This document shows positions 1-41,894 of a stretch of 41,894 nucleotides of DNA, in pieces; positions within the stretch are counted from its first letter, which is position 1; every line of letters starts with the position of its first letter. Both the position numbers and the translations under genes were made by a program. The notes beneath the pieces were generated by a model. The model was not told the origin of the DNA and made no database searches. It saw only the letters and a program-made list of their open reading frames with translations. This DNA comes from Phycisphaerae bacterium (GTDB lineage Bacteria; Planctomycetota; Phycisphaerae; SM23-33). The stretch spans positions 1 through 41,894 of the forward strand of contig JAIORC010000255.1 of assembly GCA_021108335.1 (NCBI GenBank). The letters are read 5' to 3'.

Positions 1-430
1 CGAAACCCGTACCGGCTGAGCCGACCAAGCCCGCACCTGTCGCGCCAAAACCCGTGCCGGCTGAGCCGACCAAGCCAGCGCCTACCGCGCCGAAACCCGT
101 ACCGGCTGAGCCGACCAAACCCGCACCTGCCGCGCCAAAACCCGTGCCGACTGAGCCGACCAAGCCAGCACCTGTCGCGCCGAAACCCGTGCCGGCTGAG
201 CCGACCAAGCCAGCTCCTGCCGCGCCGAAACCCGTGCCGGCTGAGCCGACCAAGCCAGCTCCTGCCGCGCCGAAACCCGTGCCGGCTGAGCCGACCAAGC
301 CAGCTCCTGCCGCGCCGAAACCCGTGCCGGCTGAGCCGACCAAGCCAGCTCCTGCCGCGCCGAAACCCGTGCCGGCTGAGCCGACCAAGCCAGCTCCTGC
401 CGCGCCGAAACCCGTGCCGCCCAAACCGGT
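1..430 (+). repeat. 45-bp tandem repeat array, block 1
   Basis: About nine copies of a 45-bp unit encode PKPVPAEPTKPAPAA-like 15-mers. The later copies, from about base 180, are almost identical; the earlier ones carry third-position changes. The unit length is a multiple of three, so copy-number changes keep the frame. Confidence 0.9.
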
Positions 431-1316
431 TGAACCCCAGTCGGGAAATTTCGACCCGATTGAGCCATCACCCACCAAACTGGTGCCAACCAAGCCGACA
501 CCGATAACGCCAGCACCAGTAAAGGCCGTGCCAACAAAGCCGACGCCGATAAAGCCAGCACCGGTAAAAGTCGTGCCAACAAAGCCGACGCCGATAAAGC
601 CAGCACCGGTAAAGGTCGTGCCAACAAAGCCGACGCCGATAAAGCCAGCACCGGTAAAAGTCGTGCCAACAAAGCCGACGCCGATAAAGCCAGCACCGGT
701 AAAGGTCGTGCCAACAAAGCCGACGCCGATAAAGCCAGCACCGGTAAAAGTCGTGCCAACAAAGCCGACGCCGATAAAGCCAGCACCGGTAAAGGTCGTG
801 CCAACAAAGCCGACGCCGATAAAGCCAGCACCGGTAAAAGTCGTGCCAACAAAGCCGACGCCGATAAAGCCAGCACCGGTAAAGGTCGTGCCAACAAAGC
901 CGACGCCGATAAAGCCAGCACCAGTAAAGGCCGTGCCAACCAAGCCGACGCCGATAAAGCCCGCACCGGTAAAAGTCGTGCCAACAAAGCCGACGCCGAT
1001 AAAGCCTGCGCCGATCAAAGCACCTGAGTTCAAACCGACTCCAGTCGAAATCGGCAAAGCGCCCGTTGCGAAACCCGCGCCGATCAAAGCGCCTGAGTTC
1101 AAACCGACTCCAGTCGAAATCGGCAAAGCGCCCGTTGCGAAACCCGCGCCGATCAAAGCGCCTGAGTTCAAACCGACTCCAGTCGAAATCGGCAAAGCGC
1201 CCGTTGCGAAACCCGCGCCGGCGAAGGTCGTACCGCCCAAGCCGGCTCCGCCGATCAAGATCGAGCCGCCGGCTGCGGTTGCCACGGCTGCCGAAATCGA
1301 AGTGGAATGGGACTGA
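1..1316 (+). CDS. Pro/Lys-rich tandem-repeat protein (5' end outside window)
   Basis: The reading frame is open from base 3 to the stop at 1314-1316, so the true start lies upstream of the window. The visible 437 residues are almost entirely repeats in three blocks. The first is a 15-residue unit (PKPVPAEPTKPAPAA type, 45 bp) to about base 430. The second is another 15-residue unit (VPTKPTPIKPAPVKV type) from about 480 to 1010. The third is a 23-residue unit (69 bp, with APEFKPTPVEIGKAPV) in three copies from about 1009 to 1220. The protein ends in a short acidic tail (EIEVEWD). No catalytic domain is visible. Proline/lysine arrays of this kind form extended spacers, for example in TonB-like or wall-spanning proteins, but the N-terminus that would decide the function is missing. 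The coding frame is inferred from the regular repeat and the clean stop; several other frames are also open because of the repeat. Confidence 0.75.
   Translation, partial: KPVPAEPTKPAPVAPKPVPAEPTKPAPTAPKPVPAEPTKPAPAAPKPVPTEPTKPAPVAPKPVPAEPTKPAPAAPKPVPAEPTKPAPAAPKPVPAEPTKPAPAAPKPVPAEPTKPAPAAPKPVPAEPTKPAPAAPKPVPPKPVEPQSGNFDPIEPSPTKLVPTKPTPITPAPVKAVPTKPTPIKPAPVKVVPTKPTPIKPAPVKVVPTKPTPIKPAPVKVVPTKPTPIKPAPVKVVPTKPTPIKPAPVKVVPTKPTPIKPAPVKVVPTKPTPIKPAPVKVVPTKPTPIKPAPVKVVPTKPTPIKPAPVKAVPTKPTPIKPAPVKVVPTKPTPIKPAPIKAPEFKPTPVEIGKAPVAKPAPIKAPEFKPTPVEIGKAPVAKPAPIKAPEFKPTPVEIGKAPVAKPAPAKVVPPKPAPPIKIEPPAAVATAAEIEVEWD
480..1010 (+). repeat. 45-bp tandem repeat array with 90-bp higher-order period, block 2
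   Basis: About eleven to twelve copies of a 45-bp unit encode VPTKPTPIKPAPVKV-like 15-mers. Adjacent central copies alternate at one silent site (GTAAAAGTC versus GTAAAGGTC), giving a 90-bp higher-order period. This indicates that recent expansion copied pairs of units. Confidence 0.88.
1009..1220 (+). repeat. 69-bp tandem repeat, three copies, block 3
   Basis: Three nearly identical 69-bp units encode a 23-residue repeat containing APEFKPTPVEIGKAPV. The first copy differs by a few silent changes at its 5' edge (gcctgcgcc/cacctg). Confidence 0.88.
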
Positions 1317-1350
1317 ATACCGGAGCGGGATAATCACGACACGACGGCTT

Positions 1351-2001
1351 ATGGAGATGTATGACGCGATGCGGGCGGCCTTCGGGCATCGGCAGTGGTG
1401 GCCGGGCGATGGGGCTTTGGAAATCTGTGTCGGGGCGATTCTCACGCAGAACACCAATTGGAGCAATGTCGAAAAGGCCATCGCCAATCTTAAAGCCGCC
1501 GACGCCATGAGCGTTACCCATCTGCACAAATTGCCCCACGAATCGCTGGCAGAACTGATTCGGCCGGCGGGCTATTACAACATCAAGGCAAAGCGGCTGA
1601 AGAATTTCATCGCGAAGGTATACGCGGAATACGGCGACGACATCGAAGCGTTTCTTGACCGCTCGGTCGAAACGCTGCGGGTTGAGCTGCTTGGGGTCAA
1701 CGGCATTGGCCCGGAGACCGCCGACAGCATAATCCTCTACGCCGCCGGCAAGCCTACTTTCGTCGTCGACGCGTATACAGGGCGGATTCTCCTGCGGCAC
1801 GGGCTTATTTCGCCGGAGGACACCTACGAATCCATCAAGGAATTGTGCGAATCGTCTCTGCCGACGGACGTGGAGTTGTGGAACGATTTTCATGCCCAAT
1901 TCGTCGCCGTGGGTGCCCGTCATTGCAAACCCCGCCCCCGATGCGACGGCTGCCCGCTGGAACGGTTCGACCACGACATCAGCGCCGCCCTGGACGGCTG
2001 A
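1351..2001 (+). CDS. Endonuclease III-superfamily DNA glycosylase, MagIII-like
   Basis: A 216-residue HhH-GPD base-excision repair glycosylase. The protein has an N-terminal WWPGDGALEICVGAILTQNT block, a helix-hairpin-helix region GVNGIGPETADSI, the catalytic aspartate in FVVDAYTGR and a C-terminal cysteine cluster HCKPRPRCDGCPL suited to an Fe-S cluster. At the position of the endonuclease III catalytic lysine (GVGRKTA in E. coli) there is glutamate (GPETA). This, with the motif RPAGYYNIKAKRL, resembles 3-methyladenine glycosylase III of Helicobacter and suggests a monofunctional alkyl-base glycosylase without AP-lyase activity (inference). Start: ATG 1351 fits the family N-terminus; an upstream extension of the frame only reads repeat DNA of the previous gene. 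It lies 34 bp downstream of the repeat-protein stop. Confidence 0.88.
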   Translation: MEMYDAMRAAFGHRQWWPGDGALEICVGAILTQNTNWSNVEKAIANLKAADAMSVTHLHKLPHESLAELIRPAGYYNIKAKRLKNFIAKVYAEYGDDIEAFLDRSVETLRVELLGVNGIGPETADSIILYAAGKPTFVVDAYTGRILLRHGLISPEDTYESIKELCESSLPTDVELWNDFHAQFVAVGARHCKPRPRCDGCPLERFDHDISAALDG

Positions 2002-2135
2002 TTCTCATTTGTGTGCTTTATTTCGCAAACATACACTTCCAAAGACCGTGCCAAAACGGTAGAATCTTTCTGTTTCCGGCCGGTACCGTAATGTTACGCT
2101 CCGGGAAGACGGTTTAAAGAATGGAATAGTAATCA

Positions 2136-3674
2136 ATGTTGCGATTCGAAGCTTTTGTCGAAGGAAAACAAGCCGAAGATATCGACCTGGCTGGCGCGTA
2201 CGTCTTCGCCCAGGACGAGATTCCAATCCGGGCAGACCTGGTCGCCTCCGGGAACGAGATTTCCTGCATGAAGCAGTCTCCCGGCGCGTGCGGCCTGATG
2301 CTGCTCTGGCCCAGCGGGCCGGCCGGCAAATACCTGATGGGAACCACCCGCCTGCCAAAACGCTCCAAGCCATATAACCTGAACCTGGAACTGGCGCGGG
2401 CGCAAATCATGCGGCTATATCGCAAGCGGGAAGATTGGGCATTGTTCGACTATGCCGACACCGGCGATCTTAACCAGGAATTTGACCAGATACGCAGACA
2501 ATTCGTCGAAGCCATGTGCACCGACGTTTCCGACCCTGCGGCAGCGGCGATAATAGCGGACAAGGTTCTGAACCAGGCGCTGCTGCTTGGCGAAAAGATG
2601 GCCTTGTTCCATGCCGACCTGCTATACCAGAAACGCACACGCCGGGCAAAAACAGACATGAAATTCGGCACGGCGGTCAATCTCTATACCGACCAGCCGG
2701 CCTACCGCGATCTGCTGGCCAAGGAGTTTGACTTCGTCCACATTCCCACCCACTGGTGCCACACCGAAGCCCAGGAACGGGTTCACGAGTACTCCCATAT
2801 CGACGAATGGATAAACTGGGCCACCCGAGAAAACAAGGCTATCCACGCCGGGCCGCTGCTGTGCTTTGAGCCGAACGTTCTGCCGGAATGGCTGACTGTG
2901 TGGAAAAACGACTTCGACGCGCTTCGGAAGCTCGTTTATGCCCATATCCAGCGGCTCGTGGAACGATACGCCAGCCGGGTAAAGGTCTGGAACGTCACCA
3001 GCGGGCTGGCTGCGGTAAATACCTTTAATCTCAGTTTCGACCAGATTTCCGAGCTGACCCGCACCAGTTGCCAACTCGTCAAGAAAATGGCCCCCGACAG
3101 CCAGGTCATGATCGACATCACCATGCCCTGGGGCGAATATTACGCCCGCAATCAGCGAACCATTCCGCCGCTGCTGTATGCGGATATGGCTTATCAGGCG
3201 GACATGAAATTCGACGCGTTCGGCTTGTCGCTGCAAATGGGAATTCCCACCGACGGGCATTTCGTGCGAGACCTCATGCAAATCAGCGGGATGCTGGACA
3301 TGTTCATACCCCACGGCAAGGCGGTGCATATTACCGCCTGCTCCGTACCGTCCAGCCCACAGTCCGACCCCGCCGACTTCTGGGGCGGACGAATGCCGGT
3401 TGCAAAAGCCGGCGCGTGGCATGCCCCGTGGTCGGAACGCCTCCAGGCGGAATGGATGCAGGCTGTCGTCAGGCTCGCGAGGTCCAAGCCATACGTCGAA
3501 AGCATCTGCTGGGGCGACCTTGCCGATATCCCGCGACACCGCATACCGAACGGCGGACTGTGTAAGGCGAACCTACACCCAAAAACTGCATACAAGGAAT
3601 TCCTGAGCCTGCGGCATTCCATGGTCGAGGACGAACATCATAATCATCACCATCACAGACATAGACACCATTAA
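2136..3674 (+). CDS. Glycoside hydrolase family 10-fold protein, apparently catalytically degenerate, His-rich tail
   Basis: A 512-residue protein. Residues about 170-490 resemble the TIM barrel of GH10 endo-xylanases: MKFGTAVN opening strand, HIPTHWCHTE, RVKVWNVTSGL, VMIDITMPWG, FDAFGLSLQMG and the late ICWGDLAD strand. GH10 enzymes need an acid/base Glu in a WDVxNE motif and a nucleophile Glu in a TELD-like motif. Here these places read WNVTSGL and HITACSV, so neither Glu is present. About 165 N-terminal residues form an extra domain I do not recognise. The last 17 residues are a His-rich tail (EDEHHNHHHHRHRHH), which may bind metal. There is no obvious signal peptide. ComEA-like and CPBP genes follow within 10 bp each. 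Call: GH10 homologue, probably non-hydrolytic; a binding or structural role is an inference. Confidence 0.75.
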   Translation: MLRFEAFVEGKQAEDIDLAGAYVFAQDEIPIRADLVASGNEISCMKQSPGACGLMLLWPSGPAGKYLMGTTRLPKRSKPYNLNLELARAQIMRLYRKREDWALFDYADTGDLNQEFDQIRRQFVEAMCTDVSDPAAAAIIADKVLNQALLLGEKMALFHADLLYQKRTRRAKTDMKFGTAVNLYTDQPAYRDLLAKEFDFVHIPTHWCHTEAQERVHEYSHIDEWINWATRENKAIHAGPLLCFEPNVLPEWLTVWKNDFDALRKLVYAHIQRLVERYASRVKVWNVTSGLAAVNTFNLSFDQISELTRTSCQLVKKMAPDSQVMIDITMPWGEYYARNQRTIPPLLYADMAYQADMKFDAFGLSLQMGIPTDGHFVRDLMQISGMLDMFIPHGKAVHITACSVPSSPQSDPADFWGGRMPVAKAGAWHAPWSERLQAEWMQAVVRLARSKPYVESICWGDLADIPRHRIPNGGLCKANLHPKTAYKEFLSLRHSMVEDEHHNHHHHRHRHH

Positions 3675-3683
3675 CTTACCTTC

Positions 3684-4070
3684 ATGAATCACAAACCCGC
3701 CATGAAGTTCGATTTCCGGCTTACCCACCCGAACCGGATAGCCTTGTTAATCCTGGCTGCCGGGGCGATAGCGTTTCTCGCCGGCGGCAACCGTGGGCAA
3801 TTGCGGTTCACCGTCGCTACGCCGGTGGATACGGTAAAAATCACCGCCGCTTCGGAGCGGCTGGACCCAAATATCGCTACTATCGCTTCGCTGCGCCGGC
3901 TACCCGGCATAGGAGTTACCCGGGCCAGGCGAATCGTGCATTATCGCCAGAACCACGGGCCAAGCGCCTTTGCCGTCGTCGCCGATTTGCGGAAAGTTCC
4001 CGGCATCGGCCCGGGAATTGCCCGAACCGTCGCACCGTACCTGACCCTGCCGAATAGTCTGCCGAAATAG
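3684..4070 (+). CDS. ComEA-like helix-hairpin-helix protein
   Basis: A 128-residue protein with one N-terminal membrane helix (about residues 17-37, IALLILAAGAIAFLAGG) followed by a short periplasmic stretch and two helix-hairpin-helix motifs, RRLPGIGVTRARRIV and RKVPGIGPGIARTV. This is the ComEA arrangement: a membrane-anchored DNA-binding protein that takes part in DNA uptake. Other HhH proteins, including type II secretion GspK-like ones, share the motif, so uptake is only suggested. It starts 9 bp after the GH10-like stop and ends 6 bp before the CPBP gene, so the three probably form one transcript. No other competence genes are present in the window. Confidence 0.82.
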   Translation: MNHKPAMKFDFRLTHPNRIALLILAAGAIAFLAGGNRGQLRFTVATPVDTVKITAASERLDPNIATIASLRRLPGIGVTRARRIVHYRQNHGPSAFAVVADLRKVPGIGPGIARTVAPYLTLPNSLPK

Positions 4071-4076
4071 CCTCCC

Positions 4077-4838
4077 ATGCCGAAGACCAGCAACACATCA
4101 GCACTGCCGCACAGAAGCGACAGCGAAATTAAAACATACTCGCAGTCGATTCGCCGCCCGTTGAATCAACTGCTGCTGATTCTGCCCCTATTGCTTTTCT
4201 TCCAGATTTTCTCCGCCCAAACAGGCAGCCGCCTGCTGGTGCCGGAATACATGCGGGCCGCACTCGAATCGTTCGGTGCAACCGGACGGTATCTGCCGGC
4301 GTTGCTGATCGTAGCGGTACTTCTCTTCCAGCATTTCACCCACAAAGACCCGCACAGGCCGAACCTCTGGGCGCCGGCGGGAATGATCGTCGAATCGGCG
4401 ATGCTGACCCTGCCTCTGCTGGCGATCAACTGGATAACAAATTGCCGGGCACTCCCGGCTGCCGTCGGAGCCACCGAGTCGCCGGGTCTCGTATCGCCCG
4501 CCATTCTTGAAGCCGTCGGAGCCGGCGTATATGAAGAGTTCCTCTTCCGGCTGTTCTTTTTCGGCGTGGCGGCCCTGTTGCTGATCGATCTGCTGCAATT
4601 GCCGAAAAAGGCTACCACTATCGGAATCATCCTGGTCTCTGGCGTGATTTTTTCCATGGCCCATTTTTCCGCCGCCCAATGGCTAGGCCCGGAAACCCTC
4701 GACTGGCACAGCTTCGCGTTCCTGGCGACGGCGGGGATATGGTGGGGCGTGCTGTTTATCTGGCGAGGCTACGGCGTCGCAGCCGCCAGCCATATCTGGT
4801 GGAACCTGCTGGTCGTGATGATGGAAGGGAAATTCTGA
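4077..4838 (+). CDS. CPBP family intramembrane glutamic endopeptidase
   Basis: A 253-residue polytopic membrane protein of the CPBP (CAAX protease and bacteriocin-processing, Rce1-like) family. Diagnostic motifs are EEFLFR (motif 1, EExxxR, about residue 160), a histidine motif SMAHFSAAQ (about residue 193) and a third motif HIWWNLL near the C-terminus. About six hydrophobic helices are visible. Family members are intramembrane proteases or are linked to bacteriocin immunity; the substrate here cannot be told from sequence. The ATG at 4077 lacks a good Shine-Dalgarno sequence and lies 6 bp after comEA, which suggests translational coupling. Confidence 0.9.
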   Translation: MPKTSNTSALPHRSDSEIKTYSQSIRRPLNQLLLILPLLLFFQIFSAQTGSRLLVPEYMRAALESFGATGRYLPALLIVAVLLFQHFTHKDPHRPNLWAPAGMIVESAMLTLPLLAINWITNCRALPAAVGATESPGLVSPAILEAVGAGVYEEFLFRLFFFGVAALLLIDLLQLPKKATTIGIILVSGVIFSMAHFSAAQWLGPETLDWHSFAFLATAGIWWGVLFIWRGYGVAAASHIWWNLLVVMMEGKF

Positions 4839-4904
4839 AAAATTTACCCCCGGTTGCAGAGGCACAGGATTTTAAAAAGAGTCGAAACCGCGACGCCCAG
4901 TCGC

Positions 4905-4910
4905 TATAAT
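4905..4910 (+). promoter_or_regulatory. Possible -10 element of the nfu promoter
   Basis: A perfect TATAAT lies 77 bp before the nfu start in the only gap between it and the CPBP gene. No good -35 element is found 16-18 bp upstream, so this is tentative. Confidence 0.35.
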
Positions 4911-4986
4911 GCTCGACGTGTAGTGCGAGGAAATGTAGACTTACCGGTGATGTTTTTTATTTAAAAATTTTTCAAAGGACAAAACA

Positions 4987-5214
4987 ATGGAAGACAAAAT
5001 CAGACCGTTGATTGAGGAGATTCGCCCGATGCTTCAGGCAGACGGCGGCGATATTGAACTCGTGAGCGTGGACGAAGAAACCGGAGTGGTTTCGGTGCGT
5101 TTGCAGGGTGCCTGCAAGGGCTGCCCCGGTGCGCAGATGACACTCAAGATGGGTGTCGAGCGGCATCTCAAGGAAAAGGTGCCCGAAGTTACCGAGGTCG
5201 TCGCCGTCGACTAG
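4987..5214 (+). CDS. NifU C-terminal-domain (Nfu-type) Fe-S scaffold protein
   Basis: A 75-residue stand-alone Nfu domain. It contains the conserved GGDIELVSVDEE stretch and the cluster-binding CxxC motif in GACKGCPGAQMTLKMGVE (residues about 39-56). Full-length single-domain Nfu proteins have this size. Such proteins assemble or carry [4Fe-4S] clusters to client enzymes; the MagIII-like protein at 1351 and the isopropylmalate isomerase of the leucine pathway are possible clients, but that is inference. The start is ATG 4987 with AAAGGA eight bases upstream. The stop codon is the first base triplet of a dispersed repeat (5212-5302). Confidence 0.95.
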   Translation: MEDKIRPLIEEIRPMLQADGGDIELVSVDEETGVVSVRLQGACKGCPGAQMTLKMGVERHLKEKVPEVTEVVAVD

Positions 5215-5302
5215 TATTCCGTCCCGTAAAAAAATGATGGGTGCCGTGGCGGGAGCGAAGCGACAGCCACGACGTAACTATTGCGAGGAAACCCACCCAT
5301 CA
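5212..5302 (+). repeat. Dispersed palindromic repeat, module A copy 1
   Basis: The core (5244-5272) has GCCGTGGC opposite GCCACGA-type arms. It is enclosed by a 9-bp inverted repeat, TGATGGGTG (5235-5243) and CACCCATCA (5294-5302). Bases 5212-5286 are nearly identical (one mismatch, one indel) to the reverse complement of 29031-29106. Confidence 0.9.
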
Positions 5303-5345
5303 ATTTAACAAGGGAGCCTCTAAAGCAGTAATGCGGGGTGCAGAC

Positions 5346-5921
5346 ATGATTGTCATCATCGACAACTACGACAGTTTCACATACAACCTTGTCCAGCGGA
5401 TTGGCGAGCTGGACAGCGACCGGCCTATCGTGGTTTATCGCAACGACGCGAAAACCCCGCAAGCCGTCGAGGAAGAAGACAAACCCACCCACCTGATAAT
5501 CTCGCCAGGCCCGTGTACGCCAAACGAAGCCGGCATGAGTTGCGATTTCATCCGCCACTTCCACGGCAAGATTCCGATTATGGGAGTGTGTCTCGGGCAT
5601 CAGAGCATCGGCCAGGTGTTCGGCGCGGATATCATTCGCGCGCCGCGGCTGATGCACGGCAAGACCAGCGAAATTCGCCACGACGGCAAAGGCCTGTTAG
5701 CCGGCTTGCCCAATCCGTTTGTCGCGACGCGATATCACAGCCTGATCGTCGATCCAGCCAACCTTTCCGACGAGTTCGAGCAGACCGCATGGACGGTTGA
5801 CCAAAACGAGCTTATGGGCATCCGCAGCAAGACCAATCCCACGGAAGGGGTTCAATTTCACCCGGAAAGTTTCCTGACGGAAATCGGCTTCGACCTGCTG
5901 CAAAATTTCCTGAAGCAGTAG
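5346..5921 (+). CDS. trpG: Glutamine amidotransferase subunit of anthranilate / aminodeoxychorismate synthase (TrpG/PabA)
   Basis: A 191-residue class I glutamine amidotransferase. The N-terminus IIDNYDSFTYNLVQ, the nucleophilic cysteine in GVCLGHQSIGQVFG (about residue 81), the ATRYHSL block and the His-Glu pair in VQFHPESFLTEIG match TrpG/PabA. It supplies ammonia from glutamine to TrpE for anthranilate or to PabB for 4-amino-4-deoxychorismate; which one cannot be decided because neither partner gene is nearby. ATG 5346 was chosen because family members begin at this IIDNYDSF. The frame is open upstream to 5241 but only through the module A repeat, so an earlier start would translate repeat DNA. 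Confidence 0.93.
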   Translation: MIVIIDNYDSFTYNLVQRIGELDSDRPIVVYRNDAKTPQAVEEEDKPTHLIISPGPCTPNEAGMSCDFIRHFHGKIPIMGVCLGHQSIGQVFGADIIRAPRLMHGKTSEIRHDGKGLLAGLPNPFVATRYHSLIVDPANLSDEFEQTAWTVDQNELMGIRSKTNPTEGVQFHPESFLTEIGFDLLQNFLKQ

Positions 5922-5953
5922 GGCAATTCAAGGCCGCGAAGCAACAGTTTTTC

Positions 5954-6310
5954 GTAGGCCTGCCCCTTGGGGGCCGGGTCTTGACCCGGCGGTTGCATGG
6001 CACATGCAACAAGTTTGCAATCTGTGCAATTTCCCACGATATCGGGTAGCATGGTTAGCCCGCGTTTTTTGCGGGATAGCCATGCCTGCCCCCAGGGGGA
6101 AAGATTGATTCACAATTTCTGCGCTACCCCTTTTTCAAAACCATCCAACATACCATCTGCCGTCGTGTATCTATCTTTCATGGCCATCGGCTTTCGCCGC
6201 TGACCATGCCACCCGACATTTTTTTCTGGGCCAATCATGGCGACCCCTATGGTGTCGCCATGCCACCCGTCTTTTTTTCGCCGGGTCAAGACCCGGCCTA
6301 CAGAAACGGG
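5954..6310. repeat. Intergenic palindrome cluster downstream of trpG
   Basis: This gap holds no gene. From left to right it contains: GGCCGGGTC/GACCCGGC palindrome with GTTGCATG/CATGCAAC (5970-6010); a hairpin CATGGTTAGCCCGCG...CGGGATAGCCATG (6050-6084); a CCCCCAGGGGG tip (6089-6099); the module C body in minus orientation (6100-6180); a hairpin cassette (6178-6213); module B in minus orientation (6205-6270); and a second GCCGGGTCAAGACCCGGC (6280-6298). Each part recurs elsewhere in the window. Confidence 0.85.
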
Positions 6311-6358
6311 TAAAAACACACGGCTTGCCCGCAGTTTTTTGACCGGTTACCCCTGCCG

Positions 6359-6919
6359 CTACAGCGACGCTTCGACTTCTTTCAAGAGGTTGTCGAGATT
6401 CAGGGGTTTTGCCAGGCAGACCCGTGCGCCGCATTCTTTGATGCGCTTTTCGCTTTCGGGCGAGGGGAAGGCGGTCATGGCGATAACCTCGGCATGTTTG
6501 GTGGCTTCCTGGGCTTTGATCATCCGGCAGACCTCGTAGCCGTCCATGCCGGGCATACGGAGATCGAGAATTACCACATCCGGGCGAATGGTCGCGATCA
6601 TCGTGCCGGCCCGGAATCCGTCGTGGGCCTCGACAACCTCATAGTCGGAATTCTGGGCGCGAATCGCGCGGGCAATAAGCTTGGCTACCGCTTCTTCGTC
6701 GTCCACTACCAGAATGCGAACCGGCGTCGAGCCGATCTCCGGCGGGACGGGCATTTTGTGTTCACGGAGAAACTTCACGAGATCTTCGACGACAACCCGA
6801 CGATGACCTCCGGGAGTTCGATGGGCCTTGAGAAGCCCCTGGTCAATCCAGTTCGCCACCGAGCCGGGATCAACGTGCAGCATCTCGGCAATCGCAAATG
6901 TTGATAAGTTACCAGCCAC
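6359..6919 (-). CDS. Response regulator with N-terminal MerR-type HTH and C-terminal receiver domain
   Basis: A 186-residue protein with reversed domain order. Residues 1-55 are a MerR/excisionase-like winged helix (STFAIAEMLHVDPGSVANWIDQGLL then HRTPGGHRRV), and residues about 67-186 are a CheY-like receiver. The receiver has the acidic pair in VVDDEE, the phosphorylatable Asp in VVILDLRMPGMDGYEV (about residue 117), Thr in MTAF and the conserved Lys in CLAKPL. Phosphorylation by an unknown histidine kinase probably changes DNA binding or dimerisation. No kinase gene is adjacent. The start is GTG 6919, supported by AGGAG nine bases upstream. It is convergent with trpG and has a 16-bp palindrome 76 bp upstream. 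Confidence 0.92.
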   Translation of the reverse strand: MAGNLSTFAIAEMLHVDPGSVANWIDQGLLKAHRTPGGHRRVVVEDLVKFLREHKMPVPPEIGSTPVRILVVDDEEAVAKLIARAIRAQNSDYEVVEAHDGFRAGTMIATIRPDVVILDLRMPGMDGYEVCRMIKAQEATKHAEVIAMTAFPSPESEKRIKECGARVCLAKPLNLDNLLKEVEASL

Positions 6920-6994
6920 GCAAAATACTCCTGCTATCGCATGTTTTTATAAGGCACCCTGTTTATTTACACTACCCTATTTCCAGAATAACCG

Positions 6995-7010
6995 CAATTC
7001 CCGGGAATTG
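6995..7010. promoter_or_regulatory. 16-bp perfect palindrome, possible operator
   Basis: CAATTCCCGGGAATTG is a perfect palindrome in the gap upstream of the HTH-REC regulator gene (start 6919) and downstream of marC. It could be an autoregulatory operator for the regulator. No experimental or family support. Confidence 0.35.
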
Positions 7011-7018
7011 TCAATGCC

Positions 7019-7050
7019 GAATTACAACAAATTCATATTTCTTGTAATTC
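7019..7050 (-). terminator. Possible hairpin downstream of marC
   Basis: A 9-bp inverted repeat, GAATTACAA (7019-7027) and TTGTAATTC (7042-7050) with a 14-nt loop, lies 35 bp after the marC stop on the minus strand. It is AT-rich and has no clean T-run, so it may instead be a protein-binding site. Confidence 0.3.
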
Positions 7051-7084
7051 TAGGTTGCCACGACAATTCAGCCAAGCCGGCCTG

Positions 7085-7693
7085 CTATCCCGCGGCGGGA
7101 GGTGATTGGCCCTGGAGAAACTGCCCCAAGCCGTCGAGAAACATCTGCACGGCGATAACAATGAGGATCATGCCCATCAGGCGTTCGACGGCCCGGAGAC
7201 CTTTTTCGCCAAGTATCCGCTGGAGAAAACCGCTGAGCAGGAGAATCGCGCCGCCGCCCAGCCAGGCGGTCAGCAGGGCGATTACCCAATCCAAAAGTCG
7301 GCCCGGATAAGTGCTGGCGAGAATCAGCAGTACGGTCATTGTCGATGGCCCGGCAATCAGCGGCACGGCGACCGGCACGATAAACGGCTCATTGCCGGCG
7401 CTCTCGTACAACCCATGGCCGGGAATTGGAAAAACCATCCGCAGCGAGATCAACAACAGGATAATTCCGCCGGAAATTCCCAACGCCGGCTTGGAAATAT
7501 GAAGTACCGCCAGCAAGTGCTCCCCCGCCAACAGGAATATCATCAGCACGACCAAAGCAGCCAGCAACTCCCGCAACAACACGCGGAATCGCCGTTTTGC
7601 CGGAATATCCTGCATGACAACCGTTACCACCGGCAGATTCCCCAATGGGTCCATTACCAGGATCAACAAAATCGTCGCCGAAAGAATAGACAT
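7085..7693 (-). CDS. MarC family integral membrane protein
   Basis: A 202-residue polytopic membrane protein of the MarC/UPF0056 family. Typical features are the N-terminal ILLILVMDPLGNLP motif, the central PLGI-like AVPLIAGPSTMTVLLIL stretch, and about six transmembrane helices; length is normal for the family (about 200). MarC proteins are widespread inner-membrane proteins with no settled function; the old link to antibiotic resistance was not upheld. Start ATG 7693 was chosen because ACAGGA lies seven bases upstream and the hydrophobic N-terminus begins there; the frame is open nine codons further. Confidence 0.93.
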   Translation of the reverse strand: MSILSATILLILVMDPLGNLPVVTVVMQDIPAKRRFRVLLRELLAALVVLMIFLLAGEHLLAVLHISKPALGISGGIILLLISLRMVFPIPGHGLYESAGNEPFIVPVAVPLIAGPSTMTVLLILASTYPGRLLDWVIALLTAWLGGGAILLLSGFLQRILGEKGLRAVERLMGMILIVIAVQMFLDGLGQFLQGQSPPAAG

Positions 7694-7776
7694 ACGTGGT
7701 TCCTGTGATTCGCCATCCACTGCTTCTGGCCGAGCGAATATCCCGGCATGCCCATCATACAGCCACGAGTATCGTT

Positions 7777-8589
7777 TTACACTGGGGATTCTGGTTTCGG
7801 CTCGGGCTTTTTCTCTTTGGCGTCTTCATCGACCGGTCTTTTGTCCCGCCGCCGCCGGAAGCGAGAATCGCTATCGCGTCTTTTGAGGCGTTTTTGATAT
7901 CTTTCCAGGCGGCTCTCGATAATTTTATCGCGATCCGCCGCACGTTGCTTCAGGTCTTTTTCCAGCCGTTCGAGCTGCTTCTCCATCTGCTTCAGCCGAT
8001 ACAGTCGTACTTTCTGCTGAATGTCGAACTGCTCGGCAACCAGCTCCCGCAATTTGGCGACTAGTTCGGATCGCTTTTTTTCGTCCTTGGTATTATGAAG
8101 CTTTTTGGCTGTCTTGAACAACTCGACCTTCAAAGTGGTTTGCTTGATGTGTGCGTCGCGGATTTCCTTGGGCATGGCCATCAACATTTCAAACCGCGGC
8201 CATATTCTTCTCAGGGCTTTTTTGTAACGGGCCTCATTATCCTGGCGGAGATCCGTAAGCCGCTCGTACATCCGAGGGTGATATTTTTTCACAAACGCCA
8301 GGAGCTTCTTTTCGTCTTCCTTCGATAGCGACCATGCCTTGTCGCGATCTTGTGCCCACGGGCCATGCCGATGCCGCCGCGGGCGAAAGCCTCGCTTAGA
8401 GCGCGGCGGACGGGCGGGCGTCCCGTCCCTGTCCTCGGGGCTGACGTCAGGCGCGGGCGATTCGGCCTTCCGGCTTGGCGGTTTTTGGGCTGTGGGGGTT
8501 TGCGAATCCGTCGTCGGAGTTTCCTGGGCAGCCAGCACTATCGGCAGGGCAACCATTATCGCAAGAATCCCAAAGATACATTTTTTCAT
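7777..8589 (-). CDS. Secreted charged coiled-coil protein
   Basis: A 270-residue protein of no recognised family. A signal peptide (MKKCIFGILAIMVALPIVLA, cleavage after about residue 21) is followed by a Pro/Ser/Thr/Arg-rich linker (residues 22-80). Then comes a long, highly charged helical region (about 85-245) with heptad-like leucines and many Lys/Arg/Glu, and a Lys/Pro/Glu tail. GGGAG lies eight bases before the ATG. It sits 34 bp after an ECF sigma/anti-sigma pair on the same strand, so it is probably in that operon and may act in envelope-stress sensing like Spy/CpxP-type proteins; this is inference from helix content and position only. Confidence 0.7.
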   Translation of the reverse strand: MKKCIFGILAIMVALPIVLAAQETPTTDSQTPTAQKPPSRKAESPAPDVSPEDRDGTPARPPRSKRGFRPRRHRHGPWAQDRDKAWSLSKEDEKKLLAFVKKYHPRMYERLTDLRQDNEARYKKALRRIWPRFEMLMAMPKEIRDAHIKQTTLKVELFKTAKKLHNTKDEKKRSELVAKLRELVAEQFDIQQKVRLYRLKQMEKQLERLEKDLKQRAADRDKIIESRLERYQKRLKRRDSDSRFRRRRDKRPVDEDAKEKKPEPKPESPV

Positions 8590-8623
8590 CGTGTCATCTC
8601 CCTTTCGTTCGGGGGCGAAGAAA

Positions 8624-9196
8624 TCAAATTTCCTCGGATATGGTTATTGTATTCGTATCCCAGAATTTATCGACGCTTTCCTGTAAATATTCCATGCTGT
8701 TATCGAAGCCCGTCGCGGGGGACGAATCCGCTATCGTCAAATCGACAATTTCCGCTTCTTCAGTATCCAACTGCTCGGCGAGAATGTCCAGCTCGATTGC
8801 GAATTCGTCATTGTCTCCGATTTGCATTGCCTTTACCCACACGTTCGTTGAGACGACAGGCGTTGGCGGTTCCTGCGTCGGCGGCCTGAAGGTCTCACGC
8901 CAGATATTCACGGCAAACAGCAGCACTGCCGCTGCAGACGCTATCGACAGCCCCACGCCGAACGCCCGACCGACCCGGCTGGCGCGACGACGGCCGGCCA
9001 TTGCGGCTACCGCCCGACGTTTCGCGCGATCTTCCGCTGCCGCCGGCAGGGCGACATCCAACAGCCCCGTCAGCTTAGTCTCGGCCTGGCCGATTTCCTC
9101 GGCAACCGCCAACTCCTCCGCACTCAGCGGCGGAGAAACCTCCTCGCCGTCGAGATACCGTGCGATTCGTTCGTATTGTTCGTCAGTCATATTCAT
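8624..9196 (-). CDS. Anti-sigma-factor-like single-pass membrane protein
   Basis: A 190-residue protein. The N-terminal 90 residues (DEQYERIARYLDGEE, then EELAVAEEIGQ) are acidic and helical and would be cytoplasmic. A single membrane helix follows (about residues 77-101, FGVGLSIASAAAVLLFAVNIW), and the rest would be periplasmic. This topology and the 4-bp ATGA overlap with the ECF sigma stop codon fit a cognate anti-sigma factor. No zinc-binding HxxxCxxC motif is visible, so it is not a classical ZAS protein. GAGGT lies seven bases before the start. Confidence 0.72.
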   Translation of the reverse strand: MNMTDEQYERIARYLDGEEVSPPLSAEELAVAEEIGQAETKLTGLLDVALPAAAEDRAKRRAVAAMAGRRRASRVGRAFGVGLSIASAAAVLLFAVNIWRETFRPPTQEPPTPVVSTNVWVKAMQIGDNDEFAIELDILAEQLDTEEAEIVDLTIADSSPATGFDNSMEYLQESVDKFWDTNTITISEEI

Positions 9197-9816
9197 AATT
9201 TTACCTCACCATTGCCAGCCGGTACGGCGTAACCGACATGATTGGAGCTATTCGCTTCCAGAATTTTCCTCAATTTCGCCAGCCCGCGATGCACCTTCGC
9301 CAGCGTCGTGCCCAACGGACACTCAAAGACCTTCGCGATCTCCTTGAAACTCATATCGCCGAAGTGTCGCAGCAGGATCATCTGCCTGGTAGGCTCGTCG
9401 AGCGATTCCATTGCCTGTCGAACCTCCCACGACGCCTCCGCCGCCAGAGCGTTGGCATCGGCGGCGGGGCAATCCCCCGGCAGTTCCGCGGCGAACGATT
9501 TGCCGTTATCGTCCTCCACGGAAAGGCTAATCGGCCTGGGCCGTGTCTTGCTGCGGCGGATGCGATCTCGCACCAGATTCGCCGCAATCCGAAACAGCCA
9601 CGGCTCGAACCGCCCGCGATCATCGTAATTTTTAAGCGTGCGAACCAGCCGCAGCGTACACTCGCTCAGCAAGTCCTCCGCGTCATGGTGGTGCCCGGTC
9701 GCGCGATAAAAATATCCGTACAAACGCGAACCGTACGCCGCGAGCAGCGCCTCGTAGGCCACCGTATCGCCGGCCTGTACCTTTTCTATCGTCTTTCGGA
9801 GCTGCTCGGTTTCCAT
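9193..9816 (-). CDS. ECF-subfamily RNA polymerase sigma factor
   Basis: A 207-residue sigma-70 family protein of the extracytoplasmic-function type. Region 2 runs over residues about 20-95 (GYFYRATGHHHDAEDLLSE and FEPWLFRIAANLVRDRIRR), and region 4 over about 130-190 (MESLDEPTRQMILLRHFGDM, then SFKEIAKVFECPLGTTLAKV helix-turn-helix). A C-terminal extension of about 20 residues is variable. The start is taken as ATG 9816; a TTG six bases upstream is in frame, and neither has a strong Shine-Dalgarno sequence. It overlaps the anti-sigma-like gene by 4 bp. Sigma, anti-sigma and a secreted protein form one probable operon. Confidence 0.93.
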   Translation of the reverse strand: METEQLRKTIEKVQAGDTVAYEALLAAYGSRLYGYFYRATGHHHDAEDLLSECTLRLVRTLKNYDDRGRFEPWLFRIAANLVRDRIRRSKTRPRPISLSVEDDNGKSFAAELPGDCPAADANALAAEASWEVRQAMESLDEPTRQMILLRHFGDMSFKEIAKVFECPLGTTLAKVHRGLAKLRKILEANSSNHVGYAVPAGNGEVKL

Positions 9817-9852
9817 GTCCAATTCGCTTAACGCCTGAAGGGGTAATATATT

Positions 9853-9866
9853 GCGAAAATTTTCGC
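9853..9866. promoter_or_regulatory. 14-bp perfect palindrome upstream of the ECF sigma gene
   Basis: GCGAAAATTTTCGC is a perfect palindrome 36 bp before the sigma start. It could be an operator or part of the promoter of the sigma operon; there is no further support. Confidence 0.35.
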
Positions 9867-9924
9867 CACCCGGCTAATCAATTTTACCACCCTTACCAGC
9901 CGCAACAACAATATATTTGGGCCA

Positions 9925-9992
9925 GGGTGGTACTTCCCAGCGCGGCTGCCTTCCCAGGCCGCAGCAGCACAGGTTACAAACCTGTGCCACCC
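9925..9992. repeat. Intergenic palindrome pair, module G copy 1
   Basis: GGGTGG, then the module G palindrome (GCGGCTGCCTTCCCAGGCCGC), then ACAGGTTACAAACCTGTGCC ending in CCACCC. The same layout recurs at 11969-12036, 32377-32403 and 41847-41894 with covarying arms. Confidence 0.8.
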
Positions 9993-10045
9993 AGTCGCCA
10001 TGAAGGATTGCGTGGTGCGTAATTTCCGTATAAAATTCCCGGATA

Positions 10046-10282
10046 ATGAAAATGGAATCGATTGACTGGTTCAAGGTTATAATCCATTTCGTATGCGGTG
10101 CTGTTGTCGGCGCTCTCGCGGGGGTGCTGCTCTGGCTATACCTGCTGGACGGAGAGTCCATGCAAATCGGGCTTATGTTAATCGGCGGCGGTGCGGTGGT
10201 TTTCGGCCTGCTCGCCGGAATTTTTCTCGAACGATTCTGGGAAGGCATAAAAGAACACAGCGATTTGTTCTGGCCTTGGTAA
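10046..10282 (+). CDS. Small two-helix membrane protein
   Basis: A 78-residue hypothetical protein with two predicted membrane helices, about residues 9-32 (VIIHFVCGAVVGALAGVLLW) and 42-62 (LMLIGGGAVVFGLLAGIFL). Glycine-rich faces (GAVVGALAG and GGGAVVFGLLAG) would allow helix packing. An amphipathic N-terminus and an acidic/aromatic C-terminus (WEGIKEHSDLFWPW) flank them. There is no family I recognise. ATG 10046 or ATG 10052 could start translation; neither has a strong ribosome-binding site. Confidence 0.6.
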   Translation: MKMESIDWFKVIIHFVCGAVVGALAGVLLWLYLLDGESMQIGLMLIGGGAVVFGLLAGIFLERFWEGIKEHSDLFWPW

Positions 10283-10314
10283 AAAATCGCGACTTTGGAT
10301 GAGGAAACAAAAAA

Positions 10315-11178
10315 ATGCACTTTATAAACAAACGATTTCTTCGCATCGGCCTGCTGTCATGCCGTTTGCCCATCATTTTCATGTGTCTGGTAGGAATTCC
10401 TTCTGTTTTGATTGGCGAAACCATCAAAGATACTGCCGCCGGTTTTACGCTCAGGCTACCAGACGGGTTCCAAAAATTCCAAAAAACTCAGCAATGGGCT
10501 GCAACCAATCCAAATATTACACACGCCTTTGTCTATGGTGAGTTGAATGATGATAAGCCTAACATCATTTTCCTCATCGAGCAATTACACGGAGTAATGG
10601 GTAGAGAACGTCCCAAACTCAAAGAGATGCCCCCGGACTTCCAAGGATCGATTTTTCCTGTGAAATGGCAGGGATTTGAACTTGACGCATTTGAAGTTCC
10701 AGAAACTATCCAAGGCATAAAGTTTGTTGCATATAATGTCCAAATTCCCCTGAAACGAAACGTTATACAACTCAAACTGGCTGGTACAGTGGAACACAAG
10801 GCGGAACTCAAATTATTGTTATCAGAAATTCTGGATGGCTTGCACGGGGAAACAAATTGGCTTCGGTCAATCACAGGGGATCCTGTTAAAAAGTCCAACT
10901 ATTATAACACAATACTGTTGATTATAGGTTTTGGAGCTCTTGTTATTGGTCTTGTGGTACTCTGGATCATCTCCAAACACACTCCCAAGGGAACAGTGTT
11001 CATAATCGCTGTTGTTATTTATATTGCCAGTTGGCATTTGGGTGAGACACGAATAAGCGAAATTAGATTATTCTCGGGTATTCTCAGAATGTTTGGTTTT
11101 ATAGGTGGGATTATGGGCATTGTGGATATAGTGCGAAAACGAAAGCCCAAAAAGAAAGAAGAACCCGTAGAACAATAG
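10315..11178 (+). CDS. Hypothetical membrane protein, AT-richer than neighbours
   Basis: A 287-residue protein of no recognised family. A hydrophobic N-terminus (about residues 10-35) looks like a signal peptide or anchor. An extracytoplasmic domain of about 170 residues follows (FTLRLPDGFQKF, then VAYNVQIPLKRNVIQLKLAG), similar in style to lipoprotein-like domains that begin with an 'LRLPDGF' strand. Then come three closely spaced membrane helices (about 198-220, 226-243, 255-272) and a Lys-rich cytoplasmic tail. GAGGA lies eight bases before the ATG. Codon third positions are visibly richer in A/T than in dnaE or the 2-9 kb genes, which suggests a more recent acquisition. The gene follows the small membrane protein by 32 bp. 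Confidence 0.65.
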   Translation: MHFINKRFLRIGLLSCRLPIIFMCLVGIPSVLIGETIKDTAAGFTLRLPDGFQKFQKTQQWAATNPNITHAFVYGELNDDKPNIIFLIEQLHGVMGRERPKLKEMPPDFQGSIFPVKWQGFELDAFEVPETIQGIKFVAYNVQIPLKRNVIQLKLAGTVEHKAELKLLLSEILDGLHGETNWLRSITGDPVKKSNYYNTILLIIGFGALVIGLVVLWIISKHTPKGTVFIIAVVIYIASWHLGETRISEIRLFSGILRMFGFIGGIMGIVDIVRKRKPKKKEEPVEQ

Positions 11179-11237
11179 CTGGTGAACTTCGGGCTTCGAC
11201 GAATTCGGTCGAACCGCATGCAACACCGCCGGCGAGA

Positions 11238-11660
11238 CTACTTACGCCGGCCCAGAAGACGAACATGCCGGGCCAGGGGGCCGTCGCTCAGGGCATTGAC
11301 CAGCCGCTCGTCGGCGGTTACGAATATCGCTTCCTGATCGATGGCCAGCGCGACATACATGCTGTCGTAAACCGTCCGGCCCGTAGTCATCGCCAGTTCG
11401 ACAGCCGTCGCCATCAGGGATTCGCTGCCGTGAATTTCCAGGGGAAGCGTCAAAAACTGCTGCACGATCTCGGCGGCCTCGTCAGCTGTTATTAAGCCGC
11501 GACGATGAATCTTCCACGTGATATTGCCGAACTCGCTGTGAATCAAATCCGGCCCGAGCAACCGATGCTTGCCGTCCAGCAGTCGCAACGCTGCCTCGGA
11601 ATGCTCCTCCGGGAAGAACCACTTGGCGGCTACGCTGGCATCGACCACGACGGGTTTCAT
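11238..11660 (-). CDS. PIN-domain ribonuclease toxin (VapC/FitB-type)
   Basis: A 140-residue PIN-domain protein. The four acidic residues expected for Mg-dependent RNase activity are visible: Asp in VVVDASVAAKWF (residue 8), Glu in IHSEFGN (about 43), Asp in TVYDSMYVALA (about 99) and Asp in FVTADERLV (about 117). VapC-type toxins cleave tRNA or rRNA when released from the antitoxin. The gene begins at ATG 11660 and overlaps the stop of the upstream antitoxin by 4 bp, the usual arrangement. Confidence 0.93.
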   Translation of the reverse strand: MKPVVVDASVAAKWFFPEEHSEAALRLLDGKHRLLGPDLIHSEFGNITWKIHRRGLITADEAAEIVQQFLTLPLEIHGSESLMATAVELAMTTGRTVYDSMYVALAIDQEAIFVTADERLVNALSDGPLARHVRLLGRRK

Positions 11661-11887
11661 CGATCCCGATCCTCGCGCAGAAGTTCGGCACTGTCGGGGA
11701 AGTCCCGGCCGGCCAAGCGTTTACGCCACTGCCGGGACAGCCGACGGGCTTCGTCGAACCCGACCCCAGCCGTCTGCGTGAGAATCCAAAGTACTTCCTT
11801 CTGGAGCGACCGGCCATGCTGATGGGCACGATCCTTCAGCCGTTCAACGACAGCCGGTTCCAGGTTGCGAACAAGTATCTGGGCCAT
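11657..11887 (-). CDS. FitA-like ribbon-helix-helix antitoxin
   Basis: A 76-residue protein. The N-terminal half (MAQILVRNLEPAVVERLKDR, then AHQHGRSLQKEVLWIL) is a typical FitA/Arc ribbon-helix-helix DNA-binding domain, and the C-terminal half (RRLSRQWRKRLAGRDFPDSA) would wrap the PIN toxin. Start ATG 11887 has AGGAG eight bases upstream; the frame is open much further, but only through promoter and repeat DNA. A perfect 19-bp palindrome starts 21 bp upstream, which fits autoregulation by the toxin-antitoxin complex. Confidence 0.9.
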   Translation of the reverse strand: MAQILVRNLEPAVVERLKDRAHQHGRSLQKEVLWILTQTAGVGFDEARRLSRQWRKRLAGRDFPDSAELLREDRDR

Positions 11888-11907
11888 ATGAAAATCTCCT
11901 GTGCGAG

Positions 11908-11926
11908 TGCTATCATAATGATAGCA
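11908..11926. promoter_or_regulatory. Operator palindrome of the toxin-antitoxin operon
   Basis: TGCTATCATAATGATAGCA is a perfect inverted repeat around a single central base. It lies just upstream of the antitoxin Shine-Dalgarno sequence. FitA/VapB ribbon-helix-helix dimers bind such palindromes over their own promoter; the site assignment is inferred from position and symmetry. Confidence 0.75.
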
Positions 11927-11968
11927 TTCGCTACGCCCAATGTCAACTCGCGGATATTTTCGTAAAAA

Positions 11969-12036
11969 TGTTAGGTGGCATGGCGACACCGTCGCTCGCT
12001 CCCCAGCGCGGTGGCCTTCCCAGGCCACCGCGCTGG
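11969..12036. repeat. Composite palindromic repeat, modules B (partial) and G copy 2
   Basis: The stretch begins with the module B base (GGTGGCATGGCGACACCG) and passes into the module G palindrome GCGGTGGCCTTCCCAGGCCACCGC. The junction inside the B loop shows that modules recombine. The remaining bases up to 12148 hold only the AT-rich leader of dnaE. Confidence 0.75.
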
Positions 12037-12148
12037 ATACTCGCGATATATTCGTGAATGATTTGGTTGGTGGTGGTATAGTGTCGTTTTCGAGCGAATT
12101 TGAAAATTTTGAGCAATTTTGAAAAATTATCAGCAGGGAAATCGGAAT

Positions 12149-15100
12149 ATGGCGACAAACGGTACCAGGGACGGGTTTGTGCATCTTCACGTGCACTCGC
12201 ACTATTCGCTGCTGGACGGCGGGGCGACTACGGAAAATCTTGTAAAGGTCGCAAAAGAGCACGGCATGGACAGCCTTGCCATCACCGACCACGGCAACAT
12301 GTACGGCGCTGCCGATTTCTACACCACCGCCAAGGCTGCCGGCGTTAAACCGATACTCGGCATCGAGGCCTACATCTCGCCCACCACGCGAACCGACAAG
12401 TCAATGGGCAACCAGCAGACCGCCTGCTATCACCTGCTGCTGCTGGCGATGAACAACGCGGGATTCCTGAACCTCAAGAAACTATCCAGCCGTGCGTTTC
12501 TGGAGGGATTTTACTATAAACCTCGCGTGGACAGAGAGTTACTCGCGGAGTTTTCCGAAGGGATTATCTGCACGACCGCCTGCCTCGGCGGGGAAGTGCC
12601 CAACGCCCTGATGGCCGGCCAATACGACCGCGCACTGGAACTCGCCGGCCAATACAAGGACATCTTCGGCAAAGACCGATTCTTCATCGAGGTGCAGAAC
12701 CAGGGCATCGACGAGCAGACCCGCATCAATCCCGATTTGGTGAAGATCGCCGGCGATCTCGACGTGGGCCTCGTCGGCACAAACGACGTGCACTTTCTGC
12801 GGGCCGACGACAAAGAAGCCCACGAGATTCTCACCTGCATTTCGACCGGCAGAACCCTGGAAGACACCCAGCGGGCCATCGCGGAAGGCCGGTCGAAAAT
12901 GGTGTATCCCAAGGAGTTATACCTCCGCCCGCCCCGCGAAATGCGCGAAGTACTCAAGGAATTTCCCGGCGCGTGCGACAACACGCTGAAAATCGCCGAA
13001 ATGTGCGACGTGAAGCTGGATTTCTCCAAGGAATATCTGCCGAAGTTCGACGTGCCGGCAGGCAAAACCGACGACAAGTATCTCCGCGAAATTGCCGAAG
13101 CCGGCCTGGCTGAGCGGTTCGCCGACAAGGACATACCGGAAGAATACGCCGAGCGGCTCGACTGGGAGTTGCAGGTAATCGCCGACAAGGGCTACAGCAG
13201 CTACTTCCTGATCGTCAACGACATGGTCGAGTATGCCCGGGACAATAACATTCCCTCCGCCCCTCGCGGCAGCGCGGTCTCGGCGTTGCTTGCCTACGTG
13301 CTGAAAATCGCCGAGGTCGATCCGCTTCAGTACGGCCTGCTGTTCGAGCGCTTCACCGACCCGGCCCGGCAGGAAGCGCCTGACATTGACATCGACATCT
13401 GCCAGGAAGGCCGGCAGAAGGTCATCCAATACGTCCGCGAAAAATACGGGCAGGTCGCGCAGATTATCACTTACGGAACGCTCAAGGCCAAGGCGGTGCT
13501 CCGCGACGTCGGCAGAGTGCTGGACGTCCCGCTCGGCGAAGTGGACACCATCTGCAAGCTCGTGCCCACCGACCTGAAAATTACGCTCAAGAAGGCTCTC
13601 AAACAGGAGCCGGAACTCAAAAAACTTTACGACAACGACGCGCGCGTCAAGCGCATGTTCGACATTGGCCAACGCCTCGAAGGCCTCTGCCGCCACGTCG
13701 GCGTGCACGCTGCGGGCATCATCGTAGCCGACACGCCGCTGGAAAATATCGTGCCGCTGGCGAACATCAAAGACAGCGACGACATGCTGACCCAGTGGGA
13801 CGGGCCGACCTGCGAAAAAGCCGGCTTGATGAAGATGGACTTCCTCGGCCTGCGGACGCTGACGATTATCCAGCGGGCGCGCGAACTGGTGCAGGCCAGC
13901 ATCGGCAAAGACGTCGACCCGGAGAGAATCCCGCTGGACGACGACAGCGTATTCGAGTTGTTCCGCAACGGGCACACCGACGGCGTGTTCCAGTTTGAAT
14001 CGGACGGCATGAAGGGCATTCTCGGCCAAATGCAGCCGACGAAGCTTACCGACCTCATCGCCGCCAATGCCATGTACCGGCCTGGGCCGATGGAGCTTAT
14101 TCCCAGCTATTGCGCGCGGAAAAACGGTACGGAGAAAGTTCCGCCCGTCCACGAACTGGTGGACGATCTGCTGGCTGAGACGTACGGAATCATGTGCTAT
14201 CAGGAGCAGGTCATGCAGGTGCTCAACCGCCTGGGCAAACTGCCGCTGAACCGCGCGCTTACGCTGATTAAGGCGATATCCAAGAAGAAGAAAAAAACCA
14301 TCAATGCCGAGCGGCCGAACTTCATGGACGGTGCGAAGGAAAACGGCATTTCCGAGCAGGACGCCAACGAGCTGTTCGACCTGATTCTCAAGTTCGCCGG
14401 TTACGGCTTCAACAAGGCCCACTCCACGCGTTACGCGATCGTGGCCTACCAGACCGCCTACTTCAAGAAGCACTACCCGCGGGAATTCCTGGCGGCGACG
14501 CTGACTTTCGAATGCAGCGACACGGACAAAGTAGTCCAATACATGGCCGACGCCGAACGCATGAAAATCAAGGTCGCCCCGCCGAACATCAACACCTGCG
14601 GCGCAGACTTCTCCGTCGACGGCGAGACGGTACGCTTCGGCTTGGCTGGGGTCAAAGGCGTCGGGCACAACGCGGTAAAGGCAATCGTGGCTGCTCGCGA
14701 GGAGTTCGGGCCGTTCCGCGACCTGTACCATTTCTGCGAATTCGTAGACAGCCGGGCTGTCAACAAGGGCGCGATCGAGGCGTTGATAAAGTGCGGCGCG
14801 TTCGACTCGCTCGGCGCACATCGCGCAGCCATGATAGCCGCGGTGGACAAGGCAATCGACCTGGGCAAAGCCGCCGCCGTCAATCGCAAGAGCGGGCAGA
14901 TGAACCTCTTCGGCGGGGACGACGACGACGGAGCCGAAACGCCAGGCCCGCAATTCCCGAATGTCGACGCCTGGAGCGAGTCGGAACTGCTCGCCGCCGA
15001 GAAAAGCACCATCGGCTTTTATGTCTCCAGCCATCCGCTAGTCCGCTACGGCCGGGAGCTGGAAAGTTTATCGTACCCGGTGGGCGTGTCGCTGGCTTCG

Positions 15101-15733
15101 CTGGAACGCCACGGCCACGACGCCAACATCCGCGTCGGCTGCATGATTATGCAGGTTCGCCAGACCATCACCAAGGCCAAGGGCCAGAAGATGGCGATGC
15201 TTACCCTCGAAGACCTCACCGGCAAGCACGAGGCCGTGGTTTTCCCGCGAACGTACGAAGCCTGCGCCGAGATGCTCAAGCCGGAAAACATGGTATTCAT
15301 CACCGGCACGCTGGACCGCTCGCGCGACCGGGCACAGATTATCGTCGATGAGGTTCTGCCCATCGACCAGGCGCTGGAGAAATTCACCGGCAGGGTGGAT
15401 ATTATTCTGCCGCCGGGCGCAGGCAAAAAACTTTCCGGCAGTCTTCTGGAAGCGGCGCAGGCCCACAAGGGCAACCTGCCGCTGCACCTGTTCGCAAGGC
15501 CAACGTCCCAGCCAAGCGTAACGGCTGAAATCCGGGCCGGCTCGCAGTACAGCGTAACGCCATCCCGCGACTTGATGAACGCATTGCAAGAGTTGCTGGG
15601 CGATCAAAAATTCCTGAAGCTGCGGCCCCGCAAGATCGCGCCGTCACAGAACAAGCGCCGACAATGGAAACCCAACAACACCGCCAAAGGCCAAAACGGC
15701 GTAGCATCACCAGCGGTTACAAGATTCGATTAA
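12149..15733 (+). CDS. dnaE: DNA polymerase III alpha subunit
   Basis: A 1194-residue replicative polymerase subunit of the DnaE1 type. The N-terminal PHP domain shows HLHVHSHYSLLDG and ITDHGNMYGA. The catalytic palm carries the metal-binding aspartates in PDIDIDICQEGR (about residues 411-422), and the fingers contain GLMKMDFLGLRTL, ANAMYRPGPMELIPSY and SKKKKKTINAERPNF. A helix-hairpin-helix region (GLAGVKGVGHNAVKA) and a C-terminal OB-fold (VGCMIMQVRQTITKAKG) follow. The length is normal for DnaE. Start ATG 12149 has AGGGA nine bases upstream and precedes the PHP domain by a short leader; a TTG ten codons upstream is less likely. dnaE is not usually beside dnaA; here only one gene separates them. 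Confidence 0.97.
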   Translation: MATNGTRDGFVHLHVHSHYSLLDGGATTENLVKVAKEHGMDSLAITDHGNMYGAADFYTTAKAAGVKPILGIEAYISPTTRTDKSMGNQQTACYHLLLLAMNNAGFLNLKKLSSRAFLEGFYYKPRVDRELLAEFSEGIICTTACLGGEVPNALMAGQYDRALELAGQYKDIFGKDRFFIEVQNQGIDEQTRINPDLVKIAGDLDVGLVGTNDVHFLRADDKEAHEILTCISTGRTLEDTQRAIAEGRSKMVYPKELYLRPPREMREVLKEFPGACDNTLKIAEMCDVKLDFSKEYLPKFDVPAGKTDDKYLREIAEAGLAERFADKDIPEEYAERLDWELQVIADKGYSSYFLIVNDMVEYARDNNIPSAPRGSAVSALLAYVLKIAEVDPLQYGLLFERFTDPARQEAPDIDIDICQEGRQKVIQYVREKYGQVAQIITYGTLKAKAVLRDVGRVLDVPLGEVDTICKLVPTDLKITLKKALKQEPELKKLYDNDARVKRMFDIGQRLEGLCRHVGVHAAGIIVADTPLENIVPLANIKDSDDMLTQWDGPTCEKAGLMKMDFLGLRTLTIIQRARELVQASIGKDVDPERIPLDDDSVFELFRNGHTDGVFQFESDGMKGILGQMQPTKLTDLIAANAMYRPGPMELIPSYCARKNGTEKVPPVHELVDDLLAETYGIMCYQEQVMQVLNRLGKLPLNRALTLIKAISKKKKKTINAERPNFMDGAKENGISEQDANELFDLILKFAGYGFNKAHSTRYAIVAYQTAYFKKHYPREFLAATLTFECSDTDKVVQYMADAERMKIKVAPPNINTCGADFSVDGETVRFGLAGVKGVGHNAVKAIVAAREEFGPFRDLYHFCEFVDSRAVNKGAIEALIKCGAFDSLGAHRAAMIAAVDKAIDLGKAAAVNRKSGQMNLFGGDDDDGAETPGPQFPNVDAWSESELLAAEKSTIGFYVSSHPLVRYGRELESLSYPVGVSLASLERHGHDANIRVGCMIMQVRQTITKAKGQKMAMLTLEDLTGKHEAVVFPRTYEACAEMLKPENMVFITGTLDRSRDRAQIIVDEVLPIDQALEKFTGRVDIILPPGAGKKLSGSLLEAAQAHKGNLPLHLFARPTSQPSVTAEIRAGSQYSVTPSRDLMNALQELLGDQKFLKLRPRKIAPSQNKRRQWKPNNTAKGQNGVASPAVTRFD

Positions 15734-15746
15734 TTGGTAGCGGGCG

Positions 15747-16008
15747 GGGTGCCGTGGCGGAAAGCGAAGCGACAGCCACGATGTTGGGTGGCATGGCGAC
15801 ACCGCAGGGGTCGCCATGATTGGCCCAGAAAAAAATATCGGGTGGTCCCCTAGGGAAAAGATAGATACACGACGGCAAATGGTATGTTGGGTGGTTTTGA
15901 GCAAGGGATGGCGTAGAAATTGTGAATCGCTCTTTCCCCCTGGGGGCCACCCGACATCATGGGAATTTGTAATTTTAACAACCATCGGGTGCCCCCCAGG
16001 GGGTTCAT
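15747..16008. repeat. Intergenic palindrome mosaic between dnaE and the next gene
   Basis: This gap contains, in order: module A copy 2 (15747-15783), module B copy 2 (15785-15845), a module C element (15839-15953, arms CGGGTGG.. and ..CCACCCG, with different but matching tips), and a GGGTGCCCCCCAGGGGG tip (15988-16004). No gene is supported in the gap. Confidence 0.85.
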
Positions 16009-16057
16009 TACGGCGGGCGGCATTCGATAGTACCGCATACGGAAAGGAAATTTGAAA

Positions 16058-17839
16058 ATGCGTAGTTTTCTGCGGAAACCTGTGTGTCGCTTGGTGTGGG
16101 GGCTTGGTTTGATGGTCCTTGGCTTAGCCATGTGTTTGAACAGCGGCCGGATAATCGATTTTATCATGGGGCCTAGTACGCTCAAGATACCCCCGGATTC
16201 GTATATTCCGATTGAAATTCCCGAGCCGGTGCTGGTAACACCTCCACCGTCCCCACTCCTCACCAACCAGGTGCGCTACTTTGGGTATGGTCCGGCAGTC
16301 ACGACTGCCGAAGTGCCGCCGGCTAAGCTGAACATCACCATTGCCAGGGAGACGACATACATTTTCAGGCCGGTTAACGAAGACGGCACCGTCAATTACC
16401 TGGCGTATCTCAACAACAAGTACGGTAAGGGAGTTACGAAAGATAATAACGCGTTCGTGCCGCTACTGAAGGCATTCGGGCCGGGCATGATCCACGAAAA
16501 GGTGCGAGACAAACTGTTCAAGAGGCTGGGAATAGAACCGCTTCCTGCCAAGGGCGAGTATTTCGTAAGCCTGCATGATTATAGCTGTATAACCAAACAA
16601 CCACAAAACGTTGATAAAGAGTTTGACACGGCTTTGAATGGGCCGTGGGTCGCGAAGGATTGTCCGATAATCGTCGGCTGGCTCAAGGCGAATGAAAAGT
16701 CGCTGGCCTTGGCGCAAAAGGCTGCGCAACGCCCCAGGTATTTTGCGCCTTTGATGGCAACATCTGATTTTGCTCCTGTGATAGCGGCGTCTGATTTCGC
16801 TCCATTATTTGCAAACAACATAGGTTCTTCTTGTTATGTCCGACTTTTTGCCAAAACGATGACTTGCCGTGCTATGCTTAAATCTGGTTCCGGTGATATC
16901 GAGGGTATGTGGGCAGATTTGTTGTCCGTTCAAAAAATGGGCCGACACATCGGTCAGGGATCTTTGCTCCATGATTATTTAGATGGACTTTGGATAAACC
17001 TGTTCGCCCGTTATCATATGGCGAAAGTAGCTGTCAGCGGCAAATTGACGGCAAAACAAGCAAAGCGGTTTCTCGCGGAATATAACGAGCTGCCGCGGTG
17101 GAATTTTTTCCCCGCGATGCAAAACGAACGACTATTTGCCTTGGAGATGCTTTTATTTATCGCCAAGGGAGGTCAGCCATGCCATCTATTTGGTTTCGAC
17201 AGAGCCCAGAAAATAGAGGCGCTACTAAACATGATCGACTGGAACGAAGTATTACGAACGATAAATAGCCGGTATGACAGGCAAGTGAAAATATTTCGTC
17301 TTCCAAATGCTTCTGAGAGGAAACTGGCTCAAACAAAATTTGACAAGGAAATACAGAAGCTGGTGGCTGATTACAGTAGGATCAAAGGACCTTGGCCCGA
17401 AGGGCCTGGCGTTACCGAACTCAATGCTCTTATTGACAAAGCCAAGAAATCAAAACCGCAGGAACACAAACAAATCACACAAGATATGGCTAACCTCACT
17501 ATTGCGGTGTTGTTTTCTTCTTTTCGCGGGTCAATCATGCTTTTTTCTGTGGGCGGACTGATCGAGCTTCAGGAATCCCAGATTATGCATGACGAGCTTG
17601 TTGGCGTTGCGTTGGCGCTGGCGGCGCACAAAGCCGAGAAGGGTGCGTATCCTCAAAAGCTCGCGGAGTTGTCGCCGGCATATCTGAAGACAATCCCGGC
17701 AGACCGGTTTTCCGGTAAGCCGCTGATTTACAAGACCCAGGACAAAGGATTTTTACTGTACAGTGTCGGGAGAAACCTGAAAGACAACGGCGGGAAAGAC
17801 GAGGCCAGCGATATCGTAATCGAGGCGAAGCGCCAGTAG
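16058..17839 (+). CDS. Planctomycete-type hypothetical protein with membrane anchor
   Basis: A 593-residue protein of unknown function. An N-terminal hydrophobic segment (about residues 10-33, LVWGLGLMVLGLAMCLN) is a membrane anchor or uncleaved signal. A long region without recognised domain follows. The C-terminus (about 515-590, HKAEKGAYPQKLAELSPAYL and LLYSVGRNLKDNGG) has the YP..L..L...YL...P.D.F.G.PL.Y...G..LYS.G.N..D.GG pattern. That pattern ends many planctomycete proteins and is reminiscent of the GspG pseudopilin C-terminus. Residues about 229-253 contain a 9-residue repeat (FAPLMATSD / FAPVIAASD / FAPLFANN). ATG 16058 has GGAAAGGAA upstream; a TTG two codons earlier is less likely. 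Confidence 0.7.
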   Translation: MRSFLRKPVCRLVWGLGLMVLGLAMCLNSGRIIDFIMGPSTLKIPPDSYIPIEIPEPVLVTPPPSPLLTNQVRYFGYGPAVTTAEVPPAKLNITIARETTYIFRPVNEDGTVNYLAYLNNKYGKGVTKDNNAFVPLLKAFGPGMIHEKVRDKLFKRLGIEPLPAKGEYFVSLHDYSCITKQPQNVDKEFDTALNGPWVAKDCPIIVGWLKANEKSLALAQKAAQRPRYFAPLMATSDFAPVIAASDFAPLFANNIGSSCYVRLFAKTMTCRAMLKSGSGDIEGMWADLLSVQKMGRHIGQGSLLHDYLDGLWINLFARYHMAKVAVSGKLTAKQAKRFLAEYNELPRWNFFPAMQNERLFALEMLLFIAKGGQPCHLFGFDRAQKIEALLNMIDWNEVLRTINSRYDRQVKIFRLPNASERKLAQTKFDKEIQKLVADYSRIKGPWPEGPGVTELNALIDKAKKSKPQEHKQITQDMANLTIAVLFSSFRGSIMLFSVGGLIELQESQIMHDELVGVALALAAHKAEKGAYPQKLAELSPAYLKTIPADRFSGKPLIYKTQDKGFLLYSVGRNLKDNGGKDEASDIVIEAKRQ

Positions 17840-17871
17840 CCCGTCAGAGGAAAAATGTCGGATGTTGTGCG

Positions 17872-17912
17872 CCATTCATCATGGTGACCTCTGCGGTGTC
17901 GCCATGCCACCC
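17872..17912 (-). repeat. Partial module B copy
   Basis: CATCATGGTGACCTCTGCGG then TGTCGCCATGCCACCC is module B in minus orientation with changes on one arm. It lies between the hypothetical gene and the dnaA upstream region. Confidence 0.75.
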
Positions 17913-18041
17913 AAGTATCTGGGGTAGATGGGTGCTTCTGCCCACGCATACTCACGTCTGTGTGTATGTGCATTATTTTGGTTGGGCTTGGTTTTTGCTC
18001 TGAATTCGCCTCAAAACAGTGGTTTTTGGCTGTGTTTGGGT

Positions 18042-18076
18042 TGTGGATAGTTTGTGGGTTTGTTTTTTGTGGATAT
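18042..18076 (-). promoter_or_regulatory. DnaA-box pair upstream of dnaA
   Basis: TGTGGATAG (18042-18050) and TGTGGATAT (18068-18076) each differ by one base from TGTGGATAA, the reverse complement of the TTATCCACA consensus. They are 26 bp apart in a T-rich tract (18051-18104) just upstream of the dnaA promoter. They may be part of a bipartite origin and/or autoregulate dnaA. Confidence 0.6.
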
Positions 18077-18100
18077 CTTTATCTTTTTGGCGTTTTGATT

Positions 18101-18129
18101 TTGACACGCCACCGGCTGCGAAGTACACT
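18101..18129 (+). promoter_or_regulatory. Probable dnaA promoter
   Basis: TTGACA (18101-18106) is separated by 17 bp from TACACT (18124-18129), a sigma-70-type promoter with a perfect -35. Transcription from about 18136 would give a 133-nt untranslated leader before dnaA. DnaA-box-like sites lie immediately upstream. Confidence 0.6.
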
Positions 18130-18268
18130 CGGTCGGTCGTGATGGGTATGGGTTTCGGCAAGGGACGCTCGGCAGTGCGCTACGGATAGCAATTCGGCTT
18201 TGTATTTACCATCAGTTTTACTAATCGCGGGTTGTCGCGCGCCGCTCGCTATTTTGAAGGGTAGCTTA

Positions 18269-19603
18269 ATGGTTTCGACAGATCGCTCACTGTGGCAGAA
18301 AATTATTCAGGAAGTCGTCGCAAACGGAGGAAACATCATCCGCCCGTGGTTCACCCAGCTCCAGCCGATTTCACTCGAGCACGGCCTGCTGGAAATCGAA
18401 GCGCCAGGCCCGAAGGAGCAGGACTACTGCCGCAAGCACGCAGCCCGATTGTTCACCGACGCCGCACAACACGCCACCGGCCGACTTGTGGGCGTCTGCT
18501 TCCTTACAAAATCGCAACGCGCTGCCGAAGATGCAGAACTTAACCAAGCCGTCGCCCAAACATTTATGTCCACCGAAGACGCCGATAACTTCAACAGCGA
18601 TTACACCTTCAAAAGTTTTGTTACCGGGCCTTGCAATCGGTTGGCCCACGCGGCATGTTCCGCTATAAGTGACAGCCCCGGCAAGACTTACAATCCGCTG
18701 TTTCTTCACGGCTCCAGCGGTTTGGGCAAGACCCACCTGCTCCAGGCAGCCTGCCACCAGATATTGCAGACTTTCCCGGAAACGAAAATCAAATTCCTCA
18801 GTTGCGAGGCGTTTGTGAACGATTTCATCGAAGCCGTCAGCAAAGGCGACCTGCACGAGTTCCGATATCGCTACCGCCACGTGGACATGCTGGCGATCGA
18901 CGACATCCAGTTCCTCGCCGACCACGAACAAAGCCAGGAAGAATTCTTCCATACATTCAACACGCTATACCAATCGCAAAAACAGATTATCCTGACCTCC
19001 GACCGCAGCCCGCACGATACGTCGCTGGAAGACCGGTTGATCAGCCGCTTCAACTGGGGCCTGGTTACACGGATAAGTCGCCCCTGCTACGAAACCCGCG
19101 TCGCCATCCTCCGCAAGAAGGCCCTGCAGCGAAATATCGACCTGCCGGAAGATGTTACCTGTTTCATCGCCGGCACGATAGATTCCAACACCCGCGAATT
19201 GGAAGGCGCCGTCGCCAAGGTCGCCATGTTGGCACAAGTTGCGGATCGGCCTATCGACCTGTCCCTGGCGGAAGAAGCCCTCGGCGGCGATTCCACACCC
19301 ACGCGACGGGAAATCACCATCGACGATATTCTCAATGTTGTAACCACCCGCTTCAACATTCGGCTGATCGACCTGCAATCCAAAAAACGTACACGGTCAA
19401 TCGCCTGGCCGCGCCAGATATGCATGTACCTCGCCAGGAATCTTACGCGACATAGCCTGGAGGAAATCGGCGGGTATTTTGGCGGCCGAGACCATACCAC
19501 TGTTATGCATGCAAACAAAACTGTCGAAACTACCCGCGCAAAAGACCCTCAATTTCAGGCAACTCTGGACAAACTGACAGAAGATATCCAAGTAGGACTT
19601 TAA
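18269..19603 (+). CDS. dnaA: Chromosomal replication initiator protein DnaA
   Basis: A 444-residue DnaA with normal domain order. Domain I covers about residues 1-85 (SLWQKIIQEVV..WFTQLQPIS), with a short linker. The AAA+ domain III has Walker A HGSSGLGKTHLLQAA (about 145-160), Walker B LAIDDIQFLA (about 208-217), and sensor regions ILTSDRSPHD and DRLISRFNWGL. Domain IV carries the DNA-binding signature ending EEIGGYFGGRDHTTVMHA (about 396-413). It binds ATP and the 9-bp DnaA boxes and opens oriC. ATG 18269 has GAAGGG eight bases upstream; an in-frame start at 18200 would add an unrelated leader. The usual dnaN-recF-gyrB neighbours are absent; instead a gmhA-like gene converges from the right. 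Confidence 0.97.
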   Translation: MVSTDRSLWQKIIQEVVANGGNIIRPWFTQLQPISLEHGLLEIEAPGPKEQDYCRKHAARLFTDAAQHATGRLVGVCFLTKSQRAAEDAELNQAVAQTFMSTEDADNFNSDYTFKSFVTGPCNRLAHAACSAISDSPGKTYNPLFLHGSSGLGKTHLLQAACHQILQTFPETKIKFLSCEAFVNDFIEAVSKGDLHEFRYRYRHVDMLAIDDIQFLADHEQSQEEFFHTFNTLYQSQKQIILTSDRSPHDTSLEDRLISRFNWGLVTRISRPCYETRVAILRKKALQRNIDLPEDVTCFIAGTIDSNTRELEGAVAKVAMLAQVADRPIDLSLAEEALGGDSTPTRREITIDDILNVVTTRFNIRLIDLQSKKRTRSIAWPRQICMYLARNLTRHSLEEIGGYFGGRDHTTVMHANKTVETTRAKDPQFQATLDKLTEDIQVGL

Positions 19604-20001
19604 GATCCCGGTAGATGAAACGGCTAAATTATCAACAGTTTGCCGTGTAAACGTTGTGGATAACCTTTTGGTTCTGTGTTGGAAATATTACGGCTGTGAA
19701 CCGCAACTCACCAAAACAACGGCTACATACAATTACCTGTCAGCTTTAATTGAAGAGACAACAATTGAAATATCGATTATAAACAGGTTGTCCACCGCGG
19801 GAAGAGGGGGTGTTTTCTGTTTAACTGTTTGTATTTAATGGGGTTATGGTAATGAGGGTGCAAAGCCAACACAATTAACAGGACCTATATATACTACTAC
19901 TTTTTTATATATAGATAATAAGTATAAAAACATCCAGAGGATGTTTGTTGGTCAAGATTCAAAAAGAAACACCCCATCACGCACATGCCTCAGGGTTCCC
20001 A
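19604..20001. other. oriC: Putative chromosomal replication origin (oriC)
   Basis: A 398-bp non-coding, AT-rich region between dnaA and a convergent gene. It contains DnaA-box-like TTATCAACA (19629-19637, one mismatch), a perfect box TGTGGATAA on the minus strand (19655-19663) and a weak box TTGTCCACC (19788-19796). A strongly AT-rich tract at 19885-19930 would be the unwinding element. On its minus strand this tract reads AGTAGTAGTATATATAG, resembling DnaA-trio (TAG) repeats. No dispersed palindromes occur here, unlike almost every other long gap. Confidence 0.75.
19885..19930. other. AT-rich tract, candidate DNA unwinding element
   Basis: The stretch 19885-19930 is almost free of G and C apart from three C in TACTACTAC (19892-19900) and two G. 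Such tracts next to DnaA boxes are the usual melting site of bacterial origins. Confidence 0.55.
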
Positions 20002-20577
20002 TTAACTGTTTGCTGAGAGGCTGGCTTCTATAAGTTCGCAGAGGATATGATAGACTACCGTGCCGGCTTCCTGAATGCGTGGAGTATCGGTTGCAGAAAT
20101 ATCCAGTAGGACATCAGCAACGGCGGCACACTTTCCACCACCCTCGCCGGTAATGGCGACAGTTTTAATATTATTGCTATGAGCGTATTCCAGGGCAGCG
20201 ACAACATTTGGGCTATTACCGGATGTGCTGAGTCCAATGGCGACGTCACCGGGCCTGGCGTTGGCTTGGAGCTGGCTGGCGAAGATCATCTCGTAGGTGT
20301 AATCATTAGCCAGGCTAGTCAGCACGGATGCATCGGCGGTCAGTGCCTGGGCCTTGAACCCGGGACGTTCCAGCAGGAATCGCCCAACCAGTTCGCCGGC
20401 GATGTGTTGGGCGTCGGCAGCCGACCCGCCATTACCGAATGTGAAAACGCCGCCACCGTTGCGGTACGATTCGATAATCATCTCCGCAGCGGCAACAATT
20501 GGTCCGGCAAGATGGTCGGCAGTAGCGGTTACAGCGACGATATTTTCGGCAAATCGTTTTTGGATAAGGTCTTTCAT
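20002..20577 (-). CDS. gmhA: SIS-domain phosphoheptose isomerase (GmhA-like)
   Basis: A 191-residue sugar isomerase-domain protein. GmhA features are VFTFGNGGSAADAQHIAGELVGRF (about residues 45-68), with the phosphate-binding GNGGSAADA, then TADASVLTSLANDYTYE, IGLSTSGNSPNVV (second SIS loop), and a C-terminal QEAGTVVYHILCELIE with the metal/active-site His. GmhA turns sedoheptulose 7-phosphate into D-glycero-D-manno-heptose 7-phosphate for heptose in lipopolysaccharide. Related SIS isomerases exist, but the length and motifs fit GmhA best. ATG 20577 was chosen by family N-terminus with GGAG eleven bases upstream; the longer frame upstream reads the end of the esterase gene in another frame. 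Confidence 0.9.
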   Translation of the reverse strand: MKDLIQKRFAENIVAVTATADHLAGPIVAAAEMIIESYRNGGGVFTFGNGGSAADAQHIAGELVGRFLLERPGFKAQALTADASVLTSLANDYTYEMIFASQLQANARPGDVAIGLSTSGNSPNVVAALEYAHSNNIKTVAITGEGGGKCAAVADVLLDISATDTPRIQEAGTVVYHILCELIEASLSANS

Positions 20578-20599
20578 TGAATTTTGACTCCGATGTCGG

Positions 20600-21448
20600 C
20601 TATTTGTTTTTCTTGTCGGGTGTGGCAGCAGGTTTGATTTTTTTACCAGCCGCTGGTTTGGAGGTTTTCGATTTTGTCGGGGTACGGCGGTGCTGCAGAA
20701 ACCATTCGTAGAGCTTGCCGTTGCTGTAAGTAGGTGTCCAGACATTGTGCCCGCGCGTCGGAAACACGAACAACTGCACGGTTCCGCCAATTTGTTTGAG
20801 GACGGCTGCCATTTGTTTGGCGAAGTGGAGGGGCACGTTTTTGTCCTTGGCACCGTGATAGATTCTCACGGGGATATGCTTGATCCGTTTTGCCAGGTAC
20901 GGATTGCCCCCGCCACAAACCGGCGCGATCGCCGCAAAGCGATTCGGGTATTGCTGCGCCAAAGCCCACGTGCCGAACCCGCCCATGCTCAGGCCGGTAA
21001 GGTAAATGCGATCCCGGTCTACCAGATACTTGTCGCAAATATCGTCCAGCATTGTCATGACCATCTGCACTATGTCGGCATCGGTCCACCATTTGCCAGC
21101 CGGGCACTGCGGCGAGAGCACAATAAACGGAAAACCTTTCTGGTTGGGAGCAACTTTTGGCGGGCCGAGCTTCTTGACGAGGCTCAGATTCGAGCCACGC
21201 TCCCCCGAGCCGTGCAGAAACAGTATCAAGGGGCACTTCGCACCATTTTTGCCGTAGTGTTCCGGCAGAAAAAGCAGATACTGGCCTTTGATGGTCTTGG
21301 TAACCTTTTTCTCGAATTTGTGTCCAGACTGGCCGGTGCGAATCCGTGTTTTGACGCCGGGATTCTCCTGGCATAACGCTTCGATGGCAAAAATGGCAAC
21401 CACTACCACCCCAGCCGACAGCAAACAGACTAAAACGCGTTTCTTCAT
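20600..21448 (-). CDS. Secreted alpha/beta-hydrolase esterase (phospholipase/carboxylesterase-like)
   Basis: A 282-residue secreted hydrolase. A signal peptide (MKKRVLVCLLSAGVVVVAIF) precedes an alpha/beta-hydrolase domain (about residues 45-255). The oxyanion motif is ILFLHGSGERG, the nucleophile elbow is TGLSMGGFGTW (Ser about 156), the acid is Asp in GAKDKNVPL and the His is in TRGHNVW. This is the pattern of the 'predicted peptidase/esterase' group (COG4099-like) often seen with polysaccharide degradation. The C-terminus is a Lys/Pro/Thr-rich tail of about 30 residues. GGGAG lies nine bases before ATG 21448. It ends 22 bp before gmhA on the same strand, so the two may be cotranscribed. 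Confidence 0.87.
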   Translation of the reverse strand: MKKRVLVCLLSAGVVVVAIFAIEALCQENPGVKTRIRTGQSGHKFEKKVTKTIKGQYLLFLPEHYGKNGAKCPLILFLHGSGERGSNLSLVKKLGPPKVAPNQKGFPFIVLSPQCPAGKWWTDADIVQMVMTMLDDICDKYLVDRDRIYLTGLSMGGFGTWALAQQYPNRFAAIAPVCGGGNPYLAKRIKHIPVRIYHGAKDKNVPLHFAKQMAAVLKQIGGTVQLFVFPTRGHNVWTPTYSNGKLYEWFLQHRRTPTKSKTSKPAAGKKIKPAATPDKKNK

Positions 21449-21602
21449 GATAAATGCTCCCGTTGCACGGCATCGCACAGCCGACAGCATACTGATATCG
21501 GAAACAAAATTCAACGAACAGCTTGCACGCGATAGTGTCAGAGCCTGATGATTTCTTCTAGAATTTTTAATATTCTCTTCAATCGATTTGAGATTTTGGC
21601 CG

Positions 21603-21608
21603 TATAAT
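21603..21608 (+). promoter_or_regulatory. Possible -10 element for the STAS gene
   Basis: A perfect TATAAT lies 54 bp before the GTG start of the STAS gene in the divergent gap with the esterase. No convincing -35 element is seen. Confidence 0.35.
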
Positions 21609-21661
21609 CAAAGTGAAGCCCCGTGAAATTGGTGACGCGGGAGTTTCCAGGGAGGTTTAAA

Positions 21662-22012
21662 GTGACGGGTCACGTTTCGAGATTGGTGTTTACTGAGGAG
21701 CGGCTGACTCATGCCGCGGTGCTAGCCTTGGGTCAGGGCATTCGGGCGAAATTCCCCGGAAGGGTCGTCGTTCTGGATCTGCGAAAAACTTCCGAGACAA
21801 CCACCGCCGCGCTGGCTGGGCTGATTCTCTTGAGGCAGCGGCAAGTAGCCGGCGGCGGCGATCTGCTGCTGATCGGGCTTAGCGGCAAGGCCCAGTATCT
21901 CTACGAGGCACTGCGGCTGGCGAAAATTCTGCCGCGCCGGCCTTGTATTTCACCGCGCCGCGTTCGCCAGAAACAATCAGGCCGAGACTCCCGGCAACTT
22001 CAAAAAGTTTAG
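21662..22012 (+). CDS. STAS-domain protein (anti-sigma-antagonist-like)
   Basis: A 116-residue protein. The central part (VVVLDLRKTSETTTAALAGL and GGDLLLIGLSGKAQYLYEAL) fits the STAS fold of SpoIIAA-type anti-sigma antagonists, with a strand-loop-helix around the usual phosphorylation site; here the place of the conserved DSSG reads ETTTAAL, so the acceptor would be Thr if any. The C-terminal 25 residues are basic (RRPCISPRRVRQKQSGRDSR). Start GTG 21662 is decided by a strong GGGAGG seven bases upstream; an in-frame GTG at 21623 has no ribosome-binding site. No kinase or sigma partner is adjacent. Confidence 0.7.
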   Translation: MTGHVSRLVFTEERLTHAAVLALGQGIRAKFPGRVVVLDLRKTSETTTAALAGLILLRQRQVAGGGDLLLIGLSGKAQYLYEALRLAKILPRRPCISPRRVRQKQSGRDSRQLQKV

Positions 22013-22096
22013 GGAGCCTATAAAAAACGGATTGGCCATCGGCTGCTTTCGCCGTCCAACGGCCAACCCATCACGTCGAAGTATCTTGTGCGGGCA

Positions 22097-22126
22097 GCGC
22101 ATGTTTCTGTAAGCAGAAGCATGCGC
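22097..22126. repeat. Palindromic repeat, CTTCTG/CAGAAG module
   Basis: GCGCATGTTTCTG (22097-22109) pairs with CAGAAGCATGCGC (22114-22126) with one mismatch. The same TTCTG/CAGAAGCATG tip recurs at 27526-27557, 27820-27850 and 36230-36260 on a GGGTGCC base. Confidence 0.8.
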
Positions 22127-22185
22127 CCGACATTTTTCCCAGACAGATTACTAATCATCTACAGGCCCGCGACCTCTGTCTTTGC

Positions 22186-23094
22186 CTACGTCTCTGTCCT
22201 CGTTTCTATATCTCTGCCGGGGCGGTCTTCCCGGCGTTGTTTGCGCCTTTCCCGGCGTCGCTCGAATTTTTCCCGGAGTTCGTCCGCCTTCTTTTGCTGC
22301 TCTTTGGTCAGGACGGTATCACGGACTTTCTTGAACGCCGCCTTCATGATTTCCCGTCGTTTTTCGCGAGAATCTACGTCTTTGGCCTCTTTGTGGGCAG
22401 CCGTCATTATCTCACGAATCTTTTTTCTCTGGTCGTCGGTCAGGTTCAGCGACCTGAAGGGACCTCGACGGGTCTTTATCTTCTTGAGCTTTTCCCGCTG
22501 CTTTTCGGTCAGAACGGCTTCGACCTTCTCGTGGGCATCTTTCATGATGGCCTTTACCTTGGTCTTCTGGTCGTCGGTCAGATCCAGTTGCCGCAATGCA
22601 GCCAGCGGCCTATGACCGTGCCGACCTCGCCTATGCCACCTGCGACCGGCTTTGCGAAGTGCCTTGACCTTTTTCATCTGCTCTTCGGACAACACTCCCG
22701 CAAGTTGTTTGTCGAGGTTCTTCCTCAAGGCAGCACAAGATTTCACAACCGATTTGAATTTTTCCCTGGCTGCTTTGATTTTCGCCTCGTCCTTTGACTC
22801 GCGGGCCTCTTGCATAGCCTTTTTGGCAGCCTTCAGGGCTTCGGCGTTTTCCTCTCGCCAGTTTTTCATTGCCTGGCGGTGGGTCTTGAAAATCTGCTTC
22901 AGCTGCTTTCGCTGTTCTTCCGTGGGCTTGACGGCTTCGTTGAACCTTTCATGCCTCCGTTCGCGGCGTTGGGCTCCTTTGCCCCGCGGCTCTGTGGGGC
23001 CTTGTGGCTCTTCGCTTTCCGCCAACGTCACGGTTGCAGCTATTCCGCCAACCATGAGAATCACAGCCATGATTCGTGTGATGTTGTTTTTCAT
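22186..23094 (-). CDS. Spy/CpxP-like periplasmic protein with three LTxxQ repeats
   Basis: A 302-residue secreted protein. A signal peptide (about residues 1-25, ending TVTLAES) is followed by an almost wholly helical, highly basic region. Three copies of the LTxxQ motif are visible: VKPTEEQRKQLKQIF, LDLTDDQKTKVKAIM and LNLTDDQRKKIREIM, each followed by a long helix and a terminal 'LTEKQREKLKK'-type half. Spy and CpxP have two such motifs and act as periplasmic chaperones or stress sensors. This protein therefore looks like a multi-domain Spy; the chaperone role is inferred. AAGGAG lies eight bases before the ATG. Confidence 0.78.
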   Translation of the reverse strand: MKNNITRIMAVILMVGGIAATVTLAESEEPQGPTEPRGKGAQRRERRHERFNEAVKPTEEQRKQLKQIFKTHRQAMKNWREENAEALKAAKKAMQEARESKDEAKIKAAREKFKSVVKSCAALRKNLDKQLAGVLSEEQMKKVKALRKAGRRWHRRGRHGHRPLAALRQLDLTDDQKTKVKAIMKDAHEKVEAVLTEKQREKLKKIKTRRGPFRSLNLTDDQRKKIREIMTAAHKEAKDVDSREKRREIMKAAFKKVRDTVLTKEQQKKADELREKFERRRERRKQRREDRPGRDIETRTET

Positions 23095-23242
23095 AATTTT
23101 TCTCCTTACAAATCAGTTACGCTTCACCTGTGCCGCTACGGGAACGCCCCGTTCGTAAATGGAAAACGCAATCCGCGACGGTGTATTGCCGCAAAAGGAG
23201 AAAAAAATACGCCTACGCATTGCATGCCATAGCCGGCGTATT

Positions 23243-23279
23243 AAAAAAGTGGCTGCCTGCGGCAAAAACAGGCAGCCTC
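23243..23279 (-). terminator. Rho-independent terminator
   Basis: A perfect 9-bp stem, GGCTGCCTG (minus-strand 5' arm at 23277-23269) with CAGGCAGCC (23259-23251) and a 9-nt loop, is followed on the minus strand by ACTTTTTTAATA. It lies 41 bp after the stop of the small minus-strand gene at 23320. Confidence 0.85.
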
Positions 23280-23319
23280 TGGATGATAAAATGTACAGAA
23301 AAAAGCACGAAGTTTAGAA

Positions 23320-23556
23320 TCAGGCGAGTATGTCGATTTGGGTTAGCGGGGTGTCGGACGGGGGTTCTTCCCGGACGACGGTTGCTTCGTTCTCAGCCAT
23401 CATGACCCGTTGGACCCGCTCGGCGGAGACATCCTCCACCGGCGCGTCCTTGTAGCTTTCGACGGATCTTTCCCTGTGGACATTGCTGGTGTTGTTTTGC
23501 ACTGGCTGGGCGGGCAAAGGCACTGCCCCGGCAGCCATTTCAATAGCTCCGGACAT
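23320..23556 (-). CDS. Small hypothetical protein
   Basis: A 78-residue protein of no recognised family. It has a hydrophobic/proline N-terminus (MSGAIEMAAGAVPLPAQPVQ), a polar middle and an acidic/proline C-terminus ending PPSDTPLTQIDILA. No membrane helix or signal peptide. The gene is supported by a strong GGAGGAG ribosome-binding site before ATG 23556 and by a clear terminator downstream. The frame is open further upstream, but without a good start signal. Confidence 0.65.
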   Translation of the reverse strand: MSGAIEMAAGAVPLPAQPVQNNTSNVHRERSVESYKDAPVEDVSAERVQRVMMAENEATVVREEPPSDTPLTQIDILA

Positions 23557-23680
23557 GGGATCTCCTCCGCGGCGAGGGTAGATGGATACCATCCTTATAG
23601 ACTGAGGATGGTGAACCCCGCAACTCGGAGGCAGGCTACGTGGAATATAGGATATAAATCGCCGCCATGCCAAATCGGGC

Positions 23681-24079
23681 GCGGATTTTGACACCGCCGA
23701 CACGAAAATGTGGCCAAGGCAATCGCATCCAAATTCAGTTTTTTGTAGGCCGGGTCTTGACCCGGCGATAAGAAGGCGACAGCCTTCTTATATGAATTCC
23801 ATCCAATTACACATCTCTGGGAAAACGTGTTTTTCACCGCGGCTGCCGGCGATCCCGGCACGACCCAGGTTGCAACCCCCAAGGGGGTTGCAACCTGTGC
23901 CACCAAATACCGCTGCTAATCCGAATTGGACGAACTTGTTGCATGTGCCATGCAATCGCCGGGTCAAGACCCGGCCTACAAAAAACGGGTAAAAACAGGA
24001 ACCAGGAAAAAAACACTGTCCCCAAAAGACCGTGCTACCCAACCGGATGCGGATTTTGACGCCGCCAACTCGAAAATGT
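23681..24079. repeat. Intergenic repeat region upstream of the glycine riboswitch
   Basis: No gene is supported in the gap 23557-24127. A direct repeat (GCGGATTTTGACACCGCCGA type, then CGAAAATGT) flanks the block at 23681-23709 and 24047-24079. Inside are GGCCGGGTCTTGACCCGGC (23748-23766), AAGAAGGCGACAGCCTTCTT (23770-23789), an AACCCCCAAGGGGGTT palindrome (23872-23887) beside a GTTGCA/TGCAAC repeat, and GCCGGGTCAAGACCCGGC (23959-23976) whose flank nearly copies 6280-6315. Confidence 0.8.
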
Positions 24080-24127
24080 AATCTCCGTTGCTTGACATAC
24101 TCCATATTGCCATTACAATGACTGCCG

Positions 24128-24327
24128 TCAGTGGAGAGAGCCGAAAGGCCGCCGAAGGGGCAAATCCCGTGAAACGGGATGAAACTCTCAGGCAAAAGGA
24201 CACTGGCAAATTATCCTCTGGAGAGCTTTCAAATATCCGGACGGGCAGTCAAATGCCCGATCGGGCGGTTTGAAACACCGAAGGGGCAAGGCCGACAGGT
24301 CTATCTCTCAGGTTCCAGGACAGAGGT
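24128..24327 (+). promoter_or_regulatory. Tandem glycine riboswitch
   Basis: Two glycine aptamers lie head to tail. The first (about 24130-24207) has GGAGAG, CCGAAGGGGCAA and GAAACTCTCAGGCAAAAGGA. The second (about 24218-24327) has GGAGAGCTTTC, CACCGAAGGGGCAA and ATCTCTCAGG..GACAGAGG. These are the conserved blocks of the gcvT riboswitch. Glycine-bound tandem aptamers usually switch expression of glycine-cleavage genes on. The next gene is a GcvT fusion, as expected. Confidence 0.95.
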
Positions 24328-24365
24328 GCGATGATTATATAGATGATCTCGGACTGTCCCTGGAA
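24313..24365 (+). promoter_or_regulatory. Riboswitch expression platform (alternative stem)
   Basis: The 3' end of aptamer 2, TTCCAGGACAG (24313-24323), can pair with CTGTCCCTGGAA (24354-24365) with one bulged C. This would compete with aptamer closure and lies just before the AAAGG ribosome-binding site (24371-24374), so a translational or mixed switch is likely. Inferred from complementarity. Confidence 0.55.
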
Positions 24366-24381
24366 AATGAAAGGTTCCGCC

Positions 24382-27033
24382 ATGGCTGCGACAGAGGATT
24401 CTCTCCTGCGAACCCCATTATACGACCGCCACATCGCGCTCGGCGCGAAGGTTGTCGAGTTCGGCGGCTGGGCTATGCCCGTCCAATATCCAACCGGCAT
24501 CGTGGCTGAGCATCTGGCGACGCGTAAGACAACTGGTTTGTTCGATATCTCACATATGGGACGATTCGCCGTCCGCGGGGCTGGGGCGGTGGAATTCCTC
24601 CAGCACGTGCTGACCAATAACTGCCAGGCCCTCGACGTCGGCCTGGCCCAGTATACGATTATCCCCAACGAAACCGGCGGAGCCATCGACGACGCGTATC
24701 TCTACCGATTCGTAGCCGATGAATTCCTGCTGGTCGTCAATGCCGCCAACCGCCTGAAAGACTGGGCACACCTCCAGGAGCAACTGGCGAAATTCGACGA
24801 CGTGGAAATGACCGACCGCACCAACGAAATCGTGATGCTGTCGCTGCAAGGCCCGACCAGCCGGGCGATTCTCGAAGAAGTCATCGAGGCTGGGCCAATG
24901 CCAGAACCCGCGCGGAACAGCCTCTGCGAAGTTACCATCAACGCCGCAACCGTCAAGGTCGGGCGAACCGGCTACACCGGCGAGCCGCTGTGCTTCGAGC
25001 TGTTTATCCCCCGCGACGCCGGCGAAGGGCTGTGGGATTTATTGATCGCAAAAGGCGCGACGCCCGTGGGGCTTGGCGGGCGGGACACTTTGCGCCTCGA
25101 AGCCGCCATGCCGCTTTACGGCCACGAGTTCGGCTTGGATGGCGAGGGGAACGAAATCCCAATCTGCGCCGTGCCGCTGGCGAAATTCGCCGTGAGCTTC
25201 TCGCCCCTCAAGGGCGACTTCATCGGCAAAGCCGCCCTCGGATGGCAATACGAAGCACTCAAAAAAATCATGCGCCGCGATACGTCGCTCATCGCCGACC
25301 TGCCCCGCAAAATCGCGCCTGTCGCGCTGGCTGGGCGCGGCGTAGCCCGGGCCGGGGCGAAAGTTACACACGACGGCAAGCACGTCGGCTATATCACCAG
25401 TGGCACGATGGTTCCGCTGTGGGGTTCGCAGGGTGTGGGCCTGTCAAGCCGGCAGACTGATGAGCACCAACTCCGGTCGATTTGCCTGGCTTACATCGAC
25501 AGCGACATTTACGAGAATCAGCCGCTCACCGTGGACATCCGCGACAAAACTGTCCCAGCCGTTACCGTTAAGTATCACATGCGTTCCGAAGCGCCGCCTT
25601 TCGCCAGGCCGATTATCCACGACTTCCAACTACCGGCTGCCCCCCTGCCGACCGGGCCAGCCAAGGTCAAACACCTGCTGGACAAAGCCCTGGCCAATAC
25701 CGTCTGGCGGCAGCGCGAATGCATCAATCTTATACCCTCGGAAATGACGATCTCGCCGATGGCCCGGCTGCTTAGCGTCATGGACCCAGCCGGCCGATAC
25801 GCCGAACACAAAAAGTCCAAAGCCTTCTACGACGCGGACATTTTCTACTACCAGGGCACGGGATTCATCGACGAGGTCGAGCGGACACTGGAAGCCGAGA
25901 TGCTGGATTACCTCGGCTGTGCGGAGGCCGAAACCCGCCTCATCAGCGGGCAGATGGCCAACGCCACCGTCTTCAGCGCCATGGTGGACTACATCAATCG
26001 CACCGACCGCAAAATCGAGCAGCGGCGGATGCGGCAGGTGATGAACAATCACATCGGCAAGGGCGGACACCTCTCCAGCCAGCCGATGGGCGCACTGCGG
26101 GACTTCGTCAGCCGAGACCCACGAACCGAGCGGCCTGCCGTGGTGAATTTCCCCGTGCTGCCGGAAAACCAATACAAAATCGACGTCCCGGCTGCGTTGA
26201 AGCTTATCGACGAGTACCGCCCGGAGCTTATCATCCTCGGCAAGAGCATGGTGCTGCACACCGAACCCGTCGCGGAAATCCGCCAATTCCTGACGGCTGC
26301 CAATATCGACTCGGTGGTGATGTACGACATGGCCCACGTGCTGGGGCTGATCGGCCCGCACTTCCAGATGCCATTCGAAGAAGGAGCCGACCTCGTTACC
26401 GGCTCGACGCACAAGACGTTCTTCGGAACGCAGCGCGGGGTCATCGGCGGGCGATTTACCGAGGATCAGGAGCGTTACGAGCTTTGGGAGGCTGTCCGCC
26501 GCAGGACGTTCCCCGGCGCGGTGAGCAATCATCATCTCGGCACGATGGTCGGGCTATTGATGAGCGTCTACGAGATGAACCACTTCAAGGAAGAATATCA
26601 GCCGAAGGTCATCGCCAACGCCAAGGCCTTCGCCAAAGCGCTGGCGGATACCGGGCTGAACGTCGCCGGCGACTCGGAAATTTCGTATACCCAGACGCAC
26701 CAGGTGATTATCCACGTCGGCTACGCCCACGGGCCGGAAATCGCCGAGCGGCTCGAAGCTAACAACATCATCTGCAATTACCAGGCTTGCCCGGACGAGG
26801 AAAGTTTCACTGCCTCGGGCGCGCTGCGGATGGGCGTTTCGGAAATGACCCGCTTCGGCATGGGCCAGGACGATTTCAAAACGCTGGCTGGGCTGATCCA
26901 CGACGTGATAGCCGATAACGCCGACGTTACCGATAAAGTCAAATCGCTGCGGTCGAACTTCACGGAATTGCAGTTCTGCTTCAGCGAAAATGAATATGAA
27001 GGTGTCTTGCAAAAGCTGCACAAATTATTGTAG
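24382..27033 (+). CDS. Fusion of aminomethyltransferase (GcvT) and serine hydroxymethyltransferase (GlyA)
   Basis: An 883-residue two-enzyme protein. Residues 1-400 are GcvT (T-protein): RTPLYDRHIALGAKVVEFGGW, the folate-binding GGAIDDAYLYRF, VVNAANRLKDW and the C-terminal barrel. GcvT releases ammonia and 5,10-methylene-THF from the aminomethyl H-protein. After a Pro-rich linker (about 405-425), residues 426-883 are a divergent SHMT. They show INLIPSEMTISP, GRYAEH, FIDEVERTLEAEML, the PLP-binding Asp/His in YDMAHVLGLIG, the Schiff-base Lys in TGSTHKTFFGTQRG (about 678) and the carboxylate Arg in ALRMGVSEMTRFG. All key residues are present. SHMT uses methylene-THF and glycine to make serine. 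The start is ATG 24382 (AAAGG seven bases upstream); two in-frame ATGs at 24343 and 24367 fall in the riboswitch platform. Confidence 0.93.
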   Translation: MAATEDSLLRTPLYDRHIALGAKVVEFGGWAMPVQYPTGIVAEHLATRKTTGLFDISHMGRFAVRGAGAVEFLQHVLTNNCQALDVGLAQYTIIPNETGGAIDDAYLYRFVADEFLLVVNAANRLKDWAHLQEQLAKFDDVEMTDRTNEIVMLSLQGPTSRAILEEVIEAGPMPEPARNSLCEVTINAATVKVGRTGYTGEPLCFELFIPRDAGEGLWDLLIAKGATPVGLGGRDTLRLEAAMPLYGHEFGLDGEGNEIPICAVPLAKFAVSFSPLKGDFIGKAALGWQYEALKKIMRRDTSLIADLPRKIAPVALAGRGVARAGAKVTHDGKHVGYITSGTMVPLWGSQGVGLSSRQTDEHQLRSICLAYIDSDIYENQPLTVDIRDKTVPAVTVKYHMRSEAPPFARPIIHDFQLPAAPLPTGPAKVKHLLDKALANTVWRQRECINLIPSEMTISPMARLLSVMDPAGRYAEHKKSKAFYDADIFYYQGTGFIDEVERTLEAEMLDYLGCAEAETRLISGQMANATVFSAMVDYINRTDRKIEQRRMRQVMNNHIGKGGHLSSQPMGALRDFVSRDPRTERPAVVNFPVLPENQYKIDVPAALKLIDEYRPELIILGKSMVLHTEPVAEIRQFLTAANIDSVVMYDMAHVLGLIGPHFQMPFEEGADLVTGSTHKTFFGTQRGVIGGRFTEDQERYELWEAVRRRTFPGAVSNHHLGTMVGLLMSVYEMNHFKEEYQPKVIANAKAFAKALADTGLNVAGDSEISYTQTHQVIIHVGYAHGPEIAERLEANNIICNYQACPDEESFTASGALRMGVSEMTRFGMGQDDFKTLAGLIHDVIADNADVTDKVKSLRSNFTELQFCFSENEYEGVLQKLHKLL

Positions 27034-27060
27034 GGTGGGTACTTGCACCCACGCGTTTTT
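27031..27060 (+). terminator. Terminator-like module T hairpin at the fusion stop codon
   Basis: TAGGGTGGGTACTTGCACCCACGCGTTTTT: the stop codon TAG is its first triplet, the GTGGGT/ACCCAC stem has a short loop and a T-run follows. It separates the gcvT-glyA fusion from gcvH and may attenuate transcription. Sequence relatives are at 27873, 30527, 39222 and 39380, most without the T-run. Confidence 0.5.
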
Positions 27061-27097
27061 GTATTTAAACGTAACTTGAAAATTGGAGTAGTAACTA

Positions 27098-27481
27098 ATG
27101 GTACCAAAGGATTTGCTGTACACGTCGGAACATGAATGGGTAAAGGTTGAAAACTCTGTAGCGACGGTGGGCATTACCAACCATGCGCAGAACGCGCTGG
27201 GCGATATCGTATTCGTCGATCTGCCGGATGTTGACAAGGAGTTTGCCAAGGGCGACGAGGCCATCGCGTTGGAATCGGCCAAGGCTGCCGCCAGCATCTA
27301 CGCGCCTGTAACCGGCAAGATTACCGAAGTCAATAACGACCTCGACGACGATCCGGCATTGGTCAACAACGACTGCTACGCCGGCGGATGGATGTTCAAA
27401 ATCTCCATCAACGACGAAGCCGACCTGGCCGGCCTGATGGACGCCGGCACCTACGAAGATTTTTTGAAGTCGCAGGACTAG
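27098..27481 (+). CDS. gcvH: Glycine cleavage system H protein
   Basis: A 127-residue lipoyl carrier. It begins YTSEHEWVKVENSVATVGIT, has ALGDIVFVDLPDVD, the lipoyl-lysine hairpin ALESAKAAASIYAPVTG (Lys about 66), and the C-terminal GGWMFKI. It shuttles the aminomethyl group between P-protein (GcvP), T-protein and L-protein. Length and motifs are normal; the usual ESVKAASD reads ESAKAAAS. GGAG lies eleven bases before the ATG. It is 64 bp downstream of the GcvT-GlyA fusion, which provides its T-protein partner. GcvP is not in the window. Confidence 0.96.
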   Translation: MVPKDLLYTSEHEWVKVENSVATVGITNHAQNALGDIVFVDLPDVDKEFAKGDEAIALESAKAAASIYAPVTGKITEVNNDLDDDPALVNNDCYAGGWMFKISINDEADLAGLMDAGTYEDFLKSQD

Positions 27482-27525
27482 AAACCGATAATAACCCAGC
27501 GCGTACTCTATCCGAAAAAAAGTTG

Positions 27526-27900
27526 GGTGCCATGCTTCTGCTTGCAGAAGCATGTGGTAAGAAAACGCGTCGGGTGGTCCCCTAGGGAAAAGATAGATAC
27601 ACGATGGCAGGTGGTATGTTGGGTGGTTTTGAGAAAGGGATGGCGCAGAAATTGTGAATCGATCTTTTCCCTAGGGGACCACCCGATATCGTGGGAATTT
27701 GTACAGGTTACAAACCCCCTTGGGGCAAGCCTGTGCTACCCCACTATTTTATTTTGATTGGTGGGTGCCGTGGCGGGAAGCGAAGCTTTCAGCCACGATG
27801 TCGGTAATCCGTGCGATTTACATGCTTCTGCAAGCAGAAGCATGGCACCCGGCAAATATTGATTAAGAAACTGTAGGGTGGGTGCTCCCGCCCACGCGCT
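27526..27900. repeat. Intergenic palindrome mosaic between gcvH and tdh
   Basis: This 456-bp gap has no gene. It contains GGGTGCCATGCTTCTGCTTG hairpin (27526-27557), the 115-bp module C element (27571-27685), a GTACAGGTTACAAACCCCCT/TGGGGCAAGCCTGTGC block (27701-27741), module A copy 3 (27761-27801), CATGCTTCTGCAAGCAGAAG hairpin ending GGCACCC (27821-27850), and module T (27873-27899) 38 bp before tdh. Confidence 0.85.
27571..27685. mobile_element. 115-bp MITE-like element with perfect 24-bp terminal inverted repeats
   Basis: The arms 27571-27594 and 27662-27685 are perfect reverse complements (CGGGTGGTCCCCTAGGGAAA then AGAT on the left). The 67-bp interior is not palindromic but is conserved in four other copies (6098-6183, 15842-15952, 30751-30850, 41726-41825). 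No target-site duplication is evident and no transposase is nearby. Confidence 0.7.
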
Positions 27901-27937
27901 TTCCCGAAGGACAGGTTTTCTAAAAAAGGACGTCGCA

Positions 27938-28972
27938 ATGAAAACTATGAAGGCATTGGTTAAAGCTAAACCGACAGAAGGCCTCTGGTTGCAGGATATC
28001 CCGATTCCCGAGGTCGGCAATAACGACGTGCTGATAAAGATTCTCAAGACGAGCATCTGCGGCACGGACGTGCATATCTGGAACTGGGACGAGTGGGCGC
28101 AAAAGACAATACCCGTACCGATGCACGTCGGCCATGAGTTTGTCGGCAGGATTGAGTGCGTTGGCGAGAACGTGCACGATTATCGTCGCGGCGACCTCGT
28201 CAGCGGCGAAGGGCACCTGGTCTGCGGGCGTTGCCGCAACTGCCTTGCCGGGCGGCGGCACCTCTGCGCCCATACCTCCGGCGTGGGCGTCAACCGCGAC
28301 GGCGCGTTCGCCGAGTACCTCTGCATCCCCGTTACCAACGTCTGGCCGGCTGATCCGAACATTCCGCTGGATGTCATCAGTTGCTTCGACCCGCTGGGCA
28401 ACGCGACCCACACCGCCCTGTCGTTCGACTGCCTCGGCGAAGACGTGCTGATTACCGGTGCTGGGCCGATCGGCATAATGGCTGCAGCCATCGCCAGGCA
28501 CTGCGGGGCGCGACACGTCGTCATTACAGACATCAATCCGTACCGCCTTGGGCTCGCGAAAAAAATGGGCGTAACGCTGGCGATGGATTCCCGCAGCGAA
28601 ACCCTGTCCGACGTGCAGAAGACCCTCGGCATGCAGGAGGGTTTCGACGTCGGGATGGAAATGTCCGGCAGCCCGGCTGCGTTTGGCGACATGCTGAAGA
28701 ACATGTGTCACGGCGGCAAAATCGCCATGCTGGGCATTCTGCCGGAAACGGCAATCGACTGGAACACGGTTGTTTTTAACGGCTTGACGATTAAGGGCAT
28801 CTACGGCCGGGAGATGTACGAAACCTGGTACAAAATGACATCCATGATCCAGAGCGGCCTGGACATCAGCCCAGTAATAACACACCGATTCCATTACACC
28901 GAATTCGAAAAAGGCTTTGAAGTAATGCGATCCGGCAAAAGCGGCAAAGTGATACTGAACTGGGCGGAGTAG
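27938..28972 (+). CDS. tdh: L-threonine 3-dehydrogenase
   Basis: A 344-residue zinc-dependent medium-chain dehydrogenase. It oxidises threonine to 2-amino-3-ketobutyrate with NAD. Threonine-dehydrogenase features are the start [20 protein letters not shown], the catalytic zinc Cys in [22 protein letters not shown], the structural zinc [15 protein letters not shown], the Rossmann motif [13 protein letters not shown] and [16 protein letters not shown]. Length matches E. coli Tdh (341). Start ATG 27938 has AAAAGGA eight bases upstream; the frame runs 20 codons further upstream through module T repeat DNA. Its product is the substrate of Kbl, encoded 290 bp downstream. Confidence 0.96.
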
Positions 28973-29003
28973 GCTGCAGGCTATTACTACGTCTCTGTGA
29001 AAT

Positions 29004-29175
29004 TTGATGGGTGCCCCCCAGGGGGCTTTATCGCAATAGTTACGTCGTGGCTGTCGCTTCGCTTCCCGCCACGGCACCCATCATTTTTTTCCGGGACGGA
29101 ATACTATACAACTCGTTGTATACCGAAAATTATGTTTGGGTGGCATGGTCCCCTGGGGACCATGTGTTTTCTGTC
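29004..29175. repeat. Intergenic palindromes between tdh and kbl, module A copy 4
   Basis: GGGTGCCCCCCAGGGGGC (29009-29026) is followed by module A in minus orientation (29031-29106), an 18-bp palindrome TATACAACTCGTTGTATA (29105-29122), and GGGTGGCATGGTCCCCTGGG-GACCATG (29139-29165). Part of a module C arm follows (29188-29215). No gene is supported here. Confidence 0.85.
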
Positions 29176-29262
29176 TCCCACGATATCGGGTGGTCCCCTG
29201 GGGAAAAGAGAGATACAGAAATGACCAATGTTGGGTGGAATAACACGAATTAGGAAATCACT

Positions 29263-30477
29263 ATGTATGACGCGATGAAAAAACACGTAGCCTCGAGTCT
29301 TGCGGAAATCCACGAGGCTGGGCTTTATAAGGAAGAGCGAGTTCTGTCTACCGCCCAAGGTTCGCATATCGCCGTGGTCGGCGGGAGGGAGGTGCTGAAC
29401 TTCTGCGCGAACAACTACCTCGGCCTAGCCGGCGATTCGCGCGTAATCGCCGCTGCCCGCGCAAGCTACGAGCGCTGGGGCTATGGCCTGTCGTCGGTGC
29501 GGTTCATCTGCGGCACGCAAGAGCTTCACAAGCAACTCGAAGCGAAGCTCAGCGAATTTCTCGGCACGGAGGACACGATACTTTACAGCTCGTGTTTCGA
29601 CGCCAACGGCGGGCTGTTCGAGACGCTGCTAGGCCCGGAAGACGCGGTGATTTCCGACGAGCTTAACCACGCGAGCATTATCGACGGCATACGCCTGTGC
29701 AAGGCCCGGCGGCTGCGATACAAAAACGCCGACATGGCCGATCTCGAAGCCCGGCTCAAAGAAGCCTCCGACGCCCGGACGCGCCTGATAGCCACCGACG
29801 GCGTGTTCTCGATGGACGGTTCGATCGCGCCGCTGGCGGCTATTTGCGACCTGGCGGAGAAATACGACGCTGCCGTCATGGTCGACGATTCCCACGCGAC
29901 GGGCTTCATCGGCAAGACCGGCCGCGGCACGCACGAGTATAACGACGTGATGGGCAGAGTGGACATCATCACCAGCACACTTGGCAAGGCGTTGGGCGGG
30001 GCGTCGGGCGGATTCACCACCGGCAGGCGGGAAATCGTCGAACTGCTCCGCCAGCGAAGCCGGCCTTACCTGTTCAGCAACACGCTGGCACCGGCTATCG
30101 CAGCTACGTCGCTGGCGGTGCTGGATATCCTCGCCGAATCCACCGAACTGCGAGACAGGCTCGCCGACAACACCCAATACTTCCGCCAAGGCATGGCTGA
30201 CCGCGGATTCGACATTCCAGCCGGCGACCACCCCATCGTGCCGATCATGCTCGGCGAAGCGACACTGGCGACGAAGATGGCCTCGATGCTGCTGGACGAA
30301 GGAATATACGTAATCGGCTTCTGCTACCCGGTAGTGCCCAAAGGCAAAGCCCGCATACGAGTACAAATCTCCGCAGCCCACAGCCGCGACGACATCGACA
30401 AAGCAATGAACGCCTTCGCCCGGGTAAAAAAACAGGGAACAACGGGAACTGGGAACCAGGAACCGGGAACAACCTGA
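29263..30477 (+). CDS. kbl: Glycine C-acetyltransferase (2-amino-3-ketobutyrate CoA ligase)
   Basis: A 404-residue PLP enzyme of the alpha-oxoamine synthase family. It cleaves 2-amino-3-ketobutyrate with CoA to glycine and acetyl-CoA. Kbl features are [37 protein letters not shown], the PLP-stacking and Asp residues in [17 protein letters not shown], the Schiff-base Lys in [19 protein letters not shown] (about 246) and IPIMLGE-like [10 protein letters not shown]. '[13 protein letters not shown]' and pairing with tdh favour Kbl over BioF or HemA. AGGAA lies seven bases before ATG. The last 12 residues ([13 protein letters not shown]) come from a GGGAAC repeat run and extend the protein past the normal family end. 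Confidence 0.95.
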
Positions 30478-30510
30478 AACAGAAACAACAAGAAGCGGCA
30501 AAACGGGAAC
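30435..30510. repeat. GGGAAC short-repeat run at the 3' end of kbl
   Basis: GGGAAC occurs at 30435, 30444, 30451, 30465 and 30505, with AGGAAC at 30458. The run spans the kbl stop codon (30475-30477) and creates its low-complexity C-terminal tail. Confidence 0.85.
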
Positions 30511-30526
30511 AACAAGGGCGGGAGCC

Positions 30527-31112
30527 GTAGGGTGGGTGCTTGCACCCACGTGAAAGCCCCTATGCGGCCGAAAAACACATGGTCCCCAGGGGACCATACC
30601 ACCCAACAACGGAAACAACAAAGGGACTTGGAAAAACTGTCGGGTGGCGTAGAAATTGCAATTGTTGGGTGGCATGGCGACACCGAAGGGGTCGCCATGA
30701 TTGGCCCAGAAGAGAATATCGGGTGGCATGGTCAGCGGCGAAGCCGATGGCCATGAAAGATAGACATACGACGGCGAATGGTATGTTGGGTGGTTTTGAA
30801 AAAGGGATGGCGTAGAAATTGTGAATCGATCTTTTCCCCAGGGGACCACCCAGTATCGTGGGAATTTGCACAGGCTTGCCCCAAGGGGGTTGCAAACCCC
30901 CTTGGGGCAAGCCTGTGCCACCCGACAACAGGGATTTTCCCGTTGCCGCGAAAAATAAAGCGCCTCCGGCCTTGTCAGTCGGGGGGGCAATCGCTACAGT
31001 ATTGCGCTTTGGATATTGGAATTTCCGCAGGCGGCACGGGTTTGTAACCTGTGCCGTGGTGGCTTGGAGCAGGCTGAAAAACACATGGTCCCTAAGGGAC
31101 CATGCCACCCAA
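30527..31112. repeat. Large intergenic palindrome mosaic between kbl and leuB
   Basis: The 725-bp gap 30478-31202 holds no supported gene. It contains module T (30527-30550), ACATGGTCCCCAGGGGACCAT (30580-30600), module B copy 4 (30665-30726), a GGTCAGCGGCG..CCGATGGCC hairpin and module C copy 4 (30726-30850), a 50-bp near-perfect palindrome around 30892 (arms ACAGGCTTGCCCCAAGGGGG / its complement, ending GCCACCC at 30922), and ACATGGTCCCTAAGGGACCATG with GCCACCC (31083-31112). An AT-rich tract (31150-31195) precedes leuB. Confidence 0.85.
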
Positions 31113-31202
31113 AGCAAAACCGCGCAGCGACTGTCGCGTGGAGTGCACATTTTAAAATTTTACAAAATTTTTTAACAAATCAATCGAAAGGATTATATCG
31201 TG

Positions 31203-32300
31203 ATGCGAATTGCTGTTATCGGCGGCGACGGGACTGGGCCGGAAGTTGTAGCTGAAGGCCTGAAGGTACTTGAGACGGTGGCCAAGAAAGTCGGCTTCGA
31301 GTATACCACCAAGGATTTCAACGTAAGCGGCGACCGCTATCTCGAGCGCGGCGGCAATCCCGAGGCTCCGAGCATCGAGATTATCAGCGACGAGGAAATC
31401 GAGGAACTCAAGACTTTCGACGCGATTTATCTCGGCGCGGTCGGCCATCCGGGCGTAGCCCCCGGCATTCTGGAAAAAGGCCTGCTGCTGCGGATGCGTT
31501 TCGCGATGGATCAGTACGTCAACCTCAGGCCGGTGAAGCTGTACCCCAACGTGCCCACGCCACTGGCCGGCAAAGGCCCGGACGACATAGACTTCGTGGT
31601 CGTCCGCGAGAACACCGAGGGCATTTATACCGGCATGGGCGGCGTGCAGTACCAGGGTACGCCGCAGGAGGTTTCCACGCAGGTTAACTGCACTACGCGG
31701 TTCGGTGCCGAGCGGGCCATCCGCTACGCGTTCGAGCTGTGCAAAAAACGCAACAGCCCCAAGAAGATGGTTACCCTCGTCCACAAGACCAACGTGCTGA
31801 CCTACGTCGGCCAGACGTGGTTCAACGCTTTCCAGGACGTAGCCAGGGAATATCCGGACATCAAGACCGACTACAACCACGTCGACGCCTGCTGCATGTG
31901 GTTCGTCAAGAATCCCGAATTCTACGACGTGATAGTAACGGACAACATCTTCGGCGACATCATCACCGACCTCGGCGCGATGATCCAGGGCGGCATGGGC
32001 GTAGCAGCCGGCGGCAACATCAACCCAGCCGGCGTGAGCATGTTCGAGCCGATTGGCGGTTCCGCACCGAAATACACCGGCCAGAATGTCATCAACCCCA
32101 TCGCCGCAATCGCCGCTATGGCGATGTTGCTGCGAGAAACCGGCGCGAACAAAGGCGACGAAAAACTAGTCGCCGCCGGCAATCTCGTCGAAGAGGCGAT
32201 CCTGGCCTGCACGCCGAAAATGGAATCACAATCCGCCGGCAGAATGGGCATGACCACCACCGAAGCAGGAAACATGGTCGCCGCGACAGTAGCGGGATAA
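31203..32300 (+). CDS. leuB: 3-Isopropylmalate dehydrogenase (isocitrate/isopropylmalate dehydrogenase family)
   Basis: A 365-residue beta-decarboxylating dehydrogenase. It has the N-terminal [20 protein letters not shown], the substrate loop [20 protein letters not shown], the catalytic Tyr/Lys regions [15 protein letters not shown] and [14 protein letters not shown], the metal Asp pair in [19 protein letters not shown] and the NAD site [19 protein letters not shown]. LeuB oxidises 3-isopropylmalate in leucine synthesis. Tartrate and isocitrate relatives share the fold, but nearby ilvBN supports LeuB. ATG 31203 or the GTG directly before it could start; AAGGA lies about 12 (9) bases upstream. 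An AT-rich leader precedes it. Confidence 0.88.
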
Positions 32301-32376
32301 CAGCGAAAATAACGGCAGAGATCATACATAGCCGTACATGGTATACACACATAATGTACGCGGTAGACACACACAG

Positions 32377-32403
32377 CGCGGCGGCCTTCCCAGGCCGCCG
32401 CGT
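32377..32403. repeat. Palindromic repeat, module G copy 3
   Basis: GCGGCGGCCTTCCCAGGCCGCCGC is a palindrome around TTCC. Its arms differ from other copies by changes that keep base pairing. It lies in the convergent gap after leuB. Confidence 0.8.
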
Positions 32404-32449
32404 GAGATTCCGCAGATTTAGAACTGGCTGCTGCCCTAGCCCCATTCTT

Positions 32450-32791
32450 TCACGCGCTGTTTTTGTAGGCTTTTAGTACGGTTTTGCCGGTTTTGATTTT
32501 GGTCATTCGTTCAGCCATTTCGTTGCTTTTGCCGGATAGGCTTAAACCCAGTTTGTGGTGCAGGGCGTGGATGGCTTTGATGTGGGCGGAGGCTGGCTCG
32601 GATATGTGGGCGGTGGCGGAGCATATCCGGTGCAGCAGGCCGGCTGCCTTTTCGCCCAGGTCTATGAACTCGTCGTATTCGTCGTCGGAGAGGCATTTCA
32701 ATTGCCGGCTGAGGGCAGCCTTGAGTTCGCCAAGGGTGGTTTCCAGCTCGGGGGATTCCGTGATGACTTCGTTGGTCGGTGTCTGGCTCAT
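32450..32791 (-). CDS. Small helical hypothetical protein
   Basis: A 113-residue, wholly helical, soluble protein with no recognised family. The central pattern LGELKAALSRQLKCLSDDEYDEFIDLGEKAAGLLHRI resembles the FliT/FlgN type of flagellar export chaperone in rhythm only, so this is a weak guess. The gene overlaps the stop of the upstream TPR gene by 4 bp (ATGA), which argues for translational coupling and a shared function. Confidence 0.65.
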   Translation of the reverse strand: MSQTPTNEVITESPELETTLGELKAALSRQLKCLSDDEYDEFIDLGEKAAGLLHRICSATAHISEPASAHIKAIHALHHKLGLSLSGKSNEMAERMTKIKTGKTVLKAYKNSA

Positions 32792-33423
32792 GCTACTTCC
32801 CTTTTCTCTCGGCTGGCGAGGTTTTCTTCTACTTTTTGCAGCAATTCCACCGCTTCAGGCTTGTCCGGTTCGCCGGCGAGCACCGTCAGCAGCGCCGCCT
32901 TGGCCTGAATGTCCATGCCCTCGCGGGCATAAAGCGTCGCCAGGCAGAACAGCACCGAGTTATCCTCGGGGTGCTGTTTGAGATAGGCCTCGAGGTAGTA
33001 AATAATCTTGGAAAACGTGCCCATCCGGCAGGCGGTCTGGAACAGGCCGAGTAAGGCTATGAGGTTATCGGAATTGATCTCCAGGCACTTGAGATACATC
33101 TCGAAAGCCTGGGGATATCGCCTATGCTCGTGGTGAATCATGCCCATTCCGTTGTAAGCCTCGGCACAATCCGGGGCGATGTCGGCGGCGATTTTGAACG
33201 CCCGGAGGGCTTTTTCGCCCTCGCCGGCCTGCAGGGCAATCACGCCCAGGCCTATATAAGGCCCGGGGTGGTCGGGTACCATTACCGCGGCTTGGTGATA
33301 ATACTGCTCGGCACGGACAAAATTCTCCATGGCGGCGTAGCAATCGCCTATCTCGAGCAGCCTCTCCAAGGCCTGGGCCATGCGTCGGGCGCGGTCTACT
33401 TCTTCCGGTTCGATCAGTCGCAC
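32788..33423 (-). CDS. Tetratricopeptide-repeat protein
   Basis: A 211-residue protein made of about five TPR units from residue 25 to 200: AMENFVRAEQYYHQAAVMVPDHPGPY, IGLGVIALQAGEGEKALRAFKIAADIAPDCAEAY, NGMGMIHHEHRRYPQAFEMYLKCLEINSDNLIA and two more, with the usual W/L/G-A-Y/F-A-P positions. No signal peptide, so a cytoplasmic protein-protein interaction role is likely. It is followed by the overlapping small helical protein gene. The partner is unknown. It is divergent from ilvB. Confidence 0.88.
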   Translation of the reverse strand: MRLIEPEEVDRARRMAQALERLLEIGDCYAAMENFVRAEQYYHQAAVMVPDHPGPYIGLGVIALQAGEGEKALRAFKIAADIAPDCAEAYNGMGMIHHEHRRYPQAFEMYLKCLEINSDNLIALLGLFQTACRMGTFSKIIYYLEAYLKQHPEDNSVLFCLATLYAREGMDIQAKAALLTVLAGEPDKPEAVELLQKVEENLASREKREVA

Positions 33424-33639
33424 TTATACTCTCCAGTTGGCGGCTTATTACAGTTACACTTGCGGCTGCGGGAAGAGTTGCAAATGCCGTGCCGCAGGCG
33501 CCGCCCATTCCCCGCCGCCGTAACTGCCTTTTGCTAAAGCTGTTACAAAGGCCGGGCCAGCCAGCGAGGCGGCGGCGGTCAGCCGATGGTTAATTTTTGG
33601 CGACAAATGTCTAAATAATGGCCGGCTGTCAGATTGTAT

Positions 33640-33691
33640 TTGACACAAATTTACTGGAATGTTGACAAGGTTGGCTCCGATGTTGTATAGT
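33640..33691 (+). promoter_or_regulatory. Probable ilvB promoter(s)
   Basis: TTGACA (33662-33667) is followed after 18 bp by TATAGT (33686-33691). A second TTGACA lies 22 bp upstream (33640-33645). Transcription from about 33698 would give a leader of about 135 nt before ilvB. Confidence 0.65.
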
Positions 33692-33723
33692 ACGACGATA
33701 CGCCGTAGGAGTTTACGGTGGGT

Positions 33724-33807
33724 TCCCTTGTGTCTATTCAAGGGAGACAAGTGAATATTGGTTACTGGCATTTTTCCCGGGCATATTGAAGATATGCAGC
33801 CGGGGAA
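33724..33807 (+). promoter_or_regulatory. Structured leader of ilvB
   Basis: Two hairpins can form: TCCCTTG (33724-33730) with CAAGGGA (33739-33745), and TTCCCGGGCATAT (33774-33786) with ATATGCAGCCGGGGAA (33792-33807), the latter with a bulge. The second has no T-run after it. They may be regulatory for branched-chain synthesis, but no known riboswitch or T-box motif was recognised. Confidence 0.35.
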
Positions 33808-33833
33808 CGGTTTCAGGCAGAAAGGATCCGGTA

Positions 33834-35555
33834 ATGACTCAAGAGCAACAGGGCGGTCAGTCCGCCGACACAAGCGGTTTCATTGGGCACACAGGGGCTA
33901 AGATTTTCCACCAGATGCTTCTCGAAGAAGGTGTCGATATCATCTTCGGGTATCCTGGCGGGTCGGTTCTTCCGATTTTCGACGAGCTTTACGACACGCC
34001 CATACAATTCATCTTGACCCGGCACGAGCAGGGGGCCTGTCACATGGCCGACGGCTACGCCCGCAGCACCGGCAAGACCGGTGTTGTACTGGCGACGAGC
34101 GGGCCGGGCGCGACGAACCTCGTTACGGGCCTGGCTACCGCGATGATGGATTCCATTCCGATGGTCGCCTTCACCGGTCAGGTCAAAAGCCACCTTATCG
34201 GCAACGACGCCTTCCAGGAAGCCGACACGACCGGCATAACGCGGCCGGTCTGCAAGCACAATTACCTGTGCAAGGACGTCAACGACCTGGGGCGGATAAT
34301 CAAGGAAGCGTTCCACATCGCCAGCTCCGGCAGACCCGGGCCTGTGCTGGTTGATATCCCCGTCGATATCACCGTGGCCAAGGCCGAGAAAGAACCCGAC
34401 TTCTCGATGAGTCTACCGGGATACAAACCTCGCGGCGGACGAGGCAACGAGCGACAGGTCAAGTTAGCCTGCGAGGCGATCAACAATGCCGAGCGGCCGG
34501 TCCTGTATGTCGGCGGCGGAGTGATTCTTTCCAATGGTTCGGAGGCGCTCCGCGCGATTGCCCAAAAAGGCAAACTGCCCACGACCACCACGCTGCTGGG
34601 ACTCGGCGCATTCGACGAGACCGACCCGCTGAGCCTGAAAATGCTCGGCATGCACGGCACAGCCTATGCGAACCACGCTGTCCAGCAAAGCGATTGCCTT
34701 GTTTCCGTCGGCGCACGTTTCGACGACCGCGTTACCGGCGACCTGACCAAATTCGCTCCGAAGGCGAAGATCATACATATAGATATCGACCCGGCGTCGA
34801 TTTCCAAGACGGTTTCGGTAGACATCCCGCTGGTCGGCGATGCCAAGTGCATTCTGGAGCAGATGCTGCCGTACATCGAGACGAAGGAACGGCCGCAGTG
34901 GCATGGACAGATTGACGAGTGGAAGAAGAAATATCCGCTGGCGTACAAAGCCGAGGGTAACATCAAGCCGCAGGAAGTTATCGACCAACTCGGCAAGATG
35001 ACCGATCACGACGCGATTATCGCCACGGGCGTCGGGCAGCACCAGATGTGGGCAGCCCAGTTCTACGGCTGGACCAAGCCGCGGCAGATTCAGACCTCCG
35101 GCGGGCTTGGCACGATGGGTTACGGCGTGCCGGCGGCGATTGGCGCGCAGTTCGGCAATCCAGACAAGCTGGTTGTGGACATTGACGGCGACGGAAGTTT
35201 TTCGATGACGATGGTCGAGATAATCACGGCTGTCCGGTATGACATGCCCACCAAGTTTATCGTTCTGGACAATGATTACCTGGGCATGGTGCGGCAGTGG
35301 CAGGAGATGTTCTACTCCAGGCGATACAGCGGCGTGGCTCATCCGTGTCCCGAATTCACGATGATCGCCAGGGGCTACGGTGCTCAGGCGGCCAAGATAA
35401 CCGACCGCAGCGAGCTTGCCGACGGCTTGAACGAGATGATCAATTCCGACGGCCCGTACGTTTTGCACGTTTGCGTCGAGCAGGAAGAGAACGTCTTCCC
35501 GATGGTCGCAGCCGGCAAAGCCCTGGACGATATGGTCATGGGCGAACTTATCTGA
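33834..35555 (+). CDS. ilvB: Acetolactate synthase large subunit
   Basis: A 573-residue ThDP enzyme that makes acetolactate from pyruvate (or acetohydroxybutyrate), the first common step of branched-chain amino acid synthesis. Features: GYPGGSVLPIFDEL, the catalytic Glu in LTRHEQGACHMADGYAR (about residue 66), ATSGPGATNLVTGLATA, the FAD/AHAS-type central domain, and the ThDP/Mg motif VVDIDGDGSFSMTMVE..FIVLDND (about 446-480), then MVRQWQEMFY typical of AHAS. ATG 33834 has AAAGGA eight bases upstream; an in-frame ATG at 33786 overlaps the leader hairpin. The small subunit follows 55 bp downstream. Confidence 0.96.
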   Translation: MTQEQQGGQSADTSGFIGHTGAKIFHQMLLEEGVDIIFGYPGGSVLPIFDELYDTPIQFILTRHEQGACHMADGYARSTGKTGVVLATSGPGATNLVTGLATAMMDSIPMVAFTGQVKSHLIGNDAFQEADTTGITRPVCKHNYLCKDVNDLGRIIKEAFHIASSGRPGPVLVDIPVDITVAKAEKEPDFSMSLPGYKPRGGRGNERQVKLACEAINNAERPVLYVGGGVILSNGSEALRAIAQKGKLPTTTTLLGLGAFDETDPLSLKMLGMHGTAYANHAVQQSDCLVSVGARFDDRVTGDLTKFAPKAKIIHIDIDPASISKTVSVDIPLVGDAKCILEQMLPYIETKERPQWHGQIDEWKKKYPLAYKAEGNIKPQEVIDQLGKMTDHDAIIATGVGQHQMWAAQFYGWTKPRQIQTSGGLGTMGYGVPAAIGAQFGNPDKLVVDIDGDGSFSMTMVEIITAVRYDMPTKFIVLDNDYLGMVRQWQEMFYSRRYSGVAHPCPEFTMIARGYGAQAAKITDRSELADGLNEMINSDGPYVLHVCVEQEENVFPMVAAGKALDDMVMGELI

Positions 35556-35610
35556 CTTATCTAAAACACTACCTGGCAGCCGTTTGAATACGGCTCCAAG
35601 GAGAATAATA

Positions 35611-36123
35611 ATGAAGCACGTTATAAGCGCAATTGTTGAAAATCAGCCGGGCGTTCTGGCCCATGTCGCCGGAATGTTTGCCGCCCGTGGATATAATATC
35701 GATTCCCTGGTCGTCGGGCGAACCGAAGACCCCGCCCTGTCCCGCATGACGATTGTCGTGATCGGCGACGAGCAGGTTCTCGAACAGGTCCGCAAGCAAC
35801 TGGAAAAAGTTATCAACGTCGTCCGCGTCCGGGACTTCATGGATGCCGATTACATTCAGCGAGACATGATGCTCATCCGCGTCCATGTTACGCCGGAGAA
35901 ACGACCCGAAGTGCTGGCTTTGGTCGAGATGTTCCGCGCCAAAGCAGTGGACATCTGCCGAAACAGCATGATGGTAGAAATAGCCGGCCCGGAAGACAAG
36001 ATCGAGGCATTCATCGACCTCGTCCGTCCATACGGCATCCACGAATTGGCCCGGACAGGCATTATCGCCATGCAGCGAGGCAAAAGCAAAACCGGCAGCG
36101 AGACGCAAAACGGCAAAGCCTGA
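35611..36123 (+). CDS. ilvN: Acetolactate synthase small (regulatory) subunit
   Basis: A 170-residue regulatory subunit (IlvN/IlvH). The N-terminal ACT domain is HVISAIVENQPGVLAHVAGMFAARGYNIDSLVVG (residues 2-35), followed by SRMTIVVIGDE, the VINVVRVRD strand and the C-terminal AHAS-type ACT-like domain (DICRNSMMVEIAGPEDKIEAFI). It stimulates the catalytic subunit and provides valine feedback inhibition. ATG 35611 has AAGGAG nine bases upstream and starts exactly at the ACT domain. It forms an operon with ilvB. No ilvC or ilvD follows in the window. Confidence 0.96.
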   Translation: MKHVISAIVENQPGVLAHVAGMFAARGYNIDSLVVGRTEDPALSRMTIVVIGDEQVLEQVRKQLEKVINVVRVRDFMDADYIQRDMMLIRVHVTPEKRPEVLALVEMFRAKAVDICRNSMMVEIAGPEDKIEAFIDLVRPYGIHELARTGIIAMQRGKSKTGSETQNGKA

Positions 36124-36179
36124 GCAGGTGCCAAGCGGAAATTTGCAGCACCAAGGCACCCGATAAATTTTCCCTCGAC

Positions 36180-36315
36180 CGGGTGGCATGGCGACACCGC
36201 AGGGGTCGCCATGATGGAGTCCGTAACAAACATGCTTCTGCAAGCAGAAGCATGGCACCCGAAAGATTGTTTAATTGCCGGGTGCCGTGGCGGGAGCGCA
36301 GCGACAGCCACGATC
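36180..36315. repeat. Intergenic palindromes after ilvN
   Basis: Module B copy 5 (36181-36215), ACATGCTTCTGCAAGCAGAA-GCATGGCACCC (36230-36260) and module A copy 5 (36278-36315) fill the convergent gap between ilvN and batE. Confidence 0.85.
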
Positions 36316-36322
36316 TCGCGAT

Positions 36323-37192
36323 CTACTGCCAGAGCTTCTCGCGTGGCGGGATGACTGCCGCTTCGTCGTCGTCGATCCAGCCGGTTCTGCCGTCATTGAA
36401 TTGAACGCACAGCCATCGGCCTCGCCGTTCCAGCAGGTTGAATTCGGTGCCGTCGGAGATTTTCGCGACGAATTTCGGCGCGAATCCCTCGCCGTTGCCC
36501 TTGCGGACGACTACGTTGTCGGTGATTACCACGCCCTGCCAGTGATTCCATCGTGCCGACAGTTCCCAGGCGACCGAAGCGCCGGCAAGCACTACCACTA
36601 TCGCCGCCGGAACAATGACGTATCGCCATTTGAATCGTCGGATCAGCACCGCCGCGCCCCAGGCTGTCCAGAAAACGCCCCACGCGCCCATGCCGATCCA
36701 GAACCGCACCGCCAGCGAAAGGCTGCGATTCCAGCGGGCGAGGGTGTCGCCCAAACTTACCGCGGGTTTGGCGGGTGCTTCGGCGTCTCGCAGGCTGCGC
36801 GCGTAACGCAGATTCGCCACGACGCAGCCGTCGTCGCCGAGCATCTGCCGTGCCCAGAGATAGCCCGTGATGGCTTTGCCGGTTTGCCCGCTCTGCAGGC
36901 AGGCGTTGGCGAGGTTGTATTCGAGTTTGCCGTTTCGCAGCCCGCCCTCGGCCAGCAGTCGATATTTTTCCGCTGCCGTGGCGAACAGCTTTTTCGCCGC
37001 CTGCGGGTCGGCAGGCAAAACAGACGAGCCTTCGTCGAAGGCGGTCTGCGCCTCGGAAAGAATTTTCGCCTGCTGGACCGTGGACAGGTCTATTGCGCCG
37101 GTCGGACGTTGCGCTGCCGTCGCCGGCAACACAAACGCAACCAGCACGAGAATCGCGATCAGGCTATTATGAAAAATTCGTTGCGGGTTCAT
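36323..37192 (-). CDS. batE: BatE-like protein: TPR, membrane helices and SH3 domain
   Basis: A 289-residue envelope protein. A signal peptide (about 1-27) is followed by a TPR-type helical region (about 65-125, KLEYNLANACLQSGQTGKAITGYLWARQM). Two membrane helices come next (about 163-182 and 191-210), then a C-terminal bacterial SH3 domain (VVITDNVVVRKGNGEGFAPKF, then RRGRWLCVQFNDGRTGWID). This is the layout of BatE in the Bacteroides aerotolerance (bat) operon. The gene overlaps the upstream batD gene by 26 bp and has AAGGA before ATG 37192. Function of Bat proteins is unsettled: oxygen tolerance or envelope stress have been proposed. Confidence 0.85.
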   Translation of the reverse strand: MNPQRIFHNSLIAILVLVAFVLPATAAQRPTGAIDLSTVQQAKILSEAQTAFDEGSSVLPADPQAAKKLFATAAEKYRLLAEGGLRNGKLEYNLANACLQSGQTGKAITGYLWARQMLGDDGCVVANLRYARSLRDAEAPAKPAVSLGDTLARWNRSLSLAVRFWIGMGAWGVFWTAWGAAVLIRRFKWRYVIVPAAIVVVLAGASVAWELSARWNHWQGVVITDNVVVRKGNGEGFAPKFVAKISDGTEFNLLERRGRWLCVQFNDGRTGWIDDDEAAVIPPREKLWQ

Positions 37193-39047
37193 TTTTCAGT
37201 CCTTCTTTTTCCAGGCGCTCCAGGCAGCGGCGGGTTTGGGCAGCCAGTTCGGCAGCGGCGTTGTGATTGCCGCCGGCGAAGCGGAGGTGTTCGCACTTGC
37301 CCAGCAAGTCGTCGGCGTGGGCGATTGCGTCTTCCGAAGCGCCATGGCTTCGCAGCGCCTCCACGGCGTCGCCGCGAGTCATGCCGGCGGCGGGTTTGTC
37401 CAACCGATCGGCGATGTACTGGATAGCCGTCGCGGCGACGGTGTCGGCGTCCTCTGCTTGGGCCAATTGCCGGAGCGCGTTTTTGTGTGCCCCTCGCCTG
37501 CGGGAGTAACCGCCGTCGTTGCGGATTCCGTGCAATTTCTTCCCGATAAGCAAGCCGGCAAACAGTAGCGGCGGCACGCCAATCGCCAGCCACAGCCCCG
37601 GCCTTACGAGCATGTTCGACCCGCCGGCGAGCACGTCGGCGGTGCTGTAGTTAGCCTCGATACCGTTAAATTGCGGTTTTTTTGATTCATCGGATTCACC
37701 GGGCTTGCCGTCATCGGGCTTTGCGGCGCTGACGATTTTCGACATCGCCATGGCGTCAGCCGGCTTTACCGTCAGCGGAATCGGCTTGGTGCTAGCCGTC
37801 GCGAATCGCTGGGTTTGCGGGTCGAAGTACACCAGCGGTATCGGCGGGATTGCCTTGACGCCTTCGTGTTTTGCCCGCAGGCTGACGCTGAAGAATTTCC
37901 GGTCGCCCTGGACGATGCCGGGCAATTTTTCGCTCGGCACCTTGAAATCTTTCGTCAACTCCGGCAGCTCGGAGAGCTTCGGTGCCGACAGCGTATCCAT
38001 TCGCCCGGTTCCCCGGATTACCAGCTTAAGGGTTATCGGGTCGCCGACGTACACCTCGCGCGGCAGGGCTGATGCGGTAATCTCGAATTGCCCGACCGCC
38101 CCGTGATACCCTCCGGGGCGGTTGGTGGTGGGCACAGCCTTGACTTCAATCGGCTCGACCGTCGCGGTTTTCACCAGCGGTCGCGTGCCGGAAATCGTCA
38201 GCTCGCCCATCGAGAAAATTCCCTCCGATCGCGCCAGCCCTGTGGGATACATCATCCGCACGAAGATGTCCCCCACCCTCAGTCCTCCAGCTTGCTTCGG
38301 CCAAACCGTATGGCCGATTTCATACAGGTAATAACTCCGCTCGACGCCGGTGGAATCTTTCCGCAGCACCTCCCGGCCTTGTGGCCGCCGGCGGTTGCGG
38401 GCCATCTCCTCGAAGGCCCCGGCAAACCAGCCCCAGTCGCTGCGTTGAGATATGAGATTCCACATGTCGCCGGCAGAGAGTTTGATTTTATATTCGCGGT
38501 TGAAGTACGGCTTGACCCAGATTCGCAGGTTGAGCTTCAGCGGCTGGCCGATGTAGACGGACTTCCGCTCGCCGGCGATTTCGACGAACAGCAAGTCGCC
38601 GGTTTCGGATTTTGTCGCTACGAAGACAGCCGCGGCGGTAGCGAATTTTTTGCCGTCGGCTTGTACCGCGATGGCTGGTATGACGAATCGTCCTGGGCGC
38701 GTCGGCGTCAACTCGAAAGAGTATGTTACAGATTCCCGCCGGGTGGTTTTGCCGTTGATGGTCATTACCTGTGAGCTGCGGCTGGGTGTATCGGCGGCGT
38801 GAATCCGCAGGCCGGGGATATTCGGCAGTTGCGGCTTTTCATGGGTCGAAGCATTATCGATGGAGATTTGGACGTAGACGGGCGATCCGACGAAAGCCTC
38901 CCGGCTGGACAGCCGCAAGTTGACCTCCGCAGCGGTAGCCAGGGACGCCGAGAGAATCACAGCCGCGACGACGGCGGAGATTCGCCGCCGAAATTCTCTG
39001 CCCACGAAGCATCGTGGCTGTCGCTTCGCTCCCGCCACGGCACCCAT
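37167..39047 (-). CDS. batD: BatD-like oxygen-tolerance protein
   Basis: A 626-residue membrane-anchored protein. After a basic N-terminus comes a signal peptide (ISAVVAAVILSASLATAAEV), then several immunoglobulin-like BatD domains (NLRLSSREAFVGSPVYVQIS, SVTYSFELTPTRPGRFVIPA, GQPLKLNLRIW). One membrane helix lies at about residue 482-505 (LWLAIGVPPLLFAGLLIG), followed by a cytoplasmic helical domain. The start is uncertain. ATG 39047 has AGAGG eight bases upstream and is used here, but its first 14 codons are module A repeat DNA; GTG 39005 or an ATG at 39104 are alternatives. It is followed by batE and lies downstream of the BatB/TPR pair, separated by repeats. Confidence 0.85.
   Translation of the reverse strand: MGAVAGAKRQPRCFVGREFRRRISAVVAAVILSASLATAAEVNLRLSSREAFVGSPVYVQISIDNASTHEKPQLPNIPGLRIHAADTPSRSSQVMTINGKTTRRESVTYSFELTPTRPGRFVIPAIAVQADGKKFATAAAVFVATKSETGDLLFVEIAGERKSVYIGQPLKLNLRIWVKPYFNREYKIKLSAGDMWNLISQRSDWGWFAGAFEEMARNRRRPQGREVLRKDSTGVERSYYLYEIGHTVWPKQAGGLRVGDIFVRMMYPTGLARSEGIFSMGELTISGTRPLVKTATVEPIEVKAVPTTNRPGGYHGAVGQFEITASALPREVYVGDPITLKLVIRGTGRMDTLSAPKLSELPELTKDFKVPSEKLPGIVQGDRKFFSVSLRAKHEGVKAIPPIPLVYFDPQTQRFATASTKPIPLTVKPADAMAMSKIVSAAKPDDGKPGESDESKKPQFNGIEANYSTADVLAGGSNMLVRPGLWLAIGVPPLLFAGLLIGKKLHGIRNDGGYSRRRGAHKNALRQLAQAEDADTVAATAIQYIADRLDKPAAGMTRGDAVEALRSHGASEDAIAHADDLLGKCEHLRFAGGNHNAAAELAAQTRRCLERLEKEGLKNEPATNFS
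39010..39047 (-). repeat. Module A copy 6 inside the 5' end of batD
   Basis: ATCGTGGCTGTCGCTTCGCT-CCCGCCACGGCACCCAT is module A in minus orientation. In the chosen batD frame it encodes MGAVAGAKRQPR, so a dispersed repeat supplies either the 5' untranslated region or the first codons. Confidence 0.85.
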
Positions 39048-39185
39048 TAAGGGAACCTCTAAAAGATTATTGCCCACGAAGTTGTTTGTCGCGTTCATCT
39101 TCATTATTTCTGTCCGTCTCGTGATATGCACAGGTTACAAACCTGTGCCACCAGTCCTGCAGCCTACTGTCTCCAGCCTGCTTGT

Positions 39186-39410
39186 TATATGCGCCACCTG
39201 TTGCCGACTGGTTCGTTTAGTGTAGGGTGGGTGCTCCCGCCCACGCGTGCTGTGTAAGGGTGCGTCTTCCACTCACACGTGCGGCGAACCAGCTTTCGGC
39301 AGAGCCACCCACCCTACTGCCCGTGGCCTCTCATCGGCCTGCTTTGTATATACGCCGCTTGTTGCCGATTGGTTCGTTTTGTAGGGTGGGTGCTTGCACC
39401 CACGCGGCGC
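39186..39410 (+). repeat. Direct repeat with module T hairpins between the TPR and batD genes
   Basis: Bases 39186-39249 and 39344-39410 are about 80 percent alike: TTATATGCGCC / GTATATACGCC, TTGCCGACTGGTTCGTT / TTGCCGATTGGTTCGTT, then module T GTAGGGTGGGTGC..GCACCCACGCG. An ACAGGTTACAAACCTGTGCC palindrome lies at 39130-39149. The gap 39048-39424 contains no supported gene. Confidence 0.8.
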
Positions 39411-39424
39411 TCCCACCGATTCGT

Positions 39425-40519
39425 TTACCAGTCTTTGTCTACGGGCGCTGCCGTTCTTTGTTGTGCGTGGTATTTTTCAATACGCCGCCGGAGGTTCCTG
39501 TCCCGGACGGCCTGCAGCAGCTTGGCTGCCTCTTCGGGGCTCATCTTGTCCATCTTGACGGGCTTGGCCTTGGCTGCCGAGCCGCCGGGCTTTGCTTTGC
39601 TGTCGCCAGGCTTCCCGCTGGCGGGTTGATTCTGCTTTTTCTGCTGCAGCTGGCCCTGCTGCTTTTGCTGCTTGTCCTGTTGCTGCTTATCTTGTTGCTT
39701 CTGTTTCTCCTGCTGTTGCTGCTTGTCTTGCTGATTCTGTTTATCTTGCCGATCCTGCTTTTTCTGCTGTGCTTTTTGTTGTTGCTTCTGTTTCTGTTGT
39801 TTGTTTTTCTCGTTCTTCTTCTGGTTTTTCTGTTGTTGCTGGTCTTGTTTCTTTTGTTGTTTGTTTTCCTGGTTTTGTTTTTGTTTATCCTGTTTTTTCT
39901 GGTCCTGCTTGTTTTGCTTTTTTTGATCTTGTTTCTGTTTTTGTTTGTCCTGCTGTTTTTTGTTCTGTTGTTTCTTGTTTTGCTGTTTGTTTTTCTGCTG
40001 CTGTTTTTTATTTTGTTTCGGTTTCTGTTGCAGTTGTTTGATGAGCATCTGGGCCAGTTCGATATTTGCCCGGGCGTCGGCATCGTTTGGGTTTGCCTGT
40101 AGCGATTCTCGGTAGTGGGAGATAGCGGTTTGCAATTGTTTGACAGCCGCCTTTTTATCCTTCTTTTTCAGCAGTTGCAACCCCTCGGCGTAGGCGCAGT
40201 TGCCCAGGTTGAAGCGGGCCTTTGCTTCGAGTGTTTTGTCGTGGGTTTTCAGCGATTGCCCCAGCAGCTCAGCCGCCTGGTCGTAATTGCCTTTTCGGTA
40301 CAGCGCGACGGCCTGGTTGTAAACCAGTTCCGCCCGGCCGGGCTGTTGCTCAGCAAGTTGCTTGTAGACGGCCAGGGCGTTGTCCACTTTGCCGGCAGTC
40401 AAAGCCTCGTTGGCTTGCCGCACGAGCTTGTCCGGCGCGGGCGTATCTGCCTGCCCAAGTGTCGGCAGCAGCAGAATCGCGATGGCAATAAAGACGAATT
40501 GTGCCCAGCGGTTACTCAT
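39425..40519 (-). CDS. BatC-like secreted TPR protein with long Lys/Gln tract
   Basis: A 364-residue protein. A signal peptide (about 1-24, ending TLGQA) is followed by TPR units at about 30-150 (LVRQANEALTAGKVDNALAVY, LVYNQAVALYRKGNYDQAAEL, ARFNLGNCAYAEGLQLLKKK). Residues about 160-300 are almost only Lys, Gln, Asn and Asp (KQNKKQQQKNKQQ type), a probable disordered or coiled segment. A short conserved end (MSPEEAAKLLQAVRDRNLRR) follows. This is the BatC position and architecture. ATG 40519 overlaps the BatB stop by 4 bp (ATGA). The longer in-frame extension is antisense-free shadow of batB and is not used. Confidence 0.87.
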   Translation of the reverse strand: MSNRWAQFVFIAIAILLLPTLGQADTPAPDKLVRQANEALTAGKVDNALAVYKQLAEQQPGRAELVYNQAVALYRKGNYDQAAELLGQSLKTHDKTLEAKARFNLGNCAYAEGLQLLKKKDKKAAVKQLQTAISHYRESLQANPNDADARANIELAQMLIKQLQQKPKQNKKQQQKNKQQNKKQQNKKQQDKQKQKQDQKKQNKQDQKKQDKQKQNQENKQQKKQDQQQQKNQKKNEKNKQQKQKQQQKAQQKKQDRQDKQNQQDKQQQQEKQKQQDKQQQDKQQKQQGQLQQKKQNQPASGKPGDSKAKPGGSAAKAKPVKMDKMSPEEAAKLLQAVRDRNLRRRIEKYHAQQRTAAPVDKDW

Positions 40520-41553
40520 GCGTTCACCAGTTCCTTTCCGCCTCGATTTTTCCATTGGCTCGCCAGCAGTGTTTCGATCAGCAGCAGCCCCAACGCCAGC
40601 CCCACCAGCCATTGGTAGCGGGGGATGTAGCGGTTGACGCGGGCCTGTCGAAATTCCCGCTGGGCGATGGCTGCGATGTGTCGGCGGTAGACCTCGGCCA
40701 TGTCTACCTGGCGTGTGCCGGCGGGAATGTATGCTCCGCCGCCGGCCAATGCGGTTTTCTCCAGCATTTTGCCGTCCAGTTTCGTCCAGACTTCCTGCCC
40801 GTTCTGCTTGAGGTAGAACGTACCCTCGCCCGTCCGCCGCACGGGAATTCGCGAGCCGTGGGACATGTCGCCCAGGCCGACGGTATACACGCGAATGCCC
40901 TTTTGCCTCAGCGCCCGCCGGGCCGCCTCGACGGGGTAACTTTCGTGATCCTCGCCATCGGTGATGACGACGATGGCTTTGTGGTCGGCGGTCTTGTCCA
41001 CGAAGCAGCCGGCTGCGGTGCGAATCGCGTCGCCGATCAGCGAGCCGCCCCGCCCGACGGATTGCGTGTCGATTTCCTCCAACGCCATTTTCACGTCGCT
41101 GTAGTTGCTGGTCAGCGGCACTTTCTGCTTTGTCTTGCCGGCGAAGACGACCAGCCCCACGCGGTCGCCGCCCATTTCGTCCATCATGTCGCAAATGTAC
41201 TGCTTGGCCCGGCTCAGCCGGTTCGGCGATACGTCCCCAGCGAGCATGGATCGCGACACGTCCAACGCGAAGATCACGTCCACGCCCTTCTGGGGAATTT
41301 CAGCCCACTTTTTGCCCCATCGCGGATCGGTCATCGCCCCAGCCATCAATAGCATCGCCAGCACAAACAGCCCCGCCCGCGTCCACCGCCGCCACGACGA
41401 AACTCGCGGCAGCAGGTGCGGCTGGAGCTTCGTACCGGCGAACCGATCAATGGCGCGGCGGCGCAGGAATATGCCCGCGATAACGAGTACCGCAACGGCT
41501 GTGACAATCCACAAGAGGTTCCAGTATTCAGGATGATTAAATATCATTTCCAT
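40516..41553 (-). CDS. batB: BatB-like von Willebrand factor A membrane protein
   Basis: A 345-residue protein with two N-terminal membrane helices (about 10-29 and 59-75), a VWA domain (about 88-290) and a C-terminal helix (about 315-333). The metal-ion-dependent adhesion site is intact: VIFALDVSRSMLAGD, then a Thr/Ser region (PLTSNYSD) and VVITDGEDHES. BatA/BatB proteins of the aerotolerance operon have this layout; normally a MoxR-type ATPase and DUF58 protein are encoded upstream, beyond the right edge here. AAGG lies nine bases before ATG 41553. It is coupled to the TPR gene by a 4-bp overlap. Confidence 0.9.
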   Translation of the reverse strand: MEMIFNHPEYWNLLWIVTAVAVLVIAGIFLRRRAIDRFAGTKLQPHLLPRVSSWRRWTRAGLFVLAMLLMAGAMTDPRWGKKWAEIPQKGVDVIFALDVSRSMLAGDVSPNRLSRAKQYICDMMDEMGGDRVGLVVFAGKTKQKVPLTSNYSDVKMALEEIDTQSVGRGGSLIGDAIRTAAGCFVDKTADHKAIVVITDGEDHESYPVEAARRALRQKGIRVYTVGLGDMSHGSRIPVRRTGEGTFYLKQNGQEVWTKLDGKMLEKTALAGGGAYIPAGTRQVDMAEVYRRHIAAIAQREFRQARVNRYIPRYQWLVGLALGLLLIETLLASQWKNRGGKELVNA

Positions 41554-41565
41554 AGTTAAAAACCT

Positions 41566-41593
41566 TAATGACTAATGACCAATGTCTAATGTC
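41566..41593. repeat. Four 7-bp tandem repeats upstream of batB
   Basis: TAATGAC TAATGAC CAATGTC TAATGTC lie end to end 12 bp before the batB start (reading from the minus strand). Their phase covers the region expected for the leader or promoter. Confidence 0.7.
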
Positions 41594-41619
41594 TAAAAAA
41601 CTGCCATCGTGCGCCGTCC

Positions 41620-41894
41620 ATCCCCCAGGGGGCCACCCAACACGTTTTTTTATCGCCCTGGGGGCACCCAGCAATTTCCCACGATATCGGGTGGCATGGT
41701 TAGCCCGCGTTTTTTGCGGGATAGCCATGAAAGATCGATTTACAATTTCTACGCCATCCTTTCTCAAAACCACCCAACATACCATCCGCCATCGTGTATC
41801 TCTCTTTCCCCTAGGGGGCCACCCGGCGCGTTTTTTTATCGCACGTCCCAGCGCGGTGGCCTTCCCAGGCCACCGCGGCACAGGTTGCAAACCT
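41620..41894. repeat. Intergenic palindrome mosaic at the right edge
   Basis: No gene is supported here. The stretch has CCCCCAGGGGGCCACCC (41621-41637), a CCTGGGGGCACCC tip (41658-41670), GGGTGGCATGGTTAGCCCGC hairpin with CGGGATAGCCATG (41690-41730), module C in minus orientation (41726-41825) ending CCCCTAGGGGGCCACCC, and module G copy 4 with ACAGGTTGCAAACCT (41847-41894). Confidence 0.85.

Follow-up and report, generated by a model that had tools for sequence, protein, structure and literature searches.

What does a protein with the fold of a GH10 glycosidase do in the cell when both of its catalytic glutamates are gone? This question is raised by an open reading frame in the window, that is, the whole stretch of 41,894 nucleotides analysed here, which is the entire contig JAIORC010000255.1 of a Phycisphaerae bacterium (assembly GCA_021108335.1; a genome of 3.78 Mb in 409 contigs). 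The sequence-only reading of this DNA had proposed a GH10-fold protein that lacks the catalytic glutamates, is unlikely to hydrolyse by the usual mechanism and may have a binding function, possibly for a metal or a polysaccharide. The frame and its barrel are located as follows:

2136 to 3674, forward strand: GH10-fold protein of 512 amino acids, probably a pseudo-glycosidase (Pfam, AlphaFold, structure searches)
2646 to 3632, forward strand: (beta/alpha)8 barrel of the GH10 type, residues 171-499 (Pfam and structure searches)

Comparison with Pfam placed GH10 at residues 172-487 (9.1e-11; 42 bits at a cut-off of 22.1), and this frame was the sole match when the genome was searched for GH10. 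The AlphaFold model of the whole protein, built with 73 sequences, reached a pLDDT of 95.0 and a pTM of 0.93. When this model was used for structure searches, GH10 xylanases ranked on top in Foldseek (best E 9.3e-16). In VIA, the top GH10 xylanase was aligned over 311 residues (Z 32.3, rmsd 3.3) and 1nq6 over 279 residues (Z 30.0, rmsd 2.6), and all 50 among the matches listed had a Z of at least 28.4. The proposed fold is thus borne out by Pfam and by the GH10 xylanases that lead the structure searches. Like the GH10 xylanases (PF00331; PDB 7d88/7d89, 1nq6, 1od8), the protein scores above the Pfam cut-off and possesses the barrel and the structural Trp, Pro and Gly positions, but it lacks their catalytic Glu pair and most of their sugar contacts, carries an added N-terminal domain and shows 14-19 percent identity among the VIA matches listed. 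The start of the frame is backed by an MLxF N-terminus common to the relatives. By eye, no signal peptide is present in the 512 residues, and since an N-terminal hydrophobic stretch is absent by eye, the protein is probably cytoplasmic.

The two sites at which a GH10 enzyme would carry its glutamates are degenerate in the alignment:

2988 to 3008, forward strand: degenerate acid/base site WNVTSGL, residues 285-291 (WDVVNE in GH10)
3327 to 3347, forward strand: degenerate nucleophile site HITACSV, residues 398-404 (HFTELTI in the ordinary GH10s used here)

In GH10, the acid/base Glu stands at the end of barrel strand 4, the nucleophile Glu in strand 7. These strands comprise residues 284-289 and 396-403 of the AlphaFold model and coincide with both motif sites in a confidently predicted barrel. 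When the protein was aligned with four ordinary GH10s from its own phylum, the acid/base column fell on G290 and the nucleophile column on A401, in agreement with where strands 4 and 7 end in the model. Other Glu residues at the catalytic positions would have overturned the claim of a lost active site, but in the sequence alignment the window protein has no Glu within two columns of either site. Both glutamates are gone, and the motifs sit where they had been placed.

The loss is also conserved. Among 138 distinct homologues (120 from the window's class and 18 from outside), the acid/base Glu was found in none and the nucleophile Glu in two, so that 136 of the 138 possess neither. L186 (G430), a degenerate class member in which parts of the barrel are missing, was excluded from these counts. 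A Glu two columns off occurred in three sequences at the first site and in nine at the second, in an inconsistent pattern across the 138. The sole holders of the nucleophile Glu, L057 (G054) and L172 (G418), both lack the acid/base Glu.

Besides the glutamates, most of the substrate contacts have disappeared. In GH10 structures, sugar is contacted by the His and Trp of strand 3, the Asn of strand 4 and the His of strand 6; the window protein has G239, C243, S289 and Q367 at those columns. Within the 138 homologues, His never occurs at the strand-3 His column (Gly in 110), the strand-3 Trp is substituted in nearly all, the strand-4 Asn is kept in two, and the strand-6 His is kept by six class members. 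It could be argued that the protein is lectin-like and still uses the GH10 cleft to hold carbohydrates without cutting them, which would fit the GH10 fold and the retained W207, W252, W285 and W459. However, the contacts listed above are mostly gone, no carbohydrate-degradation genes were seen beside the gene, and a signal peptide is absent by eye. We consider this use of the cleft improbable, and the earlier suggestion of polysaccharide binding finds no support in it.

If hydrolysis is lost, the question remains why the gene is kept. A single-protein scan of genome contigs found nothing, and an alignment-based scan yielded 265 relatives, of which the best 80 were retained; among these 80, named relatives were mostly Phycisphaerae or Planctomycetota metagenome bins. 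In the protein search 57 of 60 relatives were matched; further hits in those genomes were either weak GH10 paralogues or fragments of this one gene, and the gene is probably single-copy. When genomes of the window's class at least 90 percent complete were sampled, the profile matched 293 of 296 genomes and all 211 genera. It also matched 117 of 119 genomes of a second planctomycete class centred on G337, which we would guess to be the Planctomycetia. Of 392 genomes sampled across the phylum, 102 matched, part of them through ordinary GH10. The gene is therefore near-universal in two classes and absent from much of the remaining phylum, and its conservation across both classes shows that the observation is more than chance. 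Retention in 410 of the 415 genomes sampled from the two classes argues for selection on something besides hydrolysis.

The history of the loss was followed in a FastTree phylogeny of 71 barrel sequences, rooted on the four ordinary GH10s. The 64 glutamate-poor members (46 from the class and 18 from outside, L057 and L172 included) formed one clade with a support of 0.992, and L168/L169 and L166 branched just outside of it. These three sister forms share the two-domain layout of the window protein, N-terminal domain included, and show no obvious signal peptide by eye. They differ from it in that motifs of the WDIINE/ITEL type are kept and the T-Y-R motif of the N-terminal domain is absent. The strand-4 Asn-Glu is present in all three and the nucleophile Glu in two; L168 has Lys instead. 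The simplest reading of this tree is that catalysis was lost once, before the two classes parted, as judged from three sisters and with an uncertain deep rooting. A lineage with catalytic motifs, the loss of these motifs and the retention of the gene, as seen in the tree and the genome counts, characterize the protein as a GH10-derived pseudoenzyme, which is probably inactive. The sister L168 (G184) deserves mention in its own right, as its acid/base motif reads WEIANE and Lys occupies column 401; it may be an intermediate or use a different chemistry.

The sisters also bear on the possibility that the enzyme was repurposed and acquired a new active site in the same barrel, made up for example of E334, R378, D379, Q437 and D464. 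Acidic residues indeed stay conserved on the old catalytic face (E334, and D464 nearly so): Glu is found at position 334 in 123 of the 138 homologues and Gln at position 437 in 136, and R378 and D379 hardly vary within the window's class. However, the five residues are mostly present already in the sisters with GH10 catalytic motifs and therefore did not arise as replacements, D379 occurs in 12 of the 18 sequences of the outside group, and conservation is not focused on the catalytic face. A repurposed enzyme is in our opinion unlikely. A new active site was expected to show as a clustering of conserved positions on the old catalytic face, and no such clustering was found (mean 0.415 versus 0.415 on the opposite face, p 0.81).

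The part of the protein that distinguishes the clade lies in front of the barrel:

2136 to 2630, forward strand: N-terminal domain, residues 1-165, six short strands followed by three long helices
2343 to 2399, forward strand: motif of this domain, T70-x2-L73-x5-P79-Y80-x-L82-x2-E85-L86-x-R88 (alignment)

This extra domain, which had already been noticed from the sequence, is predicted with high confidence and reached a pLDDT of 94.9 when modelled alone. Foldseek gave no match for it at E ≤ 0.001 (best 0.37), and VIA gave no clear match to a solved structure (top Z 9.6, mostly for the three-helix part, and such helices commonly give matches of this kind); the fold need not be a new one. The profile of the domain matched 80 of the 392 phylum genomes, always at the position of the barrel gene. 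Positions conserved to at least 90 percent in both groups number 21, eight of them in residues 64-105. The five near-invariant positions that are absent from the sisters (T70, L73, P79, Y80 and R88) all belong to this stretch of the N-terminal domain (enrichment p 3e-6, hypergeometric, for a stretch picked after the list was seen). The combination T70-Y80-E85-R88 is present in 137 of the 138 homologues and in none of the three sister forms, and the domain is conserved. Its mean conservation of 0.399 is not above that of the barrel, and the argument for the domain therefore rests on few positions. As a near-invariant motif new to the clade is found here, the N-terminal domain is likely to be the working part and the barrel its scaffold.

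At the other end of the protein, the sequence-only reading had drawn attention to a histidine tail:

3636 to 3671, forward strand: His-rich tail HHNHHHHRHRHH, residues 501-512, lineage-specific

The tail exists and is natural, with nine His in the final 16 residues, a number that invites the idea of a metal-binding protein working via this tail. Against this idea, the tail is unique among the 138 homologues, the next richest having two His per eight residues. It lies in the hypervariable C-terminal end beyond about residue 496, where the AlphaFold model is of low confidence (59 and 43 in the final two blocks). With the tail restricted to the window's genome, a conserved function cannot reside there, and metal binding via the tail as the function of the protein is scarcely credible. 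Of the earlier proposal, binding instead of hydrolysis stands as the reading to which the evidence indirectly points; a function in binding metal or polysaccharide is not supported.

A further hint might come from the next gene:

3684 to 4070, forward strand: ComEA-like helix-hairpin-helix protein with HHH_3 and, by eye, a hydrophobic N-terminal stretch

This frame of 128 amino acids starts nine bases past the stop codon of the pseudo-glycosidase gene and contains HHH_3 (Pfam, 8e-14 to 1.2e-13). It has this domain and the hydrophobic N-terminal stretch in common with ComEA, but it lies beside a GH10-fold gene, ComEC is found on another contig, and a role in DNA uptake is putative. Matches were accepted between 80 bases ahead of the stop and 700 past it. 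Among the 113 distinct class loci whose sequence extends at least 700 bases downstream, 96 carried a homologue directly behind the gene on the same strand; each of the remaining same-strand neighbour families reached at most 15 of 125 loci. In the outside group the partner was directly downstream in none of 21 loci, and the near copy L152 also lacks it, so that the pseudo-glycosidase and the partner are not obligately linked. Within the window's class, the frequent gene pair suggests that both are made together, and the proteins may be physically linked.

This pairing could mean that the protein takes part in the uptake or handling of DNA, acting with its ComEA-like neighbour. The frequent adjacency in the class speaks for this, as does the fact that the window's HHH_3 gene is the sole one over the cut-off in a genome that also contains ComEC. 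However, the adjacency is missing in the outside group, where the pseudo-glycosidase is equally universal. HHH_3 was detected in 39 of 40 relatives, and several carry extra copies, with additional HHH_3 genes thus present in some genomes of the class; moreover, both proteins would be located on opposite sides of the membrane. We regard a role in DNA uptake as quite improbable.

Apart from the ComEA-like gene, the neighbours are housekeeping genes, each kind at a minority of loci (EndoIII-like HhH-GPD, phosphofructokinase, CPBP protease, sigma-70 and chorismate synthase), and a SAICAR synthetase cluster stands next to 10 of 22 outside-group loci. The larger clusters on the opposite strand (up to 119 loci inside the gene and 19 upstream) have the look of shadow frames and were left out of the gene counts. 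Nine loci with long upstream frames were considered as fusions and rejected, as the protein starts as usual and the upstream part looks like a plain open frame. Elsewhere in the window, positions 1-1316 hold a proline-, lysine- and alanine-rich frame that runs off the contig start and consists of tandem repeats of 45 bases in 9.3 and 11.8 copies. A frame of 595 amino acids without a Pfam match (16052-17839) lies immediately upstream of dnaA (18200-19603). The frame at 24343-27033 (896 amino acids) contains GCV_T (glycine cleavage T-protein, 4.9e-75) followed by SHMT (1.3e-35) and is an apparent fusion of two enzymes of glycine metabolism. Dense overlapping short-period repeats rich in CTG/TTG at 39656-40019 are probably low-complexity coding sequence.

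Taken at its core, the reading that we prefer is fairly probable: a cytoplasmic pseudo-glycosidase in which the barrel serves as scaffold and the N-terminal domain has a binding role. An ancestor common to two planctomycete classes would have possessed a GH10 enzyme with an additional N-terminal domain. This enzyme would have lost its catalytic glutamates, together with most of its sugar contacts, a single time, and almost all descendants would then have retained the glutamate-less product. The barrel would now be chiefly a folded scaffold, and the N-terminal domain, whose motif T-L-P-Y-L-E-L-R would have arisen alongside the loss, is most likely the conserved working surface, binding a protein or another cell component without hydrolysis. 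In the window's class, the protein is probably made together with the membrane-anchored ComEA-like DNA-binding protein encoded by the next gene. Of this account, sequence and tree establish the loss and how old it is relative to the classes, the conservation, the motif and the gene pair; the inferred parts are the cytoplasmic location, the inactivity, the binding role and a physical link to the ComEA-like protein. The wider claim, in which a GH10 enzyme became, a single time and before the classes split, a core non-catalytic component of a cell process specific to planctomycetes, ancient and nearly indispensable, with a functional N-terminal motif and co-expressed with a helix-hairpin-helix membrane protein in one class, is put forward tentatively and with slightly less than even chances.

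Other pseudo-glycosidases have likewise kept a glycosidase fold and lost catalysis, for example the XIP-type GH18-like inhibitors and the GH1-like domains of Klotho, which belong to GH families other than GH10. Heparanase 2 also retains a glycosidase fold without catalysis, in a different GH family. None of these pseudo-glycosidases is known to us as a core gene shared almost throughout bacterial classes. A search of the open-access literature found no description of the family; Naumoff 2016, reportedly a paper on GH10 evolution, could already mention such sequences. Pseudoenzymes as such are known, and a GH10-derived core member is, as far as checked, new.

For annotation, the finding means that genome surveys may score one xylanase in organisms having none, because the protein exceeds the Pfam GH10 cut-off and the genome contains no other GH10. 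A published table gives exactly one GH10 for each of four Isosphaeraceae, which might be this protein (PMC5352709). The cell biology of planctomycetes is unusual, and a pseudoenzyme with a glycosidase fold in nearly all sampled genomes of two classes points to a core function of these bacteria that has so far not been studied.

Follow-up and report, generated by a model that had tools for sequence, protein, structure and literature searches.

A GcvT–SHMT fusion protein encoded in a planctomycete genome and in scattered bacterial phyla

GcvT and serine hydroxymethyltransferase (SHMT) catalyze consecutive steps in the glycine and one-carbon metabolism of nearly all life. They are normally separate proteins, linked only through free methylene-THF. 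The locus of interest lies in a 41,894 bp contig (hereafter the window; JAIORC010000255.1, assembly GCA_021108335.1) from a Phycisphaerae bacterium, where the two enzymes were predicted from sequence to be joined in a single protein. Two questions follow: is the fusion a genuine, intact gene product, and what could a cell do with it?

Reading frame, domains and catalytic residues

The frame is open on the plus strand from a first ATG at position 24343 to the stop codon at 27031–27033, with no interruption. Counted from the ATG at 24382, homologues align with the fusion protein from approximately residue 7 onward, making this a likelier start codon than 24343 (the start of the longest frame); translation of 24382–27033 gives a protein of 883 aa. 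Pfam searches return the domain order (i) GCV_T, the folate-binding domain (PF01571; 24418–25131; 256 bits, E 4.9e-75), (ii) GCV_T_C, the C-terminal barrel (PF08669; 25312–25419; E 1.8e-8), and (iii) SHMT, of M. jannaschii type (PF00464; 25684–26898; 125.8 bits, E 1.3e-35), with the codon for the PLP lysine at 26413–26415. Between the two enzymes lies a linker of conserved length (25603–25695). The frame was checked near 25600–25670 and reads through this stretch without a stop or frameshift. Both domain sets are complete within 24382–27033, in line with the original prediction of one uninterrupted frame joining GcvT and SHMT.

The two halves score differently against curated models. The GcvT half matches NCBIfam TIGR00528 at 265.7 bits, above the equivalog cut-off of 235.85. 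The SHMT half clears the Pfam cut-off of 27 (about 123–125.8 bits) and falls below that of NCBIfam PRK00011 (243 bits against 335). No curated NCBIfam model spans both halves.

To examine individual residues, 44 full-length fusion homologues were aligned. In the GcvT half, Asp103/Asp104, Asn120, Tyr198, Glu201 and Arg238 are invariant in all 44; with E. coli and T. maritima GcvT as references, the catalytic Asp (E. coli Asp97) and the folate-site residues are retained. The SHMT half, matched to E. coli GlyA and M. jannaschii SHMT, keeps the PLP and substrate residues: the equivalents of Ser35, Tyr55, Glu57, Tyr64, Tyr65, His126, Asp200, His203, His228, Lys229 (PLP), Phe257 and Arg363 are likewise invariant in 44/44. 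At the SHMT folate site, comparison with E. coli SHMT shows that Glu57, Tyr64/65, Gly125 and Phe257 are kept, while Lys346-Asn347—a pair at the pterin site of the E. coli enzyme—is replaced in the fusion clade by Tyr-Gln (Tyr in 40/44, Gln in 44/44). With the exception of this pair, the predicted presence of the key residues of both enzymes extends, invariant, to the 44 homologues. Mean identity among homologues is 0.71 for the SHMT half versus 0.62 for the GcvT half, and divergence in one half tracks divergence in the other (r 0.89; 0 of 2000 permutations), as expected of a single inherited unit.

An AlphaFold2 model of the full-length protein, built as a monomer, has a mean pLDDT of 84 and a pTM of 0.81, with low confidence in the linker (residues 401–420). 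SHMT acts as a dimer or larger assembly. In Foldseek searches, the GcvT half matches T-proteins of known structure (TM about 0.88, by target length), and the SHMT half matches M. jannaschii SHMT (TM 0.84); none of the 50 best-ranked matches to the fusion model covers both halves.

By sequence, the SHMT half is of the methanogen (M. jannaschii) branch, outside the GlyA branch. In our trees, which are quick builds with support by SH-aLRT only, the SHMT halves of the fusions fall together with M. jannaschii SHMT and stand-alone relatives, on a long branch from GlyA (SH-aLRT 100). M. jannaschii-type SHMT (4bhd, 4uqv) is the closest solved relative in both sequence and fold, and has the motifs GSTHKTFFG and FPG.VSNHH in common with the fusion. 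The fusion differs from it in long insertions, one downstream of the YAE motif and one upstream of the GGH motif, in the Tyr-Gln replacement, and in being joined to GcvT. Canonical GlyA (PRK00011) shares the PLP and substrate residues, and is usually present in fusion genomes as a second, separate gene. More distant members of the wider SHMT-like group are the L-threonine and fluorothreonine transaldolases (7k34; TIGR04506). These have the SN..H motif in common with the fusion, but similarity is lower, and the equivalents of Phe257 and Asn347 are lost in them (Cys and Ile, as opposed to Phe and Gln in the fusion). The fluorothreonine transaldolase model scores 132 bits against the SHMT half, below its cut-off of 650.

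The GcvT half has the fold and folate-site residues of known GcvT (TIGR00528; solved for T. maritima, B. subtilis, E. coli and human), and the operon partners gcvH, gcvPA, gcvPB and lpd are likewise found near the fusion in many carriers. It differs from known GcvT in extra insertions in its C-terminal half and in the SHMT attached through a linker of ~40 residues. GcvT domains are fused to other partners in dimethylglycine dehydrogenase/oxidase, the sarcosine oxidase alpha subunit and trimethylamine N-oxide demethylase, a group that also came up as a fold match. In these fusions the partner enzyme exchanges a one-carbon unit with the GcvT domain; there the partner precedes GcvT and makes the unit, whereas here it follows GcvT and would consume it.

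Distribution and history of the fusion

Among 34 other genomes of the window's family, eight carry the fusion, full-length or cut by a contig end. These proteins are 64–66% identical to that of the window and align through both halves and the linker. That the fusion might be confined to this planctomycete family was considered and rejected: a scan in which each named species was represented by one genome gave 537 relatives of the SHMT half and revealed fusions in other phyla. In 75 of the best 80 of these relatives, the SHMT is fused with GcvT in one frame; of the remaining five loci, one has a frame interrupted ahead of the junction, and four begin within the SHMT half at a contig start. The linker measures 41–43 residues between motifs in 80 of the 85 fused frames measured, across phyla.

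By record title—a guide to taxonomy that may be wrong for draft genomes—the carriers are mostly Desulfobacteraceae, Desulfobacterales, Syntrophobacteraceae and 'Deltaproteobacteria'. Zixibacteria, Poribacteria, Desantisbacteria, Abyssobacteria and Planctomycetota also appear, and a few records are labelled Actinomycetota or Pseudomonadota. In an even sample of 396 genomes from the phylum of one Desulfobacteraceae carrier (G447, locus L053), 31 encode the full-length fusion, and in three others a frame cut by a contig end still crosses the junction. In a similar sample of 393 Planctomycetota the fusion is rare, occurring in the window's genome and two others. The mapping suggested in the original prediction, of proteins with GcvT followed by SHMT, thus returns many Desulfobacterota and a scatter of other phyla that includes Planctomycetota. 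The planctomycete sample also contains a single split pair: in the one-contig genome G222 (locus L166, 2796–5485), gcvT and a methanogen-type shmt are adjacent, separate genes, approximately 35 bases apart.

How did the fusion reach the window's genome? The window protein is 71–72% identical to its closest Desulfobacterota-type homologues versus 64–66% to those of its own family. DnaE, encoded on the same contig, shows the opposite: 60–63% identity to its own family, and 40–42% to the same Desulfobacterota-type genomes. Given these opposing identities, the simplest reading is that the planctomycete probably acquired the fusion horizontally, from a Desulfobacterota-like donor.

Both trees place a few stand-alone versions inside or adjoining the fused clades, a placement compatible with an old fusion that has since been split or lost in some lineages. 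One loss of the SHMT half is directly visible. In G020, a genome of the window's family, gcvT is followed by a ~44-codon remnant of the SHMT end and then by gcvH (L046, 9190–9430). Since some lineages have the GcvT half and lack the SHMT half, the joining is not indispensable.

Gene copies, riboswitch and neighbors

By PF01571 counts, 14 of 17 fusion genomes have no GCV_T protein apart from the fusion, and one of these is the complete chromosome G450 (CP070673). In these cells the fusion would be the T-protein, provided that they run the glycine cleavage system. PF00464 counts identify a canonical GlyA alongside the fusion in 15 of the 17, so serine can be formed independently of it; the drafts G448 and G463 yielded no SHMT besides the fused one. 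A single GCV_T gene is not the rule in every carrier, since two loci (L101, 2089–3384; L113, 4086–5363) hold a second, divergent GcvT-like gene of 425–431 aa that scores below the GcvT cut-off. This gene lies beside gcvH, and near both an AsnC/Lrp-like regulator and the fusion.

The window's genome encodes gcvT-gcvPA-gcvPB on contig C219 and glyA on contig C167, and the idea that the fusion is its only T-protein was accordingly rejected. The original prediction had named, as grounds for doubt, separate and complete gcvT and glyA genes together with a catalytically dead fusion. The separate genes do exist in this genome; the residues of the fusion are intact, which suggests that it is not dead. 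A further GCV_T-domain protein is encoded on contig C331 of the same genome (1382–2326; PF01571, 213 bits). Elsewhere among bacteria, G467 encodes a stand-alone methanogen-type SHMT (L171, 3245–4591; NCBIfam SHMT, 398 bits, over the cut-off).

Upstream of the fusion lies a glycine riboswitch. Aptamer 1 (24121–24213, plus strand) matches RF00504 at 61.1 bits (gathering score 32; E 2.2e-10). Aptamer 2 (24214–24327, plus strand) has the variant core CTCTCAGGTTCCAGGACA and was recognized from three sources: (i) the tandem model RF03166, which aligns with 24118–24327 at 62.8 bits, below its gathering score of 110, (ii) the core repeats CCGAAGGGGCAA and CTCTCAGG..AGGACA, which recur at a spacing of about 120 nt, and (iii) an aptamer-like fold (z −2.35). 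A possible expression platform follows (24305–24382, plus strand), with an inverted repeat (24305–24319 / 24359–24373). The fold of 24296–24400 contains a competing hairpin, of an energy that is not unusual (z −0.87). Pairing of the aptamer-2 core with the stretch just ahead of the start codon appears feasible, and would fit an ON switch. A glycine riboswitch is not a general feature of fusion loci: none was found at gathering scores in 11 others.

Downstream, all on the plus strand, are gcvH (27098–27481; TIGR00527, 153 bits, over the cut-off), tdh (L-threonine 3-dehydrogenase; 27878–28972; NF003808, 577 bits, cut-off 380) and kbl (glycine C-acetyltransferase; 29263–30477; TIGR01822, 653 bits, cut-off 493). 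This gcvH is the only H-protein gene found in a search of the window's genome. The family-model match to tdh runs from residue 24 (about 27947), and the true start probably lies close to this position. The products of tdh and kbl convert threonine to glycine. In many other carriers the fusion is genetically associated with gcvH, gcvPA, gcvPB, lpd or lipB.

The window's fusion set looks like one for the breakdown of threonine and glycine to serine. Three observations favor breakdown over the reductive glycine route that the original prediction had also entertained: the riboswitch, the adjoining tdh-kbl, and the outcome of a search of the window's genome (91% complete) for formate-THF ligase (PF01268), which returned none. 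Of 17 fusion genomes tested, 15 do have the ligase. The reductive route is thus disfavored for the window's genome, but would be possible in most other carriers.

Two further features of the window were noted. Positions 54–1316 encode a proline-rich repeat protein with units such as PTKPTPIKPAPVKVV and PAEPTKPAPAAPKPV, where the opposite strand also has long frames. A frame on the minus strand (39425–41194) begins with a tetratricopeptide-like segment and contains a very long stretch rich in Lys and Gln.

Proposed function and meaning

We consider it reasonably likely that the fusion is a bifunctional enzyme, a T-protein joined to a methanogen-type SHMT, with methylene-THF used locally to make serine. 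The N-terminal half would convert aminomethylated H-protein and THF to 5,10-methylene-THF and ammonia. The C-terminal, PLP-dependent half would then transfer the methylene-THF unit to a second glycine, giving serine and regenerating THF. If GcvP, GcvH and Lpd are included, the net reaction would be two glycine to serine, CO2, NH3 and NADH. Joining would set the halves at 1:1 and keep the SHMT site near the source of methylene-THF; with equal numbers and sites held close, we propose that the one-carbon unit is spent locally on serine. In the window's genome, the glycine-sensing tandem riboswitch and tdh-kbl would place the fusion in glycine and threonine breakdown. Catalysis by both halves, the direction of flux and a benefit of proximity are all inferred here from sequence. 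The bifunctional reading draws support from the invariant residues, the model and its fold matches, the correlated divergence of the halves, the status of the fusion as sole GCV_T protein in most carriers, its gene neighbors, and the split pair gcvT and shmt in one planctomycete. Against it stand the SHMT score under the NCBIfam cut-off, the Tyr-Gln replacement, the canonical GlyA that accompanies the fusion in most genomes, and the lineages that lack the SHMT half.

A stronger version, somewhat less likely than not, is a glycine cleavage system built for serine. Methylene-THF would pass from the T site to the fused SHMT site, bypassing the folate pool, such that the complex would act as a glycine-to-serine synthase (or in reverse) and GlyA would serve the general pool.

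The split pair also suits a less probable alternative to the bifunctional enzyme with local use of methylene-THF: both halves are active, there is no channelling, and the join serves to give equal amounts and shared control. The coexistence of canonical GlyA in 15 of 17 fusion genomes is compatible with such an arrangement, as are the stand-alone GcvT relatives that adjoin gcvH and gcvP in sister lineages. The constancy of the linker (41–43 residues in 80 of 85 frames) speaks against it, although a fixed length alone is no proof of contact between the sites.

It is improbable that the SHMT half performs another aldol-type reaction—threonine cleavage or transaldolation, for example—that feeds glycine to the cleavage system. 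The changed pterin-site pair and the adjoining tdh-kbl would be in keeping with such a role, as would the match to the fluorothreonine transaldolase model, far under its cut-off. The L-threonine transaldolase 7k34 is the next closest solved protein after M. jannaschii SHMT, but the latter is clearly closer (224 vs 127 bits). The fusion also keeps Glu57, Tyr64/65 and Phe257; in the transaldolase, Cys stands in place of Phe257 and Ile in place of Asn347. Moreover, the M. jannaschii-type SHMT of G467 is the only SHMT found in that bacterial genome.

A catalytically dead SHMT half, retained as a regulatory or scaffolding part, is very improbable: its score under the curated NCBIfam cut-off and its loss in some lineages are outweighed by the invariance, across 44 homologues, of the equivalents of the PLP lysine, Asp200, His203, His228, Arg363, Tyr55 and Glu57, and by a conservation exceeding that of the GcvT half. 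An assembly artefact, or a chimera of neighboring genes, has a negligible chance even though the window's genome is a draft of 409 contigs, and is already refuted by the homologues, since dozens of independent assemblies (one a complete chromosome) carry the same one-frame fusion.

The preferred reading, a bifunctional enzyme with local use of methylene-THF, involves two known enzymes; what is new is their joining. The sequences are public, and domain databases may show this architecture. A full-text literature search (with subscription papers and preprints outside its coverage) found no description of a GcvT–SHMT fusion. The reductive glycine pathway of Desulfobacterota is the subject of a 2026 paper that treats the SHMT and glycine cleavage proteins separately and from which the words 'fusion' and 'fused' are absent (PMC12827605). 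The original impression that this is not a standard architecture agrees with the literature searched and with the lack of an NCBIfam model for both halves.

The fusion lends itself to direct tests of folate channelling in a naturally occurring protein, and is a ready part for engineered glycine-to-serine routes. With the SHMT half under the SHMT cut-off, automated naming would give GcvT alone, and pathway reconstructions can consequently miss the fused SHMT. In many relatives of sulfate reducers and in scattered other phyla, one protein would serve both steps, often as the only T-protein of the cell.

Follow-up and report, generated by a model that had tools for sequence, protein, structure and literature searches.

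The window, which is the whole stretch of 41,894 nucleotides that was analysed, contains at positions 27571–27685 (plus strand) a 115-bp element in which a core is flanked by two P14 palindromes, a homotypic P14/P14 dimer. The left arm, CGGGTGGTCCCCTAGGGAAAAGAT, occupies 27571–27594, and its exact reverse complement ends at 27685; these 24-bp mirror arms, reported in the preliminary description, are directly visible in the sequence. By simple arithmetic, about 3e-8 such exact 24-bp inverted pairs less than 200 bp apart are expected by chance in 42 kb, and a repeat search extended the inverted arms to 36 nt at 92% identity. Reading inward from the left, the sequence gives a tag, GGGTGG (27572–27577, plus strand), which includes GTGG, and then the short P14-type palindrome TCCCCTAGGGA (27578–27588, plus strand). 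The 73-bp core, running from GATAGATACAC to GTGAATCGATC (27592–27664, plus strand), has imperfect inverted ends of its own. It is followed by TCCCTAGGGGA (27668–27678, minus strand), the mirror of the left arm, by the right tag CCACCC (27679–27684), which reads GGGTGG on the minus strand, and by the right outer linker GATATCGTGGGAATTTG (27685–27701, plus strand), which is near-constant (in 29 of 32 full copies that could be scored). P14 arms alone make weak, short hairpins; the single-stranded fold of the whole 115-bp unit is far stronger than that of shuffled sequences (z = −8.7 and −9.3, one value per strand). A P8 REP hairpin, CATGCTTCTGCTTGCAGAAGCATG, with a GGGTGC tag adjoins this copy at 27531–27554 (plus strand).

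Other features of the window were recorded beside the element. An Rfam search of the window returned a glycine riboswitch as its only match (24121–24213), upstream of an 896-aa open reading frame (ORF; 24343–27033) that fuses GcvT (aminomethyltransferase) to a serine hydroxymethyltransferase domain. Long tandem arrays of 45-bp and 69-bp repeats lie inside an ORF at 1–1220.

Copies of the core and their exchanged arms

The core interior recurs in the window in five copies and one fragment, and further copies occur genome-wide, which bears out the recurrence noted earlier. A second P14/P14 copy, whose arms are not mirror-perfect, lies at 15839–15953 (plus strand; core 15860–15932), and a copy with P10 on the left and P14 on the right at 30728–30851 (plus strand; core 30759–30831). 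On the minus strand, 41695–41825 pairs a left P14 with a right P9 (core 41733–41804), and 6050–6208 combines a left P10 with a compound right arm composed of P14, P9 in the middle and the tag (core 6103–6175). The fragment, near 29183–29217, belongs to a truncated copy (29177–29217, plus strand) that retains its left arm, GGGTGG-P14, and the first part of the core. The replacement hairpins mentioned in the preliminary description are thus real, the CATGGTTAGCCCGCG type at 6050 and 41695 and the CATGGTCAGCGGCG type near 6180–6207 and at 30728. That description undercounted the copies, because only one contig was visible to it: from the genome (3.78 Mb in 409 contigs, a fragmented assembly that is 91% complete) we collected 38 full and 12 truncated copies, about 50 intact or broken ones overall.

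This repeat family is dispersed and without coding capacity. A peptide that the core might encode (MAGGMLGGFEKGMAQKL in the window copy) was considered and rejected, as most copies have ACG in place of ATG and the frame is broken by TAG codons and indels. The core had no match in 39 relatives or in 297 other genomes of the class (overlapping sets), and its pattern gave three single matches, in unrelated phyla, across a broader contig collection, where about 4 are expected by chance. Flanking target duplications were likewise absent among the copies: the mean direct repeat was 0.72, against 0.74 when flanks were re-paired (p = 0.55).

The layout of the copies is GGGTG(G/C)-hairpin-AAA to the left of the 73-bp core and TTT-hairpin-(C/G)CACCC to its right, and nearly every intact slot holds a hairpin. 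The left slot accepts P10 (CATGGTCAGCGGCG...), P14 (CCCC.GGGG) or P6 (CGTGGCGGGA...), and the right slot P9 (CATGGCTACCCCGC...) or P14. All six combinations are present among the 38 full cores: P10/P9 in 19, P6/P14 in 6, P14/P14 and P14/P9 in 4 each, P10/P14 in 2 (with 2 more in compound form) and P6/P9 in 1, so that half of the copies differ from the commonest pairing. The perfect terminal inverted repeat does not characterise the family; it is confined to copies whose left and right slots hold one and the same P14 palindrome, and that is what the 24-bp repeat of the 27571 copy is. Mirror-identical arms occur in the 27571 copy and in two more of the four P14/P14 copies, L034 and L036, which have a different palindrome centre; arm-to-arm copying could perhaps have tidied the arms at 27571. 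A perfect terminal inverted repeat in a single copy can thus mislead, when it consists of two slots filled by the same hairpin.

The arms follow the core subfamilies (nearest-neighbour concordance, p = 0.003 for the left and 0.001 for the right slot). Cores that are 1–2 bases apart nevertheless carry different arms, for instance P10/P9 in L015 versus P14/P9 in L035, and P6/P14 in L038 versus P6/P9 in L103, which argues that the arms have been exchanged repeatedly. Compound arms of the form GGGTGG-[REP]-CCTG-CCCCCAGGGGG-AAAGAT, found in L091 and L107 as well as at 6050–6208 in the window, place P10 or P9 between the tag and P14 and leave the inner P14 untagged; these three arms look like exchange intermediates. 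A GGGTGG inside the core is a further switch point, at which L091, L011 and L094 change to P7/P5 hairpins, and the left outer linker, with three main types, switches at the tag, in contrast to the near-constant right linker. Taken together, the arm variants suggest a cutting site next to the GTGG/GTGC tag.

Hairpin families and RAYT genes

The arms belong to a larger set of about 14 palindrome families. They were surveyed in 439 kb (the window together with 397 kb taken from contigs of the genome), from which the families themselves were also defined. This sample contained 321 family hairpins. Although the simple long-ORF model used for the intergenic counts makes about 83% of the sample coding, 246 of the hairpins fell between long ORFs. 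The families are therefore present in high copy number and mainly extragenic, as REPs are. Directly 5′ of the hairpins we found the tags GGGTGG, NGGTGG, GGGTGC or GTAG: GGGTGG precedes P5 (19/19), P10 (9/9), P11 (11/12) and P9 (12/15), NGGTGG precedes P1 (40/42), GGGTGC precedes P8 (16/22), and P3 and P4 mostly follow GTAG. A palindromic hairpin of 20–65 nt after GT[AG]G, the published form of a REP, was found for P1, P3, P4, P5, P9, P10 and P11; P6 and P8, unlike that form, follow GTGC. One window example is the P5 hairpin CATGGCGACACCGCAGGGGTCGCCATG, with a GGGTGG tag, at approximately 15790–15818 (plus strand). REPs also form doublets, and 20 of the 23 same-family neighbours within 200 bp were inverted with their tags outward. 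The full core copies are doublets in the same inverted orientation, with tags outside. In the 439-kb sample, P10 occurred only beside the 73-bp core and P9 mostly there, while P6, P14 and P5 were mainly elsewhere; some arms thus look native to the core and others common to other elements.

Hairpins of the tagged form GGGTGS-CATGG...CCATG occurred in 15 of the 40 genomes searched, the present one included, with hundreds of copies in some, and the reversed control pattern had zero occurrences in these 40 genomes. Within the class, about 95 such hairpins were counted in G007, 307 in G015 and 208 in G027, often as inverted pairs and with genus-specific stem sequences. A second modular element was also seen in the window (5232–5300 and 28990–29095), consisting of ATGATGGGTGCC, a P6 hairpin, ACGTAACTATTGCGA, an optional CCCCCTGGGGGG and CACCCATC; it shares with the core element the design of an outer stem with slots.

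Y1_Tnp transposase genes were found at six places in the genome. Three of these RAYTs are bounded by inverted REP pairs, namely by P8 (contig C207), by P3 with P12/P13 (C170) and by P1 (C213), so that a RAYT gene flanked by its REPs is present for P1, P3 and P8. At none of the six Y1_Tnp places in this 91% complete assembly was a RAYT flanked by P9, P10, P14 or P6, the hairpins that serve as arms of the core. Such a gene would strengthen the assignment to REPs without strictly defining it, since REPs may also be acted on in trans. The C170 locus (L101:1–640) is a complete REP-RAYT unit, with GTAG-tagged P3 hairpins outside and P13 and P12 inside. The C213 RAYT (L151:3001–5904, minus strand) lies in frame within leucyl-tRNA synthetase (leuS), an arrangement that we observed in five genera of the class (the present genome, G000, and G022, G024, G281 and G247; further stretches L154, L140, L175 and L177). 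These RAYTs sit immediately ahead of the editing domain, in a single variable loop where the exact position shifts slightly from one to another, keep the Y1_Tnp domain with its HuH and Tyr motifs, and are 44–58% identical among the four compared. A limited literature search returned no relevant report of RAYTs inside leucyl-tRNA synthetase.

One of these insertions has an empty counterpart. In G022, from a related genus, leuS contains a RAYT unit of 639 bp that extends from GGTGGCACAGG to GCTGTGCCACC, and the leuS of G132, in the same genus as G022, is empty; comparison of the two revealed no visible duplication at the site. The unit, inserted in frame, is laid out as GGTGG-hairpin...RAYT...hairpin-CCACC, that is, with the end design of the 115-bp element and a gene replacing the core. 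This filled/empty pair supports, without proving it, the view that the 115-bp element moves likewise.

Origin of the element and explanations for arm exchange

Considering these results, we propose, with a probability of about 0.74 for the REP-dimer interpretation overall, that the element is a REP dimer of the BIME/REPIN kind, dispersed by RAYTs and with its arms exchanged at the tags. Such a dimer would be built head-to-head from a GGGTG(G/C) tag, a REP hairpin, the 73-bp conserved spacer, an inverted hairpin and an inverted tag, and, having no gene, would be spread in trans by RAYTs. These enzymes act on single-stranded DNA and read a 5′ tag together with its hairpin, without producing a target duplication; their mobilisation of the 115-bp element itself we infer. 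For the arms, a new REP would insert immediately next to a GTGG/GTGC tag already in place, with later loss of the older hairpin. Against this view count the lack of a RAYT bounded by P9, P10, P14 or P6 among the six Y1_Tnp places, the weakness of single P14 hairpins and the GTGC tags of P6 and P8. More doubtfully, Y1 enzymes or RAYTs could be hairpin-exchange enzymes, for which the outer tag would serve as a fixed docking site where different REP families are inserted and removed. If so, the persisting unit would be the spacer core, and the ends would be drawn from a pool common to several elements and transposases.

Another mechanism for the exchange step, to which we give somewhat less than an even chance and which overlaps with the REP-dimer reading, is homology. 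Hairpins would break (e.g., by SbcCD-type cleavage) or replication would switch templates, repair would use copies sharing the core, linkers or GGGTGGCATGG words, and the repeats would be remains of REPs with no current transposase. The exchange points do coincide with short common words, GGGTG(G) and AAAGAT/ATCTTT, the mirror-identical P14/P14 arms fit arm-to-arm copying, and the lack of a cognate RAYT for the arms among the six Y1_Tnp places points the same way. However, hairpins are also common to elements whose neighbouring linkers are unrelated, and the compound arms resemble additions beside the tag rather than conversion.

The other two explanations concern the nature of the element. 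The preliminary description had called it a non-autonomous mobile element, and its dispersal, lack of coding capacity and swapped arms agree with mobility, but its ends are not conserved from copy to copy and no target duplication accompanies them. A classical MITE, i.e., a non-autonomous derivative of a DDE transposon with terminal inverted repeats, would account for a dispersed, ORF-free repeat with inverted ends in about 50 intact or broken copies, but we consider it the least probable explanation of all: the terminal repeats vary from copy to copy, target site duplications are missing, and tags and hairpins are REP-like. Hairpin arms with 5′ tags point towards the RAYT/REP world, which is IS200/IS605-like and leaves no target duplication, and away from DDE elements with terminal inverted repeats. 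Also improbable is a regulatory element maintained by selection, either a structured RNA or something resembling a terminator, in which the stem sequence would be free and the form kept. Strong folds in the copies tested and the occupation of nearly every intact slot by a hairpin are what selection on form would leave; yet the element matches no Rfam family, its copies are limited to one of the genomes searched and are often truncated, and both strands fold about equally, which is typical of DNA palindromes.

Comparison with known systems

REPs, their tags, dimers and hybrid dimers have been described (PMC3733652), as have REPINs (PMC3116915), GT[AG]G tags in the vicinity of RAYT genes (PMC6006769) and the y-z1 and y-z2 BIME mosaics of Escherichia coli (PMC8266576). 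Experimental demonstration of REP/RAYT spread is still poor, and near-identical cores with different and compound arms allow exchange to be read directly from sequence. The element resembles REPINs and head-to-head (HH) REP dimers (PMC3116915; PMC3733652) in its inverted, tagged hairpins with tags outside and a spacer between, its long single-stranded hairpin, high copy number and intergenic place, and the presence of RAYTs in the genome. The doublets of Pseudomonas fluorescens SBW25, however, have same-type arms, are rarely mixed (PMC3116915) and have the spacer as their less conserved part, whereas in the present element it is the spacer that is conserved, and its arms are swapped in at least 3 × 2 combinations. 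With the E. coli BIMEs it shares heterodimers and a mosaic of REP types and linkers, but those carry GTAG tags, and here there are many more palindrome families with mainly GTGG/GTGC tags. Hybrid dimers of Stenotrophomonas maltophilia likewise join different REP families, but make up about 10% of dimers there (PMC3733652), compared with 26 of 46 outward pairs of mixed family in our 439-kb sample. The ends of IS200/IS605 elements (IS608, ISDra2) are alike in their single-stranded hairpins, 5′ guide tetranucleotide and lack of target duplication, the mode of action being presumably similar; unlike them, the present element has no internal transposase gene, and its tags lie outside both ends in inverted order. 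Hybrid REP dimers and BIME mosaics are thus already published, and the novelty here lies in a core that is conserved while its arms are freely exchanged.
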